Of a stretch of 64,000 nt of DNA, positions 1 through 64,000 are shown piece by piece. The first letter of the stretch is position 1. Every line of letters begins with the position of its first letter. Below the pieces are notes generated by a model. That model saw nothing but the letters and a program-made list of their open reading frames with translations, was not told the DNA's origin and did not search any database. The position numbers were made by a program, and so were the translations under genes. Origin of the DNA: Mesotoga prima MesG1.Ag.4.2 (lineage in GTDB: Bacteria; Thermotogota; Thermotogae; Petrotogales; Kosmotogaceae); assembly GCF_000147715.2 (NCBI RefSeq), contig NC_017934.1, positions 1,302,001-1,366,000 of the forward strand, given 5' to 3'.

Positions 1-1002
1 AATCTTTCACGTGCCAGGGCGGCCATTAAGCAGTTGAACTACGCGGTGATCGCAGAAGGGTACTTTGATGTCATTTCTCTGTTCGAGGCAGGAATAACGA
101 ACTCGGTGGGCCTACTCGGTACTGCACTGACGGAAAGGCATCTTAGAATTCTCGGAAATTATACGCGTAACCTCTTGTTCTTTCTAGATTCCGACGAGGC
201 TGGTCAGACAGCATCACTTAGGTCCATAGACATTGCAGAGAAGCTGGACTTTGGAACGGCCGTTGTTTTTTCGAGAGATCAGAAAGATCCGGCAGATCTG
301 TTCGTTGCAGAAGGTCCAAAGGCGATAAAGGAGACCCTCGCGCTTGCGATTCCGGGCCCTGCCTTCAGAGTCGAGTTCTTTTCGAGAAAACTCGATCTGT
401 CGATTCCTTTGGGCCGAAAGCACCTGATAGAGCATCTCAAACCATATGTGATCTCATTCAGAAGCACTGGAAACCTTGCTGCCGTTCAGTCGACGATTGC
501 AGCGCTTGCACAGAAGACAGGTTATTCGGAGCGAGAGCTTGAATCCGCACTTCGCGGTGGAATGTCGAAGAGCTCCGGCGGGGAAATGAAAAGCGGTTTA
601 GCTCTGAAACTCAAGGATCACATAAGGATATATTTGCAGCATCCGAAGCTGCGGGCGACGGTTGTCAAACAGATAGAGTTGATGAATGAAAGCAGAGACC
701 TGAAGGAACTCCTTAAAGGAATGAAAAAGGGTCTGGAACTTGAGGAGTTACTCGATCTGGTGGAAGAAAGTATAGGCAGAGAACTGATCGAACTGGCATC
801 TACTTGCATTGATTTTGATACCGCACAACGTGTTCTCCAGTCAACCGGATTGTATGCCAACAAGAGACTTGTGGAAGAGGAGATGGCAGAGATTGACCGA
901 AGACTTCCAAAGGTCAAGGATGAGGGGGCAAGAAAGGCTTTGCTGATCAGGAGGATCGAGCTAAGAAGAATGCTCGAGAGAAAGATGAAGGGTGGCGATT
1001 AG
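1..1002 (+). CDS. dnaG: DNA primase DnaG, 3' part (5' end outside window)
   Basis: Makes RNA primers at the replication fork. The reading frame is open from base 1, so the gene starts upstream; the zinc-binding domain and start of the catalytic core are missing here. What remains opens inside the TOPRIM fold (EGYFDVI with the catalytic Glu, then FFLDSDEAG with the metal-binding DxD) and continues through DPADLF into a long helical C-terminal region that in this family contacts the replicative helicase. The stop codon overlaps the next gene, rpoD, as in the classical macromolecular-synthesis operon in which primase and the main sigma factor are co-transcribed. Identification is firm; only the extent is limited by the window edge. 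Confidence 0.95.
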
Positions 1003-1003
1003 T

Positions 1004-2254
1004 TTGGAAAAACAGAAGAAAACAAAGTCAGGGGCCAAGGTTATTGCGGATAACATCAAATCTCTTGCCGAGAAAATAGCGGATGACGAAGCCGATTCAG
1101 ATGAAACAGGCGATAATAGTGCTCTAATGACTAAGGAAGAGATAGACAAACGAATCAAGAAACTGCTTAGACAGGGAAAGAAGAAGGGATTTGTTACATA
1201 CGAAGATATAGACAGCGCTTTTCCGCCGGATTACGAAGGCTTTGACTCTAGTCTTGTTGAATCGATATACGAGGAATTTGAAAAGAACAAGATCAATATC
1301 GTCGAAAAGGAGCCAGTTGAAGATGACGATGACATAGAAAGCGAAAGCAGCGAGGAGCTTGTTTCGATACTTGAAACTACGCCTGAGATGTATGACAACA
1401 TATCATTAAAGGACCCAATAAAGATGTATCTGAAGGAAATTGGCAAGATCTCTCTTCTCACGCCAAGCAGGGAAAGGGAGCTCGCCCGTCGGGCACAAAA
1501 GGGAGAGCCGAAGGCTAAGGAAGAGCTGATCACTGCAAACTTGAGACTGGTAGTTTCCATCGCAAAGAGGTATATCGGACGCGGTTTGACCTTCCTTGAT
1601 CTCATTCAAGAGGGAAACATCGGGCTTATTAAGGCTGTAGAGAAATTCGACTGGAAAAAGGGATACAAGTTCAGCACTTACGCCACATGGTGGATAAGAC
1701 AGGCTATAACCAGAGCTATTGCAGACCAGGCAAGAACTATAAGAGTTCCTGTCCATATGGTTGAAACGATAAACAAGCTAAACAAAGTAATACGTGAACA
1801 CTTGCAGGACCATGGTGAGTATCCAACGATAGAGGAACTTGGAAACCTAACCGGCAAGACACCGGAAAAGATAGAGGAGATCCTCGCCGCCTCGAAAGAA
1901 ACCGTCTCTCTCGAATCGCCGATAAGTGGCGACGAAGAATCGACTATGGGCGACTTTATCCACGATGACTCCATGGAACAGCCAGAGGAAGCCGCGATGA
2001 AGATGCTTCTTAGAGAGCAGATCGATCAGATTCTCGATACTCTTTCGCCGAGAGAGGCGATGGTGCTCAAGATGAGGTATGGACTTCTAGACGGAAAGAC
2101 AAAGACTCTAGAAGAAGTCGGTCAATTTTTTAACGTAACTAGAGAGAGAATCCGTCAGATCGAAGTAAAGGCACTAAGAAAGCTCAGACATCCTTCCAGA
2201 AGCAAGCAGCTCAAGGCTCTCCTGGGTATGCTGAACACGTCCAAGCGCGACTGA
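1004..2254 (+). CDS. rpoD: Primary sigma factor RpoD (sigma-70/SigA)
   Basis: Main housekeeping sigma factor that directs RNA polymerase to -35/-10 promoters. A charged N-terminal region of about 120 residues (1.1-like) is followed by region 1.2 ([11 protein letters not shown]), regions 2.1-2.4 ([46 protein letters not shown]), region 3 and the region 4 helix-turn-helix ([20 protein letters not shown]). There is a GTG at 992, but I prefer the TTG at 1004 because AGGGTGG lies eight bases before it, whereas the GTG has no spaced ribosome site. The gene lies directly after dnaG, matching the known dnaG-rpoD pairing. Confidence 0.95.
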
Positions 2255-2315
2255 TTTAGCCATTTAATTACAGGCTGTTAATTATTGCATCATTTCAGAG
2301 CAAAGAGTCTATGTT

Positions 2316-2321
2316 TATAAT
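2316..2321 (+). promoter_or_regulatory. Possible -10 box upstream of the small-protein/ABC-like genes
   Basis: A perfect TATAAT follows the rpoD stop by about 60 bases and precedes the 53-residue reading frame at 2351. No good -35 hexamer stands 16-18 bases upstream, so this is only a candidate promoter separating rpoD from the genes after it. Confidence 0.35.
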
Positions 2322-2350
2322 AAAGTACACCAGCGAAGGGACGTGAAAAC

Positions 2351-2512
2351 TTGGTTGAGAAAAAGAAAGCAAGACCGGTTGAAACAAGTCCCAGGATTCT
2401 TTCCCAAATTGAATTATTGAAAAAGGCTAAGAATGGCGATTTACTCGCCAGCACGGAAATGTTTAGTCGCTTGAACGATAAGAACGGCAAAGAGGAGCAG
2501 TCTCGTGATTGA
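2351..2512 (+). CDS. Small hypothetical protein, 53 residues, TTG start
   Basis: I do not recognise this protein. The frame starts with TTG nine bases after a GAAGGGA ribosome site and encodes a very basic, hydrophilic 53-residue chain, probably helical in the middle (SQIELLKKAKNGDLL), with no membrane segment. It ends at TGA 2510-2512 and overlaps the GTG start of the next gene by eight bases, an arrangement typical of translational coupling. The ribosome site, the overlap and ordinary codon use support it as a real gene; no domain can be assigned. It may act with the degenerate ABC protein that follows. Confidence 0.5.
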   Translation: MVEKKKARPVETSPRILSQIELLKKAKNGDLLASTEMFSRLNDKNGKEEQSRD

Positions 2513-3221
2513 GACTGCTCTTTCATTGAAAGGTTTTACTCTACTCGTCGAGGGAAGGAAGATGCTCGACGGCATCACCTTTGATGTGCCAAAGGGGAGC
2601 ATCGCACTCTTGCAAGGAGCAAGAGGGGCTGGTAAATCGGCGCTTCTCAGAAGTTTCATTCACTTGAATGAAGAACTGTTTGACAGAGTTAGCTATACAG
2701 GATCGATCAAGCTGTTCGGCGAGGATATAGACTCCCTCGAAAGAAAGAGCGTGAGGAAGAGAGTTGCTTACGTCGACACGACCTTTCTCGAGGCAATGTC
2801 TAATTTTACTCTAATAGAATTCTTCAGGTTTTTGAAAGGCAAGCGATTTGAGTTCGAAGACTTCGCGGAAAGCGAATTGGACCTCTTTCATGAACTCGAT
2901 CTCCTGGACTTGCTTTCACTGAAGGCGGAAACCTCTCTAAAGACAATACCTCTTTTCAAGAGACTCTCGCTACTAGTATTCTCCACCCTCATACGACACC
3001 CGGAGATAATCATTCTCGACAACATTTTAGACCACCTAGATGACGACGCCTGTACTGAAGTGAAAAACGTTCTTTTGGATACAAGGAACGGTGTGACAAT
3101 GATAATCTCTTCAAGGTTTGTTTTGAGGCTTCTAGACATTTCCGATTTGTTGATTGTTCTTAAAAATGGTAAAATTTCATATGTCGGAAGTCCCGAAGTT
3201 TTCGTTTTGAACAACCGATAA
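2505..3221 (+). CDS. Degenerate ABC-type ATPase, orphan
   Basis: This 238-residue protein has ABC ATPase architecture but several weakened motifs. A Walker A loop is present (GARGAGKSALL, about residues 38-48). The Walker B-like stretch IIILDNILDHLDDD has Asn where the catalytic Glu is expected, and the LSGGQ signature is replaced by FKRLSLL. No permease or binding protein is adjacent, and there are no membrane segments. The GTG start overlaps the preceding small gene. The protein probably binds ATP but hydrolyses it poorly or not at all, suggesting a regulatory or structural role. A true transporter ATPase with a distant partner is also possible. The family placement is firm, the function unknown. 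Confidence 0.75.
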   Translation: MIETALSLKGFTLLVEGRKMLDGITFDVPKGSIALLQGARGAGKSALLRSFIHLNEELFDRVSYTGSIKLFGEDIDSLERKSVRKRVAYVDTTFLEAMSNFTLIEFFRFLKGKRFEFEDFAESELDLFHELDLLDLLSLKAETSLKTIPLFKRLSLLVFSTLIRHPEIIILDNILDHLDDDACTEVKNVLLDTRNGVTMIISSRFVLRLLDISDLLIVLKNGKISYVGSPEVFVLNNR

Positions 3222-3244
3222 TTTCTCCCCATCGGAGGTGAACC

Positions 3245-4204
3245 GTGGACGTTCTTACCGTTACGCTTAACCCTGCACTGGACAGGGAGATCATTGTTGA
3301 AAATTTCAAGATTAACGAGTTCCACAGGGTGAAGAATCCCAGCTACTCGGTAATGGACCCAGGCGGTAAGGGCATAAACGTATCGGTTATTCTCTCCGGT
3401 CTAGGAGTCCGGAACGTTGCCATGGGATTTCTGGGTGGATACATAGGAAAAGTCGTTGAAGAGAGACTGCGTTTGATCAGTGATCTGATCACAACCGCCT
3501 TTGTCCATGTAGAAGAAGAGACCAGGGAAAACATAGCAATCGTCGATCCGCTTGGCGAGACTATAACAGAGATTAACTCATCCGGACCTTTGATCAAGTC
3601 TGATGATTTGAGGATGTTCATTCGAAGATTCGAGGTCGCTCTTTCAAGGGCGAAGCATGTAGTCGTCTCGGGCAGCATTCCGAGAGGCGTAGACAACGAC
3701 ATCTGTAAGACTCTGTGCAAGAAAGTCGCTGACTCGGGTAAGATTTCCTTTGCAGAAGGAATCGGACCGGCATTCGAAATAGCTGTGGAGGCTGGAGTTA
3801 TCACCGTTGCCAGACCTGATTTGAGAAGCAGGAAACTGTTATTCGGCGAGACCATGGTAGAACTCGAAGATTACGTCAGGACCGCGAAGAAGATTATTGA
3901 AAGCGGTTCCCGATTGGCGATACTTTCTTATGCTATTGAAGGCGACGTCATAGCCACGAGAGACGGAATATGGTTGTTCAAAACCAAGGGCCACATAGAC
4001 AGGTCTCACCTTTTGGGAACCGGAGATGCCTTCATGGCAGGAGTGGTACATTCCATGATAGAAAACGAGAACGATTGCTTTCTGGCGGCGAAGAGGGGAA
4101 TGGCTGCCGCCGTTGCGGAAGCCGAATATATAGGTAAGGAACTTATCTCACTTGAGGATATCGAGCGACATCTTGATTCCTTCGATATCCGAAAGCTGGA
4201 GTGA
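3245..4204 (+). CDS. PfkB-family sugar kinase, 1-phosphofructokinase-like
   Basis: Ribokinase/PfkB-fold kinase of 319 residues, most like the FruK/LacC branch that phosphorylates fructose-1-phosphate or tagatose-6-phosphate. Visible signatures are the N-terminal TVTLNPALDR, the substrate glycine motif DPGGKGINVS near residue 40, SGSIPRG in the middle and the anion-hole/catalytic-base motif GTGDAF near residue 258. The GTG start at 3245 sits behind GGAGGTG. No sugar PTS or transporter gene is next to it, so the substrate cannot be fixed from context. It ends by overlapping the CBS-domain gene region. Confidence 0.85.
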   Translation: MDVLTVTLNPALDREIIVENFKINEFHRVKNPSYSVMDPGGKGINVSVILSGLGVRNVAMGFLGGYIGKVVEERLRLISDLITTAFVHVEEETRENIAIVDPLGETITEINSSGPLIKSDDLRMFIRRFEVALSRAKHVVVSGSIPRGVDNDICKTLCKKVADSGKISFAEGIGPAFEIAVEAGVITVARPDLRSRKLLFGETMVELEDYVRTAKKIIESGSRLAILSYAIEGDVIATRDGIWLFKTKGHIDRSHLLGTGDAFMAGVVHSMIENENDCFLAAKRGMAAAVAEAEYIGKELISLEDIERHLDSFDIRKLE

Positions 4205-4209
4205 TCTCT

Positions 4210-4662
4210 ATGAAAGTAAAAGAAGCTATGATAAGAGACGTATCGGCAATCTTCGAAGATGAGACGATCGAGGATTTCATTGTATTCTGCTTGAGACAGA
4301 ATAAATCAGGATTACCGGTGGTAGATGAGGAGTTCAAGGTTGTGGGATTCTTGAGCGAGAGCGACGTTATCAAAAGCGCTCTCCCAAGTTACTTCAGCCT
4401 TCTTCAATCGGCATCGTTCATTCCCGATACTCACCAGTTCGTTATCCGGCTTGGCAAGATAAAGGATGATCACGTTTCTCAACACATGGTCAAACCTCCT
4501 GTTCTTATAAAGCCCGACGATACGGTTATATACGCAGCCGACCTTCTGATCAAGAACGGGCTTAAAATCATGCCCGTCGTAGACGATGAAGGAAAGCTAG
4601 TGGGGATAGTAAACAGGATTTATCTTATACACGTAGCGACTCAAGGCAAGATCAATAGATGA
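4210..4662 (+). CDS. Tandem CBS-domain protein
   Basis: A 150-residue cytosolic protein made of two CBS domains (about residues 1-60 and 85-145; each has a GLPVVDEE- or IMPVVDDEG-type core followed by VVGF/LVGIV). CBS pairs bind adenosine nucleotides and usually regulate a partner; no catalytic domain is attached here. I start it at ATG 4210, which follows GGAGTGA, rather than the GTG at 4201 that sits inside the previous stop region. It ends in an ATGA overlap with the methylthiotransferase gene, suggesting co-translation. The partner is unknown. Confidence 0.8.
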   Translation: MKVKEAMIRDVSAIFEDETIEDFIVFCLRQNKSGLPVVDEEFKVVGFLSESDVIKSALPSYFSLLQSASFIPDTHQFVIRLGKIKDDHVSQHMVKPPVLIKPDDTVIYAADLLIKNGLKIMPVVDDEGKLVGIVNRIYLIHVATQGKINR

Positions 4663-5936
4663 AGCAAAAGGTTTCAATCTATACGTTTGGCTGCAAAATG
4701 AATCAATACGAATCCCAGGCAATGGCCGAGATGCTGCACGATTACGAAGTGGGCTTTTCACAGGACAAGGCAGATCTCTTCATTGTAAATTCGTGTACAG
4801 TAACCTCCGAAGCAGAACGAAAACTCAGGCAGCTTTTCAGGAGGTTGAAGGGACTTAATCCCAACTCAAAAATCATCATAACCGGTTGCTACTCACAGCT
4901 TTCTCCTAATGAGTTAAGAGAACTTGGAGCTGATGAAGTAATCGGAGTCAGAGAAAAAAAGGCAATACACAAGTATGTATCTCGTCAGCTTAATCGCCCC
5001 GACGGAGTTGCACCAAGTGAATTTCTAACCGTCACTTCAAGCATTGAAGGAAGAACGAGGGCCTTCCTAGGGATTGAGGACGGCTGCCTGAATTGCTGCT
5101 CTTATTGTAGAGTGAGGCTCGCAAGGGGAAGCAAGATTATTAGTAAACCAATAGATCTGGTGAAGAGGGAGTTTGAAGGATTGGTTTCCAGAGGTTACAG
5201 AGAGATCGTTTTGACCGGAATCAATATTGGGTACTATGGCTTCGATCTCGATTCCTCGCTGGTGAAACTGCTCATCGAGCTCGATAAGCTCGAAGGAGAA
5301 TGGAGAATCCGGCTAGGTTCCCTGGACCCGGATAGAGTGGACGGTGAGCTCCTTCATTTAATCACTACTTCTCGGAGGATGGCGAGACACCTGCATCTCT
5401 CTCTTCAAAGCGGTTCAAATAGAATACTAAGAGCGATGAGACGGAAGTACACTGTAGATGAGTACCTAAGAGCAGTAGATAGGGCCAGATCGGTCGATAC
5501 AAGATTCGCATTCACCACAGATCTTATAGCTGGATTCCCAGGTGAGAATGACTCAGACCATAAAGAGAGTCTAAAAGTCGTTGAACAGGTTGAATTCTTG
5601 AAGGTGCACGTCTTCCGTTTTTCGAGGAGACCGGGAACGGAAGCAGCGGAGATGAAGGATCAGATAGATTCAGGCACGAAGAAAGCTAGATCGCACGAGC
5701 TAATCGAGGCTGGAAAGAGATCAAGGAAAAAGTATCTCGAGAGACAAATCGGGAGAAAGGCATGTGTTTTGATCCAAAAGACAGGCCATACAGAAAGCAG
5801 CGGATTCGATGAGTTCTATGCGCCTCATGCAATTGAAGGGGCGCACGAAGGCTTTGTGAATGCAACGATAATTTCTATTGAGAGTCAAAGGGAGGGTTCC
5901 GATGCTGAACTATATTGCCGATCAGTGGTGCGATGA
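4659..5936 (+). CDS. mtaB: tRNA t6A37 methylthiotransferase, MtaB-like radical SAM enzyme
   Basis: Predicted to convert t6A to ms2t6A at position 37 of ANN-decoding tRNAs, using two Fe-S clusters. The N-terminal UPF0004 domain carries Cys12 (TFGCKMNQYE, typical of MtaB), Cys46 (NSCTVTS) and Cys77 (TGCYSQ). The radical SAM motif is C143-x3-C147-x2-C150, with an extra Cys at 146. A TRAM-like tail follows. MtaB is favoured over MiaB/RimO by the N-terminal motif and the NSCTVTSEAERK sequence. The ATG overlaps the upstream stop codon, and the 3' end overlaps the next gene by 35 bases. Confidence 0.88.
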   Translation: MKQKVSIYTFGCKMNQYESQAMAEMLHDYEVGFSQDKADLFIVNSCTVTSEAERKLRQLFRRLKGLNPNSKIIITGCYSQLSPNELRELGADEVIGVREKKAIHKYVSRQLNRPDGVAPSEFLTVTSSIEGRTRAFLGIEDGCLNCCSYCRVRLARGSKIISKPIDLVKREFEGLVSRGYREIVLTGINIGYYGFDLDSSLVKLLIELDKLEGEWRIRLGSLDPDRVDGELLHLITTSRRMARHLHLSLQSGSNRILRAMRRKYTVDEYLRAVDRARSVDTRFAFTTDLIAGFPGENDSDHKESLKVVEQVEFLKVHVFRFSRRPGTEAAEMKDQIDSGTKKARSHELIEAGKRSRKKYLERQIGRKACVLIQKTGHTESSGFDEFYAPHAIEGAHEGFVNATIISIESQREGSDAELYCRSVVR

Positions 5937-6786
5937 ACAGTCTTCGCTCGTAAGTGTTCTCTGTCCGGGCGTAATGAACAGCGAGTCGGTCTATGAAGTA
6001 GTTCGAACGTACAACGGATTGCCTTTTGCATTCAGAAAGCATTTTGAAAGACTTAAGCAGTCGGCGGCACTGATGGGGCTGGAAGTTCCATTTACCTGTA
6101 AGGAACTCAACTCAATAATCATGGAGGGGCTGGAAAAAAACAAGGGATTTCAGACCCAGGATTTCAGAATTCGAATCTCCCTTATGAGTGATGGAGCACG
6201 AAGTAGACCAGCGATTATTTTCAGTGATCTTCCTTCACCATCTAAAGACATCTACGAACTGGGTGTAAAGATCTCAATCTCACCTTTTTTGAAGCCCTCC
6301 GCCGACATAGTCAATCCTCAACTGAAAATGCCCGGTTCGAGCTGGATCGTAAGGACGAGAAAGGCGCTCGGGGACAACTACGATATGCTCATTTTGAATG
6401 AAAAGGGTAACGTCTGTGAAGGCTCCTTTTCAAACGTCTTTCTCGTGAAGGACGGTTCTGTTGTTACGCCCGACATAAGATCCGGGGTACTTCCGGGAAT
6501 TACCAGAGACAACGTAATCGGGCTGTGCGAATCGCTGGAGATTTCGGTGGAGAAGAGGCCGGTTCCCGCGTGGGAGCTTTTCTGCGCCGAGGAGATCTTC
6601 ATAACTCACACGAGCGTCGGAATCGTGCCGGTGCGAAGACTTGAAGATAAAGTGCTTATTGAAGACTTCACCGACGGTATGACTAGACTGCTGCTGGATA
6701 ATTTCGAAGGATATATAATGACCGAGGATAGTAACTGGAGCGGATTGGATGAAGTGGAACCATCGAACTATAGGGCAGATATTTAA
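5902..6786 (+). CDS. Class IV PLP aminotransferase
   Basis: Fold-type IV PLP enzyme of 294 residues, the family of branched-chain aminotransferase, D-amino-acid aminotransferase and aminodeoxychorismate lyase. Characteristic segments are LNEKGNVCEGSFSNVFLV (the G.v.EgsfsNvF signature), SGVLPGITR and the late EEIFITHTSVGIVPV. The substrate class cannot be settled from sequence alone. I chose ATG 5902, which follows AGGGAGGG, over the upstream TTG at 5878. The gene overlaps mtaB at its 5' end and the DciA-like gene at its 3' end. Confidence 0.82.
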   Translation: MLNYIADQWCDEQSSLVSVLCPGVMNSESVYEVVRTYNGLPFAFRKHFERLKQSAALMGLEVPFTCKELNSIIMEGLEKNKGFQTQDFRIRISLMSDGARSRPAIIFSDLPSPSKDIYELGVKISISPFLKPSADIVNPQLKMPGSSWIVRTRKALGDNYDMLILNEKGNVCEGSFSNVFLVKDGSVVTPDIRSGVLPGITRDNVIGLCESLEISVEKRPVPAWELFCAEEIFITHTSVGIVPVRRLEDKVLIEDFTDGMTRLLLDNFEGYIMTEDSNWSGLDEVEPSNYRADI

Positions 6787-7045
6787 CGATCTCGCGAAGA
6801 GCTCAAGCCTGTTCAGAAAGATACGGGTTTTTGAGCTTAACAAAGATTGGGGAGAGATTGTTGGAGAGCCTATCGCAAATCACTCGTCGATCGTCGATTT
6901 CTCGGAAGGTACCCTGATAATTCGAGTCGACGACGGTATGTGGCTTAATGAGATGAAACTACGAGAGAAAATCCTGCTTGAAAGGATGAACTCTTCACTG
7001 GGAGTAGAAGCAATCAAGAGAATCAGATTTAGAATTGGACGGTAG
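6749..7045 (+). CDS. dciA: DciA-like (DUF721) protein, probable helicase loader
   Basis: Small 98-residue protein matching the DUF721/DciA pattern: an N-terminal helix, the W-x-x-x-V-G core (NKDWGEIVGEPIANHS), then LIIRVDDGMWLNEMKLREK and a basic end (IKRIRFRIGR). DciA proteins load the replicative helicase DnaB in bacteria lacking DnaC/DnaI-type loaders. It lies just upstream of gyrB, a neighbourhood also seen for DUF721 genes elsewhere, and overlaps the aminotransferase gene by 38 bases. The family call is good; the loader role is inferred from the family. Confidence 0.78.
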   Translation: MKWNHRTIGQIFNDLAKSSSLFRKIRVFELNKDWGEIVGEPIANHSSIVDFSEGTLIIRVDDGMWLNEMKLREKILLERMNSSLGVEAIKRIRFRIGR

Positions 7046-7060
7046 ACCTGGAGGTGTTAA

Positions 7061-8956
7061 ATGTCTGATTTATACAACGCACAAAACATAAAGATTCTGA
7101 AGGGACTCGATCCCGTCAGAAAACGGCCCGGAATGTACATTGGGTCGACAGGAAAGTCGGGGCTTCACCATCTTGTCTACGAGATCGTCGACAACAGTAT
7201 CGACGAAGCTATGGGGGGATTCTGCGACAGAATCAATATCGTAATTACGGAGGACGGCTCTGTAATTGTTAGTGACAACGGGCGTGGAATTCCGATAGAC
7301 ATCCATCCCGATACCGGGACAAGTGCTCTCGAAGTTGTAATGACAACGCTTCACGCGGGAGGCAAGTTCTCCAAGGACTCTTACAAGATCAGCGGAGGTC
7401 TTCACGGTGTGGGCGCTTCCGTTGTCAATGCCCTGTCCGAGTGGATGATCGTTGAGGTAATGGTCGATGGAAAGATTTACAGGCAGAAATACGAACGAGG
7501 CAAGGCCCTTGCTCCGGTGGAAGTCGTCGGGGAGACCAACGAGACGGGAACGGTAACAAGTTTCAAGCCCGATCCACTTGTTTTTACCGTTACTGACTTC
7601 GACTTCGATATTCTTGAGGCGAGGTTCAAGGAACTTGCTTACCTCAACGGTGGAATCAAGATCACCTTCGAAGACAGAAGAATCGGAGAAAAGAGGAGCT
7701 ATCATTTCGAAGGCGGAATCGTAGAGTTCGTGAAGGCTCTAACGAAGAACAAGAAATCCATCCATAAGGATCCGATCTATTTAGAAGGCACGTACAACGA
7801 TGTCAAGATACAGCTTGCAATGCAGTACACATCTTCCTACGACGAAGACATTCTTACTTTCGTAAACAACATAAAGACCATAGAGGGCGGAACCCACTTG
7901 ACTGGCTTCAAGACGGTTCTAACGAAGACAATGAATGATGTCGGCAGAAAGCACAACGTACTCAAAGACAAGGATCCGAACCTTCAGGGCGAAGATCTTC
8001 GAGAAGGGCTGTCAGCAATCCTAAGCGTCTTTGTCAAGGAACCTCAGTTTGAGGGTCAGACAAAGGCAAAACTTGGAAATGACGAGGCTTTCGAAGCAGT
8101 AATGAAGGTAGTCAAGGAGAAGCTTGAAGAGTACTTCGATTACAATCAAAAGGATCTCAAAGCGATCCTCAGTAAAGCTCTGGAGGCTTCCAGGGCAAGG
8201 CTTGCTGCCAAAAAGGCTAGAGAAATGGTCCGCAGAAAGAACGCGCTCGAAAACACGACCCTGCCAGGCAAACTAGCCGATTGTATCTCCGAGAACCTTG
8301 ACGAGACAGAGATCTTCATAGTTGAAGGTGATTCTGCCGGTGGTTCGGCAAAGATGGCACGTTCGAGGGAGACGCAAGCCATACTCCCTCTCCGGGGAAA
8401 GATATTGAACGTCGAAAAGGCCGGTCTGGACAGAATGTTGAAAAGCGAAACGATAAGTAATATCATTGTTGCCCTTGGAACCGGGATGGGGGAGGATTTC
8501 GAGATCAAGAATCTGAGATACGGGAAGATAATCATCATGACTGACGCCGACGTAGACGGCGCACATATCACGACGCTTCTCTTGACTCTCTTCTATCGTT
8601 ACATGACCCCACTCATAACAAACGGAAAGGTCTACGTTGCTCAAGCCCCCCTGTACAAGATCGAGTTGAACAGGCAAAAGCACTACTTCTACAGCGACGA
8701 GGAGTTGACGACTTTTCTTAAGGAGCATTCAGACAGAAAACTGAATTACTCGAGATTCAAGGGACTCGGCGAGATGAATCCCGAGCAACTGTGGGAAACA
8801 ACGATGAATCCAAATGACAGAAAACTTGTGAAGATAACCATAGAAGATGCGGAGGAAGCAGATCGGGTATTCACAATACTAATGGGTAGCGAGGTGGAGG
8901 AAAGAAGGTCGTTTATCCAACGGCATGCATTGAGTATTTCCAATCTTGACGTATGA
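7061..8956 (+). CDS. gyrB: DNA gyrase subunit B
   Basis: ATPase subunit of the type II topoisomerase that introduces negative supercoils; it works with GyrA, which is not in the window. The 631-residue length is normal for the short, insertion-free GyrB. GHKL ATPase motifs are EIVDNSIDEA (41-50), SDNGRGIPI (71-79) and GGLHGVGAS (112-120). The TOPRIM domain has EGDSAGGSA and DADVDGAHI, and the tail shows the family KGLGEMNPEQLWETTM sequence. The ATG follows GGAGGTG. The stop codon overlaps the start of the FtsQ-like gene in an ATGA. Confidence 0.97.
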   Translation: MSDLYNAQNIKILKGLDPVRKRPGMYIGSTGKSGLHHLVYEIVDNSIDEAMGGFCDRINIVITEDGSVIVSDNGRGIPIDIHPDTGTSALEVVMTTLHAGGKFSKDSYKISGGLHGVGASVVNALSEWMIVEVMVDGKIYRQKYERGKALAPVEVVGETNETGTVTSFKPDPLVFTVTDFDFDILEARFKELAYLNGGIKITFEDRRIGEKRSYHFEGGIVEFVKALTKNKKSIHKDPIYLEGTYNDVKIQLAMQYTSSYDEDILTFVNNIKTIEGGTHLTGFKTVLTKTMNDVGRKHNVLKDKDPNLQGEDLREGLSAILSVFVKEPQFEGQTKAKLGNDEAFEAVMKVVKEKLEEYFDYNQKDLKAILSKALEASRARLAAKKAREMVRRKNALENTTLPGKLADCISENLDETEIFIVEGDSAGGSAKMARSRETQAILPLRGKILNVEKAGLDRMLKSETISNIIVALGTGMGEDFEIKNLRYGKIIIMTDADVDGAHITTLLLTLFYRYMTPLITNGKVYVAQAPLYKIELNRQKHYFYSDEELTTFLKEHSDRKLNYSRFKGLGEMNPEQLWETTMNPNDRKLVKITIEDAEEADRVFTILMGSEVEERRSFIQRHALSISNLDV

Positions 8957-9591
8957 GTCTTTCACTGAGAGCCGGAATTTGCATGGTGATTCTCTTTGCC
9001 ATGTGGATATTGTCTATAGTGAACTTCGTGCTAGAGTCGTTTTTCACTGAACCCGTAGAGCAGTTAACCAGGATTGTAAATAAGGACGAGATTCTCATTG
9101 AATTTCCGCTGGCCTTTAGAAGAGCCTGGAAAACTGATATAATTTACCCACCGGGAAGTGTTGATGTTTCAGGCGGTAGAGTTTATTTGAAACCTGGTAA
9201 GTATATCGTCAGTTACGAGGGCAAATACTACTGGGTTTCGGAGGATTTTGTTATAGTAGACTATGCCCATCTTTCTGAAATTCTAAGCTATCCGATTATG
9301 GGTGGAATACAGTTCATTCTGACCGATGGAGTTTATGTAGCCAGCGAAAGAGACATAGATATTTTTGCCGGAGCGGTAGAGGGCATTCTTGCTGACAGAA
9401 GAGTTCTTGCACTGGTATCGTACTTTGATTTCGAGAACAACGTGTTGCTTCTCAGGAGAGGAATCAGAGTTAAGGTACTTGATTGGGAGAGTTTGGAGAC
9501 AAACAAGGAGCTGCTTCTTCAGTTGGAAAACGCCTCCGACAGGAGCGAATATATTTTCTTGAGTGATGGTAAACTGTTGAGAGCGAGGTGA
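8953..9591 (+). CDS. Single-pass membrane protein with FtsQ-like topology and location
   Basis: This 212-residue protein has a very short cytoplasmic N-terminus, one strong transmembrane helix (about residues 6-30) and an extracytoplasmic remainder, which is FtsQ/DivIB topology. It lies directly before ftsA-ftsZ, where FtsQ commonly sits. The C-terminal part, with LRRGIRVKVLDWES and the closing SEYIFLSDGKLLRAR, resembles the FtsQ beta-domain that ends with a residue-order strand near the divisome interface. A POTRA domain would have to lie around residues 35-95 and is not obvious by eye. The FtsQ assignment is therefore an inference from topology, order and weak resemblance. It is translationally coupled to gyrB. 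Confidence 0.6.
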   Translation: MSLSLRAGICMVILFAMWILSIVNFVLESFFTEPVEQLTRIVNKDEILIEFPLAFRRAWKTDIIYPPGSVDVSGGRVYLKPGKYIVSYEGKYYWVSEDFVIVDYAHLSEILSYPIMGGIQFILTDGVYVASERDIDIFAGAVEGILADRRVLALVSYFDFENNVLLLRRGIRVKVLDWESLETNKELLLQLENASDRSEYIFLSDGKLLRAR

Positions 9592-9596
9592 CATTG

Positions 9597-10889
9597 ATGG
9601 CCAGGGGAAAGGATTATACAGTTTCTCTCGATGTTGGCACGAACACCCTAAAAGGTGTGGTGGTAAGTAGAGAACAGACAGGTGAGATGACTCTTGAAGC
9701 CTATGGAAGCGTTAAGACTGTTGGACTCGACAAGGGCGAAGTGAAAGATGCTGTCGCTCTTAAACAGTCTATTCAGAAGTTGATCGAAGATCTTACGGGT
9801 CAAATGGGAAAGAAGGACGTTGAAGCGGACTTCAAGATAAGTTTTACGGATGGTGATTACTCGGTATTCTCTCAAAATATCGAAGAAGTCCTGTCTGAAG
9901 ATAAACAGGTGATGGTAAAGGAACAGACAATTGTCGGTTTGATGAGCAGACTCAAGGCCGAGAAAATGAAGACCGGGAACACCAACATACACAGGAGTTA
10001 CATTCGCAAATACATTCTCGACGATGACAAAGTCGTTTTCAACCCGGTTGAGATGTACGCGAAGAAACTCAATGTCGAGATGGTCTTCGTTTCCAGCGAA
10101 GGCAAATCAGTAGAGATATTCCGGAGGCTCTTCGAAGAGCTTTTTGGCAGAGGTGACTTCTTCATCTCTCCTGCGCTTATCTCCGCCTCCGAGGCCGTAC
10201 TCACGGATACCGAGAAGCAGCACGGTGTGGTCAGCGTAGTTCTTGGCCATAGTTTCTCGGAAATGGTAATCTACAGAGAAAACCTTCCCGTATACATTTC
10301 GAGAATTCCTCTTGGAATTCGACATATCGTTCTCGACATCGCTAGAGTCCTGGGTACTTCTGTCGACGAGGCCGAAAGACTGCTCGTGAATTACGGCCAC
10401 TGCAGCATGTTCCCGCCCGATGCTGAAGACGTGGTAGAGTATTTTGGACTGGACGAGAGGACAAGGAAGAATGTCTCCGTCAGAAGACTCTCAACAGTCA
10501 TCTATGCAAGGGTTAAAGAACTCCTGAATAAGATTCGCAAAGAGATTCAACTCTTCGTAATAAACAATCCCGAGTATTCAGAAGAGAGAATACCGGGAGG
10601 AGTGGTCTTCACAGGCGGTGGATCTAAGCTCAGGGGGTTAACGGATGTGGGAGTCGAGTCTCTTAAGATGCCCGTGAGAATCGGTACGTACGAAACGAGC
10701 TTTAACAGGCGAATTGAGAATAGCCACGACGTTGCTAATGATCCCATATTCAGTTCGTGTTTGGGCAATCTGGTCTCCCCAGAAGAGATTCAGGGAGAAG
10801 CGGTGGAAAGTGTGGTAGAGAGACCCAAGAAAGGTTTTGCATCTTTTATTAGATCCCTCTTCTTTGGAGGTGTAGATGATGAGCTTTGA
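9597..10889 (+). CDS. ftsA: Cell-division protein FtsA
   Basis: Actin-like ATPase that tethers FtsZ to the membrane. It opens with the phosphate-1 loop VSLDVGTNTLKGVV, contains the FtsA-specific 1C subdomain (about residues 90-165), carries the second phosphate loop HGVVSVVLGHSFSEM and the adenosine motif VVFTGGGSKLRG, and ends with a short amphipathic-looking tail (KKGFASFIRSLFFGG) suited to membrane binding. I start it at ATG 9597, seven bases after GAGGTG; a GTG at 9588 is also in frame. The 3' end overlaps ftsZ by 14 bases. Confidence 0.93.
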   Translation: MARGKDYTVSLDVGTNTLKGVVVSREQTGEMTLEAYGSVKTVGLDKGEVKDAVALKQSIQKLIEDLTGQMGKKDVEADFKISFTDGDYSVFSQNIEEVLSEDKQVMVKEQTIVGLMSRLKAEKMKTGNTNIHRSYIRKYILDDDKVVFNPVEMYAKKLNVEMVFVSSEGKSVEIFRRLFEELFGRGDFFISPALISASEAVLTDTEKQHGVVSVVLGHSFSEMVIYRENLPVYISRIPLGIRHIVLDIARVLGTSVDEAERLLVNYGHCSMFPPDAEDVVEYFGLDERTRKNVSVRRLSTVIYARVKELLNKIRKEIQLFVINNPEYSEERIPGGVVFTGGGSKLRGLTDVGVESLKMPVRIGTYETSFNRRIENSHDVANDPIFSSCLGNLVSPEEIQGEAVESVVERPKKGFASFIRSLFFGGVDDEL

Positions 10890-11925
10890 GATTGACACAG
10901 GCAAAAAAAACACACAAATTAGATTGCCTTCCATAAAAGTAATCGGTGTGGGCGGAGCCGGTGGTAATGCAGTCAACAGGATGATATCCGAAGGCATTCA
11001 CGGTGTCACATTTATTGCTGCCAATACTGATGTCCAGGTCCTTGAAAGCAATAAAGCCGACCTGAAGATCCAGCTCGGTACGGAGTTGACAAGGGGTCTG
11101 GGAGCCGGCGGTAACCCCAATGTCGGTGAGAGAGCTGCAGAAGAATCGGTAGATGAGATTGGTACGTTCCTTGAAGACACAGACCTTTTATTTATTACCG
11201 CAGGAATGGGCGGAGGCACCGGTACAGGTGCAGCTCCGATAGTAGCCTCTATCGCAAGAGAAATGGGAATTCTGACGGTTGCAGTGGTCACAACTCCCTT
11301 CTTCTTCGAAGGAAATACCCGTTTGAAGACTGCACACGAGGGCCTCAGAAGGCTGAAGAATTCCGTAGATACTTTGATTCGAATCTCGAATAATAAGTTA
11401 CTACAGGAACTACCACCAAACACTTCCATTGTCGATGCATTTGCGAAGGCCGACGAGACGCTTCATCACGGAATCAAGGGTATCTCTGAGTTAATAACTA
11501 AACGTGGCTACATCAACCTTGACTTCGCCGATGTCGAATCAGTTCTGAGAAATGCAGGTACGGCCATGCTAGGGATCGGAGTCGGCTCGGGTGAGAGACG
11601 GGCCGAAGAAGCAGCAAGAAGAGCTCTTGAGAGCAGACTTCTCGAAAAGCCCATAGATAACGCAACCGGTATAATCCTGAACGTCTCTGCAAAGAATATA
11701 ACTCTTAGAGAAATGAATATCGCCGCGGCGATTGTTAGACAGAACTGCAGCGAAGATGCCGATGTGAAACTCGGCCTTATTGTCGACCCCGACATGAATG
11801 ATGATGAACTGGATATAACTTTAATTGCGGCTGGTCTGGAACTCGACGAAGGTGAACTGATGGGCGATGCTTCCGATATCCCTGCAATTTATAGGTTTGG
11901 ATTGGATCTTAGCGAGGAGGAGTAA
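10876..11925 (+). CDS. ftsZ: Cell-division GTPase FtsZ
   Basis: Tubulin-like GTPase forming the Z-ring. Visible are the nucleotide loop GVGGAGGNAVNRM (about 24-36), the tubulin signature GGGTGTG (112-118), the T7 catalytic loop INLDFADV (near 213) and the C-terminal conserved peptide SDIPAIYRFG that binds FtsA. The disordered linker before that peptide is very short, as in Thermotoga FtsZ, and a few acidic residues follow it. The ATG pair at 10876/10879 sits behind GGAGGTG within the end of ftsA. Confidence 0.97.
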   Translation: MMSFEIDTGKKNTQIRLPSIKVIGVGGAGGNAVNRMISEGIHGVTFIAANTDVQVLESNKADLKIQLGTELTRGLGAGGNPNVGERAAEESVDEIGTFLEDTDLLFITAGMGGGTGTGAAPIVASIAREMGILTVAVVTTPFFFEGNTRLKTAHEGLRRLKNSVDTLIRISNNKLLQELPPNTSIVDAFAKADETLHHGIKGISELITKRGYINLDFADVESVLRNAGTAMLGIGVGSGERRAEEAARRALESRLLEKPIDNATGIILNVSAKNITLREMNIAAAIVRQNCSEDADVKLGLIVDPDMNDDELDITLIAAGLELDEGELMGDASDIPAIYRFGLDLSEEE

Positions 11926-11928
11926 TTG

Positions 11929-13623
11929 TTGAGAGTCTACAAGAGACTCGGAGAGCTTTTAATAGACCAGGGTTTGATAAGCGAAGATACTCTCCAGCAG
12001 GCTGTTTCTCTGCAGAAAAAAGTAAATAAGCCGATCGGAGAAGTCCTCGTTGGGATGGGAGTAATCTCCTGGGAGGACATCTACGATTCGCTTTCGAAGC
12101 AGTACGGCCTGAAGGTACTGGAAGATCTACCTAACATGCTTTCTCCAGAAGTTCTCAGGATGATTCCCAAGCCTGTCGCCGACAGGCTGAATGTGATACC
12201 TATAGAGTATCTTCCAGAAAATGGTCTTCTGAGAGTTGTAACGACCGATGTTCTGAAGGTTCCCCAGATAGACAGAGAGCTTTCATTCCTTACCGGGAAC
12301 AAGATTAGCACTCTTCTCGTACCTCCCCCGATGTTCGACGCTCTCTACAGGTCGTCATACGAAGAATCTGCTTCGAGTGAGATAATCGACAATACCTTTA
12401 GCATAGACCAGCACTCAGAAGTCGATCTCGACGAGCAAAAGGTCGACGAAACGGATGACACACCGGTCGCGAAATTCATAAACTCACTTCTCGATAACGG
12501 TATAAGAAGCGACGCCAGTGACATCCATCTCGAACCTTATGAAAAGATGGCCGTAGCGAGGATGAGGGTCGACGGGGTTCTGAGAAAGATACTGAGCTAT
12601 CCCAGAAAGGCACATAATTCTGTTGTCTCTAGAATCAAGGTTATGAGTAACCTAGACATCTCTGAGAAGAGAATGCCGCAGGACGGAAAGTTCTACATCC
12701 GCCGTGGCAATGAGCAGTTCGACATGAGGGTCTCGACGATGCCGACGATTTTCGGTGAGAAGGTCGTCATGAGAATTCTCCGTGTCTCGAATGCGAAGAA
12801 ACAGCTCGAGGACCTTGGCCTTTCGGAGTACAACCGACAGCGTTTTGAAAGCATCATTACCTCTCCGTACGGCATCATTCTGGTATCCGGTCCCACAGGT
12901 AGCGGAAAATCGACCACTCTCGTTGCCGTTCTAAACCAGGTTACTTCCGACAAAGTAAACGTACTTACAGCCGAAGACCCCGTTGAATATACCATTGAGG
13001 GAATCTCTCAGTGTCAGGTAAACACAGACATAGGATTGACCTTTGCCAGATACCTAAGATCATTTCTCCGTCAGGACCCCGACATAATAATGGTCGGAGA
13101 GATTCGTGACAGGGAGACGGCCCAACTGGCAATTGAGGCTTCACTTACCGGCCATCTGGTCTTTTCAACGATTCATACGAACAGCGCAGCAGGTGCCGTG
13201 GCCCGTCTTGTCAATATGGGTGTCGACCCATTTCTTCTTGGCACATCCCTGATTGGAGTCATGGGCCAGCGACTGGTCCGTAAGCTCTGCAACAACTGCA
13301 AGGTTAAGATTCCCGTGAGAGAGGAAGTAAGGAAGATAGCTTCGATGCTTTACCCCAATCGCGATGATTTCAGTGAGTACATCCCCGGCAATGGCTGCCC
13401 CGAGTGTCGCGGAATGGGATACAGGGGAAGAACCAGTATCAGCGAGATACTTGTAGTCGATAATAAGCTGAGACAGCTTATAGGCGAAAACGCTTCCGAA
13501 AGGGAGATCGCAGCCGCCGCAATATCCGGTGGCATGAGAACGCTTTACAATGACGGCGTTCAGAAGGTAATAGACGGAATAACTTCACTCGAAGAGATCA
13601 AGAGAGTCGCCATAGAGTACTGA
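11929..13623 (+). CDS. pilB: Type IV pilus / type II secretion assembly ATPase (PilB/GspE)
   Basis: Hexameric ATPase that drives pilin polymerisation or pseudopilus extension from the cytoplasmic face. The N-terminal MshEN/T2SSE_N domain (about 1-130) is followed by the catalytic core: Walker A GPTGSGKST (about 322-330), Asp box, Walker B with IMVGEIRDRETA, and the His box GHLVFSTIHTN. A four-cysteine zinc site (CNNC near 459, CPEC near 489) marks the assembly type rather than the PilT retraction type. The gene abuts ftsZ; TTG 11929 gives better spacing from GAGGAGGAG than TTG 11926. No other pilus gene is adjacent. The same ftsZ-pilB order is known from Thermotoga. Confidence 0.9.
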   Translation: MRVYKRLGELLIDQGLISEDTLQQAVSLQKKVNKPIGEVLVGMGVISWEDIYDSLSKQYGLKVLEDLPNMLSPEVLRMIPKPVADRLNVIPIEYLPENGLLRVVTTDVLKVPQIDRELSFLTGNKISTLLVPPPMFDALYRSSYEESASSEIIDNTFSIDQHSEVDLDEQKVDETDDTPVAKFINSLLDNGIRSDASDIHLEPYEKMAVARMRVDGVLRKILSYPRKAHNSVVSRIKVMSNLDISEKRMPQDGKFYIRRGNEQFDMRVSTMPTIFGEKVVMRILRVSNAKKQLEDLGLSEYNRQRFESIITSPYGIILVSGPTGSGKSTTLVAVLNQVTSDKVNVLTAEDPVEYTIEGISQCQVNTDIGLTFARYLRSFLRQDPDIIMVGEIRDRETAQLAIEASLTGHLVFSTIHTNSAAGAVARLVNMGVDPFLLGTSLIGVMGQRLVRKLCNNCKVKIPVREEVRKIASMLYPNRDDFSEYIPGNGCPECRGMGYRGRTSISEILVVDNKLRQLIGENASEREIAAAAISGGMRTLYNDGVQKVIDGITSLEEIKRVAIEY

Positions 13624-13650
13624 GTCATTCTCACTTCTAGTTAACTTATC

Positions 13651-13680
13651 CATACTTACGCATACTCAAACATACTCACG
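13651..13680. repeat. Three CATACT repeats at exact 10-bp spacing
   Basis: CATACT occurs at 13651, 13661 and 13671, separated by four-base spacers TACG, CAAA and then CACG. The helical-turn spacing puts all copies on one DNA face. They lie in the 175-base gap between pilB and the ornithine fermentation operon, about 120 bases before the ord start codon. A multimeric regulator-binding site is possible, but nothing in the sequence identifies a regulator. Confidence 0.55.
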
Positions 13681-13798
13681 CAAGGTGTGTTTAAACGGGT
13701 TTTTTCACGAATAGCCGCATTTTGCTCAAATAGCTTCGCTTTTTTTCCGATGATAGTATTGAATTGAATAATCTAGAGTTCAGAATGGAGGTTTATTT

Positions 13799-14824
13799 AT
13801 GGCTTACAGGGTTTTGGTATGGGGCCTGGGCGCCATGGGTAGTGGCGTGGCAAGAAATGTTTCTCAGAAGGAGGGCCTCAGGCTTGTTGGCGCCGTTGAA
13901 AAGGATCCACAGAAGATCGGCCGAGACCTGGGAGAGTATCTTGGCGGAGAAAAGACTGGGCGGCAGATCTATTCAGATGTGGAGAAGGCTGTATCCGAAA
14001 CGAGACCGGACATTGTGGTTATTGCTACAAATTCCTTCGTCGAAGAAGTTCTAACGAAGATTGAAACCGTGGCCAGACACCATGTGGACATTCTTACGAT
14101 AGCAGAAGAGATGGCTTTCCCGTTTTTCTCGCATCCCGAAGAGTCGGAGGTGCTTGAGAACATCGCATGGCGCTATGGTGTATCGATTCTGGGAACAGGA
14201 ATCAACCCAGGATTCGTACTTGACCTTCTAATAATCGCCATGACGGGCACATGCTTGAAGGTTGACAGAATCGAAGCGAGAAGGATTAACGACCTCTCGC
14301 CCTTCGGTAGGACCGTGATGAAAACCCAGGGAGTCGGAACCTCGCCAGAGGAGTTCAAGAAGGGAATAGAAACCGGAGAGATTGTAGGGCACATAGGCTT
14401 TCAACAGTCAATAGCAATGATCGGCAACGCACTGGGATGGGATATCGACAGAATAGAGGAGAGTCGAGAACCGATCATCTCGAAAACCGAACGAAGGACG
14501 AGCGTTGCGCATGTTTTGCCTGGAATGGTGGCCGGATGCAGGCATATAGGCCGGGGTTACTGCGGAGACAAGTTGATGATAGAGCTGATTCATCCTCAGC
14601 AGATCCTTCCCGAAAAGGAAGGGGTCGACACGGGAGACTATATTGACATATTTGGCGAACCAGACATTCACCTTTCAATAAAGCCTGAAATCCCGGGCGG
14701 AAAGGGAACGATCGCCCTTGCTACGAACATGATTCCTGCCGTAATTGAGTCCGGTCCGGGACTTCTGGAGATGAGCGAACTCCCGATTCCCAGGTGCTTG
14801 CTTAACGAGATCAAGGAGATCTAA
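13799..14824 (+). CDS. ord: 2,4-diaminopentanoate dehydrogenase
   Basis: NAD(P)-dependent oxidative deaminase of the D-ornithine fermentation pathway: it converts 2,4-diaminopentanoate to 2-amino-4-oxopentanoate with release of ammonia. The 341-residue protein has an N-terminal Rossmann motif, VWGLGAMGSGVARN, and resembles dihydrodipicolinate-reductase-type enzymes in its first half (PDIVVIATNSF, LGTGINPGFVLDLL). ATG 13799 follows GGAGG. The assignment is strongly supported by the next four genes, which encode the other dedicated enzymes of the pathway in order. Confidence 0.92.
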   Translation: MAYRVLVWGLGAMGSGVARNVSQKEGLRLVGAVEKDPQKIGRDLGEYLGGEKTGRQIYSDVEKAVSETRPDIVVIATNSFVEEVLTKIETVARHHVDILTIAEEMAFPFFSHPEESEVLENIAWRYGVSILGTGINPGFVLDLLIIAMTGTCLKVDRIEARRINDLSPFGRTVMKTQGVGTSPEEFKKGIETGEIVGHIGFQQSIAMIGNALGWDIDRIEESREPIISKTERRTSVAHVLPGMVAGCRHIGRGYCGDKLMIELIHPQQILPEKEGVDTGDYIDIFGEPDIHLSIKPEIPGGKGTIALATNMIPAVIESGPGLLEMSELPIPRCLLNEIKEI

Positions 14825-14826
14825 GT

Positions 14827-15141
14827 ATGAGTGTAATTAAGGGACAGTGGGTGCAGGTTCGTCGAATAATCCTTGCTGCGGGTGAAAGAGCGCCCTCGGT
14901 TCCCGAGGACACGAAAGAAGTCCCTCTCGAACTAAGGGTTAAAGGCTTTCTCTTGGAGGAAAAGTCCGAAGTAGGTGAGTTGGTAACGATAGAAACGGCT
15001 TCAGGGAGAAAAGTGTCGGGAAAGCTTGAGGCTGTTGAGCCGGCTCACGAACATAACTTCGGTGATTACATTCCAGAACTGTCCGAAGCGGGAAACGAGT
15101 TGACAAGATGGCTTACCGGTGGCGATAACGATGAAAGATAG
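14827..15141 (+). CDS. ortA: 2-amino-4-oxopentanoate thiolase, alpha subunit
   Basis: Small subunit (104 residues) of the PLP-dependent thiolase that cleaves 2-amino-4-oxopentanoate with coenzyme A to alanine and acetyl-CoA. The sequence has the OrtA features KGQWVQVRRIIL, an all-beta middle and a conserved HEHNFGDYIPEL near the end. It starts two bases after the ord stop, behind AAGGAG, and overlaps ortB. Confidence 0.9.
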   Translation: MSVIKGQWVQVRRIILAAGERAPSVPEDTKEVPLELRVKGFLLEEKSEVGELVTIETASGRKVSGKLEAVEPAHEHNFGDYIPELSEAGNELTRWLTGGDNDER

Positions 15142-16555
15142 ATCTTACGAAGCCGTTATGGCAAGAAGAAAAGAGATAATGAAGGCAACTGTGGGAGTCG
15201 ATTACGACAGATACGAACTGGACGGAATCGCCTTTGATTACGAGAGGCTAATGAAGGATACATCGTATCCGATCGCTTCCATCAGAAGGATTCAATCGGA
15301 AACCGGAGTGGGAAACACTCCCCTGATAGAGCTGAAGAACATCACAAGATTGGTCAGGTCGATGAGCAAGTCCGGCTATGGCGCAAGGATCTTTCTCAAG
15401 GATGAAGCGACGAATCCTTCAGGCAGTTTTAAAGACCGACGGGCCTCTATAAGTGTTTCACGGGCTAAGGAGCTTGGATACAAAGGAGTCATCGCTGCAA
15501 CGAGCGGCAACTATGGCGCGGCCGTCGCATCTCAGTCGATGAAGAGAGCCCTGAAGTGCATCGTTGTTCAGGAGTGTTACGACAGCAGAGGAAAGGGTCA
15601 GCCTGAGATACTTGAGAAGGCTCGCGCCTGTGAAGCTTACGGAGCGGAAGTGGCTCAACTGACCGTAGGTCCGGAGCTCTTCTATTACTTTCTTTTGCTT
15701 CTTGAAGAGACCGGCTATTTCAATGCTTCACTGTACACACCATACGCAATTGCGGGCATAGAATCTCTCGGATACGAGATAGTAGAACAGTCAAATACAC
15801 TTATCGGAAGAAATCCCGACTACGTTCTCGCGACGCACGCGGGCGGTGGGAATTTGACCGGGACGGCTAGAGGCCTTATTAAAGCCGGTGCAGATCAAAC
15901 AAAGGTTATCGGTGTTAGCGTAGATTTATCGGGCCTTCACATGGCGAGTGACAGGGATTTCAACAGGAAGTCTTTCACAACGGGCCATACCGGTTTCGGC
16001 ATACCCTTTGCCGTTCTTCCGGATAGATCAGATGTTCCCAGAAACGCTGCACGAGCATTGAGATATATGGATAGATATCTTCTGGTCACTCAAGGAGAGG
16101 TCTTCTACGTTACCGAAATGCTGGCCAGACTCGAGGGATTACAACGGGGACCGGCAGGCAACACCAGTCTCACTGCGGCAATAGCTCTCGCAAGAGAATT
16201 GCCCGAAGACAAGGCCATAGTGGTCCAGGAGACCGAGTACACTGGCGCCGGGAAGCTCCCAAGCGCACAGCTTACATTCGCGCGCGACAATGGAGTAGAG
16301 ATAGTCAGGGGAGACCCGATCAAGATGGATTCACCTGGCAAGAGAATCGCAATTCCCGAAAGCTACTCGCAGATTGCTTACAAAGAAGTGAATATGGATG
16401 ATCTAAGAAGATCTTATATCAAACAGCTTATGAAACAGGGAGTAACGCTGATCGATAGCGATTTCGAGTTTCTCTCTGCAGAGCTGAAGATATCTGCGAC
16501 AAAGGTTCGGGAACTGGTTAAGGAGGTAAGTGATGATGTCTATTCAGAGAAGTGA
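15131..16555 (+). CDS. ortB: 2-amino-4-oxopentanoate thiolase, beta (PLP) subunit
   Basis: Catalytic subunit of the thiolase, a fold-type II PLP enzyme related to threonine synthase. The PLP lysine lies in NPSGSFKDRRAS near residue 105, and the phosphate-binding glycine loop follows in GPAGNTS. Together with OrtA it produces alanine plus acetyl-CoA, so carbon flows to acetate and ATP. I prefer ATG 15131, preceded by CCGGTGG, over the GTG at 15119. It overlaps ortA at its start and oraS at its end, indicating one tightly coupled operon. Confidence 0.92.
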   Translation: MKDRSYEAVMARRKEIMKATVGVDYDRYELDGIAFDYERLMKDTSYPIASIRRIQSETGVGNTPLIELKNITRLVRSMSKSGYGARIFLKDEATNPSGSFKDRRASISVSRAKELGYKGVIAATSGNYGAAVASQSMKRALKCIVVQECYDSRGKGQPEILEKARACEAYGAEVAQLTVGPELFYYFLLLLEETGYFNASLYTPYAIAGIESLGYEIVEQSNTLIGRNPDYVLATHAGGGNLTGTARGLIKAGADQTKVIGVSVDLSGLHMASDRDFNRKSFTTGHTGFGIPFAVLPDRSDVPRNAARALRYMDRYLLVTQGEVFYVTEMLARLEGLQRGPAGNTSLTAAIALARELPEDKAIVVQETEYTGAGKLPSAQLTFARDNGVEIVRGDPIKMDSPGKRIAIPESYSQIAYKEVNMDDLRRSYIKQLMKQGVTLIDSDFEFLSAELKISATKVRELVKEVSDDVYSEK

Positions 16556-16922
16556 TGATTTCGAGAAGCGGAGTGTGCATCTTAAGAATCTAACCGACGA
16601 GGAGCTCGACAGAAGATTCTGGGAGCTGGCTGATAAGATTGTAGAACCCTTGATAGATCTTGCGAAGGCTAATACAAGCCCTTCAATCGAACGTTCTGTG
16701 CTTCTTAGAATGGGGCTGGATAGTTTGCAGGCTGGATCAATAGTCACGAAGGCCGTCGAACACGGTTTGCTCGGGAAGGGCGCCGGAAATATCGTTCTAA
16801 CCTACGCGAAGATGAATTCACTGACCCTGGAAAAGGCGGTTGAAGAACTAGCTGTCGGAAAGGGATGGGAAGCTCTCGTTTCTAACTTCAGGGGAGGCGA
16901 TCGTAATGTTGCCCGTCAATGA
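16533..16922 (+). CDS. oraS: D-ornithine 4,5-aminomutase, S subunit
   Basis: Small subunit (about 129 residues) of the adenosylcobalamin- and PLP-dependent aminomutase that moves the 5-amino group of D-ornithine to C4. It is a helical protein; recognisable stretches are FWELADKIVEPLIDLAK and SVLLRMGLDSLQ. The start lies behind a perfect AGGAGGT. The 3' end overlaps oraE by 17 bases, consistent with equimolar synthesis of the two subunits. Confidence 0.9.
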   Translation: MMSIQRSDDFEKRSVHLKNLTDEELDRRFWELADKIVEPLIDLAKANTSPSIERSVLLRMGLDSLQAGSIVTKAVEHGLLGKGAGNIVLTYAKMNSLTLEKAVEELAVGKGWEALVSNFRGGDRNVARQ

Positions 16923-19095
16923 AAAGCTGAGAGTGGAAGAGATTCTAAAGGATCTCGAACATTATGCACCCAAGAGAAAGGGCTGGACCTGGAGAAAGAA
17001 ACTTCCCGAAGGCACGAAGGTCGATGGCTTCTACTACGACGAGATCTCCGAACCTCTGAAGAAGAGCGTGGGTCTTCCCGCTTCTCACTACTTTGATAAC
17101 ATAGATCCTCAGCCCGATCCCGTTATAACTTCAGAAATAGCTTCTGGAAGATTCGAAGACGATGTCAGGAGAATGAGAATGGCCGCATGGCATGGGGCCG
17201 ATCACATAATGGTAATAAGGACACTTGGCCAGAGCCACATAGACGGCCTAATAGAGGGAACCCCCGAGGGGATCGGTGGTATCCCAATAACGAGAAAGCA
17301 GCTTAGAGCCACACGTAAGGCTCTTGACATTATTGAGGAGGAAGTTGGAAGACCTATAAACTTCCACTCATATGTCAGCGGCGTGGCCGGTCCGGAAATT
17401 GCCGTTCTCTTCGCAGAAGAGGGAGTAAACGGAGCCCACCAGGACCCTCAGTACAACATTCTATACAGGGGGATAAATCCGCTTCGCTCCTTTGTCGATG
17501 CGGCCGTGGCCAAGAAGATTATGGCAAGCGTCGACATGCTCCAGATCGACGGCGCCCATAACGCTAACGCCTCTGCTAAAAAAGCATGGAAGGTTATGCC
17601 GGAACTCCTCGTTCAGCACGCGATCAACTGTGTATTCTCTGTCAAGGCCGGAATGAAAAAGGATTTGATCTCCCTTTCCACGGTTCCACCCGTCGTTTCT
17701 CCGGCTCCTGAGTTCAAGTTGAACTTCATATATGCACTAACTGTTCGCGAACTATTCAAAGAGTACAGGTTCAGAGCGCAGATGAACACGAGATACATCG
17801 AATCCGATCTCGTCGACGCAACCAGAATACATGTTCTAGATACCCTAATATCGAGATTGACCAAAGCCGACATCCAGTCGACGATAACTCCCGACGAAGG
17901 CAGAAACGTCCCCTGGCACGTTAATTCGATCAGAGGGGTAGAAACAGCAAAACATACACTTGTTGCCCTGGATGGAATCAAGGATTTGCTCAAGGTAAAT
18001 GAAGAAGTTGTAAGACCAAACATTCGAGAGCTGAAAATGCGTGCGATTCTTATGATGGAAGAGATACTGGAAGTCGGTGGATACTTCGAGGCGGCGGAGA
18101 AGGGCTTCTTCGTCGATAACGGTCTTTACCCGGAACGAAATGGAGATGGAATAGCAAGACCAAAAGACGGAGGTATAGGAGCAGGCACCGTAATCCCAAG
18201 GGATGCCGATTACTTCGCTCCTGTCTGCGAACACTTTGGATACAACCGGATTCCGGAAGACTTATCCTCTCCCGACGAGCCTATTGGAGCCTGCACTCTC
18301 CACGACCGGTCTAAAATCAAGTATATAGACGAACTAGATGAATCAGACAATGTGAATCTCAGGATCACACAACAGCTCGAGGACAGAGAAAAGCGCTTGA
18401 TATCGCCTGAAGTGGAATGGTGGGGTGACGGATGGGTTCAACTCGACATGACCATTCCAGATGATCCCGAACACTCAGAGGCGGCCGCGATTGAAATCGC
18501 AAAAAGGATGGGCTTCACCGATCCCTCCGTCATAAGCAGGACGGTCCTCCATCCCGTAGAAGGCACATATCTGGAACTCAAGGCGAAAGTCCCATTCAAG
18601 ATCGTGAGAGATTCCTTGCAGCTGCCACAAAAACCCGATCTCTTGAGTGAAGAGGAGATTACCGCCTTCATAGATGAGCATCCCATGAGAGTCGTAGCCG
18701 GCACCGTTGGAAATGATGAACACTCAGTAGGGATAAGGGAGATTCTAGACATCAAACACGGGGGAATCGAAAAGTTCGGCTTCAAATACACATACTTGGG
18801 AACGAGCATTCCTCCTGAAAAGTTCATCGATGCAGCTATCGAAACTGGAGCAGATGCAATTTTGGTTTCGACGATAATAACTCACAACGAAGTGCATGTA
18901 GACAATATGACGAAGATTGCGCAACTAGCTGTTGAAAAAGGCGTAAGGGACAAGGTCATAATTATTTCTGGAGGAACTCAAATAACGAATGACCTTGCAG
19001 TTTCCTGCGGAATGGACGCTGGCTTTGGCCGCGGAACGAAGGGCATTCACGTAGCCTCTTTCCTTGTGAAGAAGAAACGCGAGCTACTTGGATAG
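16906..19095 (+). CDS. oraE: D-ornithine 4,5-aminomutase, E (cobalamin/PLP) subunit
   Basis: Large catalytic subunit of 729 residues. An N-terminal TIM barrel holds PLP and substrate. The C-terminal Rossmann-like domain binds adenosylcobalamin base-off through the DxHxxG motif, visible as D604-E-H606-S-V-G609. The length matches clostridial OraE. It produces 2,4-diaminopentanoate for Ord, encoded at the head of the operon. No ornithine racemase (needed to make the D-isomer from L-ornithine) and no cobalamin riboswitch is visible nearby. A hairpin follows the stop codon. Confidence 0.95.
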   Translation: MLPVNEKLRVEEILKDLEHYAPKRKGWTWRKKLPEGTKVDGFYYDEISEPLKKSVGLPASHYFDNIDPQPDPVITSEIASGRFEDDVRRMRMAAWHGADHIMVIRTLGQSHIDGLIEGTPEGIGGIPITRKQLRATRKALDIIEEEVGRPINFHSYVSGVAGPEIAVLFAEEGVNGAHQDPQYNILYRGINPLRSFVDAAVAKKIMASVDMLQIDGAHNANASAKKAWKVMPELLVQHAINCVFSVKAGMKKDLISLSTVPPVVSPAPEFKLNFIYALTVRELFKEYRFRAQMNTRYIESDLVDATRIHVLDTLISRLTKADIQSTITPDEGRNVPWHVNSIRGVETAKHTLVALDGIKDLLKVNEEVVRPNIRELKMRAILMMEEILEVGGYFEAAEKGFFVDNGLYPERNGDGIARPKDGGIGAGTVIPRDADYFAPVCEHFGYNRIPEDLSSPDEPIGACTLHDRSKIKYIDELDESDNVNLRITQQLEDREKRLISPEVEWWGDGWVQLDMTIPDDPEHSEAAAIEIAKRMGFTDPSVISRTVLHPVEGTYLELKAKVPFKIVRDSLQLPQKPDLLSEEEITAFIDEHPMRVVAGTVGNDEHSVGIREILDIKHGGIEKFGFKYTYLGTSIPPEKFIDAAIETGADAILVSTIITHNEVHVDNMTKIAQLAVEKGVRDKVIIISGGTQITNDLAVSCGMDAGFGRGTKGIHVASFLVKKKRELLG

Positions 19096-19111
19096 AATCG
19101 AGTCAATATCG

Positions 19112-19136
19112 AAGGCGGCATGCGCCGCCTTCTTTG
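19112..19136 (+). terminator. Hairpin terminator after the ornithine operon
   Basis: AAGGCGGC, loop ATGC and GCCGCCTT form a perfect 8-bp GC-rich stem at 19112-19131, followed by a short T-rich run (CTTTG). It lies 16 bases after the oraE stop and separates that operon from the next gene. Confidence 0.7.
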
Positions 19137-19152
19137 CGTTATACTTGAAAAG

Positions 19153-20136
19153 ATGACTGAACAGATAGAGAATTCCATAAACAACACGATAAATGAGATT
19201 AAAGAATTAGCCGGCAAGGACAGACTCACAGTGGCCTTCTCAGGAGGCCTTGATTCAACCCTAGTTGCCTACTTGGCTTTGCACGCTCTTGGACGTGATC
19301 GAGTCAAATTGATAAACGTTTGCTTCGGCCCTTACTCATACAGTAGAGGACTAGAAATTGTTGCATCCCTGGCAGAGAGGCTGGACCTAAGACTTGAGTT
19401 TACGCCGGGCTATGAAGCTCAGGAGAACGTTTGGAAGCGTGGTCCCTCATGCAATCGATGTACCAGATTGGCCAAACTGCCGGCCGTTAGATCGGGAGTT
19501 CTCGGCCTTGTTGCGACTGGGGCCAACCAGTCGGACACCTGGGGAAAGACGGGAATTGTGATCAAGGATGGTTTTTACGCGCCTTTGAGAAATTGGACCA
19601 AGGCTGAGATAGAAGAAGCGCTTTCTTATCTTAATATCGAGGTCCCAAAGATTGGCGAGGCACCCGTGAGGGAAGGCTGCAAGTTGAAACACCTGTTGAA
19701 AATTATGGCCAAACCTTCCTATCACGGATATTCGGTTGCGATTTCAAATGAGATTTTGCTGGATGAATTAGATGATTTCTCACATACTCTGGCAAACGTA
19801 AAGATAATCGGTCCGCTCTCTAAGAACGTTGCACTGATAAATGTCAGTCCCCTTCCATCGGAAAGAAAGAGAGGTAGGATCGCGACTTCCCTGGAGTCGC
19901 TTGATTCGATCGATGAAGTTAGATGGGTAGAGGGTCCCATGGTGCTCAAGATCATTGCCAATCCGGGATTGTTCAACAGCCCCGAAGCGAGAGAATGGGT
20001 TCTGAACGGAAGGCTGGCACCGGAGTTTGCATTTCCGATCCATGCCAGGTGGGTGAAGTCAAAAAACAACAGGCTCGAGACTTTTCAGGTAATAGACTGC
20101 TGGAGGTTGGAAGATGATTCGGCTCATAGTTATTGA
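19153..20136 (+). CDS. PP-loop ATP pyrophosphatase, LarE-like sulfur transferase
   Basis: N-type ATP pyrophosphatase with the PP-loop AFSGGLDST (residues 28-36 from this start). It resembles LarE, which donates sulfur to the nickel-pincer cofactor of lactate racemase. Cysteines C100-x2-C103 and C176 stand in the arrangement described for Fe-S-cluster LarE proteins rather than the single sacrificial cysteine type. About 130 C-terminal residues are unlike the core and unassigned. I start at ATG 19153, because the ATG at 19120 lies in the loop of the preceding terminator. A TATACT box at 19140-19145 is so close to this ATG that a leaderless message is possible. LarB/LarC partners are not in the window; a tRNA-thiolation role is the main alternative. 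Confidence 0.72.
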   Translation: MTEQIENSINNTINEIKELAGKDRLTVAFSGGLDSTLVAYLALHALGRDRVKLINVCFGPYSYSRGLEIVASLAERLDLRLEFTPGYEAQENVWKRGPSCNRCTRLAKLPAVRSGVLGLVATGANQSDTWGKTGIVIKDGFYAPLRNWTKAEIEEALSYLNIEVPKIGEAPVREGCKLKHLLKIMAKPSYHGYSVAISNEILLDELDDFSHTLANVKIIGPLSKNVALINVSPLPSERKRGRIATSLESLDSIDEVRWVEGPMVLKIIANPGLFNSPEAREWVLNGRLAPEFAFPIHARWVKSKNNRLETFQVIDCWRLEDDSAHSY

Positions 20137-20956
20137 TCTCGACGGTACTCTACTAAATGATGAGAAGAAAATCTCTCAGGAAAATGAAAATGCTATACGC
20201 TGCGCTCTCGAAATGGGAATTGCGGTTTCAATATCCACAGGAAGAAGCTACGTTTCAGGCCATGAGTATGTTGAGCAGCTTGGAATCGATGTCCCTGTCT
20301 CTTATCAGAACGGCGCTCTGGTAACTTTCGGCCATGGAGAAGAGATCAAGGTGATTTCAAGGTCTGTCCTCGATCCCAGCAAGGCAAGGATGATATACAA
20401 AAGAGCAACACAAAAGAGTCTGAATACTCTGGTCTTCTTTGACTTCTTCACACTTCCCGATATCTCTACCGTTGGGCCATACGATTCCCCTTACAGGGAG
20501 TACTACAGGCATAACAAGTACCGCATGGTATTTGAAGAGAATCCGCTAAAGAGAATCTCAAACGACGGAATTCCAGAAATTGCTGTAGAAGGCAAAGAAT
20601 CCTTGATCAGAGACCTTATTCTTGAGTCGAATTCCCATCTTGAAAACGTCACTGTAGTTAAGAACGACTCCCTTGAAGATCACGCATTCTACGAGTTCTT
20701 TGGACCGGGCGTTGGAAAAGAGAAAGGTCTTAGGCACATACTCGATTATCTCAATCTAGACTGGGATAGTGTAGCTCACATAGGTGATAACTACAACGAT
20801 TTGGAGGTATTGAAGAAAGCGGCTTTGCCGATCGTAATGGCTAATGGTCCACTTGGTGTCAAGAAACACGCGAGTTTTGTCACAGATAGAGACAACAACA
20901 GCGGAGGTGTGGCAGAAGCAATAGAAAGAATCCTCCGAACCAGGGGTGAACTGTAG
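20114..20956 (+). CDS. HAD-superfamily phosphatase, Cof type
   Basis: Haloacid-dehalogenase phosphatase of 280 residues in the Cof/YbiV group, which hydrolyses sugar phosphates and related small substrates. Motif I is VIDLDGTLLND with the nucleophile Asp, motif II is SISTGR, and motif IV is IGDNYNDLEVL. The cap domain lies in the middle, as in type IIB enzymes. The start, behind TGGAGG, overlaps the LarE-like gene by 23 bases; the stop overlaps lnt by one base. The substrate cannot be predicted. Confidence 0.88.
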   Translation: MIRLIVIDLDGTLLNDEKKISQENENAIRCALEMGIAVSISTGRSYVSGHEYVEQLGIDVPVSYQNGALVTFGHGEEIKVISRSVLDPSKARMIYKRATQKSLNTLVFFDFFTLPDISTVGPYDSPYREYYRHNKYRMVFEENPLKRISNDGIPEIAVEGKESLIRDLILESNSHLENVTVVKNDSLEDHAFYEFFGPGVGKEKGLRHILDYLNLDWDSVAHIGDNYNDLEVLKKAALPIVMANGPLGVKKHASFVTDRDNNSGGVAEAIERILRTRGEL

Positions 20957-22455
20957 TGGTCCTAGTTCTTGTTTCAGCCGTTCTCACTGCACTGGCCATG
21001 CCGGGAATGCTTTGGGGGTACTTGATATGGGTCGCCCTGATCCCTTTATTCATGGCAATGAAAGATGTATCACCCCTAAAGGGGGCTTTGAGAGCCTTCG
21101 TCTGGGGCTTTGTATACCTTCTTCTAACCCATTACTGGCTGCTCCCAGTGTTGACAGTGAACGTTCCCGAAGTACTGAATTCATTCCCAAATTTCATAGG
21201 GGTCGTCGTCTTCTTCTTGATGGGAATTGTAATGGCCGTTCCCTTTCTAGTATTTGGTCTAGTTTATGGTTTGTATCAGAGATTCTTCGACAGATACCCG
21301 GTTCTTCTAGCTCTTTTTGCCGCTTCATTCTTTACGGTTACAGAATATCTGAGAGAGATCGGCCCGCTCGGCTTCACTAACGGGAGACTCTCTGATGCGC
21401 TTTTAAATGGGCAGCAGGGAATCTCTCAGTTACTTACTATTGGTGGGCCTCTCCTTCTTGTGTTCATTATAGTTTTCGTAAATCACTATCTTTGCTATCT
21501 CTTCGTAAACAGAACAAGAGACAGAGCAATTCTTATTGTCGTTTCAGTGGCAATCGTAGCCCTAGTTAATGCGGCTATTGCTGCCCTCGTTCCGATTCCC
21601 CATTCCTCAAGCAAATATGAAAGCACTCTCTATGCTCTACAGACAAACATATCGATGCAGATGAAGTACTACCAGCCACCGGATGAAACTCTGGCAGTCG
21701 TATCACGAGCACTCAGAGAGATTCCGGAGGGCTCCGTCGTGATTTTGCCGGAGGCAACCTTCATGAGCGACATAAGAAGAAACTCAACCGGAACCCAGCT
21801 GCAGCAGATTGCGCAGGAAAGAAATCTGAAGATTTTGATCGGTTTCCCCACCTACAACGATCACAACTACAATCAGGTGAGATTTGTTACTGCAGAGGGC
21901 TTTTCCGATGAATACTATGCAAAGATCCAGCTTACCCCGTTCGTAGAGTCTCTTCCTTGGCCCAAAGTATTTGGTGTATTCAGTTTCCTAAAATTCCTTG
22001 ACTTTTTTGATGCCGGAGAAGAGTTTACGATCTTCTCGGTCGATGAACATCGCATAGGAGCTCAGATCTGCTTTGATTCGCTATACAGTAACGTCGCCAG
22101 AGGGCTTACTCTGAACGGCGCAAATGTGATCGTGACGGCGACAAATGATGGCTGGTTCGATATTTCAACTGCTCTGAATCAGCATTTCTCAAAAAGCATC
22201 GCAAGAGCGATAGAAAATAGAAGATACGTCATTCAGGTATCCAACACAGGAATATCTGCAATAATCGACCCCTATGGTCGAATCGTCAAGCGTTTGCCGA
22301 CCTCTAAGGAGTTGAATGCAGATTACGTTATTGGCGAATTCCAGTATATTCCCACGGTCAAAACTACACTGTACACCAGGTTTGGAAACTGGTTCTTCTG
22401 GTTCTCACTATTTCTGGGAATAGCATTGATAATACTTGGAGGTGTTGTTCTTTGA
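20956..22455 (+). CDS. lnt: Apolipoprotein N-acyltransferase
   Basis: Inner-membrane enzyme adding the third acyl chain to lipoproteins, consistent with an envelope that has an outer membrane-like toga. Several hydrophobic helices fill residues 1-210. They are followed by a nitrilase/CN-hydrolase domain with the catalytic triad Glu near 265 (ILPEATF), Lys near 322 (YYAKIQL) and Cys near 372 (AQICFDS), and a final transmembrane helix. The 499-residue length is typical. The GTG start overlaps the previous stop by one base. Confidence 0.9.
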   Translation: MVLVLVSAVLTALAMPGMLWGYLIWVALIPLFMAMKDVSPLKGALRAFVWGFVYLLLTHYWLLPVLTVNVPEVLNSFPNFIGVVVFFLMGIVMAVPFLVFGLVYGLYQRFFDRYPVLLALFAASFFTVTEYLREIGPLGFTNGRLSDALLNGQQGISQLLTIGGPLLLVFIIVFVNHYLCYLFVNRTRDRAILIVVSVAIVALVNAAIAALVPIPHSSSKYESTLYALQTNISMQMKYYQPPDETLAVVSRALREIPEGSVVILPEATFMSDIRRNSTGTQLQQIAQERNLKILIGFPTYNDHNYNQVRFVTAEGFSDEYYAKIQLTPFVESLPWPKVFGVFSFLKFLDFFDAGEEFTIFSVDEHRIGAQICFDSLYSNVARGLTLNGANVIVTATNDGWFDISTALNQHFSKSIARAIENRRYVIQVSNTGISAIIDPYGRIVKRLPTSKELNADYVIGEFQYIPTVKTTLYTRFGNWFFWFSLFLGIALIILGGVVL

Positions 22456-22865
22456 TCTACAAAGAGAACGCAAAGAAGATCCTAGAGACTTTCAAAACAG
22501 TAGTTGTCGTTGGTTTCTCGAAGAGTCCCGAAAAGGCCGCCAATTATGTCCCGACCTATCTAATTGAAATGGGATTTCGGATAGTACCTGTCAACCCAAG
22601 TATGGAAGAGTACAGCGGCTTAAAAGTCTACCCTGATCTCGAAGCCGTTGTGGCAGATGGGATAGAACTTGAAGTAGTTGAAATCTTCAGACCCTCTGAA
22701 GAGGCCGAGTCCATCGCCTTGAAGGCAATAGAACTAGGCGCCAAAGCAGTCTGGCTCCAAAAAGGCATTTATAGTGAAAAAGCTCAGTTAGCTGCAGACG
22801 AAAACGGCGTCCTTTATGTAGAGGACCTCTGCATGTTTGAAGAACATAGAAGAATATCTCTTTGA
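22452..22865 (+). CDS. CoA-binding domain protein (YccU-like)
   Basis: A 137-residue protein that is a single CoA-binding Rossmann domain, as in the small YccU/YneT family related to the N-terminus of succinyl-CoA synthetase alpha. Signatures are VVVVGFSKSPEKAANYVP at the nucleotide loop, FRIVPVNPS and AVWLQKGIYS. The precise function in this family is unknown. The TTG start overlaps the lnt stop, with GGAGG just upstream. It is the last gene before the repeat island. Confidence 0.85.
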   Translation: MIYKENAKKILETFKTVVVVGFSKSPEKAANYVPTYLIEMGFRIVPVNPSMEEYSGLKVYPDLEAVVADGIELEVVEIFRPSEEAESIALKAIELGAKAVWLQKGIYSEKAQLAADENGVLYVEDLCMFEEHRRISL

Positions 22866-22994
22866 AAACGTATCGTGTTCGCAGCTATGGGTAGGCGATC
22901 GAAAAGAGCACAAATTACACTTTTTTCTGAAGCAGATTATCCTCGACTCCTTAGCAAGTTAGGCTGCTTCGCAGAAAGCCTTCTCAGGTCAACC

Positions 22995-23077
22995 GTCAAC
23001 GGTTCTCCGTCATCCGAAATCAGCAGATTGGCAAGAGTTTAAGTGATGCGGCGAAGAACATCGCCAGAAGTGATGCT
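22995..23077 (+). repeat. Dispersed repeat segment 1, island A copy
   Basis: This 83-base segment, from GTCAACGG to GATGCT, matches the reverse complement of 48149-48231 over the same 83 bases without gaps; about five in six positions agree by eye. The core AAGTGATGCGGCGAAGAACA is identical. It has no open frame of note. Confidence 0.8.
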
Positions 23078-23503
23078 ACCATAAAACATTAGACGCAAGG
23101 CGCCGAAAATCATCGGCGGTCGCAATGCCCGCTTCGCGGGGAAGACCTGCGTAGCCAGTCTGCTTCGCAGGCCAGTCACCTTTGGTGGTCAGTCTCGCTT
23201 TGGCGAGCCAGTTCCGCTTCGAGGGCCACAATATCCGCTGAGCGCTGCGAAGAGCCGTCCTTTATTGCCCGTCCAAGACTATGGATCCGTGCTTTTCAAG
23301 ACCCATGATCCTGAAATGAATTCAGTGACAGCGTAAGGTAACTTCGAATGCGGAAAATCTCGCCATTCTGAACTTGGTTCAGAATCCTGCTCTCAGAACC
23401 ACTGTGCGCTTAGCCACAACCCGCTGTTCGCTGCAAAGAGCCGTCCTTCGTACATCGTCCCAGATCATGGACCCGTCCTCCACCGAGAGGATCAAAACCT
23501 AGA

Positions 23504-23522
23504 TCCCGAAACAAGTTCGGGA
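23504..23522. repeat. 19-bp palindromic repeat
   Basis: TCCCGAA and TTCGGGA arms flank the loop ACAAG. The same unit occurs in variant form (TCCCGGA / TCCGGGA) at 23775-23793 and 24081-24099, and with loop CTTGT (opposite orientation) at 47605, 47824 and 48051. Flanking bases AGA and TGAC are shared. It resembles REP-type intergenic palindromes. Confidence 0.8.
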
Positions 23523-23768
23523 TGACAATATTGGGCAATCAAGAGAACATCACATTCTATCTGAATTTGTTTTGGCATCCAGTTCTTGCATTATGACTTC
23601 AGTTCCGCTTTTTGCAGCTGATCTTTTGCTCTTTCCAGCGTTGAGCATCTTTTAGCGAGCGGTGACCGGCTCTCCTCGGCGAACGGATAACCGTCCAACG
23701 GCCAACCAGTTCCTTAGCTCTTTCCTACCACGTACCCGCTACCCCCAACCCCGGTTTTTCAAAAAAAG

Positions 23769-23946
23769 CCTAGATCCCGGATCAAGTCCGGGATGACAGA
23801 GAGAGGGATTCCCACAAACCGATGTCGGGATAACTTCCTCATTTGCATTGAAACCCTGAATTGATTGCCGTTTCTCTTCACGAGACCCCATACCCTGTAA
23901 TCGATACCCCGCCCCTCGCGTCATCTGAACTTGTTTCAGCATCTCG
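23769..23946 (+). repeat. 178-bp direct repeat, copy 1
   Basis: This segment is repeated at 24075-24252 with an exact offset of 306 bases, no gaps and five mismatches that I can count. It starts with the palindrome TCCCGGA..TCCGGGA and ends with a second palindromic motif, CTGAACTTGTTTCAG. Confidence 0.9.
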
Positions 23947-23956
23947 ATCTAAGAGC

Positions 23957-24058
23957 CGCTGGACGCCGATGAAAACCGCGTCCCAGTCAACGGTCCACCG
24001 TCCCCGCCAAGAAGCACCGGTTCTTCGTTCCGACGCTGCGCGTCCAAGTTCTTCGTTC
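23957..24058 (+). repeat. Dispersed repeat segment 2, island A copy
   Basis: This segment matches the reverse complement of about 47375-47478; roughly nine in ten positions agree by eye over its first 90 bases. The stretch ACCGGTTCTTCGTTCCGACG is identical in both. It lies between the two copies of the 178-bp direct repeat. Confidence 0.85.
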
Positions 24059-24074
24059 TTCAATAAGATCGACA

Positions 24075-24252
24075 CCTAGATCCCGGATCAAGTCCGGGAT
24101 GACAGAGAGAGGGATTCCCATAAACCGCTGTCGGGATAACTTCCTCATTTGCATTGAAACCCTGAATTGATTGCCGTTTCTCTTCACGAGACCCCATACC
24201 CCGTAATCGATACCCCGCCCCTCGCGTCATCTGAGCTTGTTTCAGCATTTCG
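24075..24252 (+). repeat. 178-bp direct repeat, copy 2
   Basis: Second copy of the duplication at 23769-23946, nearly identical, which suggests a recent event. It ends about 180 bases before the insertion sequence. Confidence 0.9.
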
Positions 24253-24434
24253 TTCCCTCCACAAGATCAGGCGAGAATGACCATTATCGAAGGGGAGCTC
24301 CGGTATGAGAGCATAGCGGGAAGGGGGGAAAGCAATTGCCTTAAGAAGTAGGCTGCTTTTTTCTTTTTTACAGCAATAAGCGTGTAATTTCTTGAGAGTG
24401 CAGCATTATTGTTCAAACTCCTATTCAACCTGCA

Positions 24435-26153
24435 TTCCCGGAAATTATAACGAGGGTGATTTCATACCCAGTTTGGCATAGATATCCTTCTGCTTCTTAG
24501 TGACTTCTCCTATCAAGCGGCCATGTTCGGGATACTCAAACCTTTCAATGGTGTCCAGTTCGTCGAGGAGACCCTGCAATGTCCAGTTATCGAAGAGACC
24601 GGTGTCCTGCATCTTCTTCTTTATGTAGGAAAGATAAATCAATGCGACAAACTCGACAAACAGCTTTCCATTCAGTGATAGTTCTGAGGAAACCTGCATT
24701 CTACGGAAATTCAAACGATCCTTGAGGTTCCCAAACCCCTTTTCCACTATGTCTTTACTGCGATAGAGAGATAAGGCCTCGAAGGGATCGTTGACTTCAT
24801 TGGAAAGCAGTGCGAAATAGCCATAGTTTCTTGCCGCTTCACGCATCGCCTCTTCCTTCGGTGTGACTTTCCTGCCCCTTTTTGGTGTACTGGTAACAGT
24901 GAAGAATCTATCATAGTCCTTCATGCGGTATTCTTCACGCGTGTTGTTTGCCAAATCATTGTATAGTCTGCTCAGATAATCGTTCATCTCTGCCTGATCT
25001 TTGGCTGCCTTCTCGGGATTGTAGAAAAGATGTAAATATGCCCTCCTTTTCGAGCTGAGAACATCTCCCTTATTGGGTCTTTCCTGTTCATATTCCCACT
25101 GGGTCGTCCGGCACAAGCCATATACTCCGAACTGGGGTTGCAGGTTTGACCATAGCTGGAGGTTATCGCGCTCTTCTTCCAGGGTCTCTTTCACATAATT
25201 CAAATTCAGTTTGACACCGATGATGAATTTCTGGTGGTTCTTGAAGAGCAGGTTTATGTTCTCTCTGCTATAAAAGCCTCTGTCAAGAAGGACACTTACC
25301 TTTTTGTATCCCATGACATTGAATTCAGCCATAAGTTGCTTGACCGTTTTCACGTCGGTGATATTGCCAGGGAGCTTCCGGTAGTAAAAGGGAAGTCCAG
25401 ACTGTTCACCGAAGAGAAGGGCGAGGTTGATTTGAGGTAGTCTCTCGTACTCTTTGTTTCTTCCTTTCTTTACCTGTCTCAGTGTCTCTGAATAACTGGA
25501 GATGGAAGTGATGTCAAAGGCCCAGTATTCTTTCTCAATTCTACGTCTGCCCTGCTTCTTGAAAAACATCATCCTCTCTTCTTCGGAAATAGATTGGAAC
25601 AGCTCACTGCTGCGCTGTGATGGTATGTCTTCTCCATAAGGATGAACATGCAATCTCTGCCAATGTGAAAACCTACTGAGTGAGTTGTTCTCTTCCAGAA
25701 TAAGATAATAGGCAATAGACAGAATCATTCTATAACGATCGGGGAAACACGCTTTCAAATCTGCCTCAACTTCTGTGATCTTTCCAACCTGATCGAGAAG
25801 ATAGCAAGCACCATAGAAATCCCTGCGGATTTTGGTTATGGGAACTGGACCGGGCTTTTTCGAAATGCTATCCTTCCTGTATGACCTGGTCGGTACGATT
25901 TCTCCAGTACTTGGATCTAGCTTGCCGATTAAAGTTCTCTTGGCTCTGGACTGTTGTTTTTCCTTGTCCCAATAGGCTTCGTTTTTGTAGACATATGTGA
26001 TTCCAGTTTTCTTGTTCTTTTGATAGACAATCCCCATCTCCTCACCTCGTTACATACATTATAATATATAACGAGGCATAAACCTAGAGAAAACAACCCT
26101 AACTCAGTCTTTTCAACCCTTTACAAGGTTTTCATCGTTAGACTTTTCGGGAA
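24435..26153 (-). mobile_element. IS1634-family-like insertion sequence, apparently intact
   Basis: The element is 1,719 bases long and contains one transposase gene on the minus strand. Imperfect terminal inverted repeats are visible: the left end reads TTCCCGGAAATTATAACGAG and the right end, in reverse complement, TTCCCGAAAAGTCTAACGAT, matching at about 16 of 20 positions. The transposase stop codon lies inside the left repeat. No target-site duplication is obvious at the borders. An inner pair CCTCGTTA (26045-26052) / TAACGAGG (26069-26076) just before the transposase start resembles the inner part of the terminal repeats. The exact ends are inferred from the repeats. Confidence 0.75.
24445..26037 (-). 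CDS. IS1634-type DDE transposase
   Basis: Full-length 530-residue transposase of the IS4 superfamily. The N-terminus (GIVYQKNKKTGITYVYKNEA, then TLIGKLDPSTGEIVPTR) is typical of IS1634-type proteins. The catalytic DDE residues probably lie in FDITSISSYS (first Asp), VSVLLDRGFYS (second Asp) and the long insertion-containing C-terminal part ending in LFVEFVALIYLS (Glu). No frameshift or stop interrupts it. The start ATG follows GAGGTGAGGAG, and a TATAAT on the minus strand lies within the palindromic leader, so translation or readthrough control by the hairpin is possible. Confidence 0.88.
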   Translation of the reverse strand: MGIVYQKNKKTGITYVYKNEAYWDKEKQQSRAKRTLIGKLDPSTGEIVPTRSYRKDSISKKPGPVPITKIRRDFYGACYLLDQVGKITEVEADLKACFPDRYRMILSIAYYLILEENNSLSRFSHWQRLHVHPYGEDIPSQRSSELFQSISEEERMMFFKKQGRRRIEKEYWAFDITSISSYSETLRQVKKGRNKEYERLPQINLALLFGEQSGLPFYYRKLPGNITDVKTVKQLMAEFNVMGYKKVSVLLDRGFYSRENINLLFKNHQKFIIGVKLNLNYVKETLEEERDNLQLWSNLQPQFGVYGLCRTTQWEYEQERPNKGDVLSSKRRAYLHLFYNPEKAAKDQAEMNDYLSRLYNDLANNTREEYRMKDYDRFFTVTSTPKRGRKVTPKEEAMREAARNYGYFALLSNEVNDPFEALSLYRSKDIVEKGFGNLKDRLNFRRMQVSSELSLNGKLFVEFVALIYLSYIKKKMQDTGLFDNWTLQGLLDELDTIERFEYPEHGRLIGEVTKKQKDIYAKLGMKSPSL

Positions 26154-26273
26154 CTTAGGATTCAAAGGATCACAGTATAGCCGAGCATTCAGATAAGCGT
26201 TGAAAATCACTGCATGATTGTGACGGAATGTTCAGTCTGAAATGAATTCTCCTGGTTGAAAAATAAATTGCGT

Positions 26274-27059
26274 TCAGTCGTACAGGACTCTATCGCGGAA
26301 TTCCTTCACAAGTTCCGGTGAGTTGTTCGCAACGAGGACGTTTGGATTGAACAGGTCGAAATCCTCTTCAACACAGCTGCCGACAAAACCTCCGGCTTCC
26401 TTGACGAGTAAAATGCCACTTGCGACGTCCCAGGGTTTAAGTGTCTCTTCCCAGAAGATGTCGGCTCTTCCAGACGCAACGTAAGCAAAATCGAGACAGG
26501 CACTTCCGGTTATTCGCAGTCCCCTGCAGATCTTTATTGCTCTATTTATTCTCCTTGTAATCCGCTCGAAAGCAGTTTCAGATGAGTATTGCATCCCCAC
26601 ATGGCTGGTGGCTTCTCGGAGTTCTCTCGTCTTACTCACCCAGATCCTTTTGTTATTAAGATAAGCGCCCTGCCCCTCGATCGCATGAAAGGTCTCCCTC
26701 CTGTTGTGATCGTAGGTAACTCCGAGAACAACTCGGCCTTCACTGTATAGAGCTATTTGAGTAGAATAATGGGGATTAGATTTTGAGAAGTTTGTGGTCC
26801 CATCAACTGGATCAACGATCCACATTGTAGAAGATCTTACATCGGGACCGGACTCCTCACCGAGATAGGCTGCTTCGGGATAAAGATCGTGCAGGAAGAC
26901 ACGCAGGTTGTCCTCGATCTCCAGATCAACAGAGGTAACTATGTCCTTGTATCCACTCTTGCGTTCAATAGAGAACTCCTCCTTGGAAACCTTTCTCCAG
27001 AGTTCCGGAAGATACACACGAATCTTTTTGCTGAAATTATTGAGAAGGAGGTTATCCAC
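26274..27059 (-). CDS. Inositol monophosphatase family protein
   Basis: Mg2+-dependent, Li+-sensitive-type phosphatase of 261 residues. Metal-ligand motifs are visible: GEESG, then WIVDPVDGTTNFSK (the D-P-x-D-G-T-T signature) and, near the C-terminus, LKPWDVASGILLVKEAGG. Candidate substrates are myo-inositol-1-phosphate, fructose-1,6-bisphosphate or NADP, and sequence by eye does not decide. The GTG start overlaps the end of pheT by eight bases, so it is the last gene of the fur-pheS-pheT operon. Confidence 0.9.
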   Translation of the reverse strand: MDNLLLNNFSKKIRVYLPELWRKVSKEEFSIERKSGYKDIVTSVDLEIEDNLRVFLHDLYPEAAYLGEESGPDVRSSTMWIVDPVDGTTNFSKSNPHYSTQIALYSEGRVVLGVTYDHNRRETFHAIEGQGAYLNNKRIWVSKTRELREATSHVGMQYSSETAFERITRRINRAIKICRGLRITGSACLDFAYVASGRADIFWEETLKPWDVASGILLVKEAGGFVGSCVEEDFDLFNPNVLVANNSPELVKEFRDRVLYD

Positions 27060-29421
27060 GTAGCTTCACACCAATCTTCTCGGTTTTTCTTAAGACGAGT
27101 TCAATAAGTGTATTGATCTCATCGTCAGTGAGAGTCTTGTCAAAGGATTCAAAACCCAGGGTAACTGTGATGCTCTTGTATCCAGGTTCAATTCCTTTGC
27201 CTCTGTAAAGATCAGAGACCCTGATCTCCTCGAAAGAGGTACCGTCAAGAGTTCTTCTTATTAATTCTTCCAGCTCTCCATAGGCTATTGAGCCAGGAAC
27301 AAGGAAGGACAGATCTCTAAAAACCCTCGGAAATGGCGAGATTTTCTTCGCTCCGGAGAATCCCTTCATCAGGCTCTCGATTGTGCTGATGTTGAGTTCT
27401 GCTACGTAGACTTCACCACTCTTTATCTCATAAAGCGCATCGGCAGCTGAGATATCCACAGCGCCAAAAAATCCGATTTTCCTTCCGTCAACGTCCACCG
27501 ATACTGCCTTGCCCTTTTCAAGCCAGGAGATCGTCAGGGGATTGTACACGGGATCCAGACCATATAGAGAGCATAACTCATCAATGACTCCCTTGAAGGT
27601 GAAGAAATCAAGTATTCTTTTGTCTGAATAATCAAGCGGGTTCTCCCTCCCGGTAGCAACAAAACCTAGTGCCGTTGTTTCACTCTGCTCTCTTTCCGGA
27701 TTGAAAACCGAAGCTATTTCGAAGAGTTTTATATCTCTGTTTTGTCTTCTGTAATTGTATGAAGCCGCCGACAAGAGGTTGTAGACGAGCGATGGTCTCA
27801 TGACGGCCATGTCCATTGAAAGAGGATTCAAGAGCGCGACGTGTTTCGGATCAGTTCCAAGCTTGTCAAACTCGTCCGGGTTTATGAAACTGTATGTCAC
27901 AATCTCATCGAAGCCATTGGCAACCATCAGATCTTTCACCCTCTTCTGCCTTTTCAAGAACTCCGGAACACCTCCCGAAATCGGCAGAACTCTGGGTAAT
28001 ACATTTTCGATCTTGTCGTAGCCATAGATTCGCCCTATCTCTTCGACAAGATCGATCTCCTGTCTCGTATCGTACGACCGGAAAGCTGGTGGAGTGACCT
28101 TCCATCCGAAGTCGGTTCTCTCGGTCTTGAAACCCAGACTCTCAAGTATTGCGCCTATCTTTTCGGAAGGAACTACGCCACCCAGTCTATCGGCGACGAA
28201 TTCCTCTCTCAAATCTATGGCCTTAACTGGAGCTGTTCCGCCGGCATCAACAATCTTCGAGGCAACCGACGCACCACTAAGCCTCTCCATGAGATCGGCA
28301 AGGCGCCGAATCACGTATATAGAATCCTCGTAGTCTATTCCTCTTTCAAATCGATACGAACTATCTGTTGAGATTCCTAGCTTTCTCGATGTCTTTCGGA
28401 TTCTCACTGGGTCGAAGACGGCGACTTCCAACAAAACTTTTCTCGTCGAAGAATAGATTCCGGAGTCTTCACCGCCCATGACTCCCGCCAGGGCGAGTGG
28501 TGTTTCACCGTTGGTAATAAGCATGTCGTTACTGTCGAGCTGAACTACTTTGCCGTCCAGAAGCTCGAGTTTCTCACCGTTTCTTGCTGAACGAACAACT
28601 ATTTCCGTAGATCCTATCCGATCAACATCGAAAGCGTGGATAGGATGGCCAGTTTCAAGCATCATGTAGTTAGTTATATCAACAACATTGTTTATCGGTC
28701 TCAAACCGGCCGCTACCAATCTTCTCTTCATCCATAATGGAGATCCACAGATTGTTACATCGCTCATTAAAAGTGCCGTATATCTTGTGCAGCCTTCATC
28801 TTTCAATGTAACCTTCAGCAGCCCGTCGTCTCCAACGGGGATTGAGTCGTCTGCACAGGGTCTCTCTACCTTTCTCTCATAAATGGCACCAAGCTCCCTG
28901 GCCATTCCGACTACAGAGAGACAGTCGCCACGATTTGCGGTCAACTCCACTTCAATAGCCGCCGAGTCGAGTCCCAGCAGCTCAATGACGGACTCTCCAG
29001 GTTTGCCCTGCTCAAGTCGCATTATCGTTTGTGACTTCTCTTCAAGTTCCAACTCTTCAAGAGAAAGGAACATTCCTTCAGATAAAACTCCTAGAAACTC
29101 TTTGTTCTCGATCTTCGTACCGGAGAGGGCAGAGCCTTCGGGCAGCACACCAACGGTTTCGCCTTCCTTAACGGTCAAATCGGCAGTAACAATTGTTAGT
29201 TCACGAACACCTGCGTCCACCCTTGTTACCAGAAGCCGATCACTCATAGGATGAGGTCTTGCTGACTTAATCTTCCCCACCACCGCACCCTGGACATAGC
29301 TCCATGGGTACTCTATTCCCGCCACTTCCGTACCGCTGAGTGAAAGGCTGTTGCTTAATTCCTGGGGAGACTTATCGCTTATGTCAACGAATTCATTTAT
29401 CCATTCGAGATACAGTTTCAT
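27052..29421 (-). CDS. pheT: Phenylalanyl-tRNA synthetase, beta subunit
   Basis: Large subunit of the (alpha-beta)2 class II synthetase. The 789-residue length is normal. Domain order: EMAP/tRNA-binding-like domain B2 (about 40-150, with VVGKIKSARPHP), B1/B5 region (LEVAVFDPVRIRKTSRKLGI, STDSSYRFERGID), the catalytic-like core IGRIYGYDKIENVLPR with editing domain B3/B4, and a C-terminal anticodon-binding FDX-ACB domain (FPRVFRDLSFLV to the end). It starts within the end of pheS. Confidence 0.95.
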   Translation of the reverse strand: MKLYLEWINEFVDISDKSPQELSNSLSLSGTEVAGIEYPWSYVQGAVVGKIKSARPHPMSDRLLVTRVDAGVRELTIVTADLTVKEGETVGVLPEGSALSGTKIENKEFLGVLSEGMFLSLEELELEEKSQTIMRLEQGKPGESVIELLGLDSAAIEVELTANRGDCLSVVGMARELGAIYERKVERPCADDSIPVGDDGLLKVTLKDEGCTRYTALLMSDVTICGSPLWMKRRLVAAGLRPINNVVDITNYMMLETGHPIHAFDVDRIGSTEIVVRSARNGEKLELLDGKVVQLDSNDMLITNGETPLALAGVMGGEDSGIYSSTRKVLLEVAVFDPVRIRKTSRKLGISTDSSYRFERGIDYEDSIYVIRRLADLMERLSGASVASKIVDAGGTAPVKAIDLREEFVADRLGGVVPSEKIGAILESLGFKTERTDFGWKVTPPAFRSYDTRQEIDLVEEIGRIYGYDKIENVLPRVLPISGGVPEFLKRQKRVKDLMVANGFDEIVTYSFINPDEFDKLGTDPKHVALLNPLSMDMAVMRPSLVYNLLSAASYNYRRQNRDIKLFEIASVFNPEREQSETTALGFVATGRENPLDYSDKRILDFFTFKGVIDELCSLYGLDPVYNPLTISWLEKGKAVSVDVDGRKIGFFGAVDISAADALYEIKSGEVYVAELNISTIESLMKGFSGAKKISPFPRVFRDLSFLVPGSIAYGELEELIRRTLDGTSFEEIRVSDLYRGKGIEPGYKSITVTLGFESFDKTLTDDEINTLIELVLRKTEKIGVKLRG

Positions 29422-30449
29422 ATTACTGCCCTCCTGTAACCCCTGAGGAAGCGTCTGTCATTGCGAAGAAGGTCCCTGATATCTTCAAGATCGTACTTCA
29501 GCATAGCAATTCTCTCAAGGCCCGTTCCGGCAGCAAAACCACTCCAGACCTCCGGATCATACCCAACATTCCTGAATACGTTCGGATGCACCATCCCGGC
29601 CCCCAGAATTTCTAGCCATCCACTTCCACCACAGCTTCTGCAACCAACTCCTCCACAAATTCCACAGCTGACATCGACTTCGAAACTCGGCTCGGTAAAA
29701 GGAAAGAAGCTTGGCCGGAGCCTTATCTTTCTGTCTTCTCCAAAGAGCCTCTTGGCGAAATGGTCCAGAGACCCCTTTAGATGGCTCACCGAAACACCCT
29801 TATCCACAAAGAGGATTTCGAACTGGTGAAACATCGGTAGGTGTGTCGCATCGGGAGTGTCTTTTCTGTAGCATGTCCCGGGCGCAAAAATTGCTAGGGG
29901 GGGCTTTCTTGATTCCATCGTTCTTATCTGCACAGGCGAGGTATGCGTTCTTAGAAGTCTTCCGTCCTGAAGATAGAATGTATCCTGCATGTCTCTTGCG
30001 GGATGCCACTCTGGGGTATTCAGTGCTTCGAAGTTGTAGTAAGAGGTCTCAATTTCCGGGCCCACTGTCACTTCGAAACCCATACTCACCCAGATACTTT
30101 GCACTTCTTCCATTATCTGCGTAATCAAGTGTAGAGAACCGATGTCTCTTTTCTTTCCGGGAATTGTGTAATCCAGTCTTTCGGAGGCTTCCCTTTCTTT
30201 CTTAGCTTTGTTCTCCAGTTCGCTCTTACGCCTGTTAAGAGCCTCTTCAATGAAATTTTTATACTCGTTTACGGTCTTTCCGTACTCTCTTCTCTCTTCA
30301 GGAGGAATCTCTTTCAACTTTTTCATAAGAGAAGTTATCAAGCCTTGTTTTCCAGTGAGCCGTGACTTTTCTTCCTGAAGCTCATTAAGGTCGGATATTT
30401 CCATCACTCTATCGAGGACTTCTTGTAGATTAATATCGAGTCCCTTCAC
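29418..30449 (-). CDS. pheS: Phenylalanyl-tRNA synthetase, alpha subunit
   Basis: Catalytic subunit. Class II motifs are present: motif 2 region TCYRKDTPDATHLPMFHQ, FPFTEPSFEVDVSC and motif 3 GTGLERIAMLKY. The cysteine-rich insert CGICGGVGCRSCGGSG is usual for bacterial PheS of this type. An N-terminal coiled coil binds tRNA-Phe. The frame is open to a possible start at 30509, but I prefer GTG 30449 behind GGGGGTGCTGGA, which matches the normal N-terminus and leaves a 29-base gap from the regulator gene. Confidence 0.93.
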   Translation of the reverse strand: MKGLDINLQEVLDRVMEISDLNELQEEKSRLTGKQGLITSLMKKLKEIPPEERREYGKTVNEYKNFIEEALNRRKSELENKAKKEREASERLDYTIPGKKRDIGSLHLITQIMEEVQSIWVSMGFEVTVGPEIETSYYNFEALNTPEWHPARDMQDTFYLQDGRLLRTHTSPVQIRTMESRKPPLAIFAPGTCYRKDTPDATHLPMFHQFEILFVDKGVSVSHLKGSLDHFAKRLFGEDRKIRLRPSFFPFTEPSFEVDVSCGICGGVGCRSCGGSGWLEILGAGMVHPNVFRNVGYDPEVWSGFAAGTGLERIAMLKYDLEDIRDLLRNDRRFLRGYRRAVI

Positions 30450-30478
30450 TCCAGCACCCCCAAAAAGATAAAACTTGT

Positions 30479-30907
30479 CTATAGAAGTTTTTTCTTGCAG
30501 TCTGGACAAATTCCCTTGATGGTAAGTTCGAAAGAATTCACCTCGAAGTCAGTCATTTCAGAAGGAAACACCTTCAAGCAGGCCTCGTAATATTTCATCG
30601 GAATATCAAAGACTCTCCCACAGCTATTACATATGAAGTGGCCATGAGGTTTCACTTCTGAATCATAACGTCTCGATTTCTTCGAATTCGCTATAGCCTT
30701 TATGATTCCTTCCTTTTCGAGAACTTCCATTACGTTGTAAACGGTAGCCATCGAAATATTCGGATGAACCTGTATTACCGATCTAAAAACCTCTTCAACT
30801 CCAGGATGGCCTTCATGATCCCTTAGAATCCTTATTATCGCTACTCTCTGAGGGGTAATTCTGTAACCTTTGCTTTTTAGAAGAGCAACCGTGTCCTTTA
30901 TTTCCAT
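30479..30907 (-). CDS. Fur-family regulator, PerR-like
   Basis: Metal-dependent repressor of 142 residues with a winged-helix N-terminus (KGYRITPQRVAIIRIL, NISMATVYNVMEVLEKEGII) and a dimerisation domain carrying the structural zinc site CxxC...CxxC (CNSC, CPDC). Candidate regulatory-metal ligands fit PerR: an early His (GHPGVEE), Asp in RRYDSE, His pair PHGHF and Asp in RVFDI, where Fur proteins usually have Glu. I infer a peroxide sensor rather than an iron sensor. The gene heads the pheST operon; a TATAAT box on the minus strand lies at 30945-30940 and GGAGG precedes the ATG. Confidence 0.85.
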   Translation of the reverse strand: MEIKDTVALLKSKGYRITPQRVAIIRILRDHEGHPGVEEVFRSVIQVHPNISMATVYNVMEVLEKEGIIKAIANSKKSRRYDSEVKPHGHFICNSCGRVFDIPMKYYEACLKVFPSEMTDFEVNSFELTIKGICPDCKKKLL

Positions 30908-30939
30908 ACAATTAAAGCCTCCATAAAGGGTTTGAGTAG

Positions 30940-30945
30940 ATTATA
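30940..30945 (-). promoter_or_regulatory. Possible -10 box of the fur-pheST operon
   Basis: TATAAT on the minus strand about 33 bases before the regulator start codon. A TTGACT lies upstream, but only 11 bases away, too close for a normal -35. I see no clear Fur/PerR operator palindrome here. Confidence 0.4.
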
Positions 30946-31019
30946 CAACAGAATTCAGTCAATTTTGAGAAATCTTTATGAAAACCTCAATAAGTCTTAC
31001 TTTTAGTGAACGCTCGCAT

Positions 31020-31901
31020 TCAGTAGAGATCTTCAAGAAGGGAAGAGAGTGTTTCTGTATCTATCATCCCGAGAAGACTAATCGCAGAGTTCTCCGAGAG
31101 TCTCTCAATCGCGTAACTGTAACCGTTTGCCTGGGCCATCTGAGCAGAAAACTTCTGAAGATAGTCCGGTTCGGTGTTGAATGAGAAGTATAGAACCATT
31201 CGCCCATACTCGATCGAATACATCAGAACAGTGTAAAGATATGTCTTTCCGTCAGTTGCGAAATCCATCGAAGACCAGGCAAAGTGCTTTTCCAGCATTG
31301 CCTCTGAAAAGTATATTGGAGGACGAATTATTATCATGCCTTCAGTAGCGTTCGACAATTTCGACAAAGCTTCGTGAGACATTTCGGAGTAATTCCTGTA
31401 ACTCGCGCTAATAGTATGAAATGGATACGACTTAACCAGCTTCAACAACTTGTAGCTGTCATCATAAGTAACCTCGAAAGATAGGTTCCCCGATGATATG
31501 GTGATTTTTCTGCTGTTGGGAAGATCCAGAAAGAGATCGACCACATAGCTCTTCCTGTTCACCAGGTCAATGAAGTTGTCTTCCACATCTTTGATTTTTG
31601 TGAGCGGCTCGAAAGCAATACTTCTTGTGCGAAAGATAGCAAAATGGCCTGAGCTGTTTCTCACCCAGCCAAATTCACCCTTTGCAGAAGAATACGATGT
31701 AACCAGTTTATAGGGACCGGATTTGATTACTCGCTCGTTCTTTGCAGTAGTAACTATTCCGCTCTCTTGTACGTATCTATCTACTTCATACGAAGAGTTC
31801 TTCAAAACATCTATCAGGGTAGTTAACTCTTCGACAGCATCCTTTCCAACCGCCAGCCCGACAACAAGCAACAGGACAACGAGTACGGACAGTTTTTTCA
31901 C
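31020..31901 (-). CDS. Exported protein, possible LolA/RseB-like envelope sensor
   Basis: A 293-residue protein with a clear Sec signal peptide (KKLSVLVVLLLVVGLAVG) and a long, mostly beta-strand remainder, consistent with the LolA/LppX/RseB fold: short paired strands such as GPYKLVTSYSS, KSYVVDLFL and LSFEVTYDDSY. It has no lipobox. It is the third gene of an ECF sigma / anti-sigma operon, 39 bases after the anti-sigma gene. In proteobacteria the same slot holds RseB, which binds the periplasmic part of the anti-sigma factor. The fold is judged by eye and the role is inferred from position. Confidence 0.55.
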   Translation of the reverse strand: MKKLSVLVVLLLVVGLAVGKDAVEELTTLIDVLKNSSYEVDRYVQESGIVTTAKNERVIKSGPYKLVTSYSSAKGEFGWVRNSSGHFAIFRTRSIAFEPLTKIKDVEDNFIDLVNRKSYVVDLFLDLPNSRKITISSGNLSFEVTYDDSYKLLKLVKSYPFHTISASYRNYSEMSHEALSKLSNATEGMIIIRPPIYFSEAMLEKHFAWSSMDFATDGKTYLYTVLMYSIEYGRMVLYFSFNTEPDYLQKFSAQMAQANGYSYAIERLSENSAISLLGMIDTETLSSLLEDLY

Positions 31902-31940
31902 GGCGATTTCACTCCTTCTGTGTCTTAGAGCGTCTATAGA

Positions 31941-32435
31941 TTAGTAGGTCGTGCTAATTCCAGAGATCTCAAAATCATTCTCCACAGCTGATTCACTAAG
32001 AAAGCCGAGCGAACGCTCCATTTCCTTCTCCATCATTACTAGATTATTCCCCTCTGCTTCGTCCTGCGCAAAGGCATTCAGATTGACCTTGAGCCTTTCA
32101 TTCAGACTCGAGCTACTGCCTAGGACATCTGCGAGCTGGTAAAGCTCTCCCTTTTTCTTAATAAGAATAGTGTTACCCGTGAAGAACGAAACCGAAAAGA
32201 TACCCAGTACCAAACAGGCAGCTACTGTACCGAGAATTTTGTAAGGTCTGCTCTTTAGCTTCCTTACACTGCTCAGAGTTCTTTTCTTCAGTTCATCAGA
32301 AGGCCTGTAGCAACAACTCTCTTTCAGAGCGTCTATAGCCTTCACATAGCCCTTTAGTTCTTTCCTTTCATCTACCCTCAGCTTATCAAACGGGATCTCA
32401 CGATCCAAAATGCGGACAAACCTTTCTTCATCCAA
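31941..32435 (-). CDS. Membrane-anchored anti-sigma factor (putative)
   Basis: A 164-residue protein with a charged, helical cytoplasmic N-terminus (about 1-75), one transmembrane helix (ILGTVAACLVLGIFSVSFF, about 77-96) and an extracytoplasmic tail. This is the normal layout of an anti-sigma factor for an ECF sigma. No HxxxCxxC zinc motif is present, so it is not a ZAS-type. TTG starts it behind GGAGGTAGG and overlaps the sigma gene stop by eight bases, indicating coupled synthesis of sigma and antagonist. The identification rests on position and topology. Confidence 0.72.
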   Translation of the reverse strand: MDEERFVRILDREIPFDKLRVDERKELKGYVKAIDALKESCCYRPSDELKKRTLSSVRKLKSRPYKILGTVAACLVLGIFSVSFFTGNTILIKKKGELYQLADVLGSSSSLNERLKVNLNAFAQDEAEGNNLVMMEKEMERSLGFLSESAVENDFEISGISTTY

Positions 32436-32988
32436 TGTAACCTACCTCCTCGAGAAGCTCCTTAAGCCGCTTTCGAGCGTAATGCAATCTGCTCTTGACC
32501 GTGCCGACCGGTTTATCAAGTATGTCGGCTATCTCCTCGTATGACAGATCATCTATGTCTCTCAATTTAATAAGTAATCGGTCATCTTCAGCAAGTCTCT
32601 CAACAACAGACATCAGTTCCTCAAAAGAGATCTCGTCCATAACTTCTCTGAACACGTTCGTCGTTGCCGGAGGTTCAAACGTGGCCTTATCTTCACTCTC
32701 TCTGAAATCTGTAAGAAATTCGTTGTTTCTCTTCCTCTTCACCAGAGTATCCTTACAGACATTCACGGCTATTCTATAAAGCCAGGTCGAAAGTTTTGCA
32801 TCCCCACGAAACTTTCTAACGTTCTTGAAGACCTTTATAAAAACCTCCTGGATAACATCCTCAACATCATCGTATCCAAGGTATGATTTTACGACACTTC
32901 CCAACCTCGGAGCATATTCATCGTACAAGACTTCGTATGCCCAGACCTTCTTCTTCTTTAGTCCATCTATTAGCTTCTTTTCGTCCAA
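32428..32988 (-). CDS. ECF (RpoE-type) sigma factor
   Basis: Alternative sigma factor of about 186 residues with only regions 2 and 4. Region 2 has YDDVEDVIQEVFIKVFKNV and FRGDAKLSTWLYRIAVNVC; region 4 has LRDIDDLSYEEIADILDKPV then GTVKSRLHYARKRLKELL. It should direct transcription in response to envelope signals released by the membrane-bound anti-sigma encoded next. A frame start exists at GTG 32997, but TTG 32988 behind AGGGTGG fits better. A promoter matching ECF-type spacing lies directly upstream, suggesting autoregulation. Confidence 0.9.
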   Translation of the reverse strand: MDEKKLIDGLKKKKVWAYEVLYDEYAPRLGSVVKSYLGYDDVEDVIQEVFIKVFKNVRKFRGDAKLSTWLYRIAVNVCKDTLVKRKRNNEFLTDFRESEDKATFEPPATTNVFREVMDEISFEELMSVVERLAEDDRLLIKLRDIDDLSYEEIADILDKPVGTVKSRLHYARKRLKELLEEVGYIG

Positions 32989-33014
32989 CCATACCACCCT
33001 AATCTGTTCTATAT

Positions 33015-33040
33015 GACGATGAAGGAGCGAATACAGTTCA
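33015..33040 (-). promoter_or_regulatory. Candidate ECF-type autoregulatory promoter
   Basis: On the minus strand TGAACT (33040-33035) and CGTC (33018-33015) are separated by exactly 16 bases. This resembles the AAC-containing -35 and CGTC -10 elements of many ECF-dependent promoters. It lies about 25 bases before the sigma start codon, in a short leader. Confidence 0.45.
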
Positions 33041-33251
33041 ACTCCGCACGTAAATTATATAATTATCCTTAAATCAATCATAACACCGGAGAAGAGACTG
33101 CGAATCTTTTGATTAGCGAATCATGAAAAACAAGACCATCTGCAAGCAAAAACTGAAATTTTGAAAAGCAAATCACTGAGCTCCAAAAAGCCAATCATAT
33201 CGGATAAAATTAAAGGTGAAAGAACTTATTCGCATTACTGGAGGTGAAGTA

Positions 33252-34670
33252 TTGAAACGGGAAGATGCAAAGAAGCTCAGTGATAAACTAACGATGAGGA
33301 AAAGGAGCACCTGGTTCTCGCTTGATAAGGAAGAGGTCTTCGCTTACTCGAAAGAGTACATGAAATTCATTGGCAAATCTGTTACAGAGCGCCTGGCGGT
33401 GAAGAATCTCGTTGATCTTCTTGAATCGAGAGGTTTCAAGCCCGTATCATCATTTGAGAAGACGGGCGTGAAAAGGGGAGACCGAATTTATCTGACGAAA
33501 GACAACAAGGCGCTTATCGCCACAGTGATTGGCGAAGACCTCAAGGAAGGTATCGACATGGTTGCCGCTCACCTAGATGCGCCAAGGCTTGATCTTAAGC
33601 CCAGTCCGTTGGTCGAAGATTCGGAAATCGCAATGCTCAAGACTCATTACTATGGAGGAGTTAAGAAATACCAGTGGCTCAACATTCCTCTTGCCTTTGT
33701 GGGAACTGTAATCAAGAGTAACGGAGAGTCGGTTGACGTCTCGATAGGATTGAAGAGTGAAGATCCCGTCTTCGTTATTTCCGACCTCCTTCCACACCTA
33801 GACAACAGGGAAGGGGATTTCAGAAAGGTATTTCAGGGTAAAGACTTGAACGCAATGTCCGGCACGATACCTATTGTTGAGGGAAAGGATTTCGAGAATC
33901 CCGTCAAACTGATGTTCCTTAACCTCCTCTACGAAAAGTACGGACTTGTCGAAGAGGATTTCTTTTCTGCCGACATCCAGCTGGTGCCCGCTCTTGAGCC
34001 CAGGGAAGTCGGACTGGATAGATCCATGATCGGAGCTTATGGTCATGATGATAGAGTCTGTTCCTATTCTGCCCTTACTGCGCTTGCAGATATGTCCTCG
34101 ATTGATAATCCTAAGCGTACGGCAATGGTTCTCCTCTTTGACAGAGAAGAAATAGGAAGCGAGGGGGTCACCGGAGCGAAGGGACAGTTCTGGGTTACGT
34201 TTATCGAAAAGCTCCTCAATCTCTCGGGGGCAAAAGGACTTTACGAAATAGATTTCCTTTTGGAGAAATCGAGAATGCTTTCCGGGGATGTCGCAGCCGG
34301 GTTCGATCCTACTTTTAAGGATGCTCATGACCAGGCAAACGTGGCGAGATTCGGCTATGGAATCGCTATCCTCAAGTACACGGGTTCCAGAGGAAAATCG
34401 GGGACGAGCGAAGCCAGCGCAGAATTCATGGGCTACGTGCGAAGACTGCTTAACCAGAAGGGAGTGCATTGGCAGAGCACCATACTTGGAGAGGTTGACA
34501 GAGGCGGTGGCGGTACAGTAGCAAAGTTCTTTGCCGAAAGAGGAGTCACCGTTGTCGATGCAGGAACGCCAGTCTTTGGTATGCATTCGCCGTTTGAGCT
34601 TCTCTCCAAAGCAGATCTTTACGAAACTTATAGAGCATACAAGGTTTTCCTGGAGGGGGGCGATGTCTAG
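33252..34670 (+). CDS. M18-family aminopeptidase
   Basis: Zinc metallo-aminopeptidase, cytosolic, about 472 residues. Metal-ligand motifs of the M18 family are visible: VAAHLDAPRLDLKP (His and Asp region), YGHDDRVCSYSALTAL (bridging Asp) and LLFDREEIGSEGVTGAKG (Glu-Glu), with a late GTPVFGMHSPFE. It trims acidic or neutral N-terminal residues in known relatives and fits a peptide-fermenting lifestyle. TTG 33252 behind GGAGGTGAAG is a much better start than GTG 33216. The 3' end overlaps nth by eight bases. Confidence 0.88.
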   Translation: MKREDAKKLSDKLTMRKRSTWFSLDKEEVFAYSKEYMKFIGKSVTERLAVKNLVDLLESRGFKPVSSFEKTGVKRGDRIYLTKDNKALIATVIGEDLKEGIDMVAAHLDAPRLDLKPSPLVEDSEIAMLKTHYYGGVKKYQWLNIPLAFVGTVIKSNGESVDVSIGLKSEDPVFVISDLLPHLDNREGDFRKVFQGKDLNAMSGTIPIVEGKDFENPVKLMFLNLLYEKYGLVEEDFFSADIQLVPALEPREVGLDRSMIGAYGHDDRVCSYSALTALADMSSIDNPKRTAMVLLFDREEIGSEGVTGAKGQFWVTFIEKLLNLSGAKGLYEIDFLLEKSRMLSGDVAAGFDPTFKDAHDQANVARFGYGIAILKYTGSRGKSGTSEASAEFMGYVRRLLNQKGVHWQSTILGEVDRGGGGTVAKFFAERGVTVVDAGTPVFGMHSPFELLSKADLYETYRAYKVFLEGGDV

Positions 34671-35325
34671 AAACGACTGCTCTCCCGAAGCTGTTTCTAG
34701 CTGGATAGTTGGAAATTTCCCGCGCGAACAGGAATACGGAGACCCGTTCAAGGTTCTGGTAAGCACAATTCTCAGCCAAAGAACAAGAGACGAAAATACC
34801 GAGGAGGCCTCTCGCAGGCTCTTCTCGGTTTACCCAGACCCCCAATCCTTAATTGACGCGAAACCCGAGGATCTCTACGACCTAATAAAGGCCTCGGGGA
34901 TGTACAGACAGAAAGCCGCAAGAATTATCAATTGCGCCAGAATGATTGTGGAGAGCTTTGCCGGCGTAGTGCCGGATACTCTCGAGGAGCTGGTGACAAT
35001 CCCTGGAGTCGGGAGAAAGACAGCCAACATCGTTCTAAACGTTTCCTTCAAAAAGGAGGCGCTGGCCGTTGACACCCATGTACACAGAATCGCCAACAGG
35101 TTGGGATGGGTGAAAACGAAGACTCCCGATGATACTGAATTTGCACTAATGAAGATCTTGCCACCTAGTATATGGGGACCGGTGAATGGATCGATGGTCG
35201 AGTTCGGCAGAGAAATCTGCAGACCGATCGGTCCTAAGTGCAATCTCTGCGGAATCAGCCAGTGTTGCGAATACTTCTCTCTGGTTTCTGAGCAAACCAC
35301 CGAGAGACAGAAACAACAGAAATGA
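34663..35325 (+). CDS. nth: Endonuclease III (DNA glycosylase/AP lyase)
   Basis: Removes oxidised pyrimidines in base-excision repair. The helix-hairpin-helix LVTIPGVGRKTAN carries the catalytic Lys, VDTHVHRIANRLGW carries the catalytic Asp, and the C-terminal [4Fe-4S] site is C-x6-C-x2-C-x5-C (CRPIGPKCNLC then CC). I use ATG 34663, giving 220 residues, since the upstream frame is just antisense to nothing conserved and overlaps the aminopeptidase. The last 71 bases, including the last cluster cysteine, overlap the convergent permease gene. Confidence 0.93.
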   Translation: MSRNDCSPEAVSSWIVGNFPREQEYGDPFKVLVSTILSQRTRDENTEEASRRLFSVYPDPQSLIDAKPEDLYDLIKASGMYRQKAARIINCARMIVESFAGVVPDTLEELVTIPGVGRKTANIVLNVSFKKEALAVDTHVHRIANRLGWVKTKTPDDTEFALMKILPPSIWGPVNGSMVEFGREICRPIGPKCNLCGISQCCEYFSLVSEQTTERQKQQK

Positions 35326-36835
35326 TAATTATTCCCAACGCCGAACTGAGAAATCTCGCCTCCAGAAGATAGCGGCTGCCATTGAGTCTGTAGATCGCAA
35401 CGGCAAAGGTTGGAAAGTCTTTGCTCCCAAGTATGAGCGACCCACCGAACTCACCCATAGAGATCGCGAAGACAACGGTTGCCGCATATATAATTGTGCT
35501 TCTGAAGAAGGGAATGATCATGTATCTTAAACGCTCTATCTTTGAGGCGCCGTCTATCTGTGCCGCCTCAAGGAAGTTCAGTTCTGCTCCGATAACCTGA
35601 CCGCTTATATAATTTAGAACAACCGGCAGGGAAATCACAATATAGAGCAATAGAATCAAGATTGGAACCGGAAAACCACCGAACACAGTAAGATACGATA
35701 CTGCCAGTATAGAGGGTGTTACGGAGAGTGCGATCAAAGAAATTATCCGAAGCTGTTTCGAGCCTTTTATGGTTTTTCGTGCCTGCCAGGAAAGCAAAAA
35801 GGCTATCGTTACGGTCACTAGCGCCGCAAGGGCAGAGAGTGTCAGTGAATTGATCAGAGTATTTGTCAGACCGGCTCCAATGAGTACGAGTTTCTCACCA
35901 AAGAGCTTTGAAATTCTACTGAATATGAATTCCCCTCTCGTCCAGTCGTAGAAGGAACTCAGGAGCGCACCAAGAATTGGAAGCCATTCGAAAAGAAGGA
36001 AAGTCCATGAGTAAATCGCCGTAAATCTGTTTTTCTCTTTATACTGCTCACCCTGCTCAAAAGTCGCACTTTTTTCACTCGCTGAGATAAGCAATCCAAA
36101 CAACATGATGAAAATGAACTGAACGACGGCAAGCACGACTGCGTTTTGAGGAGCAGCCAGAAGCCTGAAATTCATGTAGATCGAGACTTCAAGAGTGGCG
36201 AATTGAGCACCGCCAAGGATAAGTACTACTGCGAAAGAGGTAAAACAATAAGTGAAGATGAGCAGTGCCGAATTGATTATTGCCGGCGTAACGAGAGGCA
36301 GTTCAACGCGGAGAAGCCTCATTATTCTTCCAGATCCGTCTATCTTTGAGCTCTCGAGAACATCCGAGGGCAGTTTCCTAAGAGCGTTCCCTAGCACGAG
36401 AATAACAATTGGCGCATTGTAAAACACGTGCCCAAGGAGAACGGCCCCCAAAGAATAAAGAATCTGTACCCTTTCGAACCCTAAACTAGACAGGAAGTTG
36501 TTGAAGATTCCATTTCTGCCATATACAGACAAGAAGCCAATTGCCATAGAAATACTTGGAAAGAAGAATGGTATGTACGTAGTTATACCCAGCAAACTTG
36601 AAAGCCGTCCGCTGCTCCTCGCATAGTGTACCGCCGCGGGGAAACCTACGATCATTGCAAGCAAAGTGCTTAGCAAAGACTGTTTTACAGTGAATCCCGC
36701 AATTGATTTGAATGAAGGCGATGAAACCACAGAGAAGATCGTTTCAAAGTTTAGGTTTCCAAATGCGAGAAACAGCGGCAAAAGAACAACGGCCGCGATA
36801 GCGACTGAGTATATTGTTAGTGACTTACCTTTCGT
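35255..36835 (-). CDS. thiP: ABC transporter permease, ThiP-like (possible ACG start)
   Basis: Two-domain permease of the ThiP/FbpB family with about 12 transmembrane helices and two EAA loops (VLESSKIDGSGRIMRLLRVE and FLEAAQIDGASKIERLRYM). The nearest canonical start is TTG 36781, which would cut the first helix short and has no ribosome site. Upstream in the same open frame are codons for KGKSLTIYSVAIAAVVLL, a natural first helix, preceded by ACG at 36835-36833, which lies five bases after GAGGT. I therefore extend it to that ACG, tentatively. The stretch overlaps the end of the binding-protein gene, as expected in an operon. No ATPase gene follows. Confidence 0.8.
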   Translation of the reverse strand, partial: TKGKSLTIYSVAIAAVVLLPLFLAFGNLNFETIFSVVSSPSFKSIAGFTVKQSLLSTLLAMIVGFPAAVHYARSSGRLSSLLGITTYIPFFFPSISMAIGFLSVYGRNGIFNNFLSSLGFERVQILYSLGAVLLGHVFYNAPIVILVLGNALRKLPSDVLESSKIDGSGRIMRLLRVELPLVTPAIINSALLIFTYCFTSFAVVLILGGAQFATLEVSIYMNFRLLAAPQNAVVLAVVQFIFIMLFGLLISASEKSATFEQGEQYKEKNRFTAIYSWTFLLFEWLPILGALLSSFYDWTRGEFIFSRISKLFGEKLVLIGAGLTNTLINSLTLSALAALVTVTIAFLLSWQARKTIKGSKQLRIISLIALSVTPSILAVSYLTVFGGFPVPILILLLYIVISLPVVLNYISGQVIGAELNFLEAAQIDGASKIERLRYMIIPFFRSTIIYAATVVFAISMGEFGGSLILGSKDFPTFAVAIYRLNGSRYLLEARFLSSALGIIIISVVSVSRWFAQKPERSIRNTG

Positions 36836-37802
36836 AAATTACCTCTTCCCACGTTTCAATCAGCTTGGAGAGATCAACATCGGCTGAGAGTTTTAGAATC
36901 TTTTCAGGTTTTACCGCATAATCGAAGGCCGGCGGCATCTCTACTTCGATAACCGGGAACATCCACTGGTTCAAAGGGATGTGGCTCTGGAAATCTTCGC
37001 TAAGAATGAAATCCATGAAGAGCTTCGCTTCTTCAAGATTATCAGTCCACTTAATTATCCCCGCTCCCTCGACCTGAACATATCCCTTACCCTCGGGTAT
37101 AACGGTTGAGTAGATCGATTCTCCGTAGTAGTGCTTCGAATACGCTCCATCGGTGGCGTAGGAAACCATGATTGGAGCCTCTCCCGACTCGAACTTCTGG
37201 AAGGCGTCGTCCCAGCTCAACGAAACCGTCAGAATCGACGGAGTTATCGCCCGCCAGAACTCTTCGAAGCGCTCTCCAAACAAAAGGTAAGTCCATGCAA
37301 GAAATGAGAGACCGGTACTGGAGGTTCTCGGATCTTGGATTATTACGCTTCTTTCGAACTCCGGCTTAGTAAGGTCCCACAAGGTTGAAATTGACTCTTC
37401 GATCTGACTTCCGTTACAGATGAGCGCTATACTTCCAAAGTCATAAGGCGTGAGTCGCCACTCCTCATCCAGCAGGAGATCGTTGCTTATGATTCTCTCA
37501 AAGCCCATGGGGCGATAAGAGAGAAATATGTCCTCTTCGAAGGCCCGCCGCGAAAGAAGATTGTCGATCCCAATAACGACATCTCCATCAAACTTCTCTC
37601 TCTCCGAAATAATCAAGCTCAACAGTGAGCCCGAGTCTCCCACCGCACGAAACTCGACGTCAATTCCAGTCTGTTCTGTGAATTTCCCAAAACTCTCTTC
37701 GGCAAGCGGTTCGAGGGAATCATATGAGTAGACAGTCAACGCTGATACTGCTGAAAGAGAGAGGAAGAAGATCATCAGTGAGAGCAGTAATGCTCTTCTC
37801 AT
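36825..37802 (-). CDS. thiB: Thiamine ABC transporter substrate-binding protein
   Basis: Periplasmic binding protein of 325 residues with signal peptide RRALLLSLMIFFLSLSAVSA and the TbpA/FutA-type sequence LTVYSYDSL at the mature N-terminus, then DVVIGIDNLLS and WRLTPYDFGSIALICN. The mature protein should capture thiamine (or phosphates) for the permease encoded next. Substrate assignment follows from the TPP riboswitch in its leader. ATG 37802 follows GGAGGTG; upstream in-frame codons belong to the riboswitch. Confidence 0.9.
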   Translation of the reverse strand: MRRALLLSLMIFFLSLSAVSALTVYSYDSLEPLAEESFGKFTEQTGIDVEFRAVGDSGSLLSLIISEREKFDGDVVIGIDNLLSRRAFEEDIFLSYRPMGFERIISNDLLLDEEWRLTPYDFGSIALICNGSQIEESISTLWDLTKPEFERSVIIQDPRTSSTGLSFLAWTYLLFGERFEEFWRAITPSILTVSLSWDDAFQKFESGEAPIMVSYATDGAYSKHYYGESIYSTVIPEGKGYVQVEGAGIIKWTDNLEEAKLFMDFILSEDFQSHIPLNQWMFPVIEVEMPPAFDYAVKPEKILKLSADVDLSKLIETWEEVIYER

Positions 37803-37809
37803 AAAAATA

Positions 37810-37930
37810 CACCTCCTGTAAATGATTACCGGAGGCGCACTCACTGGCCGTCCCTACGCCGGTCCTAACCGGATCAGGTTCATGGGGTCTGCTTTCAGCA
37901 CTCTCAGCCCTTTGGGCTCCCCCGGCAATC
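37810..37930 (-). ncRNA. TPP riboswitch (THI element) with Shine-Dalgarno-masking platform
   Basis: The aptamer core spans about 37926-37847 on the minus strand, with conserved blocks GGGGAGCCC, GGGCTGAGAG, GAACCTGATC and GCGTAGGGA closed by GCCG/CGGC (P1). Downstream, CGCCTCC (37837-37831) can pair with the ribosome site GGAGGTG (37816-37810). An alternative 12-bp helix between GATTGCCGGGGG (37930-37919) and CCTCCGGTAATC (37835-37824) would free that site but excludes P1. So TPP binding should mask the Shine-Dalgarno, turning thiBP off; the masking hairpin is also followed by a T-rich run and could terminate transcription. Confidence 0.93.
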
Positions 37931-37931
37931 A

Positions 37932-37960
37932 ATTATACCACCGTCCGTTTGGTGATACAA
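37932..37960 (-). promoter_or_regulatory. Sigma-70 promoter of the riboswitch-thiBP transcript
   Basis: On the minus strand TTGTAT (37960-37955) and a perfect TATAAT (37937-37932) are 17 bases apart, placing the transcript start at the beginning of the riboswitch. It lies back to back with cinA, whose start codon is only 20 bases away. Confidence 0.75.
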
Positions 37961-37979
37961 TTGACGAGGAGGTGGTCAT

Positions 37980-39206
37980 TTGAAGGCTGCAATCCTTCTT
38001 ACAGGCGATGAGATTACTAAAGGAGTTGTCAAAGACAGTAACGGCGGCTATCTTTCTGAAAAACTCACTGCCCTGGGATTCGAAGTTCAGTCAATAGTCA
38101 TTGTACCCGACAGGAAAGAATTCATAGAAAGAGAAATCAGTAACGCTCTGGATAGAGCCGATCTCTTGCTAATAACTGGCGGACTCGGAAGCACTTTCGA
38201 CGACATAACGCTCCAAACGGTTGCCGATTTTCTCGGGAAAGAGCTGATTTATGACAGCGAGTATCATTCGTCGCTCTCCGAAAGTTTTGAAGAAAGGTAT
38301 GCTCGAAAAGCTCCCGCAGGGTTGAAAAGACAGTCTTTTGTGATTCAGGACTCCATTCAACTAGCAAATCCATCGGGAAGCGCGAGAGGAGCTTACATAA
38401 GAGAAGACAATAAGGAAATCGTTATACTTCCGGGACCTCCAGTGGAGATGGAAGCGGTGTTCAGAGAGGCGCTTAAGTTCATCACGCTCCCACCGCCTTC
38501 TTATTCTAGAACAATTGGTTTTGTCGACCTTACGGAACCCGAAGTAGAGGAGTTCACGGAGCAGATGCTCACGGAATTTCCAAGCGTCAAGTTTGTCACG
38601 AGAGTAAGATACTTCTCGGGGCCAACTGTCATTCTCACTTCGGATAATGAATCTATCCTTGAAGAGATCTGTTCGTTATTCACAAGACGATGGAAGAAAT
38701 ACGTGTATACCACGACCGGCGAAGAGTTGGTCCAGGTAGTAGTGAAAGAGCTCAAGGCTAGAAAACTATCTGTCTCGGTTGCAGAATCCTGTTCGGGGGG
38801 GCGTCTCTCAGCTCTTCTAACATCGGTTCCCGGAGTATCCGATGTTTTTCCCGGTGCAATTGTCTCCTATTCCAACGACATCAAGATATCACTTCTGAAA
38901 GTGAATGAAGATACTCTGAATCGCCATGGGGCAGTTTCAGAAGAGGTTGCCGCTGAGATGGCGGCCGGAACAAAGATCCTTTTCGGCACAGACATCGGTC
39001 TTTCCGTCACGGGAATAGCCGGACCGACTGGAGGCACAGAAACTAAGCCCGTGGGTATGGTCTGCTCTGCAGTCAGGATCGGCGATTTAACAAAAACTTA
39101 TACCGACATGTTTAGAGGGGATAGAGAGACTATTCAGCTAAGAGGGGCAAGTACTGTTTTGAAGAGATTGTGGAGGTTATTTTGGAACGAGTTTTATATA
39201 GAGTGA
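37980..39206 (+). CDS. cinA: CinA-like protein (NMN deamidase / competence-damage family)
   Basis: Two-domain protein of 408 residues. The N-terminal molybdopterin-binding-like domain (AAILLTGDEITKG, LLLITGGLGSTFDDIT) has ADP-ribose pyrophosphatase activity in studied relatives; the C-terminal PncC domain (AESCSGGRLSALLTSVPG, VSVTGIAGPTGG) deamidates NMN in NAD salvage. TTG starts it behind GAGGAGGTGG. The adjoining divergent thiamine promoter leaves little room, so the cinA promoter must lie over the riboswitch DNA; TACAAT at 37956-37961 is a weak candidate. It overlaps mfd by 25 bases. Confidence 0.9.
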   Translation: MKAAILLTGDEITKGVVKDSNGGYLSEKLTALGFEVQSIVIVPDRKEFIEREISNALDRADLLLITGGLGSTFDDITLQTVADFLGKELIYDSEYHSSLSESFEERYARKAPAGLKRQSFVIQDSIQLANPSGSARGAYIREDNKEIVILPGPPVEMEAVFREALKFITLPPPSYSRTIGFVDLTEPEVEEFTEQMLTEFPSVKFVTRVRYFSGPTVILTSDNESILEEICSLFTRRWKKYVYTTTGEELVQVVVKELKARKLSVSVAESCSGGRLSALLTSVPGVSDVFPGAIVSYSNDIKISLLKVNEDTLNRHGAVSEEVAAEMAAGTKILFGTDIGLSVTGIAGPTGGTETKPVGMVCSAVRIGDLTKTYTDMFRGDRETIQLRGASTVLKRLWRLFWNEFYIE

Positions 39207-42200
39207 ATGAACCAATCTCCTGGGTTGAAAAAGGAAATTATAATGCTTCGCGAAACTTGATCATCTTCCCAAGTGAGAGAATGCTTGAATCCTTCATTGA
39301 GATCCATGAGAAACGTGAAGGAGACGGCTTCTTTTTCTCTCATGATGTCTTTCCATTTGAGGAAATAGGTACTTCTTCGAGGATAAGATCGGAAAGGTTA
39401 GCCCTGCTCAGAAAGCTTCTCCTCGGAGAGCTGAGAACGGTTTATACTTCTTTTCACGGAATCCTGAGAAAAACCGTACCGATCGAAGTTTTCGAAGAGC
39501 TGTCCTTCAAGGTTGAAGTCGGCGGCCCGATGACAATCACCGAGAGCCAGCTTCAGAGTCTCGGATATTCGAGATCATTCTCAGTTACTATCCCGGGAGA
39601 GTTCGCAATAAGAGGTGGCATTGTAGACGTCTTCATACCCGGATCGGAAATGCCGGTGAGGATAGACACCTTCGACAGGGAAATTGAGTCCATCAGGAGT
39701 TTCGATCCCGTCTCCCAGAAGAGTCTACAAAGGTTGAACGAAGTGTTGATTACTCCTGCCGCAGAAGGAATTACGGCTTCACCTTTCAGAGAAACTGCAT
39801 TGAAGCGAATCAGGGCGGCCGAGCAGGCGACTGGGGTCTCAGATGAGATTCTCTTAGACCGACTGGATACCATGGACACAACGGCCGGCATCTTCTACGA
39901 ACGCCAGTCGATACTTCTCGACTTTCTAGAAGGTTACAACGTTATCTTTGTGAAGCCCGACGATGCGATCGTCGAGTATGGAAGAAGAGAACGAGAAACA
40001 CTGGAACTCCTTTCCGAAAAGGCGGTAAGAAAGTTCCTTTACATTAGGTACGGGGGAGTATCGTCGGAAGTGCTGATGAAGCTCAAGGAATATTCGATCG
40101 TTTCCGACGGCGACGTCTCTTCTCTAGACTACGACGAAGAACTGACTGAAGAACTTCAGATCATCAAGAGACCGAGAAGAGAAGAGGAGTACTTACCGAG
40201 AATTCCCGTTGTCGACTGGACGGAACTTGAAGAGGGAGACTACGTAGTCCATAAGGAGTATGGCATCGGGCGGTATCTTGGAGTGAGAACGGTAGAGAAT
40301 ATTTTAGGAACGAGAGAATATCTTCTACTTGAATACAGAGATGGGAACAAGATCTATGTACCGGTAGACAGGGTAGATCGGGTCCATAAATATATAGGAA
40401 GCACCGAAGGAATTCAGCTGAACTCCTTGCGCGGAACTGCCTGGACGAGACAGAAATCTAAGGTCAACAAAGAGGTAAAGGCCCTCATCTCGGACCTGTC
40501 GAACCTCTACGGATCTAGAGAAGTCACTTCCGGCGTTCCGCTCACTGGAGACAGCGAAATGGAGAAGGGCTTTCGCGACAGCTTCCCGTATGTCGAGACA
40601 GAAGATCAACAAAAGGCAGTAGAAGAAGTAATGGAAGACCTTCAAAGCACCAAACCTATGGACAGACTCATAAGCGGTGACGCGGGCTATGGAAAGACCG
40701 AAGTTGCTTTACGCGCTGCGTTCCGAACGGTGGTATCCGGAAAACAGGTGGCCGTTTTGGTTCCCACTACGGTACTGGCCCGACAACATTACGAAAACTT
40801 CGAACGCCGGTTGAATCCCTTTGGAATAAGAGTCGAGATTCTCGACCGTTATCGGACCGATGTACAGCGAAACAAGCTTTTGAAGAAACTCAAGAAGGGC
40901 GAAGTCGATGTTGTAGTAGGAACACACTCTCTACTTTCGAAAGAAGTGGGGTTTGCCGACCTCGGTCTCGTCGTGGTCGACGAAGAACAACTTTTCGGAG
41001 TCCTTCAGAAAGAGCATTTCAAGAAGCTCCGCCTTCAGGTAAACGTTCTCTCAATGAGCGCGACTCCGATTCCGAGAACTCTTTACATGTCTCTCTCCGG
41101 TCTGCGAGATCTTTCGATAATCTCCACACCGCCTGCGGGACGCACCTCTCCAGAAATCTACGTTGGACAGATCAACGATAGACTGATCAGAACCGCGGTC
41201 CTCAGAGAGACCAATAGGGGTGGCCAGACGATCTTCGTTCACAACAGAGTGACTGAGCTGCAGGAGTTACTCTCTCGATTGAGAGACCTTCTGCCCGAAG
41301 TTAAGATAGACGTCGCCCACGGGCAAATGAACAAGTCCGCATTCGAGCGAACAATCAGAGACTTCTATCTTGGCGAACTAGACATGCTTTTGTGCACAAC
41401 GATAATCGAGAGCGGAGTCGACGTTCCTAATGCCAATACTCTTATAGTCGATGACTCTCATAGATACGGACTTGCCCAGCTTTATCAGTTGAGGGGAAGA
41501 GTTGGCAGAAGCAACAGAAGGGCATTCTCGTACTTTCTGTACGATCCAAAGAGATTGTCCGATCCGTCGAGAGAGAGACTGAAGGCTTTGAAGGAGTTTT
41601 CCGGAGCGGGAAGTGGTATGAAGATCGCCATGCGGGACCTGGAGATAAGAGGATTCGGGACCTTATTGGGAGCGGAGCAGCATGGAAACATAAACTCCGT
41701 TGGACTTTATCTCTACCGCGAGATGGTAGAAAAGGCAATGAGGGAACTTCATGGTGAAGAAGAGATCGGAGTAGAGGAGCGAACCGTCGATACTGAACTT
41801 AAGAACATTCCATTCGATATGGTTATCCCCGAGGAATATGTTTCCGATTCCATTGAAAGATTGAAGATCTATCGGAGAATAGCCGCATGCAAAGCTCAGG
41901 ACGAGATAGATGAGATCGAATCGGAGCTTCTGGATAGATTCGGTCGGCTCCCCTCTCAGGTCAACTCGCTTCTCGAAGCTTCGAGGGTAAGATTAGGCGC
42001 ATTCAACATCGGGATAAAAATCGTAGAATACGATCCACATTCAGAGAGTATAGTTATGTTACACGGTGAAAACCATATTCGGGATTCATTGGGGATCAAA
42101 GGAAGAAGGTTAGTTGTAAATGAACGCGAGGGCAAATCGATACTCTACGGCGTGCCGGAAAGACATCTCATGAGAACACTGAAATCGCTTTTTCTTGGAG

Positions 42201-42220
42201 CTGAGAGAAATGTTCAATGA
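39182..42220 (+). CDS. mfd: Transcription-repair coupling factor Mfd
   Basis: Removes stalled RNA polymerase and recruits UvrA. Order of parts: a shortened N-terminal UvrB-like region (about 1-320), the RNA polymerase-interacting domain (EEGDYVVHKEYGIGRYLG), then the RecG-like translocase with Walker A ISGDAGYGKTE, DEEQ box (VVDEEQLFGV, with Leu where Arg is usual), the TRG region and the C-terminal TRCF domain. At about 1,012 residues it is shorter than the usual 1,150, consistent with the reduced N-terminus known in Thermotogota. TTG 39182 behind GGAGG is preferred over GTG 39170. Confidence 0.93.
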   Translation: MERVLYRVNEPISWVEKGNYNASRNLIIFPSERMLESFIEIHEKREGDGFFFSHDVFPFEEIGTSSRIRSERLALLRKLLLGELRTVYTSFHGILRKTVPIEVFEELSFKVEVGGPMTITESQLQSLGYSRSFSVTIPGEFAIRGGIVDVFIPGSEMPVRIDTFDREIESIRSFDPVSQKSLQRLNEVLITPAAEGITASPFRETALKRIRAAEQATGVSDEILLDRLDTMDTTAGIFYERQSILLDFLEGYNVIFVKPDDAIVEYGRRERETLELLSEKAVRKFLYIRYGGVSSEVLMKLKEYSIVSDGDVSSLDYDEELTEELQIIKRPRREEEYLPRIPVVDWTELEEGDYVVHKEYGIGRYLGVRTVENILGTREYLLLEYRDGNKIYVPVDRVDRVHKYIGSTEGIQLNSLRGTAWTRQKSKVNKEVKALISDLSNLYGSREVTSGVPLTGDSEMEKGFRDSFPYVETEDQQKAVEEVMEDLQSTKPMDRLISGDAGYGKTEVALRAAFRTVVSGKQVAVLVPTTVLARQHYENFERRLNPFGIRVEILDRYRTDVQRNKLLKKLKKGEVDVVVGTHSLLSKEVGFADLGLVVVDEEQLFGVLQKEHFKKLRLQVNVLSMSATPIPRTLYMSLSGLRDLSIISTPPAGRTSPEIYVGQINDRLIRTAVLRETNRGGQTIFVHNRVTELQELLSRLRDLLPEVKIDVAHGQMNKSAFERTIRDFYLGELDMLLCTTIIESGVDVPNANTLIVDDSHRYGLAQLYQLRGRVGRSNRRAFSYFLYDPKRLSDPSRERLKALKEFSGAGSGMKIAMRDLEIRGFGTLLGAEQHGNINSVGLYLYREMVEKAMRELHGEEEIGVEERTVDTELKNIPFDMVIPEEYVSDSIERLKIYRRIAACKAQDEIDEIESELLDRFGRLPSQVNSLLEASRVRLGAFNIGIKIVEYDPHSESIVMLHGENHIRDSLGIKGRRLVVNEREGKSILYGVPERHLMRTLKSLFLGAERNVQ

Positions 42221-43529
42221 TCCTATATGTGCACTTTCAACACCGCGCGGACTTTCTGCTACCGCTGTAATTAGATGTTCCGGAAAGGGGATAGTTTCAA
42301 AGATAAGTCACCTGCTGCCGGACTTGAAAACCTTGAAACCAAGGCATGCTCACTTGACCTCATTTATGGAAGGTGATCGCTATATCGATGAAGTTGTCGT
42401 CGTCTTCTTCCAAGGACCGGCTTCGTACACCGGAGAAGATCTAGTTGAGCTTTCTTTTCACGGCAATCCCCTCATAATTGAGAACGCGCTTGAATCATTA
42501 TTCAGAGTGGGTTTTAGAATGGCCCTCCCCGGAGAGTTCACAAAGAGAGCAGTCCTGAACGGGAAATTCGATCTTGTGAAGGCCGAAGCGATCAACGCCC
42601 TGATAGCCTCTAAGACCGAAAAGTCTCTTGAAGCTGCAATCAAAAGCTTCAGAGGATCTCTTTCCGAAGAAGTGGCTTCATTCAGAGAGAAGATGGTTCG
42701 TCTCCTCGCCTCAGTTGAAGTCGAGTTGAATTATCCCGACGAGATTGAGACCGACTACTCTTCGCTCTATGACGAGCTTGTGAGCTTGAAGAAGGAAATG
42801 TGCGAATTCATAGAAAAATCCAGGAACGGTGTTGTGATCTCTCAGGGTATAAAGACCGCAATCGTAGGAGAGACGAATGTAGGTAAGTCGACTCTTCTGA
42901 ATGCCCTTTTGAAAAGAGATAGAGCGATCGTGTCCGAAATCCCAGGAACTACAAGAGATACGATCGAGGAGGATCTCAACATCGGCGGCGTACTCTTCCG
43001 AGTAATTGACACGGCAGGAATAAGACAAGCCGAGAATGAAATCGAAGTGCTTGGAATTGAGAGAAGTCTCAAGGCCATCGAAGAGGCCGAACTGGTAATA
43101 CTGCTGCGCGACCCACACAACCCTGAAAGCAAAGACCTCGAAGAAGAATTGAGAAACAAAGGAAAGAGGCTTATAGTAGCCGCGAACAAATCCGACATCA
43201 GAAAAGTCGAGCAGCATCATTTCGACGTTGTTATTAGCGCAAGAACTGGAGAAGGTTTGAAAGATCTAGAGAAGCTTATGTTAAAGAGAACGGAGGAGAT
43301 TACTTCCATAGGAGACGAGGTAATCATCAGTGCGAGGCAGAAACAAAAGCTCTTAGATGCGGTCGATTATATTGCCAGATCTATTGAGGCCATCGAAGGT
43401 AACATTACCGTTGATGTTTTAAGCACGATGATCGAGCAGGCAGCAAGGAGTCTGGACGAACTTCTTGGAACACACATAACGGAAGACGTGCTGGAGAGAA
43501 TCTTCAGCGATTTTTGCGTGGGGAAGTGA
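42210..43529 (+). CDS. mnmE: tRNA uridine-5-carboxymethylaminomethyl GTPase MnmE
   Basis: With MnmG it modifies the wobble uridine of several tRNAs. The N-terminal folate-binding domain (ICALSTPRGLSATAVIRCSG, GEDLVELSFHGNP), G domain (GETNVGKSTLLNALL P-loop, DTAGIR, NKSD) inserted in a helical domain, and C-terminal Cys of the CVGK tail (C-x-G-K) are all present. ATG 42210 follows TTGGAG. The gene starts inside the end of mfd. Confidence 0.95.
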   Translation: MFNDPICALSTPRGLSATAVIRCSGKGIVSKISHLLPDLKTLKPRHAHLTSFMEGDRYIDEVVVVFFQGPASYTGEDLVELSFHGNPLIIENALESLFRVGFRMALPGEFTKRAVLNGKFDLVKAEAINALIASKTEKSLEAAIKSFRGSLSEEVASFREKMVRLLASVEVELNYPDEIETDYSSLYDELVSLKKEMCEFIEKSRNGVVISQGIKTAIVGETNVGKSTLLNALLKRDRAIVSEIPGTTRDTIEEDLNIGGVLFRVIDTAGIRQAENEIEVLGIERSLKAIEEAELVILLRDPHNPESKDLEEELRNKGKRLIVAANKSDIRKVEQHHFDVVISARTGEGLKDLEKLMLKRTEEITSIGDEVIISARQKQKLLDAVDYIARSIEAIEGNITVDVLSTMIEQAARSLDELLGTHITEDVLERIFSDFCVGK

Positions 43530-43534
43530 TTTCG

Positions 43535-44245
43535 ATGACTGGAATTCTTTTGCTTTTAGTCGGATCTGCGACAAGATTTCTGCTTTCGCCTCTATGGTTT
43601 TTCCTTGCCTGTACACCGTTCTATATAGCCTTTACGGTTCTAAGAAAGAGGTTCGACTATCGAGTTCTGGTCCTGGCTCCGTTTGTTCCCATAGTTGCAG
43701 AGATAATTGCAATTTTTTCAGGCAATTTCAGAGCCGGATTTCTTTTTGGTGATGTAATCTGCATAATTACGGTTCTACTGGGAATGGGAGATGAGCGTCC
43801 CAAGGAAAAGATGACAAGGGAGCTCGGCCTGTCAGGACCCATAAACAGAAGAAGGGTCAGTTCGGTGTTCTACACGTTCGGAAGAGTCGCCCAGATCGAA
43901 AAAGTAAATATGAGCCAGAGCTATTCGATAGTCCATGAAAATGCCTTCCATTTCACGGTCGATGTGCCCGGAACGGGGAGAGTGAAGATGACAGTTCCGC
44001 TTGAAGAAATAGAAGAGGTCTCGGTTCACATGAGCATGTCCCCCGGTGAGCTGTATCTTCCTTCTCTGAGGGATATGTTTCTTCCCGCAAAGAAGATCAA
44101 GATGATAGGAAAGCCAAAGATTAAAGACTACTTCCTGCTCGTAAAGACTTCTGAGGATACTTACTCTTTCTATGAGGAGCCGTCGACGGTACTGAGGATT
44201 CAAGAGGAAATTGAAGAAGCAAAGAAGAAAATCTCAGTGACCTGA
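43535..44245 (+). CDS. Membrane protein of unknown function
   Basis: I do not recognise this 236-residue protein. Three hydrophobic helices fill the first ~85 residues (LLLLVGSATRFLLSPLWFFL, VLVLAPFVPIVAEIIAIF, FLFGDVICIITVLLGM), followed by a soluble, charged C-terminal domain of about 150 residues with beta-rich segments (AFHFTVDVPG, KIKMIGKPKIKDYFLLVKT) that could be a PH-like fold. ATG 43535, preceded by GGGGAAGTG, overlaps no essential signal of mnmE. It may be involved in envelope function, but nothing identifies it. Confidence 0.7.
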   Translation: MTGILLLLVGSATRFLLSPLWFFLACTPFYIAFTVLRKRFDYRVLVLAPFVPIVAEIIAIFSGNFRAGFLFGDVICIITVLLGMGDERPKEKMTRELGLSGPINRRRVSSVFYTFGRVAQIEKVNMSQSYSIVHENAFHFTVDVPGTGRVKMTVPLEEIEEVSVHMSMSPGELYLPSLRDMFLPAKKIKMIGKPKIKDYFLLVKTSEDTYSFYEEPSTVLRIQEEIEEAKKKISVT

Positions 44246-44386
44246 AGAAAGGCCTTCCCTCGACGTCCGTTATTAATACAGCGGTCGATACAAGTAGAGA
44301 TATTTGTCGGCTAACGATTCTATCAATAACATACTTGTTTTACTAGCTTCATACTTAATGTTACCGGCGCTCCTTCTTTCCTACGA

Positions 44387-44392
44387 TATAAT
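44387..44392 (+). promoter_or_regulatory. Possible -10 box before the PLP lyase operon
   Basis: A perfect TATAAT about 30 bases before the start codon of the PLP enzyme gene, in a 173-base gap. No convincing -35 at normal spacing (TTACCG is 20 bases away). Confidence 0.4.
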
Positions 44393-44418
44393 GTCATAAA
44401 GGAAGCGAGGTGTTTATT

Positions 44419-45615
44419 ATGGATAAGACGAAGAAGCACCACTTTGATACCCTCTCGATTCACGCCGCAGAGCAAGAAGACCAAAATCAGTCTCTGAATC
44501 CGCCAATATACATGACCTCTACGTTTACATTTACTGACCTGCAGCAGGCGGAGGATACTTTTTCATTCAAACGACGTGCCTACGTATACACACGAGGTGG
44601 GAACCCTACGATAAATCTTTTCGAACAGAGGCTGGCAACCCTGGAAAACGGTGTTGACGGGGTAGCCTTCTCTTCAGGCATGGCAGCCATAAGCTCAGTT
44701 GTCATGTCCTTTGCCGCCGCTGGGGATTCGTTGGTTGCCCACAGGAATCTCTACGGCTCTACATTCGGTTTTCTAAATCACCTAATAACGAACTACGGGG
44801 TCAAGACGAAATTCATAAACATGACCGATCTTAACGCCGTAGAGAAAGCTATTACTTCGGAGACAAAGCTAATCTACCTTGAAACTCCTACCAATCCTGC
44901 ACTCGAGATAATCGACATAGAAGCACTCGCTAAGATCGCACATTCAAACGGTGTCAAGGTAGTTGTCGACAATACATTTGCAACACCCGTCTTTCAACGA
45001 CCGCTTGATTTCGGCGCGGATGTCGTGCTTCACAGCGCAACGAAGTACATATCCGGTCATGGAGACGTAATCGGCGGCTTTGCAACTTCAAAGGACTTCG
45101 ACTACGTTCAAAAGCTCAAGTTTGGATACATGTGCGAACTGGGGGGAGTGATGAGTCCCTTCAACGCCTGGTTGTTGCTTAGAGGTATGAAGACATTGGG
45201 CCTTAGAATGGAGAGACACGAAAAAAACGCAAGGGAAATCGCAAACTTTCTGAGGAACCGCCCCGAAGTAGTGAAGGTATCTTATCCTGGCTTTGAAGAT
45301 CATCCCGGACATGATATTGCATCGCGGCAGATGGAAGGATTTGGAGGTATCATAAGCTTCGAATTGAAGGGTCCAAGAGAGAACGCTGAAAGCTTCGTGA
45401 GAAATCTGAACCTAATCAAACTCGCGGTATCTCTCGGTGATGCCGAGACACTGGTGGAAGTGCCAGCGATGATGACTCACAGAGATTATCCGGAAGAAGA
45501 GCTGCACGAATTCGGCTTTTCAAGCAAGACTGTACGAATTTCTGCTGGACTTGAGCATTACTCGGATTTACTCAATGATATCGAAAATTCTCTCGACAAG
45601 GTTTACAGACAATGA
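44419..45615 (+). CDS. Cys/Met-metabolism PLP enzyme (methionine gamma-lyase / cystathionine gamma-synthase type)
   Basis: Fold-type I PLP enzyme of 398 residues. The PLP lysine lies in HSATKYISGHGDVIGGF near residue 207, and SSGMAAISS binds the cofactor phosphate. The overall sequence suggests methionine gamma-lyase or a trans-sulfuration enzyme. In typical methionine gamma-lyases the loop reads YGCTFAFL with a catalytic-site Cys; here it is YGSTFGFL, with Ser. That leaves gamma-lyase and gamma-synthase/sulfhydrylase both possible. ATG 44419 follows GAGGTG. It overlaps the dehydrogenase gene by four bases. Confidence 0.88.
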   Translation: MDKTKKHHFDTLSIHAAEQEDQNQSLNPPIYMTSTFTFTDLQQAEDTFSFKRRAYVYTRGGNPTINLFEQRLATLENGVDGVAFSSGMAAISSVVMSFAAAGDSLVAHRNLYGSTFGFLNHLITNYGVKTKFINMTDLNAVEKAITSETKLIYLETPTNPALEIIDIEALAKIAHSNGVKVVVDNTFATPVFQRPLDFGADVVLHSATKYISGHGDVIGGFATSKDFDYVQKLKFGYMCELGGVMSPFNAWLLLRGMKTLGLRMERHEKNAREIANFLRNRPEVVKVSYPGFEDHPGHDIASRQMEGFGGIISFELKGPRENAESFVRNLNLIKLAVSLGDAETLVEVPAMMTHRDYPEEELHEFGFSSKTVRISAGLEHYSDLLNDIENSLDKVYRQ

Positions 45616-46565
45616 AAGCGCTTGTCTTTGATGGCACCCTTAAACTGCTGGACGTTCCGTTACCGGTAAGATGGCCCGGAACATCTTTGGTAAAGGTCAA
45701 TCTTGCCGGGATATGTAATACAGACTTGGAGATCACCCGCGGCTACATGGACTACCATGGAATTCTCGGCCACGAGCTTCTGGGGACGGTTATTGAAAGC
45801 GACTCGGCCATCTTGTCAGGCAAACGTGTAACTACGGAGATCAACATTCCCTGTAAGACCTGCGATCTCTGCAAACAGGGGCTTCTCAAACACTGCAGAA
45901 ACATCAAGACCGTTGGAATCTCCGACTACCCGGGGGTATTTGCAGAGTACGCGGTACTTCCAGACGAGAATCTTCATGTGATTCCAGAATCTGTTTCAAG
46001 TCTGAAGGCAGTATTTACCGAACCTCTGGCAGCGGCGGCTCAGGTCTTCGAGTCCGTAGAACTCTCACCGGATCAGAGAGTCTGCCTGATTGGTGACGGA
46101 AAACTGGGTTTGCTTATTTCAATGGCTCTTTCGGCAAAGAAGATTGAACACCGACTGGTAGGTAAACACTCCCAAAGGATAGGGCTTCTCGGAAGCAGCT
46201 CCGGTGCGCTATTTTTGAGTATCGATGAAGCCGAATCTTACGACAGGCACTTCGATATCGTAATCGAAGCAACGGGAAACTCTTCAGGACTTGCTCAAGC
46301 GCTTAGGCTAGTAAGGCCACAGGGGAAGATAGTGCTGAAAAGCACCTATCAAGGAATACCGTCATTTGACGTGACGAGCGTGGTCGTTAGGGAAATAGAA
46401 TTGATCGGTTCAAGGTGCGGACCCTTTGATAAAGCTATTTCCATGCTTGAAGAAGGAACGGTAGACCCAACAACACTTATCGAGAATATCTTTCACATCG
46501 ACGAATCACTAAAAGCTTTTGAAGCGGCAAAGAAGTCGCTCAAGGTGATAATAAGGATGGATTGA
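45612..46565 (+). CDS. Zinc-dependent alcohol dehydrogenase-like (MDR) protein
   Basis: Medium-chain dehydrogenase of 317 residues. Catalytic-zinc ligands appear in GICNTDLEITRG and GILGHELLGTV. The structural zinc lobe has four Cys (CKTCDLCKQGLLKHC). The nucleotide-binding motif is CLIGDGKLGLLISMAL (GxGxxG-like with GDGKLG). The substrate is unknown; translational overlap with the PLP lyase suggests it may act on a product of that reaction or an unrelated polyol. It in turn overlaps the HAD gene by four bases. Confidence 0.85.
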   Translation: MKALVFDGTLKLLDVPLPVRWPGTSLVKVNLAGICNTDLEITRGYMDYHGILGHELLGTVIESDSAILSGKRVTTEINIPCKTCDLCKQGLLKHCRNIKTVGISDYPGVFAEYAVLPDENLHVIPESVSSLKAVFTEPLAAAAQVFESVELSPDQRVCLIGDGKLGLLISMALSAKKIEHRLVGKHSQRIGLLGSSSGALFLSIDEAESYDRHFDIVIEATGNSSGLAQALRLVRPQGKIVLKSTYQGIPSFDVTSVVVREIELIGSRCGPFDKAISMLEEGTVDPTTLIENIFHIDESLKAFEAAKKSLKVIIRMD

Positions 46566-47248
46566 TTTTGAGCAGTAAATATAAGATGTACTTCTTTGAT
46601 CTGGATCACACGATCCTTGACTTTGAAAGGAGCGAAGTAGAATCTCTTCTAGAGCTCTTCAAAGCGCGAGATATTGATCTCTCTGAAGAACAGGTGAGAT
46701 CCTATCAGTCTATAAATTCAAAGTGGTGGGGCTATCTTGAAAAGGGAACAAGGAATAAAGAAGAAGTAGTAGTCGGAAGGTTCAGGGAATACTGTGATTC
46801 TATTGACGTAAGCTTTGATCCTGAGGAACTTAACGATGAATACCTTACAAGGCTTTCGAGAAAGGCATATTTCCTGCCCGGCGCAAGAGAGTTTCTCACG
46901 ACCCTGAGGCGACAGGGTAAACGGATGGCAATAATAACCAACGGTGTATATCGCGTACAGCATAACAGATTTCTATCTGCGGGCCTCCCCGAATTTTTCG
47001 AATTCTCACTTTCTTCCGAAGAGGCGGGAGTGGCAAAACCCGATCCAGGAATATTTCATGAAGCAATCCGCAGGGCTGGCGTTCAAAGGAATGAGGTTGT
47101 GTATATAGGAGACAGCCTTGAGTCAGATTATAGAGGAGCCGAAAATGCGGGAATCGATTTCATCTGGTTTGGAAAACATGTCAGGAGAAACAAAGGCCCC
47201 GTTAACATAGCAAGAAACTACGATGAGCTATTAATGCTTCTTGTCTAG
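46562..47248 (+). CDS. HAD-superfamily hydrolase, YjjG-like
   Basis: Phosphatase of 228 residues with motif I YFFDLDHTILDF, motif II ITNGVY, motif III with GVAKPDPGIF and motif IV YIGDSLESDYRGAENAG; the helical cap is in the early position (type I). The group includes the nucleotidase YjjG and many small-metabolite phosphatases. TTG 46562 overlaps the dehydrogenase stop. It closes a three-gene unit and is followed by repeat island B. Confidence 0.87.
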   Translation: MILSSKYKMYFFDLDHTILDFERSEVESLLELFKARDIDLSEEQVRSYQSINSKWWGYLEKGTRNKEEVVVGRFREYCDSIDVSFDPEELNDEYLTRLSRKAYFLPGAREFLTTLRRQGKRMAIITNGVYRVQHNRFLSAGLPEFFEFSLSSEEAGVAKPDPGIFHEAIRRAGVQRNEVVYIGDSLESDYRGAENAGIDFIWFGKHVRRNKGPVNIARNYDELLMLLV

Positions 47249-47374
47249 CTGCTGTTCCCTTACGTTAGTTTCCAGTTCCCGACTAGGGCAACGCGGGAGG
47301 TTAGAGGTATGAGGTTAGAGGTAAGAAGATCAAGCTCTTATCGCTCTTTCAACCTCTTCCCTCTGACCTCGGCT

Positions 47375-47478
47375 TTTACCAAGAACCTGGACGCGCAGCG
47401 TCGGAACGAAGAACCGGTGTTTATTGGCGGGGACGCTGTACCGTTGACTGGCAAATGGTTTTCATCAGCGTACAGCGG
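47375..47478 (-). repeat. Dispersed repeat segment 2, island B copy (inverted)
   Basis: Reverse complement of this segment matches 23957-24058; ten or so differences over about 90 bases. It overlaps the start of the first tandem unit. Confidence 0.85.
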
Positions 47479-48120
47479 ATTCATGCTCCTAAGCGAACAG
47501 CGGCTCTCAAGACCAAGATGGTAAAACAAGTTCAGGCCGACGTTTTCGGAATCAGCAAACACTGTCGTACCCGGCTCGCTTTCTCGAATGTTCTTACTTA
47601 GTCATCCCGAACTTGTTTCGGGATCTGTGTTTCCATCTTCGAAGGCGGAGGACGGTGGAACTTTGACTGGCAAACGGTTTTCATCAGCGTACAGCGGGTT
47701 CTTGCTCCTAAGCGAACACGGCTCTCAAGACCAAGATGGTAAAACAAGTTCAGGCCGACGTTTTCGGAATCAGCAAACACTGTCACACCCCTCTCGCCTT
47801 CTCGGGTGTCTCTCACATTGTCATCCCGAACTTGTTTCGGGATCTGTGTTTCCATCTTCGAAGGATCCTCTCGGAGGACGGTGGAACTTTGACTGGCAAA
47901 CGGTTTTCATCAGCGCGCAGCGGGTTCTTGCTCCTAAGCGAACAACGGCTCTCAAGACCAAGATGGTGAAACAAGTTCAGGCCGACGTTTTCGGAATCAG
48001 CAAACACTGTCGTACCCGGCTCGCTTTCTCGAATGTTCTTAACTTAGTCATCCCGAACTTGTTTCGGGATCTCTGTTTGCATCTTCGAAGGATCCTCTCG
48101 GAGTACGGTGGGCCGTTGAC
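47451..48120 (+). repeat. Tandem array of three ~210-227-bp units
   Basis: The anchor TTGACTGGCAAA occurs at 47454, 47663 and 47889, and a diverged anchor (TTGACGG) at 48116, giving periods of 209, 226 and 227. Each unit contains TTTTCATCAGCG, AAGCGAACA, CAGGCCGACGTTTTCGGAAT and the palindrome TCCCGAA-CTTGT-TTCGGGA (47605, 47824, 48051). Units 2 and 3 are the most alike. Confidence 0.88.
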
Positions 48121-48148
48121 GGTTGACCCGAAACTCTTCCTGCGTAAC

Positions 48149-48231
48149 AGCCTCACTTCCGGTGATGTTCTTCGCCGCATCACTTCAGCTCTCGCCAGTC
48201 TGCTAATTTCGGAGGCCGGTGGACCGTTGAC
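48149..48231 (-). repeat. Dispersed repeat segment 1, island B copy (inverted)
   Basis: Reverse complement of these 83 bases aligns without gaps to 22995-23077. Confidence 0.8.
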
Positions 48232-48342
48232 TGACAAAGCCATCTACTCTCAAATTTTTGAAGACCTTCCCGGAAGCTTATCACCAAGTTATGATAAAAT
48301 CCGATTGGCCGTGTAGCAAGCTGCTTTTTGGTGGTGACCTTT

Positions 48343-49614
48343 ATGGATTATAGTTCTATTGTCAGGTTAATCGGCGTCGGATTGTCATTACTCATGCTCT
48401 TGTTTTCTTTCAGATCGTACAGGCGAAAGCGGTTGATCGACGACATGCCAACTTCGAAGGCACACGGGGTCTTCATAGGTCTGGTGGAAGTGTCGGGAAA
48501 GGTAGAATGCCAAAACCCCATTACGAGTTACCTTACAGAATCTACATGCGTGCAGTACTCGTGGGAGATCTCTGAACACTGGAGCAAGACGACTACGGAA
48601 ACCTATACCGATTCAAAGGGGAAGACCAGAACGAGAACAAAACGTGAGAGTGGTTGGAAGACAGTCGCATCTGGTGAGTCGATGTGTCCATTTGATCTCC
48701 GCGACGAGACAGGCACGATTCAAATTAGACCCGAGAAAGCGAAAATCGAAGGAGTGAGAGCGATGGATTTGAGATGCAGATCGTCCGATCCGCTGTACTA
48801 TGGCAAGGGTCCTGCAGAATCGATAATTCACTCTGATCACTTAAGAATGTTCACTGAATCGATTATTCCCCTTGACGCAAGAGTTTATGTTATCGGCCAG
48901 TCGAGAGAAAGAGAGGATATTGTTGCCCCTGAGATCGCTCATGATGAGAGTTCACCCCTCTTCTTGATTTCAACTCGTGAAGAAGAGAGAATCAGCAAAT
49001 CGTACTCGCTAAACTACTGGCTGCTTTCTCTAGGTGGATTGGGAGTATCGTTGATCTCATTCTTCATAGCAAGCAGGATTGGCTTTTATAGATGGATACC
49101 TTCCGGAGTCTCAGATTACTTCATGCCGACCGGAATATATCTGGGCCTCTGGCTGATAGGATGGTTTTGGACTACTTTCAATAGCCTCAAATCACTTAGA
49201 GAAAGAGTGAGACAGGGCTTTTCACAGCTTGAGGTTCAGCTGAAAAGAAGGCATGATTTGATACCGCGCCTTTCTTCCGCCGTCTCGAGTTTGATGAAGC
49301 ATGAACAGAGTATCCAGACAAAGATTGCAGCTCTCAGAAGCGAGGCAGCCGTAAACGCGAAGGCAGCCAAACGCCTCCTGGTTCTTGTCGAAGACTATCC
49401 CGAATTAAAATCAAGCGAAGCAGTATCCAGACTTCAAAGAGAACTATCGGATACCGAAAATAGGCTAGAACTCGCCAGAGCTTATTACAATAACATCGCG
49501 ACATTTTACAACACAAGGCTCGAGAGAATCCCCGACAATGTAGTCGCTACACTGGCGCGTCTAAAGAACTGTGAGTTATTGCTTCAATCAGAAGGCGACG
49601 GAGATTCCAAATAG
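48343..49614 (+). CDS. GIDE-LemA fusion membrane protein
   Basis: A 423-residue protein with an N-terminal membrane helix (about 7-22), a GIDE-type domain (about 35-210; GLVEVSGKVECQNPITSYLT, then VQYSWEI and SMCPFDLRDETGTIQIRP) and two more membrane helices (about 225-285). It ends in a LemA-like helical domain (FNSLKSLRERVRQGFSQLEV, KRRHDLIPRLSS, YYNNIATFYNTRLERIP). GIDE domains occur in eukaryotic mitochondrial E3 ligases without implying ubiquitination in bacteria. LemA proteins are membrane-anchored helical proteins of unclear role. ATG 48343 follows GGTGGTGA. Its last 27 bases overlap the convergent lipoprotein gene. Confidence 0.8.
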   Translation: MDYSSIVRLIGVGLSLLMLLFSFRSYRRKRLIDDMPTSKAHGVFIGLVEVSGKVECQNPITSYLTESTCVQYSWEISEHWSKTTTETYTDSKGKTRTRTKRESGWKTVASGESMCPFDLRDETGTIQIRPEKAKIEGVRAMDLRCRSSDPLYYGKGPAESIIHSDHLRMFTESIIPLDARVYVIGQSREREDIVAPEIAHDESSPLFLISTREEERISKSYSLNYWLLSLGGLGVSLISFFIASRIGFYRWIPSGVSDYFMPTGIYLGLWLIGWFWTTFNSLKSLRERVRQGFSQLEVQLKRRHDLIPRLSSAVSSLMKHEQSIQTKIAALRSEAAVNAKAAKRLLVLVEDYPELKSSEAVSRLQRELSDTENRLELARAYYNNIATFYNTRLERIPDNVVATLARLKNCELLLQSEGDGDSK

Positions 49615-50175
49615 GCCTCCATCGGGGCTGGATGTGCTTTCAGCAAAAGGTATGTCCAGCTCGAAATAGAACTTCCCATTCGTCAAGAAGAGACCTGGAA
49701 TGATCCCCACTTCACTAGCCACGAAAAGCTGAAGTTTGGCCCCAACCATCCAGTCTCGTATGTAAAAGCCAGCCATCGGGGCTACTCTGAGGAAAGGTAT
49801 GAAGTAGTCATCTCTGCTTATTCCGCTTGGTTTTTTGCCTAAAAAGACCCCTCCACTCACCAGAAGGGCTGCGTTTCTGAAGCCCGGGACTCCCAGCTTT
49901 GCCCCAGCTTCGACGGTAGCTGCCGGCGCGGAAATGAAGATGCTTGGAATTGCCACCCTAAGTGAACCTTCGAGATACTCCGTAAGACCCATCCTGGCAA
50001 GATACTGGAAACTCCAAGGGGCAAGAATAGATTCTTCGAAACCCACAAGGAGATCCATTCCAACGGCCTGTTTCAACGTGCCGCTAGGTAAAATCTCCGG
50101 TCCCATCATTAAAGCCATCGGAACGCAACCAGAGAGCAGAAACACAATTACCAAAGAAAAAATCATCCATTTCAT
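49588..50175 (-). CDS. Lipoprotein, possibly beta-barrel-like, unknown function
   Basis: A 195-residue secreted protein with a lipobox: signal helix then LLSGC, so Cys near residue 17 would be lipidated. The mature part alternates hydrophobic and polar residues with many Gly and aromatic positions (GAKLQLFVASEVGIIPGLFL, KFYFELDIPFAES), as in small outer-membrane barrels, and ends in Phe. I do not recognise a family. ATG 50175 follows GAGGAGTG; the start overlaps the end region of the patatin gene, so the two are probably co-transcribed. Confidence 0.7.
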   Translation of the reverse strand: MKWMIFSLVIVFLLSGCVPMALMMGPEILPSGTLKQAVGMDLLVGFEESILAPWSFQYLARMGLTEYLEGSLRVAIPSIFISAPAATVEAGAKLGVPGFRNAALLVSGGVFLGKKPSGISRDDYFIPFLRVAPMAGFYIRDWMVGAKLQLFVASEVGIIPGLFLTNGKFYFELDIPFAESTSSPDGGLFGISVAF

Positions 50176-50180
50176 AGTAT

Positions 50181-51470
50181 TCACTCCTCTACTCCCCTAA
50201 GCGTCATGAAGGAAGATTTGAAAAGCTGGAACTGAGCGGGTGGTTCAGGAATCTCTGCCTTTTCACAGAGGAAGATAAAAAAGCTTAGCATCTTCCTGAG
50301 GTGACCAGGTGAGACTTCCTCATCTAGGAATCCTTTGTTTAGGTAGGCACCACGCAGGGCTTGGAGTATTTCTTCGACGCTGTACAGTTCAAGAGCCGGT
50401 ACCTCAAGCATCGAAGCCAGCTCATCTACTACGTCTATCATGGGATCCTCACTCTCATAAATCCTTTCAAGAGATGACAAGAGCTCAGAATAGAAGCTCT
50501 CGGGATCCTCCCATTCCCGAGAATCATTGACTATCTTCATCGCCTCATTCTTCTCTTCCGGGGAGAGCGAATCGAACATCATCTTGAAGACGTCTCTGTT
50601 CTCGAAGATATATGTATACTTTCCCTTCGTCAAGCCAAAAGCAGCCAGGGTATCTAGATAGCCTGCTTCGATCTGAAGTATGGCTTTCTGGGAATCGAAA
50701 TCCAGAGTACTGCCGTACATAACTCTCGGTCTTATATGGGTGAGCTTAGCCCCGGAAAGATACGCCTGGAACTTCCCAATTCTATCTCTAAGAGCAGTTC
50801 TACCGATATCGACTAGAATGATCTCTCTAAAACCTCTTTCCAAAGCCATCTCAACTGGCTGATTTGAGTAGATTCCTCCATCGACAAAGGCCTTTCCGTC
50901 GATGACTACCGTTCTGAATCCGGGGAAATTCGCGCTTGCCATCAAATAATCCACTAGAGATCCTTGAGGTATATCTTCAATGAAGAGCATTTCGGGTCTG
51001 ACATCGGTCAGATCAAAAGTCACAAGTCCGAAGTCCATCGAGGAGTTTCTCACGGCTTCTTCGGATATCAAAGAGCTGAGCAGCTCCTTGAGGGGCGTCA
51101 CATCTATGCCTTCATTGATGACGTCTACAGCTCCCTGATAAAGCTCACCGAGACTCCAGTCAGAACCTCCTCCATATGCCTCGATCAACTTCCGCTGCGC
51201 TTCCGTTGGCTTCATCACGCTCTCTTCAGAAATGTTTCTCCAGACATCCAATGCTTTGTCGAAATCGCCTTGTGCAACTGCAGCGGCATTAAGAGAACCT
51301 ACCGAAGTACCGTAGACTCCACCCAAATCGACTCCGAGATCTATCAAAGCCTTCCAGGCACCGATCTCATAGCCGCCCTTCGCTCCACCGCCTGAAAGAA
51401 CCAGGGCAACACTTCCCGACAACATAATCAAAGGAGCCAAGATAAAAAGAGCAACCGCGAGACTTCTCAA
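50181..51470 (-). CDS. Exported patatin-like phospholipase
   Basis: Serine lipase of 429 residues with a signal peptide (about 1-22). The patatin catalytic dyad is visible: oxyanion loop LSGGGAKGGYEIG, nucleophile GTSVGS (G-x-S-x-G) and the Asp of VDGGIYSNQP. Residues beyond about 240 form a long helical region not typical of minimal patatins; no barrel domain is fused, but the next gene encodes a lipoprotein with barrel-like features. The enzyme probably acts on envelope lipids. The TTG start follows AGAGGTG. Confidence 0.88.
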   Translation of the reverse strand: MRSLAVALFILAPLIMLSGSVALVLSGGGAKGGYEIGAWKALIDLGVDLGGVYGTSVGSLNAAAVAQGDFDKALDVWRNISEESVMKPTEAQRKLIEAYGGGSDWSLGELYQGAVDVINEGIDVTPLKELLSSLISEEAVRNSSMDFGLVTFDLTDVRPEMLFIEDIPQGSLVDYLMASANFPGFRTVVIDGKAFVDGGIYSNQPVEMALERGFREIILVDIGRTALRDRIGKFQAYLSGAKLTHIRPRVMYGSTLDFDSQKAILQIEAGYLDTLAAFGLTKGKYTYIFENRDVFKMMFDSLSPEEKNEAMKIVNDSREWEDPESFYSELLSSLERIYESEDPMIDVVDELASMLEVPALELYSVEEILQALRGAYLNKGFLDEEVSPGHLRKMLSFFIFLCEKAEIPEPPAQFQLFKSSFMTLRGVEE

Positions 51471-51556
51471 TTTTTACACCTCTCTTCGGCAGTTTATAGA
51501 GGGATAATAGCATTATCTCAAAGCAAAACGGAAGAGAAAATCTAAATCTGACCTTT

Positions 51557-52465
51557 TCATTCAAGAAAAGAGATGATTAAAGGGATCGAAATTAGGGAGA
51601 AAAGAGTTGAGGAAGCTATCAATCTTGAAGAAAGCTCGAAGTCCGAATCAAAAAGCCGAGCAAATATCGACGTATTAGCTGCAGCCGGCATTGCACTCAT
51701 TATTATCAGCACTTTCTCAACCGTTTGCGGGAGCCTCAAGAAGGAAAGGAAAAGAAAGACTATCATCGGCGCAATGCAAAGTTTCAGAAGGCTGTAGATT
51801 ATTATCGTTCGCCCTTTCAGTATCGTGGAAATCTTCGAACTTGCCAAAATAATTCCTGCAACGATCATGGCCAGGGGGATAGTGCTCTCCCCAAGAAGTG
51901 CAAGAGCTTCGTCAAGAAAGACCGGAAGTTTAAGAGGTGTGAAGAAGAGAACAAGGCCAATGAAGACCGAGATCATTCCGGGATTCAGAAAGGCTTTTTT
52001 CCCTGACAGTTCCGTCTTGCCCGTCATTATCCTGATCCCAACGGTCCAGGTTAATATGTTGAACCAGATATTAAACACTGCACTGTAAAAAACACCTTCC
52101 TTTCCGATCACCAACTCCACAACCGGGTAGCCCATATAGGCGACGTTTCCGAAGAGCACAGCATAACGAAATACACTTCTAACATCACCGGTAAGTCTGA
52201 GAACTCTGGAAGAAGCAATTCCCAGGATCCAGAGAAACAAATAGAGCACACCACCGGCCATTAACAATATTACGGAGTTCGAAAGCATTTCGTAAGAAAA
52301 GTCGAAATTCATAGACTCTACTATCAAAGCGGGTAGGGTTATGTACAGGACAAATCTTGAGATCCCCTTTGTGAATAGATCGTCGGCCAAATTACTTTTC
52401 TTCATAATGAATCCAGTTCCTATCAAGACAAAGAAAGTAAGAATTTTCGAGACGATTGCGCTCAT
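51557..52465 (-). CDS. Auxin efflux carrier (AEC) family transporter
   Basis: Membrane transporter of 302 residues with about ten helices in two repeats. AEC features include FFVLIGTGFIMKKSNL at the start, LFGNVAYMGYPVVELVIG and SAMPAAANTSIFARLF near the C-terminal crossover. Bacterial members export or import malate and other organic or amino acids. I start at ATG 52465; it has no Shine-Dalgarno, but a TATAAT ends eight bases before it, so the message may be leaderless. Confidence 0.88.
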   Translation of the reverse strand: MSAIVSKILTFFVLIGTGFIMKKSNLADDLFTKGISRFVLYITLPALIVESMNFDFSYEMLSNSVILLMAGGVLYLFLWILGIASSRVLRLTGDVRSVFRYAVLFGNVAYMGYPVVELVIGKEGVFYSAVFNIWFNILTWTVGIRIMTGKTELSGKKAFLNPGMISVFIGLVLFFTPLKLPVFLDEALALLGESTIPLAMIVAGIILASSKISTILKGRTIIIYSLLKLCIAPMIVFLFLSFLRLPQTVEKVLIIMSAMPAAANTSIFARLFDSDFELSSRLIASSTLFSLISIPLIISFLE

Positions 52466-52472
52466 CAAAAGG

Positions 52473-52478
52473 ATTATA
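52473..52478 (-). promoter_or_regulatory. -10 box giving a possibly leaderless AEC transcript
   Basis: TATAAT on the minus strand ends seven bases before ATG 52465. Transcription would begin at or next to the start codon. A good -35 is not apparent. Confidence 0.4.
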
Positions 52479-52622
52479 AACCAGCATAACAAAGGACAGA
52501 ACAAAGAGAGGAGACTAGACGTACTTAAGGACCTTGAATGACCAATACTGAAGAACCAGGGCATTACATTAATGACTCAAAATTGTGATAAACTAGTCTT
52601 GTTAAAGATTATACTTTCCTTT

Positions 52623-52651
52623 TTGATATCCGGGCCATCCGGCTTTTATAT
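52623..52651 (+). promoter_or_regulatory. Candidate promoter of the DUF3798 ABC operon
   Basis: TTGATA (52623-52628) and TTATAT (52646-52651) are spaced 17 bases apart, about 75 bases before the binding-protein start codon. The leader contains short GC-rich inverted repeats but no riboswitch that I recognise. Confidence 0.45.
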
Positions 52652-52724
52652 CGGTCAAACAAGATATGTTATTAAAGGATGCCTGTCGGGCAGCCTCAAT
52701 TCCTTAATAAAAGGGGGTTTTTGA

Positions 52725-53900
52725 ATGCGCAAAGCACTATTAGTTCTGCTGGTAGTTCTTGTAAGCGCGGCTTTCATGTTTGCCGCAGAATTTCACATCG
52801 GCGTTGTAACCGGAACGGTGTCACAGTCTGAAGATGATCTTCGAGGCGCCGAAGCGCTGATCAAGAAATACGGAGATGCTGCTTCCGGTGGGATGATCGT
52901 ACATCTTACTTACCCTGATAACTTCATGTCTGAACAAGAGACAGTTATAGCACAGATAACTGGTCTCGCAGACGATCCTCTGATGAAGGCTATCATTGTC
53001 AACCAGGCAATTCCTGGAACAGTCGAGAGCTTCAGAAGAATCAGGGAAACAAGACCAGACATTCTTCTTCTTGCCGGTCTGCCTCACGAAGATCCTCCAA
53101 TGCTAGCCGATGCAGCTGATCTTTCCGTCAACGCCGACTCACTGGCACGTGGCTACCTCATAATCTACACGGCCAAGCAGCTGGGCGCAGAGAAGTTCAT
53201 GCATATCTCATTCCCAAGGCACATGTCTTACGAACTTCTTTCCAAACGAAGAGACATTATGAGAGCTGCATGTGAAGAACTCGGCCTCGAGTTTATTGAC
53301 ATGGGTTCTCCTGACCCTGTCAGTGACGTTGGAATCGCAGGAGCACAACAGTTCATTCTTGAAAAAGTCCCCGCCTGGCTTGACGAGTATGGACCAAAGA
53401 CCGCCTTCTTCTGTACAAACGATGCCCACACAGAACCTCTTCTCAAGAGAGTTGCCGAACTTGGCGGTTATTTCATCGAAGCCGATCTTCCTTCTCCTCT
53501 CATGGGCTATCCTGGCGCACTTGGTATCTCCTTCACTGAGGAAGAGACTGGCAACTGGCCGGCAATACTCGCAAAGGTAGAAGAAGCCGTTGTCGCGAAA
53601 GGTGCGGCAGGAAGAATGGGTACATGGGCTTACTCTCTTGGTTACACGACTACAGCAGCTCTTGCTGAACATGCCAAGAATGTCATTGAAGGCAAATGTG
53701 AGGTTGACGACTTCGATGCAGTTATGGCTGCATTTGCCGAATACACACCAGGCGCGGCTTGGAATGGAAGCTATTACGTCGATGCCAATGGAATCGAGCA
53801 AGAGAACTACCTCCTGATCTATCAGGATACCTACATATTTGGCAAAGGTTACATGGGAATCACGGAAGTAGAAGTTCCTGAGAAATATCTAAACTTCTAG
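52725..53900 (+). CDS. DUF3798-like substrate-binding protein of an ABC importer
   Basis: A 391-residue exported protein: signal peptide of about 20 residues (ALLVLLVVLVSAAFMFA), no lipobox, then a type I periplasmic-binding-protein-like fold with two Rossmann lobes (FHIGVVTGTVSQSEDDLRGA, KAIIVNQAIPG, KFMHISFPRHMSYELLSKRR, PKTAFFCTNDAHTEPLLKRV). The sequence fits DUF3798 proteins, whose ligand is not known to me. It heads an operon with an RbsA-type ATPase and two RbsC-type permeases, and is separated from them by a strong terminator, which should make the binder more abundant than the membrane complex. Confidence 0.82.
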   Translation: MRKALLVLLVVLVSAAFMFAAEFHIGVVTGTVSQSEDDLRGAEALIKKYGDAASGGMIVHLTYPDNFMSEQETVIAQITGLADDPLMKAIIVNQAIPGTVESFRRIRETRPDILLLAGLPHEDPPMLADAADLSVNADSLARGYLIIYTAKQLGAEKFMHISFPRHMSYELLSKRRDIMRAACEELGLEFIDMGSPDPVSDVGIAGAQQFILEKVPAWLDEYGPKTAFFCTNDAHTEPLLKRVAELGGYFIEADLPSPLMGYPGALGISFTEEETGNWPAILAKVEEAVVAKGAAGRMGTWAYSLGYTTTAALAEHAKNVIEGKCEVDDFDAVMAAFAEYTPGAAWNGSYYVDANGIEQENYLLIYQDTYIFGKGYMGITEVEVPEKYLNF

Positions 53901-53915
53901 GCTAATAGCGTCGAG

Positions 53916-53940
53916 AAGGGGGGTAAGCCCCCCTTTTCTT
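53916..53940 (+). terminator. Intercistronic terminator/attenuator after the binding protein
   Basis: AAGGGGGG, loop TAAG and CCCCCCTT form a perfect 8-bp stem at 53916-53935, followed by TTCTT. It lies between the binding-protein and ATPase genes of one operon, so partial readthrough is expected. Confidence 0.85.
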
Positions 53941-53975
53941 GATTCTTTCCAACGTTCGGTATTTGGGGTGAAGCC

Positions 53976-55580
53976 ATGGATGAAAAGCAATACTTGCTGA
54001 AGATGGAAAACATCAGCAAAGAGTTCTTCGGTAATCAGGTTTTGAAAGATGTTACTCTTAGAATTGGAAAAGGCGAGATCGTTGGATTAGTTGGAGAAAA
54101 CGGCGCCGGAAAGTCAACGCTCATGAACATTCTCTTCGGCCTGCCTGTGATTCATGAAACTGGTGGTTTTCAAGGAAGGATACTTCTAGATGGCGTCGAA
54201 GTCAATTTTGCCAGTCCCTTTGAAGCGATAGAAGCAGGGATTGGCATGGTTCATCAGGAGTTCATACTTATACCCGGCTTCACGGCAACGGAGAACATCC
54301 TTCTGAATAGAGAATCGACCAACTACAACATTTTCGTAGAGGTCTTCGGCGAGAGACTACGTACCCTAAACAGAGAAGAAATGCACAAAAGAGCCGTTGC
54401 TGCAATAGAAAAGCTTGAGGTCCAGCTGGACCCTGATATGCTCGTTAGCGAAATGCCTGTCGGACACAGGCAGTTCACGGAGATCGCGAGAGAGATGGAT
54501 AGAAAGTCCACGAAGCTCCTCGTTCTCGACGAACCGACGGCCGTCCTAACGGAATCGGAAGCGGAAACGATGCTGACAGCGGCAAGAAGACTTGCAAATA
54601 AGGGACTTTCTATAATCTTCATTAGTCACAGGTTGAGCGAAGTGTTGAAAATAGCAGATCGTCTAGTGGTACTTAGGGACGGTCAGGTTGTTCGAGAGCT
54701 GGAATCCTCAAAGACGACTCCAAGAGAGGTCGCATCTTTGATGGTAGGTAGAGAAATAAAGGACAGCTCCTCGGTTAGAGCAAATATAGGTGAAGAGCCT
54801 GAAATTGTTCTGGACATAAAGGATCTCTGGGTAGACATGCCCGGAGAACAGGTAAATGGAGTCAATCTCCAGGTTCACAAAGGAGAGATTCTCGGTATTG
54901 GAGGTCTTGCAGGCCAAGGAAAGCTTGGAATTGCCAACGGAGTAATGGGTCTCTTTCCCGCGGAAGGTGAGGTCTATTACAAAGGCGAAAGATTACCGCT
55001 AAACAATCCCGTCGGCGTCCTGAGTAGAGGCATCGCATTCGTTTCGGAAGACAGAAGGGGCGTTGGTCTCCTCCTCGATGAACCGATAGATTTGAATATT
55101 GTTTTCACCGCGATCCAGATTCAAGGAAGGTTCATCAAGAATCTTCTAGGTGGCTTGATCAAGTGGCGAGATGACAAAGAAATCTCAAGGGTAGCCAGAG
55201 AGTACGTTGAATCTCTCCAGATCAAATGCGTTAGCGAAAAACAGCAGGCGAAGGAGCTTTCAGGAGGAAATCAACAGAAGGTATGTCTTGCCAAGGCCTT
55301 CGTTCTCGAACCCGATCTCTTGTTTGTCTCTGAACCAACGAGGGGAATTGACGTAGGCGCGAAGAGCGTGGTTCTCGAAACCCTAAGAACACAAAATCGA
55401 GAACACGGCACAACAATCATTATGACCTCCTCCGAGCTAGAGGAGCTTCGCTCGATCTGCGACAGAATAGCAATAGTAAGTGAAGGAAGGATAATTGGAA
55501 TTCTGCCGCCGACGGCCGATCCGGCTGACTTCGGTTTGCTTATGCTGGGCGAACAGGAAGAGGTGAAGGAAAGTGTTTGA
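53976..55580 (+). CDS. RbsA-type ABC importer ATPase (two nucleotide-binding domains)
   Basis: A 534-residue protein with duplicated ABC domains, as in ribose, galactose and nucleoside/BMP importers. The first half has Walker A GENGAGKST, Q-loop, a weak signature (VGHRQFTEIA) and Walker B LLVLDEPTAVLT. The second half has a modified Walker A region (GLAGQGKLGI) and a good signature LSGGNQQKVCLAKAF with LLFVSEPTRGID. The asymmetric sites are typical of this class. GGGGTGA precedes the ATG. It ends by overlapping the first permease gene. Confidence 0.92.
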   Translation: MDEKQYLLKMENISKEFFGNQVLKDVTLRIGKGEIVGLVGENGAGKSTLMNILFGLPVIHETGGFQGRILLDGVEVNFASPFEAIEAGIGMVHQEFILIPGFTATENILLNRESTNYNIFVEVFGERLRTLNREEMHKRAVAAIEKLEVQLDPDMLVSEMPVGHRQFTEIAREMDRKSTKLLVLDEPTAVLTESEAETMLTAARRLANKGLSIIFISHRLSEVLKIADRLVVLRDGQVVRELESSKTTPREVASLMVGREIKDSSSVRANIGEEPEIVLDIKDLWVDMPGEQVNGVNLQVHKGEILGIGGLAGQGKLGIANGVMGLFPAEGEVYYKGERLPLNNPVGVLSRGIAFVSEDRRGVGLLLDEPIDLNIVFTAIQIQGRFIKNLLGGLIKWRDDKEISRVAREYVESLQIKCVSEKQQAKELSGGNQQKVCLAKAFVLEPDLLFVSEPTRGIDVGAKSVVLETLRTQNREHGTTIIMTSSELEELRSICDRIAIVSEGRIIGILPPTADPADFGLLMLGEQEEVKESV

Positions 55581-56616
55581 AAGCATTGCAAACCTTATAG
55601 AGAAGGCCGGTTGGCCGAGAATCATAATTGCTCTCTTCCTTTTATCTCTTTTCGTAATAGCACCATTTGTTAACATAAGTATCGGGACGTCGATTAGCGA
55701 CACATTAGTAAGGTTTGCCATGAACTCCGTCCTGGTTCTTTCGCTCGTACCGATGGTTCAATCCGGTTGTGGATTGAATTTCGGAATGCAGCTCGGTGTA
55801 ATTGCAGGATTGATCGGTGCGGTTACAAGCATTGAACTCGGTGTAACGGGGCTTGCCGGTTTCTTGACAGCAATTGGCATTGCAATACCATTCGCAGCAA
55901 TTCTAGGGTTCTTCTACGGCCTTTTGCTAAACAGAGTTAAGGGAGACGAGATGGTCGTAGCAACATACGTGGGTTTCTCTTCGGTGGCCTTCATGAGTAT
56001 GATGTGGCTTCTCCTGCCATATAAGAGCCCGAACATGATATGGGGATATGGAGGCTCCGGTCTAAGGACAACCATAAGTGTCGAGGGATACTGGTTGGGT
56101 GTCCTGAACAATTTTCTCAGCATAAGAATCGGAAACTTCTTCTTTCCAACGGGAACGATCCTTTTCTTCGCCCTCATTGCCTTGCTGGTCTGGTCATTCT
56201 TCAAGACGAAGCTAGGAACTGCGATGACGGCGGCAGGATCAAATCCTGTATATGCAAAAGCAGCCGGAGTTAATGTAGACAGAATGAGAATTCTATCAGT
56301 CGTGATCTCTACGGTTATCGCGGCTGTGGGAATCATTGTCTATGAACAGAGTTTCGGATTCATTCAGTTATACATGGCCCCTCTATTGATGGCCTTTCCG
56401 GCCGTTGCTGCTTTACTGCTCGGGGGCGCATCTGTTTCGAAGGCGTCTATGGGAAACGTCATAATTGGAGCGTTCTTGTTCCAGGGAATTCTAACTATGA
56501 CACCTTCCGTCATGAATAATCTTATTAAGAGCGACATGTCGGAGGTAATCAGGATAATCGTCTCTAACGGTATGATTGTTTATGCTTTGACGAGAAGAAC
56601 GAAGGTGAGAAAATGA
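55573..56616 (+). CDS. RbsC-type ABC permease 1
   Basis: Membrane subunit of 347 residues, about nine helices, of the branched-chain/ribose permease family. The coupling region is visible near GSNPVYAKAAGVNVDRMRIL and the closing helices carry LLLGGASVSKASMGNV. GTG starts it within the ATPase gene. It forms a heterodimer with the next permease. Confidence 0.9.
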   Translation: MFESIANLIEKAGWPRIIIALFLLSLFVIAPFVNISIGTSISDTLVRFAMNSVLVLSLVPMVQSGCGLNFGMQLGVIAGLIGAVTSIELGVTGLAGFLTAIGIAIPFAAILGFFYGLLLNRVKGDEMVVATYVGFSSVAFMSMMWLLLPYKSPNMIWGYGGSGLRTTISVEGYWLGVLNNFLSIRIGNFFFPTGTILFFALIALLVWSFFKTKLGTAMTAAGSNPVYAKAAGVNVDRMRILSVVISTVIAAVGIIVYEQSFGFIQLYMAPLLMAFPAVAALLLGGASVSKASMGNVIIGAFLFQGILTMTPSVMNNLIKSDMSEVIRIIVSNGMIVYALTRRTKVRK

Positions 56617-57752
56617 AGGATCAGAGCTTAACACGCGCAAAGAATCCATTGGTGAGATTCGTAATTTCCAATGCGGTTCCAATCTTGTTTGTCATTCTCC
56701 TTATTTTCGCCGTACCGTTGTCGGGATTCTCAACTGATTATCTTCTGAACGAAATCATCACGAGACTCGGGAGAAACTCCTTCCTTGTCATATCTCTGCT
56801 GATACCTGTTATGGCCGGCATGGGATTGAATTTCGGCATTGTGCTTGGAGCCATGGCAGGGCAGATAGGCTTGATTTTCATGCTCGACTGGGGAGTAGTA
56901 GGTATTCCGGGAATTGTTCTTGCTATGCTTGTTGGAACACCAATCGCGATTCTTTTGGGCATGCTTGCGGGAATGATCCTCAATCGTGCCAAAGGCAGAG
57001 AGATGGTTACATCAATGATTTTGGGATTCTTCATAAACGGAATCTATCAGCTTACGATCCTCTACGGTATGGGAAGTTTAATACCGATTGCCAGTGACAA
57101 GTTGCTGCTTCCCAGAGGATACGGTGTCAGAAATGCAATCGATTTAATAAGCGTAAGAAAAGCTCTCGACAATATGTGGTCAATTGAAATAAGCGGGGTC
57201 TCTATTCCTCTCGGTGTCTTCGCAATAATAGCTGCACTCTGCATATTTGTTTTCTGGTTCACGAGAACAAAGCTTGGTCAAGACATGAGGGCTGTGGGCC
57301 AGGATATGCAGGTGGCGGCAACCGCCGGAATAAATGTGGATAGAACGAGAACGCTCTCGATAATTATCTCGACCGTTCTCGCCTGTTACGGTCAGATTAT
57401 CTTCCTGCAGAATATCGGGACAATCAACACATATAATTCCCACGATCAGGTCGGAACGTTCGCCATTGCCGCGCTTCTTATTGGAGGCGCCTCAGTCGCA
57501 AAAGCAACCATTCCAAATGTCTTCATTGGAATCACTCTCTTCCATCTAACCTTCATAGTCGCTCCAAGAGCGGGAAAAGAACTCTTAGGCCAAGCACAGA
57601 TCGGCGAGTTTTTCAGGGTCTTTGTATCTTATGGAATAATCGCCATCTCACTTGCTCTCTACGCCTGGAGAAGACAGGTTGAAAAGGAGACTGAAAGAAG
57701 ACAGGCAAAGGCAGCAATCAAAGCAGCGGTTGAAGATGGGACAGGAGGCTGA
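56613..57752 (+). CDS. RbsC-type ABC permease 2
   Basis: Second permease of 379 residues, paralogous to the first (MGLNFGIVLGAMAGQIGL compared with GLNFGMQLGVIAGLIGA in permease 1). The coupling-helix region is near AVGQDMQVAATAGINVDRTR, and the end carries LLIGGASVAKATIPNV. The C-terminal tail is highly charged and cytosolic. The ATG overlaps the previous stop in ATGA. Confidence 0.9.
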   Translation: MKDQSLTRAKNPLVRFVISNAVPILFVILLIFAVPLSGFSTDYLLNEIITRLGRNSFLVISLLIPVMAGMGLNFGIVLGAMAGQIGLIFMLDWGVVGIPGIVLAMLVGTPIAILLGMLAGMILNRAKGREMVTSMILGFFINGIYQLTILYGMGSLIPIASDKLLLPRGYGVRNAIDLISVRKALDNMWSIEISGVSIPLGVFAIIAALCIFVFWFTRTKLGQDMRAVGQDMQVAATAGINVDRTRTLSIIISTVLACYGQIIFLQNIGTINTYNSHDQVGTFAIAALLIGGASVAKATIPNVFIGITLFHLTFIVAPRAGKELLGQAQIGEFFRVFVSYGIIAISLALYAWRRQVEKETERRQAKAAIKAAVEDGTGG

Positions 57753-57756
57753 TCGC

Positions 57757-58140
57757 ATGAGGAGGAACGTTATTAGAGTCGCCCTTGTTGTGGTCCTTGT
57801 TGCTCTTGGATTCGGTCTTTATGTCCTAGGAAAACAACATACCATTTTCGTAGAAAACAAAGACATCGTCGTAGACGGCGTCGAATATAAATCGGCAAAT
57901 ACAATAAATGTAATTGTCGACGATGTCGATCTTGAGGATGTCAAAAAGGGAAAGAGAAAGGTTGCTTATTCAGCCGGTCCATGGCACAAAATAAAGGCAG
58001 TTGAAGTGCTTCCTGATGGGACTACAAGGGAAATTGAACGAAAGTTTACTTTGTCGCCAAACGATACTGCAGTAATAAATCTTGTCGCGCTTTTTGAAGT
58101 CGAAGAGGGATGGCTTACGATAGAGCAAGCCGAGCGATGA
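57757..58140 (+). CDS. Single-pass membrane protein linked to the ABC importer (DUF6672-like)
   Basis: A 127-residue protein with one N-terminal transmembrane helix (VIRVALVVVLVALGFGLYVLG) and a small extracytoplasmic beta-rich domain (TIFVENKDIVVDGVEYKS, GTTREIERKFTL). It starts five bases after the permease stop, behind AGGAGG, and ends the operon. It resembles the DUF6672 family, which I recall next to such transporters; that recollection should be checked. An accessory or assembly role for the importer is an inference from position. Confidence 0.65.
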   Translation: MRRNVIRVALVVVLVALGFGLYVLGKQHTIFVENKDIVVDGVEYKSANTINVIVDDVDLEDVKKGKRKVAYSAGPWHKIKAVEVLPDGTTREIERKFTLSPNDTAVINLVALFEVEEGWLTIEQAER

Positions 58141-58180
58141 AATCTCGAAATGAATGGTTGAGCTAAGCGCAATTGATGAT

Positions 58181-58222
58181 AAAGGGACTGAATGTTGTAA
58201 GCGTTCGGTCCCTTTTCTTTTT
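58181..58222 (+). terminator. Terminator of the DUF3798 ABC operon
   Basis: AAAGGGACTGAA (58181-58192) pairs with TTCGGTCCCTTT (58204-58215), with one G-T pair, and is followed by TCTTTTT. It lies 40 bases after the last gene. Confidence 0.85.
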
Positions 58223-58347
58223 GGATCGAAAAATATTCGAATAAAGGGTCGTTCTTCTAGGACAAGCCTTTCACAAGTTGATAGGCGAATCATCGTCAAT
58301 CGATTCTTGAAAGCTCCTCTGAAAACAATCGCAGTCTAGATCGTTGT

Positions 58348-58375
58348 TTGAGCGTAGCAAGGATTGTGATATACT
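58348..58375 (+). promoter_or_regulatory. Sigma-70-type promoter of the SDR gene
   Basis: TTGAGC (58348-58353) and TATACT (58370-58375) are 16 bases apart, about 54 bases before the ATG. Confidence 0.6.
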
Positions 58376-58428
58376 AAATATAGCAGAGACAAACTATCGG
58401 ATTTCATCCTCATCTAAGGAGGTTCACT

Positions 58429-59190
58429 ATGAAGAGATTCGAAGGCAAGATAGTAATGATATCGGGAGGAAGCTCTGGGATCGGAGCCGAAACCGCCATC
58501 GCATTCGCAGAAGAGGGAGCAAAGGTAGTAATTACAGATGTCAATGAAGAAAAAGGAAGGAAGTTAGCCGAAGAGATAAACGAATCCGGCGGCACTGCAG
58601 TGTTCATGAAGCACAATGTCGCAGACGCCAAGCAGACAAAGGAAATAATCAACAAAATCGTAGAGAAGTTTGGAAAGCTTGATGTCGCATTCAATAACGC
58701 TGGGATTGCTGGCCCTTCTCTTCCGATATCTGAGTACCCTGAAGAGGACTGGGAACGAGTGATTTCGATCAATTTGCTGGGCGTCTATTATGGAATGAAA
58801 TACCAGATTCAGCAGATGCTTAAGCAGGGCGGAGGAGCAATTGTAAACAACTCTTCTATACTCGGAAAAGTCGGTTTCAACAATGCCTCCGCTTATGTAG
58901 CCGCCAAACACGCTGTCGTTGGACTGACGAAAGCCGCAGCGCTGGAGCATGCAAGCAAAAACATCAGAATCAATGCCGTTAATCCTGCTTTCATAAAGAC
59001 CCCGCTGATTGAGAATGCCGGAATGAAAGAGGGTACGGAGATGTACGACATGCTAGTTGGCTTGCATCCTATAGGCAGGCTCGGAAATCCCAGAGAAGTC
59101 GCTAATGCCGTCTTGTTTCTTTCCAGTGAGGACGCCTCTTTTGTTCATGGAGAGTCTTTGATGGTAGACGGTGGTTATACGGCGAAATAA
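58429..59190 (+). CDS. Short-chain dehydrogenase/reductase
   Basis: Classical SDR of 253 residues: nucleotide motif SGGSSGIGAETA (TGxxxGIG type), NNAGIAG, catalytic Ser in NNSSILG and Tyr-x-x-x-Lys in SAYVAAKHA. Asp in VITDVNEE after the second strand suggests NAD(H) rather than NADP(H). It ends with the FabG-like DGGYTAK. Its substrate is unknown. It stands alone between its own promoter and terminator, with AGGAGG before the ATG. Confidence 0.9.
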   Translation: MKRFEGKIVMISGGSSGIGAETAIAFAEEGAKVVITDVNEEKGRKLAEEINESGGTAVFMKHNVADAKQTKEIINKIVEKFGKLDVAFNNAGIAGPSLPISEYPEEDWERVISINLLGVYYGMKYQIQQMLKQGGGAIVNNSSILGKVGFNNASAYVAAKHAVVGLTKAAALEHASKNIRINAVNPAFIKTPLIENAGMKEGTEMYDMLVGLHPIGRLGNPREVANAVLFLSSEDASFVHGESLMVDGGYTAK

Positions 59191-59207
59191 TTGTGATTGT
59201 TCCTACT

Positions 59208-59237
59208 GAGGGCGCCATTAGGCGTCCTCTTCTTTTA
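59208..59237 (+). terminator. Terminator of the SDR gene
   Basis: GAGGGCGCC, loop ATTA and GGCGTCCTC form a 9-bp stem with one G-T pair (59208-59229), followed by TTCTTTTA. Confidence 0.85.
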
Positions 59238-59272
59238 TAATGGAGTAGAGTATTCATTCAGAGGAGAACTTC

Positions 59273-60814
59273 ATGGAAGAAGAAACTCTTGAATTCAAGG
59301 ATCTTGACAATATGCTAGAACATATTAGAACGATTCTTACAGATGCGGGTTTGAACAATCTGAGAGTCAAGTTTCCTGCCGATGTTACCAATATAAATGT
59401 CAGAGGCAGCTATGTATATATCAATGTATCTCAGGATTACGTTGAGCGAGGTACGAAGCGGCGAATAGATCTGAGCATGATTTCAGGCACCTCTGCCTTT
59501 GCAAGGATGGGAAGACAGCTAGCTCTAAAGAGCTCGTCCGATTTGAAAGGTAAGAAGTGGCTCTTCGAAGGGACTCTCAGTTTCTACAAACCCCGTGCAA
59601 GCTTTTCTATCTGGATAGATACGATCGCCCCGATCGGTGAGTCGGATATTGCCGCACGAAGAAGGGAGATCTATCTCGCTCTTAAAGCTCGGAATGCATT
59701 GAGAACCGAGGAACACGATCTCGCCGAGCTGCCTCCGATTAAAAGGATTGCCGTAATCTCGTCTTCAACTGCAGCGGGACTCGGGGACTTCTTCTCTAAT
59801 CTCTCTCTTCAATATCCTTACAAACCCATTGTTCATCTTTTTGAATCATATATGCAGGGGAATCGAACCGTCCCCGGGATTCTTTCCGCTTTGAGGAAAA
59901 TCGCCTCCTGTCCAGTTAAATACGACGTTGTGGTCCTGACCAGAGGTGGTGGCTCTGCGAGCGACTTGATGTACTTCGACAACCTGGATTTGGGAAGTGC
60001 AATTTCGGATTTCAACAAGACTTACTGCCCTGTGCTTAGCGCTATCGGCCATGAAAGAGACTTCACGATTCCGGACTTCGTCGCATGGAAGAGATTCGAC
60101 ACCCCGACGGCAGTAGCGAGAGGAATAACCGAACAGGTAAACGAGTATGTCGCCTCTCTTGAAGAATTCGCCAATCACTTAGACGACGAAATGAACTGGC
60201 TATTCCAAAGAGCTTGCGATGAGACCGATCCTAAAAGACTTGGGATCATGTTGGACAGAATAGAGGACAATATGAATCGAACGGAGCATTTCTTTGAGGA
60301 TGAGATAAGGGTTTTGTCGGGAACCATTCTTCACAGGATCGGCCAGGCTGTGAACGAACTTGGATCCTTCAACCCAACCAGGTATGTTCTCTCTATTGAG
60401 CGAACGATGAACGAAATTTTAGCAGTTACCGAGGGCCTGATAAACAGGGCGGAGACGACCATCCAAAGAAGTTTTCACTACAGTGAAAGTCAGCTAGATT
60501 ATGCAGGATTGAGAAATCAGCTCGACAGACATTTGATGAACGCAAATGGACAGGTCGAGCTACTTGACAAAGGAATACTCAGACTGTTCGACGACAAAAT
60601 CAACGAGGCAGGTAACGACCTCGATGACCTCTTCAACGACCTCACTTTGCATGGGGGATACGCAGCGTCGCTCCTTTTCGGTGGTGTGGTTCTGAAGAAA
60701 GCCGACAGAATTGTTAACAGTGTCAGAATTATCTCTCCCGGAGATGAAGTTGACTGTATTTTCAAAGACGGCGAAGCAAAAGCTACAATTGATGAAGTGA
60801 AATCGGAGGTATGA
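59273..60814 (+). CDS. xseA: Exodeoxyribonuclease VII large subunit
   Basis: Catalytic subunit of the single-strand nuclease ExoVII. The usual order is visible: N-terminal OB domain (about 25-125, with YVYINVSQDY and WLFEGTLSFYKPRASF) and the conserved catalytic domain (IAVISSSTAAGLGDFFSNL, DVVVLTRGGGSASDLMYFD, SAIGHERDFTIPDFVA with its key His and Asp). A long coiled coil and a short C-terminal beta region follow. Length 513 is slightly above usual. A GAGGAG site precedes the ATG. The small-subunit gene follows after one base. Confidence 0.93.
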   Translation: MEEETLEFKDLDNMLEHIRTILTDAGLNNLRVKFPADVTNINVRGSYVYINVSQDYVERGTKRRIDLSMISGTSAFARMGRQLALKSSSDLKGKKWLFEGTLSFYKPRASFSIWIDTIAPIGESDIAARRREIYLALKARNALRTEEHDLAELPPIKRIAVISSSTAAGLGDFFSNLSLQYPYKPIVHLFESYMQGNRTVPGILSALRKIASCPVKYDVVVLTRGGGSASDLMYFDNLDLGSAISDFNKTYCPVLSAIGHERDFTIPDFVAWKRFDTPTAVARGITEQVNEYVASLEEFANHLDDEMNWLFQRACDETDPKRLGIMLDRIEDNMNRTEHFFEDEIRVLSGTILHRIGQAVNELGSFNPTRYVLSIERTMNEILAVTEGLINRAETTIQRSFHYSESQLDYAGLRNQLDRHLMNANGQVELLDKGILRLFDDKINEAGNDLDDLFNDLTLHGGYAASLLFGGVVLKKADRIVNSVRIISPGDEVDCIFKDGEAKATIDEVKSEV

Positions 60815-60815
60815 A

Positions 60816-61145
60816 ATGGATGAAAAGACTCTCGAATCAATTCTGAAACTGAAAGAAGATCAGATAAACGCTATGGACTTCAAGAAGCTTCTTGGCTACA
60901 TAAGATCGATAGACGAGTATTTCCGTGGCAACTCTCAGATCGATGTCGAAATTGCACTCAAAGCTTACCAGAAGGCTATTCAGCTGCTTACAGCCGCCCG
61001 ATTGCGTTTGATCACTCTCAAAAAGGAAAAAGAAGAACTTGATCAACAGTACTCTAGTTTTCTGAATTCAATTGAGGCGCAAGATGTTTCCGAGGAGCCT
61101 CCAGAGACATCTGCGGAAGGCGAAGATGGAAAACTACCATTCTGA
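60816..61145 (+). CDS. xseB: Probable exodeoxyribonuclease VII small subunit, extended
   Basis: A 109-residue helical protein. The middle resembles XseB (VEIALKAYQKAIQLLTAARL then a Lys/Glu-rich helix), and the position right after xseA supports this. It is longer than the usual 75-80 residues, with an N-terminal helix and an acidic, Pro/Glu-rich tail (VSEEPPETSAEGEDGKLPF). The call is from context and pattern. Confidence 0.65.
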   Translation: MDEKTLESILKLKEDQINAMDFKKLLGYIRSIDEYFRGNSQIDVEIALKAYQKAIQLLTAARLRLITLKKEKEELDQQYSSFLNSIEAQDVSEEPPETSAEGEDGKLPF

Positions 61146-61683
61146 GAGCCCTCTGCGCGAAATCACTCTCAGAAACGGTGACAGTTGTTTCTTTTACAGA
61201 GCGGACATTGGCGACTCAGAGAGAATAATCGAGTACATCAATTCAGTAGCCGTCGAGTCCGACTATCTCAGCTTTGGAAGAGGCGAGTTCACCATGAGCA
61301 GTGAGGATGAAAGGCGTCTCATAAGTTCTTTCAAAGAGAGAAGCAACTGTCTCATGGCAGTAGCCAAATGTGATCAGAGCATAGTAGGTCTTATCACGAT
61401 GCAAGGGGGCTCAAGAAAGCGAATATACCACTGGGCCGAAATAGCTCTTTCAGTGTCAATGAAGTACTGGGGAATGGGAATAGGAAGAGTCCTTATTGAA
61501 CTCGCAGTTGAACATGCTGGCAGAAACGGGATTACAAGGATCGGTCTTAAAGTCCGTACCGATAACGATCGGGCGATAGCCCTCTACAGAAAGATGGGCT
61601 TCGAAATCGAAGGGAAACTGAAGAAATTCATGCGAGTCAACGATGATTACTTCGATTTCTATCAGATGGGACGAGACGTTTGA
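61126..61683 (+). CDS. GNAT-family N-acetyltransferase
   Basis: Acetyl-CoA-dependent acetyltransferase of 185 residues. Motif A is visible as ALSVSMKYWGMGIGRVLIEL (the x-x-G-x-G acetyl-CoA loop), and motif B as NDRAIALYRKMGFEIEG, typical of RimI/RimJ-like or diamine acetyltransferases. The substrate is unknown. ATG 61126, behind GGAAGGCG, overlaps the end of the xseB gene by 20 bases. The stop abuts that of the convergent membrane-protein gene with no spacer. Confidence 0.85.
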   Translation: MENYHSESPLREITLRNGDSCFFYRADIGDSERIIEYINSVAVESDYLSFGRGEFTMSSEDERRLISSFKERSNCLMAVAKCDQSIVGLITMQGGSRKRIYHWAEIALSVSMKYWGMGIGRVLIELAVEHAGRNGITRIGLKVRTDNDRAIALYRKMGFEIEGKLKKFMRVNDDYFDFYQMGRDV

Positions 61684-62181
61684 CTATTTCCTTCTAAAAA
61701 GAACGAGCAAACCAAAGACAATAAGAACCGCACCAACCACTATCATTGTCCACTGAGAAAGCGATGAAGGTATAAGAGCGATCACACCCACAGCAGTTAA
61801 TATCGCAATCGGAACGAGTAAACCGAAATGCCTTCGTCCATCGGCAAGATAAAGCTGTAGCAGCCCAAAGGCAGGAGCAAGAACGAAGAGACCCCAACCT
61901 CCTTGAGAATAGAAACCGGGGAAGATGACTCCAAGAGTGAGCGCAAGCGCAACGACCAGAAGAATTCCGCCGGGAACAAGCAAACCGTTATTCCTGTTTC
62001 TAAAAGCATTGTATTCCATAATCACTCCTGGAAGCCAGATAAACAAGAGCCAGAAGTTCGACAATACGGCGGGCACAAAAATGATCACCAATCCAAGCGC
62101 AATAACAATCAGACCCAGAAAGATCTGAGACAGTCCGCTCCCCTTCTTTGCAGTCTCTTTCTTCACATTCTCTTCTTCCAT
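61684..62181 (-). CDS. Small polytopic membrane protein
   Basis: A 165-residue protein with a charged, cytosolic N-terminus and about six hydrophobic helices in close succession (IFLGLIVIALGLVIIFVPAV, PGGILLVVALALTLGVIF, FGLLVPIAILTAVGVIAL, MIVVGAVLIVFGLLVL). The final basic FRRK suggests a cytosolic C-terminus. No catalytic residues stand out. It resembles LiaI/DUF5668-type stress membrane proteins only in general layout. ATG 62181 follows AGGGAGGT. Confidence 0.7.
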   Translation of the reverse strand: MEEENVKKETAKKGSGLSQIFLGLIVIALGLVIIFVPAVLSNFWLLFIWLPGVIMEYNAFRNRNNGLLVPGGILLVVALALTLGVIFPGFYSQGGWGLFVLAPAFGLLQLYLADGRRHFGLLVPIAILTAVGVIALIPSSLSQWTMIVVGAVLIVFGLLVLFRRK

Positions 62182-62562
62182 ACAAAGACCTCCCTTACGA
62201 AATCCCCTCACGAATATAATACCTGATAATTCTGGATGTTACACTTCTGCAGCTCAAGAGTCACAGAAGAGTTAGATTCTTCCTCGAATTTACGCCTCGC
62301 AGCAGACAAAGAGCAAAGTGCAGTCCCGAAGGCGAACTACTAAGATACAAACTGGACTATGAGGGTAAAAGTTCCAACGGAACGCATCCAGTCATTCAGT
62401 CCAACAAATCAGATTCCAAACATCTCAGTGACAAATGACCGCAAAACCTGGATAATGGAAACGCGTACCTTGCAATTACATCTGTGACTCGATCCACTTC
62501 TAGCTTCAAGAGCGGGGCGATACTGCCGATCGCCCCGTGCAATGTTTAGCAAAGAGACACTA
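62182..62562. other. Intergenic region with one hairpin, no gene seen
   Basis: The 381 bases between the small membrane protein and the ABC ATPase gene hold no convincing reading frame. A hairpin CGGGGCGAT / ATCGCCCCG (62513-62521 and 62529-62537) lies just beyond the ATPase stop on the minus strand and may stop its transcription, though its T-run is poor. A TATTAT near the 5' end of the membrane-protein gene is a weak promoter candidate. Confidence 0.6.
62513..62537 (-). terminator. Hairpin after the ABC exporter ATPase gene
   Basis: Nine-base perfect stem CGGGGCGAT / ATCGCCCCG with a seven-base loop, 26 bases after the ATPase stop codon. It is followed on the minus strand by GCTCTTGAAG, a poor U-tract. 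Confidence 0.5.
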
Positions 62563-63405
62563 TCAAATCTTGAATCTAGGTTTGAACTCCTCTTCAAAAG
62601 GCGCAAAGGCTTTCTTACTCTGAAGGTAACACAGCACGATCTCTTTGAAGTTTGGAAATCTGCCTGCCTCTTCATCAGTTCGGACCAGGGTTTCCTCACC
62701 CGTAACACCTATAATCTCTCCTGAAGGTATAGTCTGCCCCTTCGGGATAATCCGGTGTGTTTCCTTGGCACCATCTATTGTGTCTGAATATAGCACCTTT
62801 CCCTCAAGGACTACGGCAAAGGAACCGGCAATCTCCTCCAGATCGTAGATCTCGTGAGAGGAGATAATCATTGTTTTGCCCTCCTGAAGAACATAATCTC
62901 TCAGTACACCCATCACTTCCTGTCTTATCACCGGATCGAGACTTTGAGTGGGTTCGTCAAGGATGAGCAGATCGGCTCCGCTAGCAACCGTAAGAGCTAT
63001 ATGGAATAAGGTTTTCATGCCCATTGAATATGTTTCAACTCTCTCGTTTAGATTGAACTTGTAATGCACGGCAAAACTGGTGAAAACCTTCTCTCGCCAG
63101 CCTGGATAAAGCATTCTCCACATCCTTAGGTAGTCCTCGCCGAGGAACCTCCTGAAGGTCAGGCGATCTTCCGTCATGACCGCTATCTTCTCCTTAATAC
63201 GCGATGTAACCTTCTCTCCAAATACCGTTAGCTCTCCACCTTCCGGAGCGATTTCTCCGAATATACAGCGGAGCGTCGTGGTCTTTCCCGCGCCATTTGG
63301 TCCGACTATCGCAAAGATATCTCCCTGCTCTACATTGAAAGAAATATCGTTCAGAACGGGCTTCGACGAGAAGGACTTTCTTAGTTTGTCTACAGAGACT
63401 ATCAT
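62563..63405 (-). CDS. ABC-2-type transporter ATPase
   Basis: ATP-binding subunit of 280 residues: Walker A VGPNGAGKTT, Q-loop region, signature YSMGMKTLFHIAL (a variant of LSGGQ common in ABC-2 exporters), Walker B LLILDEPTQSLDP, and His switch SSHEIYDLEE. About 70 C-terminal residues beyond the domain are unassigned. ATG 63405 follows AGGAGTG and overlaps the stop of the upstream permease gene. Such pairs export drugs, lipids or peptides, or act in stress responses. Confidence 0.88.
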   Translation of the reverse strand: MIVSVDKLRKSFSSKPVLNDISFNVEQGDIFAIVGPNGAGKTTTLRCIFGEIAPEGGELTVFGEKVTSRIKEKIAVMTEDRLTFRRFLGEDYLRMWRMLYPGWREKVFTSFAVHYKFNLNERVETYSMGMKTLFHIALTVASGADLLILDEPTQSLDPVIRQEVMGVLRDYVLQEGKTMIISSHEIYDLEEIAGSFAVVLEGKVLYSDTIDGAKETHRIIPKGQTIPSGEIIGVTGEETLVRTDEEAGRFPNFKEIVLCYLQSKKAFAPFEEEFKPRFKI

Positions 63406-63983
63406 TTCTGCACTCCTTTCTTGACGAATAGATAGTTTGCAACCAGCAACACAACTAGCGAAACGGCCCCACTGATCCAAACGTTACCTTCGTGGGCCGG
63501 GCTTGCATAGAAGTACGGATTGCTGAACCTGTTTCCGACACCTCCAGCTATCAAATCGGCAATCAGCACGAGGAATGGAATACCAAAGTTGTCTAGACCG
63601 GCCGTTACGCTTATCATTGAAACGGCATAATAGGCAGTAGAAAAACTTATGGAACCGATCACCATTGAAAGCCAGTAAACATTCATCGATGAGATTAGCT
63701 GAGCACCGAACAACGCCATTCCAATCACCTGTGTAACAACGCTCATCGCAATGAGAAAGAGATACGATATCCAGAACAACTCCTGGCGCGAGTACGGAAG
63801 CGCCAGCAGCGACCCAAGCCTCTTATGCTGAATATCTGATGGGAGAAGACTCATTGCCAATAGAAAGAGGAATATCATTCTCACCTGATAGAAGGGGATC
63901 AGCAATCCAAGGGAAAAGACGGCTATCCTTCCTGCCTTCTCACTGAACTCTTTCATAAAATAAGCTTCAATCTTTTCAGTCAT
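63402..63983 (-). CDS. Membrane subunit paired with the ABC ATPase
   Basis: A 193-residue protein with about five or six hydrophobic helices (VFSLGLLIPFYQVRMIFLFL, LFWISYLFLIAMSVVTQVIG, VYWLSMVIGSISFSTAYYAV, GAVSLVVLLVANYLFV). It has no EAA loop, as expected for ABC-2-type membrane domains; it is smaller than most, so it may be a half-size or divergent form. A GAGGAGGT site precedes the ATG at the window edge. More genes of this operon may lie beyond. Confidence 0.75.
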   Translation of the reverse strand: MTEKIEAYFMKEFSEKAGRIAVFSLGLLIPFYQVRMIFLFLLAMSLLPSDIQHKRLGSLLALPYSRQELFWISYLFLIAMSVVTQVIGMALFGAQLISSMNVYWLSMVIGSISFSTAYYAVSMISVTAGLDNFGIPFLVLIADLIAGGVGNRFSNPYFYASPAHEGNVWISGAVSLVVLLVANYLFVKKGVQK

Positions 63984-64000
63984 TCTTCCATACCTCCTCA

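Follow-up and report, generated by a model that had tools for sequence, protein, structure and literature searches.

A likely RseA/RseB-type envelope-stress circuit with an unclassified exported protein in the Thermotogae

In Escherichia coli, the sigma factor RpoE recognizes promoters with a GAAC-type −35 element and has a protease of the degP/htrA class as a target. The proteobacterial rpoE gene is followed by rseA, encoding the anti-sigma factor, by rseB, encoding an exported protein, and by rseC. RseA shares its inner, class I anti-sigma domain (ASDI) with ChrR, RsiW, and RskA. Helix 1 of these domains is the main contact with sigma region 4. According to the accessible text of PMC7406223, D11 of RseA contacts R149 and R178 of RpoE, and non-zinc ASDIs are also known. 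In the Thermotogae, the available part of a genome-wide study of Thermotoga maritima reports that a motif for RpoE was not found (PMC3636130), while that of a study of Kosmotoga olearia at 77 °C reports that only Kole_2150 (rpoE) and Kole_1599 (HtrA) rose among the known heat-shock genes (PMC5674127).

The locus described here lies in the window, the whole 64,000-nucleotide stretch of the Mesotoga prima genome that was analyzed. With a probability of roughly 0.7, it specifies an autoregulated envelope-stress circuit in which a class I anti-sigma factor restrains an extracytoplasmic function (ECF) sigma factor, a third protein modulates the anti-sigma factor via its outer tail, and the sigma factor acts on its own operon and htrA. 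No description of such a sigma/anti-sigma/third-protein circuit was found in searches of the open-licence literature, including the accessible portions of PMC9124969 and PMC7406223.

The operon and its promoter

The original prediction placed an ECF sigma factor, a single-pass anti-sigma factor, and an exported third protein in one operon, and domain matches, hydropathy, and a signal-like stretch bear this out (Table 1). Pfam lists regions 2 and 4 and no other sigma region for the sigma factor, which identifies it as an ECF member. It is the single ECF sigma factor of the M. prima genome (2,975,953 bases, 2 contigs), where the one further Sigma70_r2 match is an rpoD-like gene. Its translation likely starts at TTG 32988, three codons downstream of the listed GTG, because a ribosome-binding-like AGGGTGG is present and relatives start there. 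The anti-sigma gene overlaps the sigma gene by 8 bases and is separated from the third gene by 39 bases. The third protein opens with the signal-like stretch MKKLSVLVVLLLVVGLAVG, which, judged by eye, lacks a lipobox cysteine. A 97% identical locus in a Kosmotogaceae MAG was the single match of a single-protein scan.

Table 1. Positions of the operon features in the window and of RseC/MucC-family genes in family f2
Feature	Position	Strand	Details and basis
ECF sigma factor ORF	32428-32997	−	Listed from GTG 32997; Sigma70_r2 E 1.4e-18, Sigma70_r4_2 E 8.1e-16
Single-pass anti-sigma factor, 164 aa	31941-32435	−	Sequence, hydropathy, alignment of relatives
Anti-sigma transmembrane segment, residues ~67-85	32181-32237	−	Hydropathy; limits by reading the sequence
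C-terminal end of the anti-sigma outer tail, ...ISGISTTY-COOH, terminal aromatic	31944-31967	−	
Exported third protein, 293 aa	31020-31901	−	Residues 1-19 signal-like; family unnamed in the libraries searched
ECF-type operon promoter TGAACT-N16-CGTC	33015-33040	−	TGAACT 33040-33035, CGTC 33018-33015
TATAAT just upstream of the ECF −35	33054-33059	−	Sequence
RseC/MucC-family protein, f2	L083:4328-4798; L089:4316-4762; L109:4093-4518		Pfam, three loci given

The predicted promoter with ECF spacing is present and, written as TGAAC-N18-GTC for comparisons, is widely conserved. Of 59 loci sampled across the class, 56 carry the form [AT]GAAC-N17-19-GTC before the sigma gene (200 shuffles: mean 1, maximum 4), and the three loci that lack it all belong to one family, f2. 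The −35 element is TGAAC in 53 of these promoters and AGAAC in 3, and the spacer is 18 bases in 49 and 17 in 7. TGAAC-N17-19-GTC has two sites in the 64-kb window, one at the operon and the other at 1673 (minus strand), inside the rpoD-like gene. This low frequency and the conservation in 56/59 loci indicate that the operon promoter is more than a chance occurrence.

The strict pattern TGAAC-N18-GTCATATA finds a match in 9 of 10 genomes of the genus, eight of them at the operon. The match in G025 lies inside a reverse reading frame, and several matches to wider patterns, such as repeated TGAACTGAAAGGTGT-type sites, fall inside coding frames; the latter were rejected as promoters. A scan for conserved stretches with an 8-row alignment yielded no usable stretch. 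In 14 of 14 loci (L090-L103), as in the window, a TATAAT lies 4-15 bases before the ECF −35 of the sigma gene. It is possibly a housekeeping −10 element, which would provide a basal second promoter beside the stress promoter.

The anti-sigma factor and the third protein

For the window's anti-sigma factor itself, Pfam gives nothing at E ≤ 0.1 (one match, E 0.13, is at chance level), and zf-HC2 is matched by 6 of 37 aligned members. Its helix 1 reads ILDRE where RseA has LMDGE, with an aspartate corresponding to D11, which assigns it to class I. The RseA-like helix-1 motif with this aspartate is found in 36 of 56 members, while the sigma arginines matching R149 and R178 of RpoE are kept in 54/58 and 55/58, respectively. 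The expectation that the anti-sigma sequence would differ from that of proteobacteria thus holds only in part: the window protein keeps the RseA-like aspartate, and the sigma factor keeps the matching arginines. A zinc motif, HxxxCxxC, is present in the anti-sigma factors of families f6 and f7 and absent from the window protein.

Helix 1 is apparently absent from the ORFs of eight f9 members and of L053 and L093. ORFs that seem to start after helix 1 are those of L076, L078, L080, L085-L088, L053, and L093. Such proteins may have a different inhibitory contact or a missed start codon.

The outer tail is 31-94 residues long. Its terminal residue is aromatic (F, W, or Y) in 46 of 50 sequences and in 37 of 40 unique 14-residue ends. 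Common ends are VSDGF, VSDGW, VSDQF, and STTY; the exceptions end in D, K, or L. Two further loci, L064 and L107, stand outside the counts of 50, 56, and 58. L064 ends at a contig edge, and the L107 anti-sigma factor, followed on its reading frames, ends in VSDGF before a signal-like start. The PDZ domain of DegS recognizes peptides with a free aromatic C-terminus, and both HtrA and an M50 protease of M. prima have PDZ domains (Pfam). By analogy, the aromatic end of the anti-sigma factor is hypothesized to be linked to PDZ recognition.

The third protein had been described as LolA/RseB-like, a label that amounts to a guess from gene position and that the searches do not bear out. Pfam yields nothing for the window member at E ≤ 1, and its best NCBIfam match (E 0.049) is at chance level. 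When 17 and 32 members were scanned against Pfam, none matched MucB_RseB at E ≤ 1 and the best match of any kind had an E of 0.011; profiles of the family find nothing in the PDB below E ~0.07 (best about 0.075). These results weigh against true orthology of the operon with proteobacterial rpoE-rseA-rseB, in which the third protein would be a diverged RseB/MucB with a LolA-like fold. What the two operons do have in common is the order of their genes, a third protein that is exported and about 300 aa long, and the RseA-like helix 1 of many of the anti-sigma factors. There is also a weak, collinear C-terminal match to an RseB profile: hhalign gives a probability of 0.6% against five RseB sequences and, with MucB added, 0.4% at a score of 17.4, where column permutations reach 16.7 at the 95% level and 17.9 at maximum. 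Both comparisons are without power, since the LolA-RseB positive control failed in each. True orthology therefore appears somewhat doubtful on this balance.

The third protein is accordingly treated as an unclassified family, unnamed in the libraries searched (Pfam, NCBIfam, PDB). Outside its own family, its identity to the window protein is 13-19%, and profiles of the different families are clearly related to one another (hhalign probability 99.7%, E 9.6e-27). An AF2 model from a 2-row alignment reached a pLDDT of 40, too low for use.

Co-occurrence, co-loss, and the htrA target

A relative of the sigma factor is present in 93 of 103 genomes of the class. The third protein is found in 17/103 by simple comparison and in 73/103 by a joint profile, one copy each. 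Its gene adjoins the sigma gene in all 73 genomes that have it, as read in 51 loci (the window and 50 others) and indicated in the other 22 by same-strand matches 320-558 bases apart. Among genomes with the sigma factor, the third gene lies beside it in 73 of 74 outside f2 and in 0 of 19 within f2. The sole exception outside f2 is G055, where the contig ends 79 bases after the sigma match. The joint profile finds no match to the third protein in 21 of 21 f2 genomes.

Downstream genes were read in 59 loci plus the window. All 50 anti-sigma factors with a transmembrane segment, including that of the window, are accompanied by a third gene (cut by the contig end in L095). The six anti-sigma factors without such a segment all come from f2, are soluble proteins of 58-69 aa, and have no third gene (0/6); five of the six keep the helix-1 motif. 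In two further f2 loci, L089 and L109, there is no anti-sigma factor between the sigma gene and the next gene. The f2 loci read represent 8 of the 19 f2 genomes with the sigma factor. Since f2 shares an order with f1 and families f6-f11 outside that order keep the full set, loss in f2 is the simplest reading: this branch has apparently shed the membrane-bound part of the circuit. The co-loss is essentially one event. Related genomes are not independent.

This joint loss of the third gene with the tail and transmembrane segment, one event though it is, suggests that the third protein acts on the outer tail. It could instead be an effector or client under sigma control, such as an envelope chaperone or a lipid carrier, with no regulatory role toward the anti-sigma factor. 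ECF operons often carry target genes, and the export of the third protein and its rapid divergence, seen in the 13-19% identities, would suit such a role. An effector, however, would more often sit apart from the sigma gene or outlast the loss of the tail, whereas this gene is beside the sigma gene wherever it occurs and has no match in f2, where the eight loci read also lack the anti-sigma transmembrane segment and tail. Such a role is considered unlikely, and modulation of the anti-sigma factor through its tail remains the preferred reading.

Several neighboring genes are of separate interest. In the three f2 loci scanned with Pfam (L083, L089, L109), an RseC/MucC protein (PF04246, E 4e-25 to 3.5e-24) follows the sigma factor or the mini anti-sigma factor, a position that recalls the proteobacterial rpoE-rseABC order, yet without an rseB-like gene there. 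The proteins of L089 and L109 that a script had called anti-sigma factors are RseC/MucC-like and were left out, as were its "third proteins" of L081 and L084, which by eye look like homoserine kinases. Directly after the third gene of L057 is a radical-SAM protein with a helix-hairpin-helix end (L057:5256-6908; Pfam on L057 only). With look-alikes in f8, f9, and f10 loci, such a protein directly follows the third gene in many loci, though not in the window's family.

Searching elsewhere for the promoter, as had been proposed, finds it before htrA as well as before the sigma gene. Genomes were searched by pattern, and only the stretches around matches were read. The htrA set comprises 88 promoter regions from 98 genomes with an htrA match; L172 and L175, whose gene start is at a contig edge, and G006, G008, G009, G010, G011, G014, G053, and G073, without a retrieved upstream stretch, were left out. 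TGAAC-N17-19-GTC, a form fixed from the sigma promoters before htrA was counted, occurs in 45/88 regions (shuffles: mean 0.7, maximum 4). With AGAAC added after inspection of f9, the count is 54/88 regions, each from one genome (mean 1.6, maximum 7), compared with 3/84 upstream of other sigma-locus genes (Fisher p 1.5e-17, ignoring relatedness). The distance from the motif to the aligned htrA start is at most 125 bases in 50 of the 54 and 161-179 bases in four f7 sites.

By family, the htrA motif is found in f1 (15/15), f10 (14/14), f8 (10/10), f7 (4/4), f4 (1/1), f5 (1/1), and the f9 genera g29-g31 (9/9). The last are all AGAAC, as are 3 of the 4 sigma promoters read in these genera, as if promoters had changed following a change in the sigma factor. 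The motif is absent before htrA in f2 (0/20), f11 (0/3), f6 (0/1), and the f9 genera g27-g28 (0/10). The operon is nevertheless retained in f11 and g27-g28, so control of htrA is not obligatory.

In the M. prima genome, the strict pattern TGAAC-N18-GTCWWAW has five sites, against three for a backward control. Three of them precede the operon, htrA (41 bases before its start), and the gene of an exported methionine sulfoxide reductase; the other two are not followed by a gene start. In G090, WTGAACN18GTCWAA has two sites genome-wide, one of which ends 34 bases before htrA; the sigma promoter of this genome reads GTCTTA and does not match that pattern. Both autoregulation and control of an htrA/degP-class gene are thus seen at the promoter level, where the predicted core of the regulon is the operon plus htrA. 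The joint rise of rpoE and HtrA in K. olearia at 77 °C fits this core.

In three genomes of the window's genus, the promoter precedes the gene of the exported methionine sulfoxide reductase. Together with the RseC/MucC-type protein after the sigma gene in f2, this could point to a role of the sigma factor outside envelope stress, such as redox control, in which htrA would be a side target. Such a role is improbable given that htrA is the only target found in several families and that heat co-induction of rpoE and HtrA has been published (available text of PMC5674127). Envelope stress is retained as the function.

Most regions upstream of htrA that lack an ECF promoter carry T[TC]TAAG-N4-6-T[TC]TAAG, a direct repeat of 11 bp with, as a rule, a TATAAT-like box after it. 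The repeat occurs in 30/88 regions (among L166-L255), never together with the ECF motif, and 4/88 have neither element; the count is descriptive, as the pattern was derived from the same regions. From its sequence, the repeat looks like an OmpR/PhoB-type site, and where it replaces the ECF promoter, htrA appears to have come under another regulator.

Other occurrences of the motif stand apart from these counts. G002 and G003 (93% and 71% complete) have it before htrA without a sigma match, which reflects either missing sequence or a diverged sigma factor. In two f8 genera (L264, L271), it precedes a putative dnaG primase gene, identified by eye; the primase gene often heads the rpoD operon. 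The gene of a DUF1175/NlpC-P60-like protein (L128:428-1465, minus strand) starts 35 bases downstream of the motif.

The proposed circuit and known systems

In the proposed circuit, the membrane-anchored anti-sigma factor would hold the ECF sigma factor inactive through its class I, RseA-like inner domain. Outside the inner membrane, the exported third protein would modulate the anti-sigma factor via the outer tail, probably at the conserved aromatic end. Upon envelope damage, for example by heat-misfolded exported proteins, the third protein may let go or be displaced, and the tail would undergo two cleavages, the first by a periplasmic protease and the second by the PDZ-bearing M50 membrane protease. 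The freed sigma factor would transcribe its own operon and htrA. The operon, the anti-sigma topology by hydropathy, promoter conservation, the htrA target at the promoter level, and co-occurrence and co-loss support this scheme. The envelope-stress function originally predicted is well supported by the conserved promoter, the recurrence of htrA as a target, the PDZ-bearing M50 protease and HtrA, and the published co-induction. The system likely works like an RseA/RseB-type circuit, its components being an ECF sigma factor, a class I anti-sigma factor, and an unclassified third protein.

A more specific and rather unlikely variant is that the free aromatic end of the anti-sigma factor (VSDGF, VSDGW, STTY) mimics the end of a misfolded outer-membrane protein and docks to a PDZ protease. 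The third protein would then be a new kind of sensor that covers this end until envelope stress occurs, and tail and anchor would have vanished where htrA passed to another regulator and the third protein was lost.

The circuit looks like one that recurs through most of the toga-bearing group, senses envelope trouble, and switches on a clean-up protease. The Thermotogae thereby gain a candidate sigma-E-like regulon with a promoter, an anti-sigma factor, an accessory protein, and a recurring target, and the third protein adds a family unnamed in the libraries searched. Family f2 offers a natural experiment: it has lost the third protein, its loci that were read also lack the membrane part of the anti-sigma factor, and its htrA genes have a response-regulator-like repeat instead of the sigma promoter. 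Envelope-damage sensing in a toga-bearing diderm therefore becomes directly testable.

Compared with E. coli RpoE-RseA-RseB(-RseC), the order of sigma factor, anti-sigma factor, and exported protein is the same, and the GAAC-type −35 and the htrA target are shared. So are the counterparts of RseA D11 (in the window and in 36/56 members) and of RpoE R149 and R178, and a PDZ-bearing M50 protease is also encoded in M. prima. A separate DegS was not assigned because the genome has only two Trypsin_2 matches. Unlike in E. coli, RseB homology is undetectable in the third protein (Pfam, PDB, and hhalign with a failed control), the anti-sigma outer tail of 31-94 residues has a terminal aromatic, and no locus that was read has RseC beside the third gene, although an RseC/MucC protein follows the sigma gene in f2. 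With the ASDI proteins ChrR, RsiW, RskA, and RseA, the Thermotogae anti-sigma factors share the inner domain and, in f6 and f7, the zinc motif HxxxCxxC, whereas the window member lacks zinc residues; a C-terminal aromatic end is not mentioned for ASDIs in the accessible part of PMC7406223. T. maritima RpoE (Tmari_1606) and K. olearia Kole_2150 are probably members of the same circuit. Relative to the T. maritima report, in the available part of which a motif for RpoE was not found (PMC3636130), the present analysis provides a probable promoter and an htrA target.
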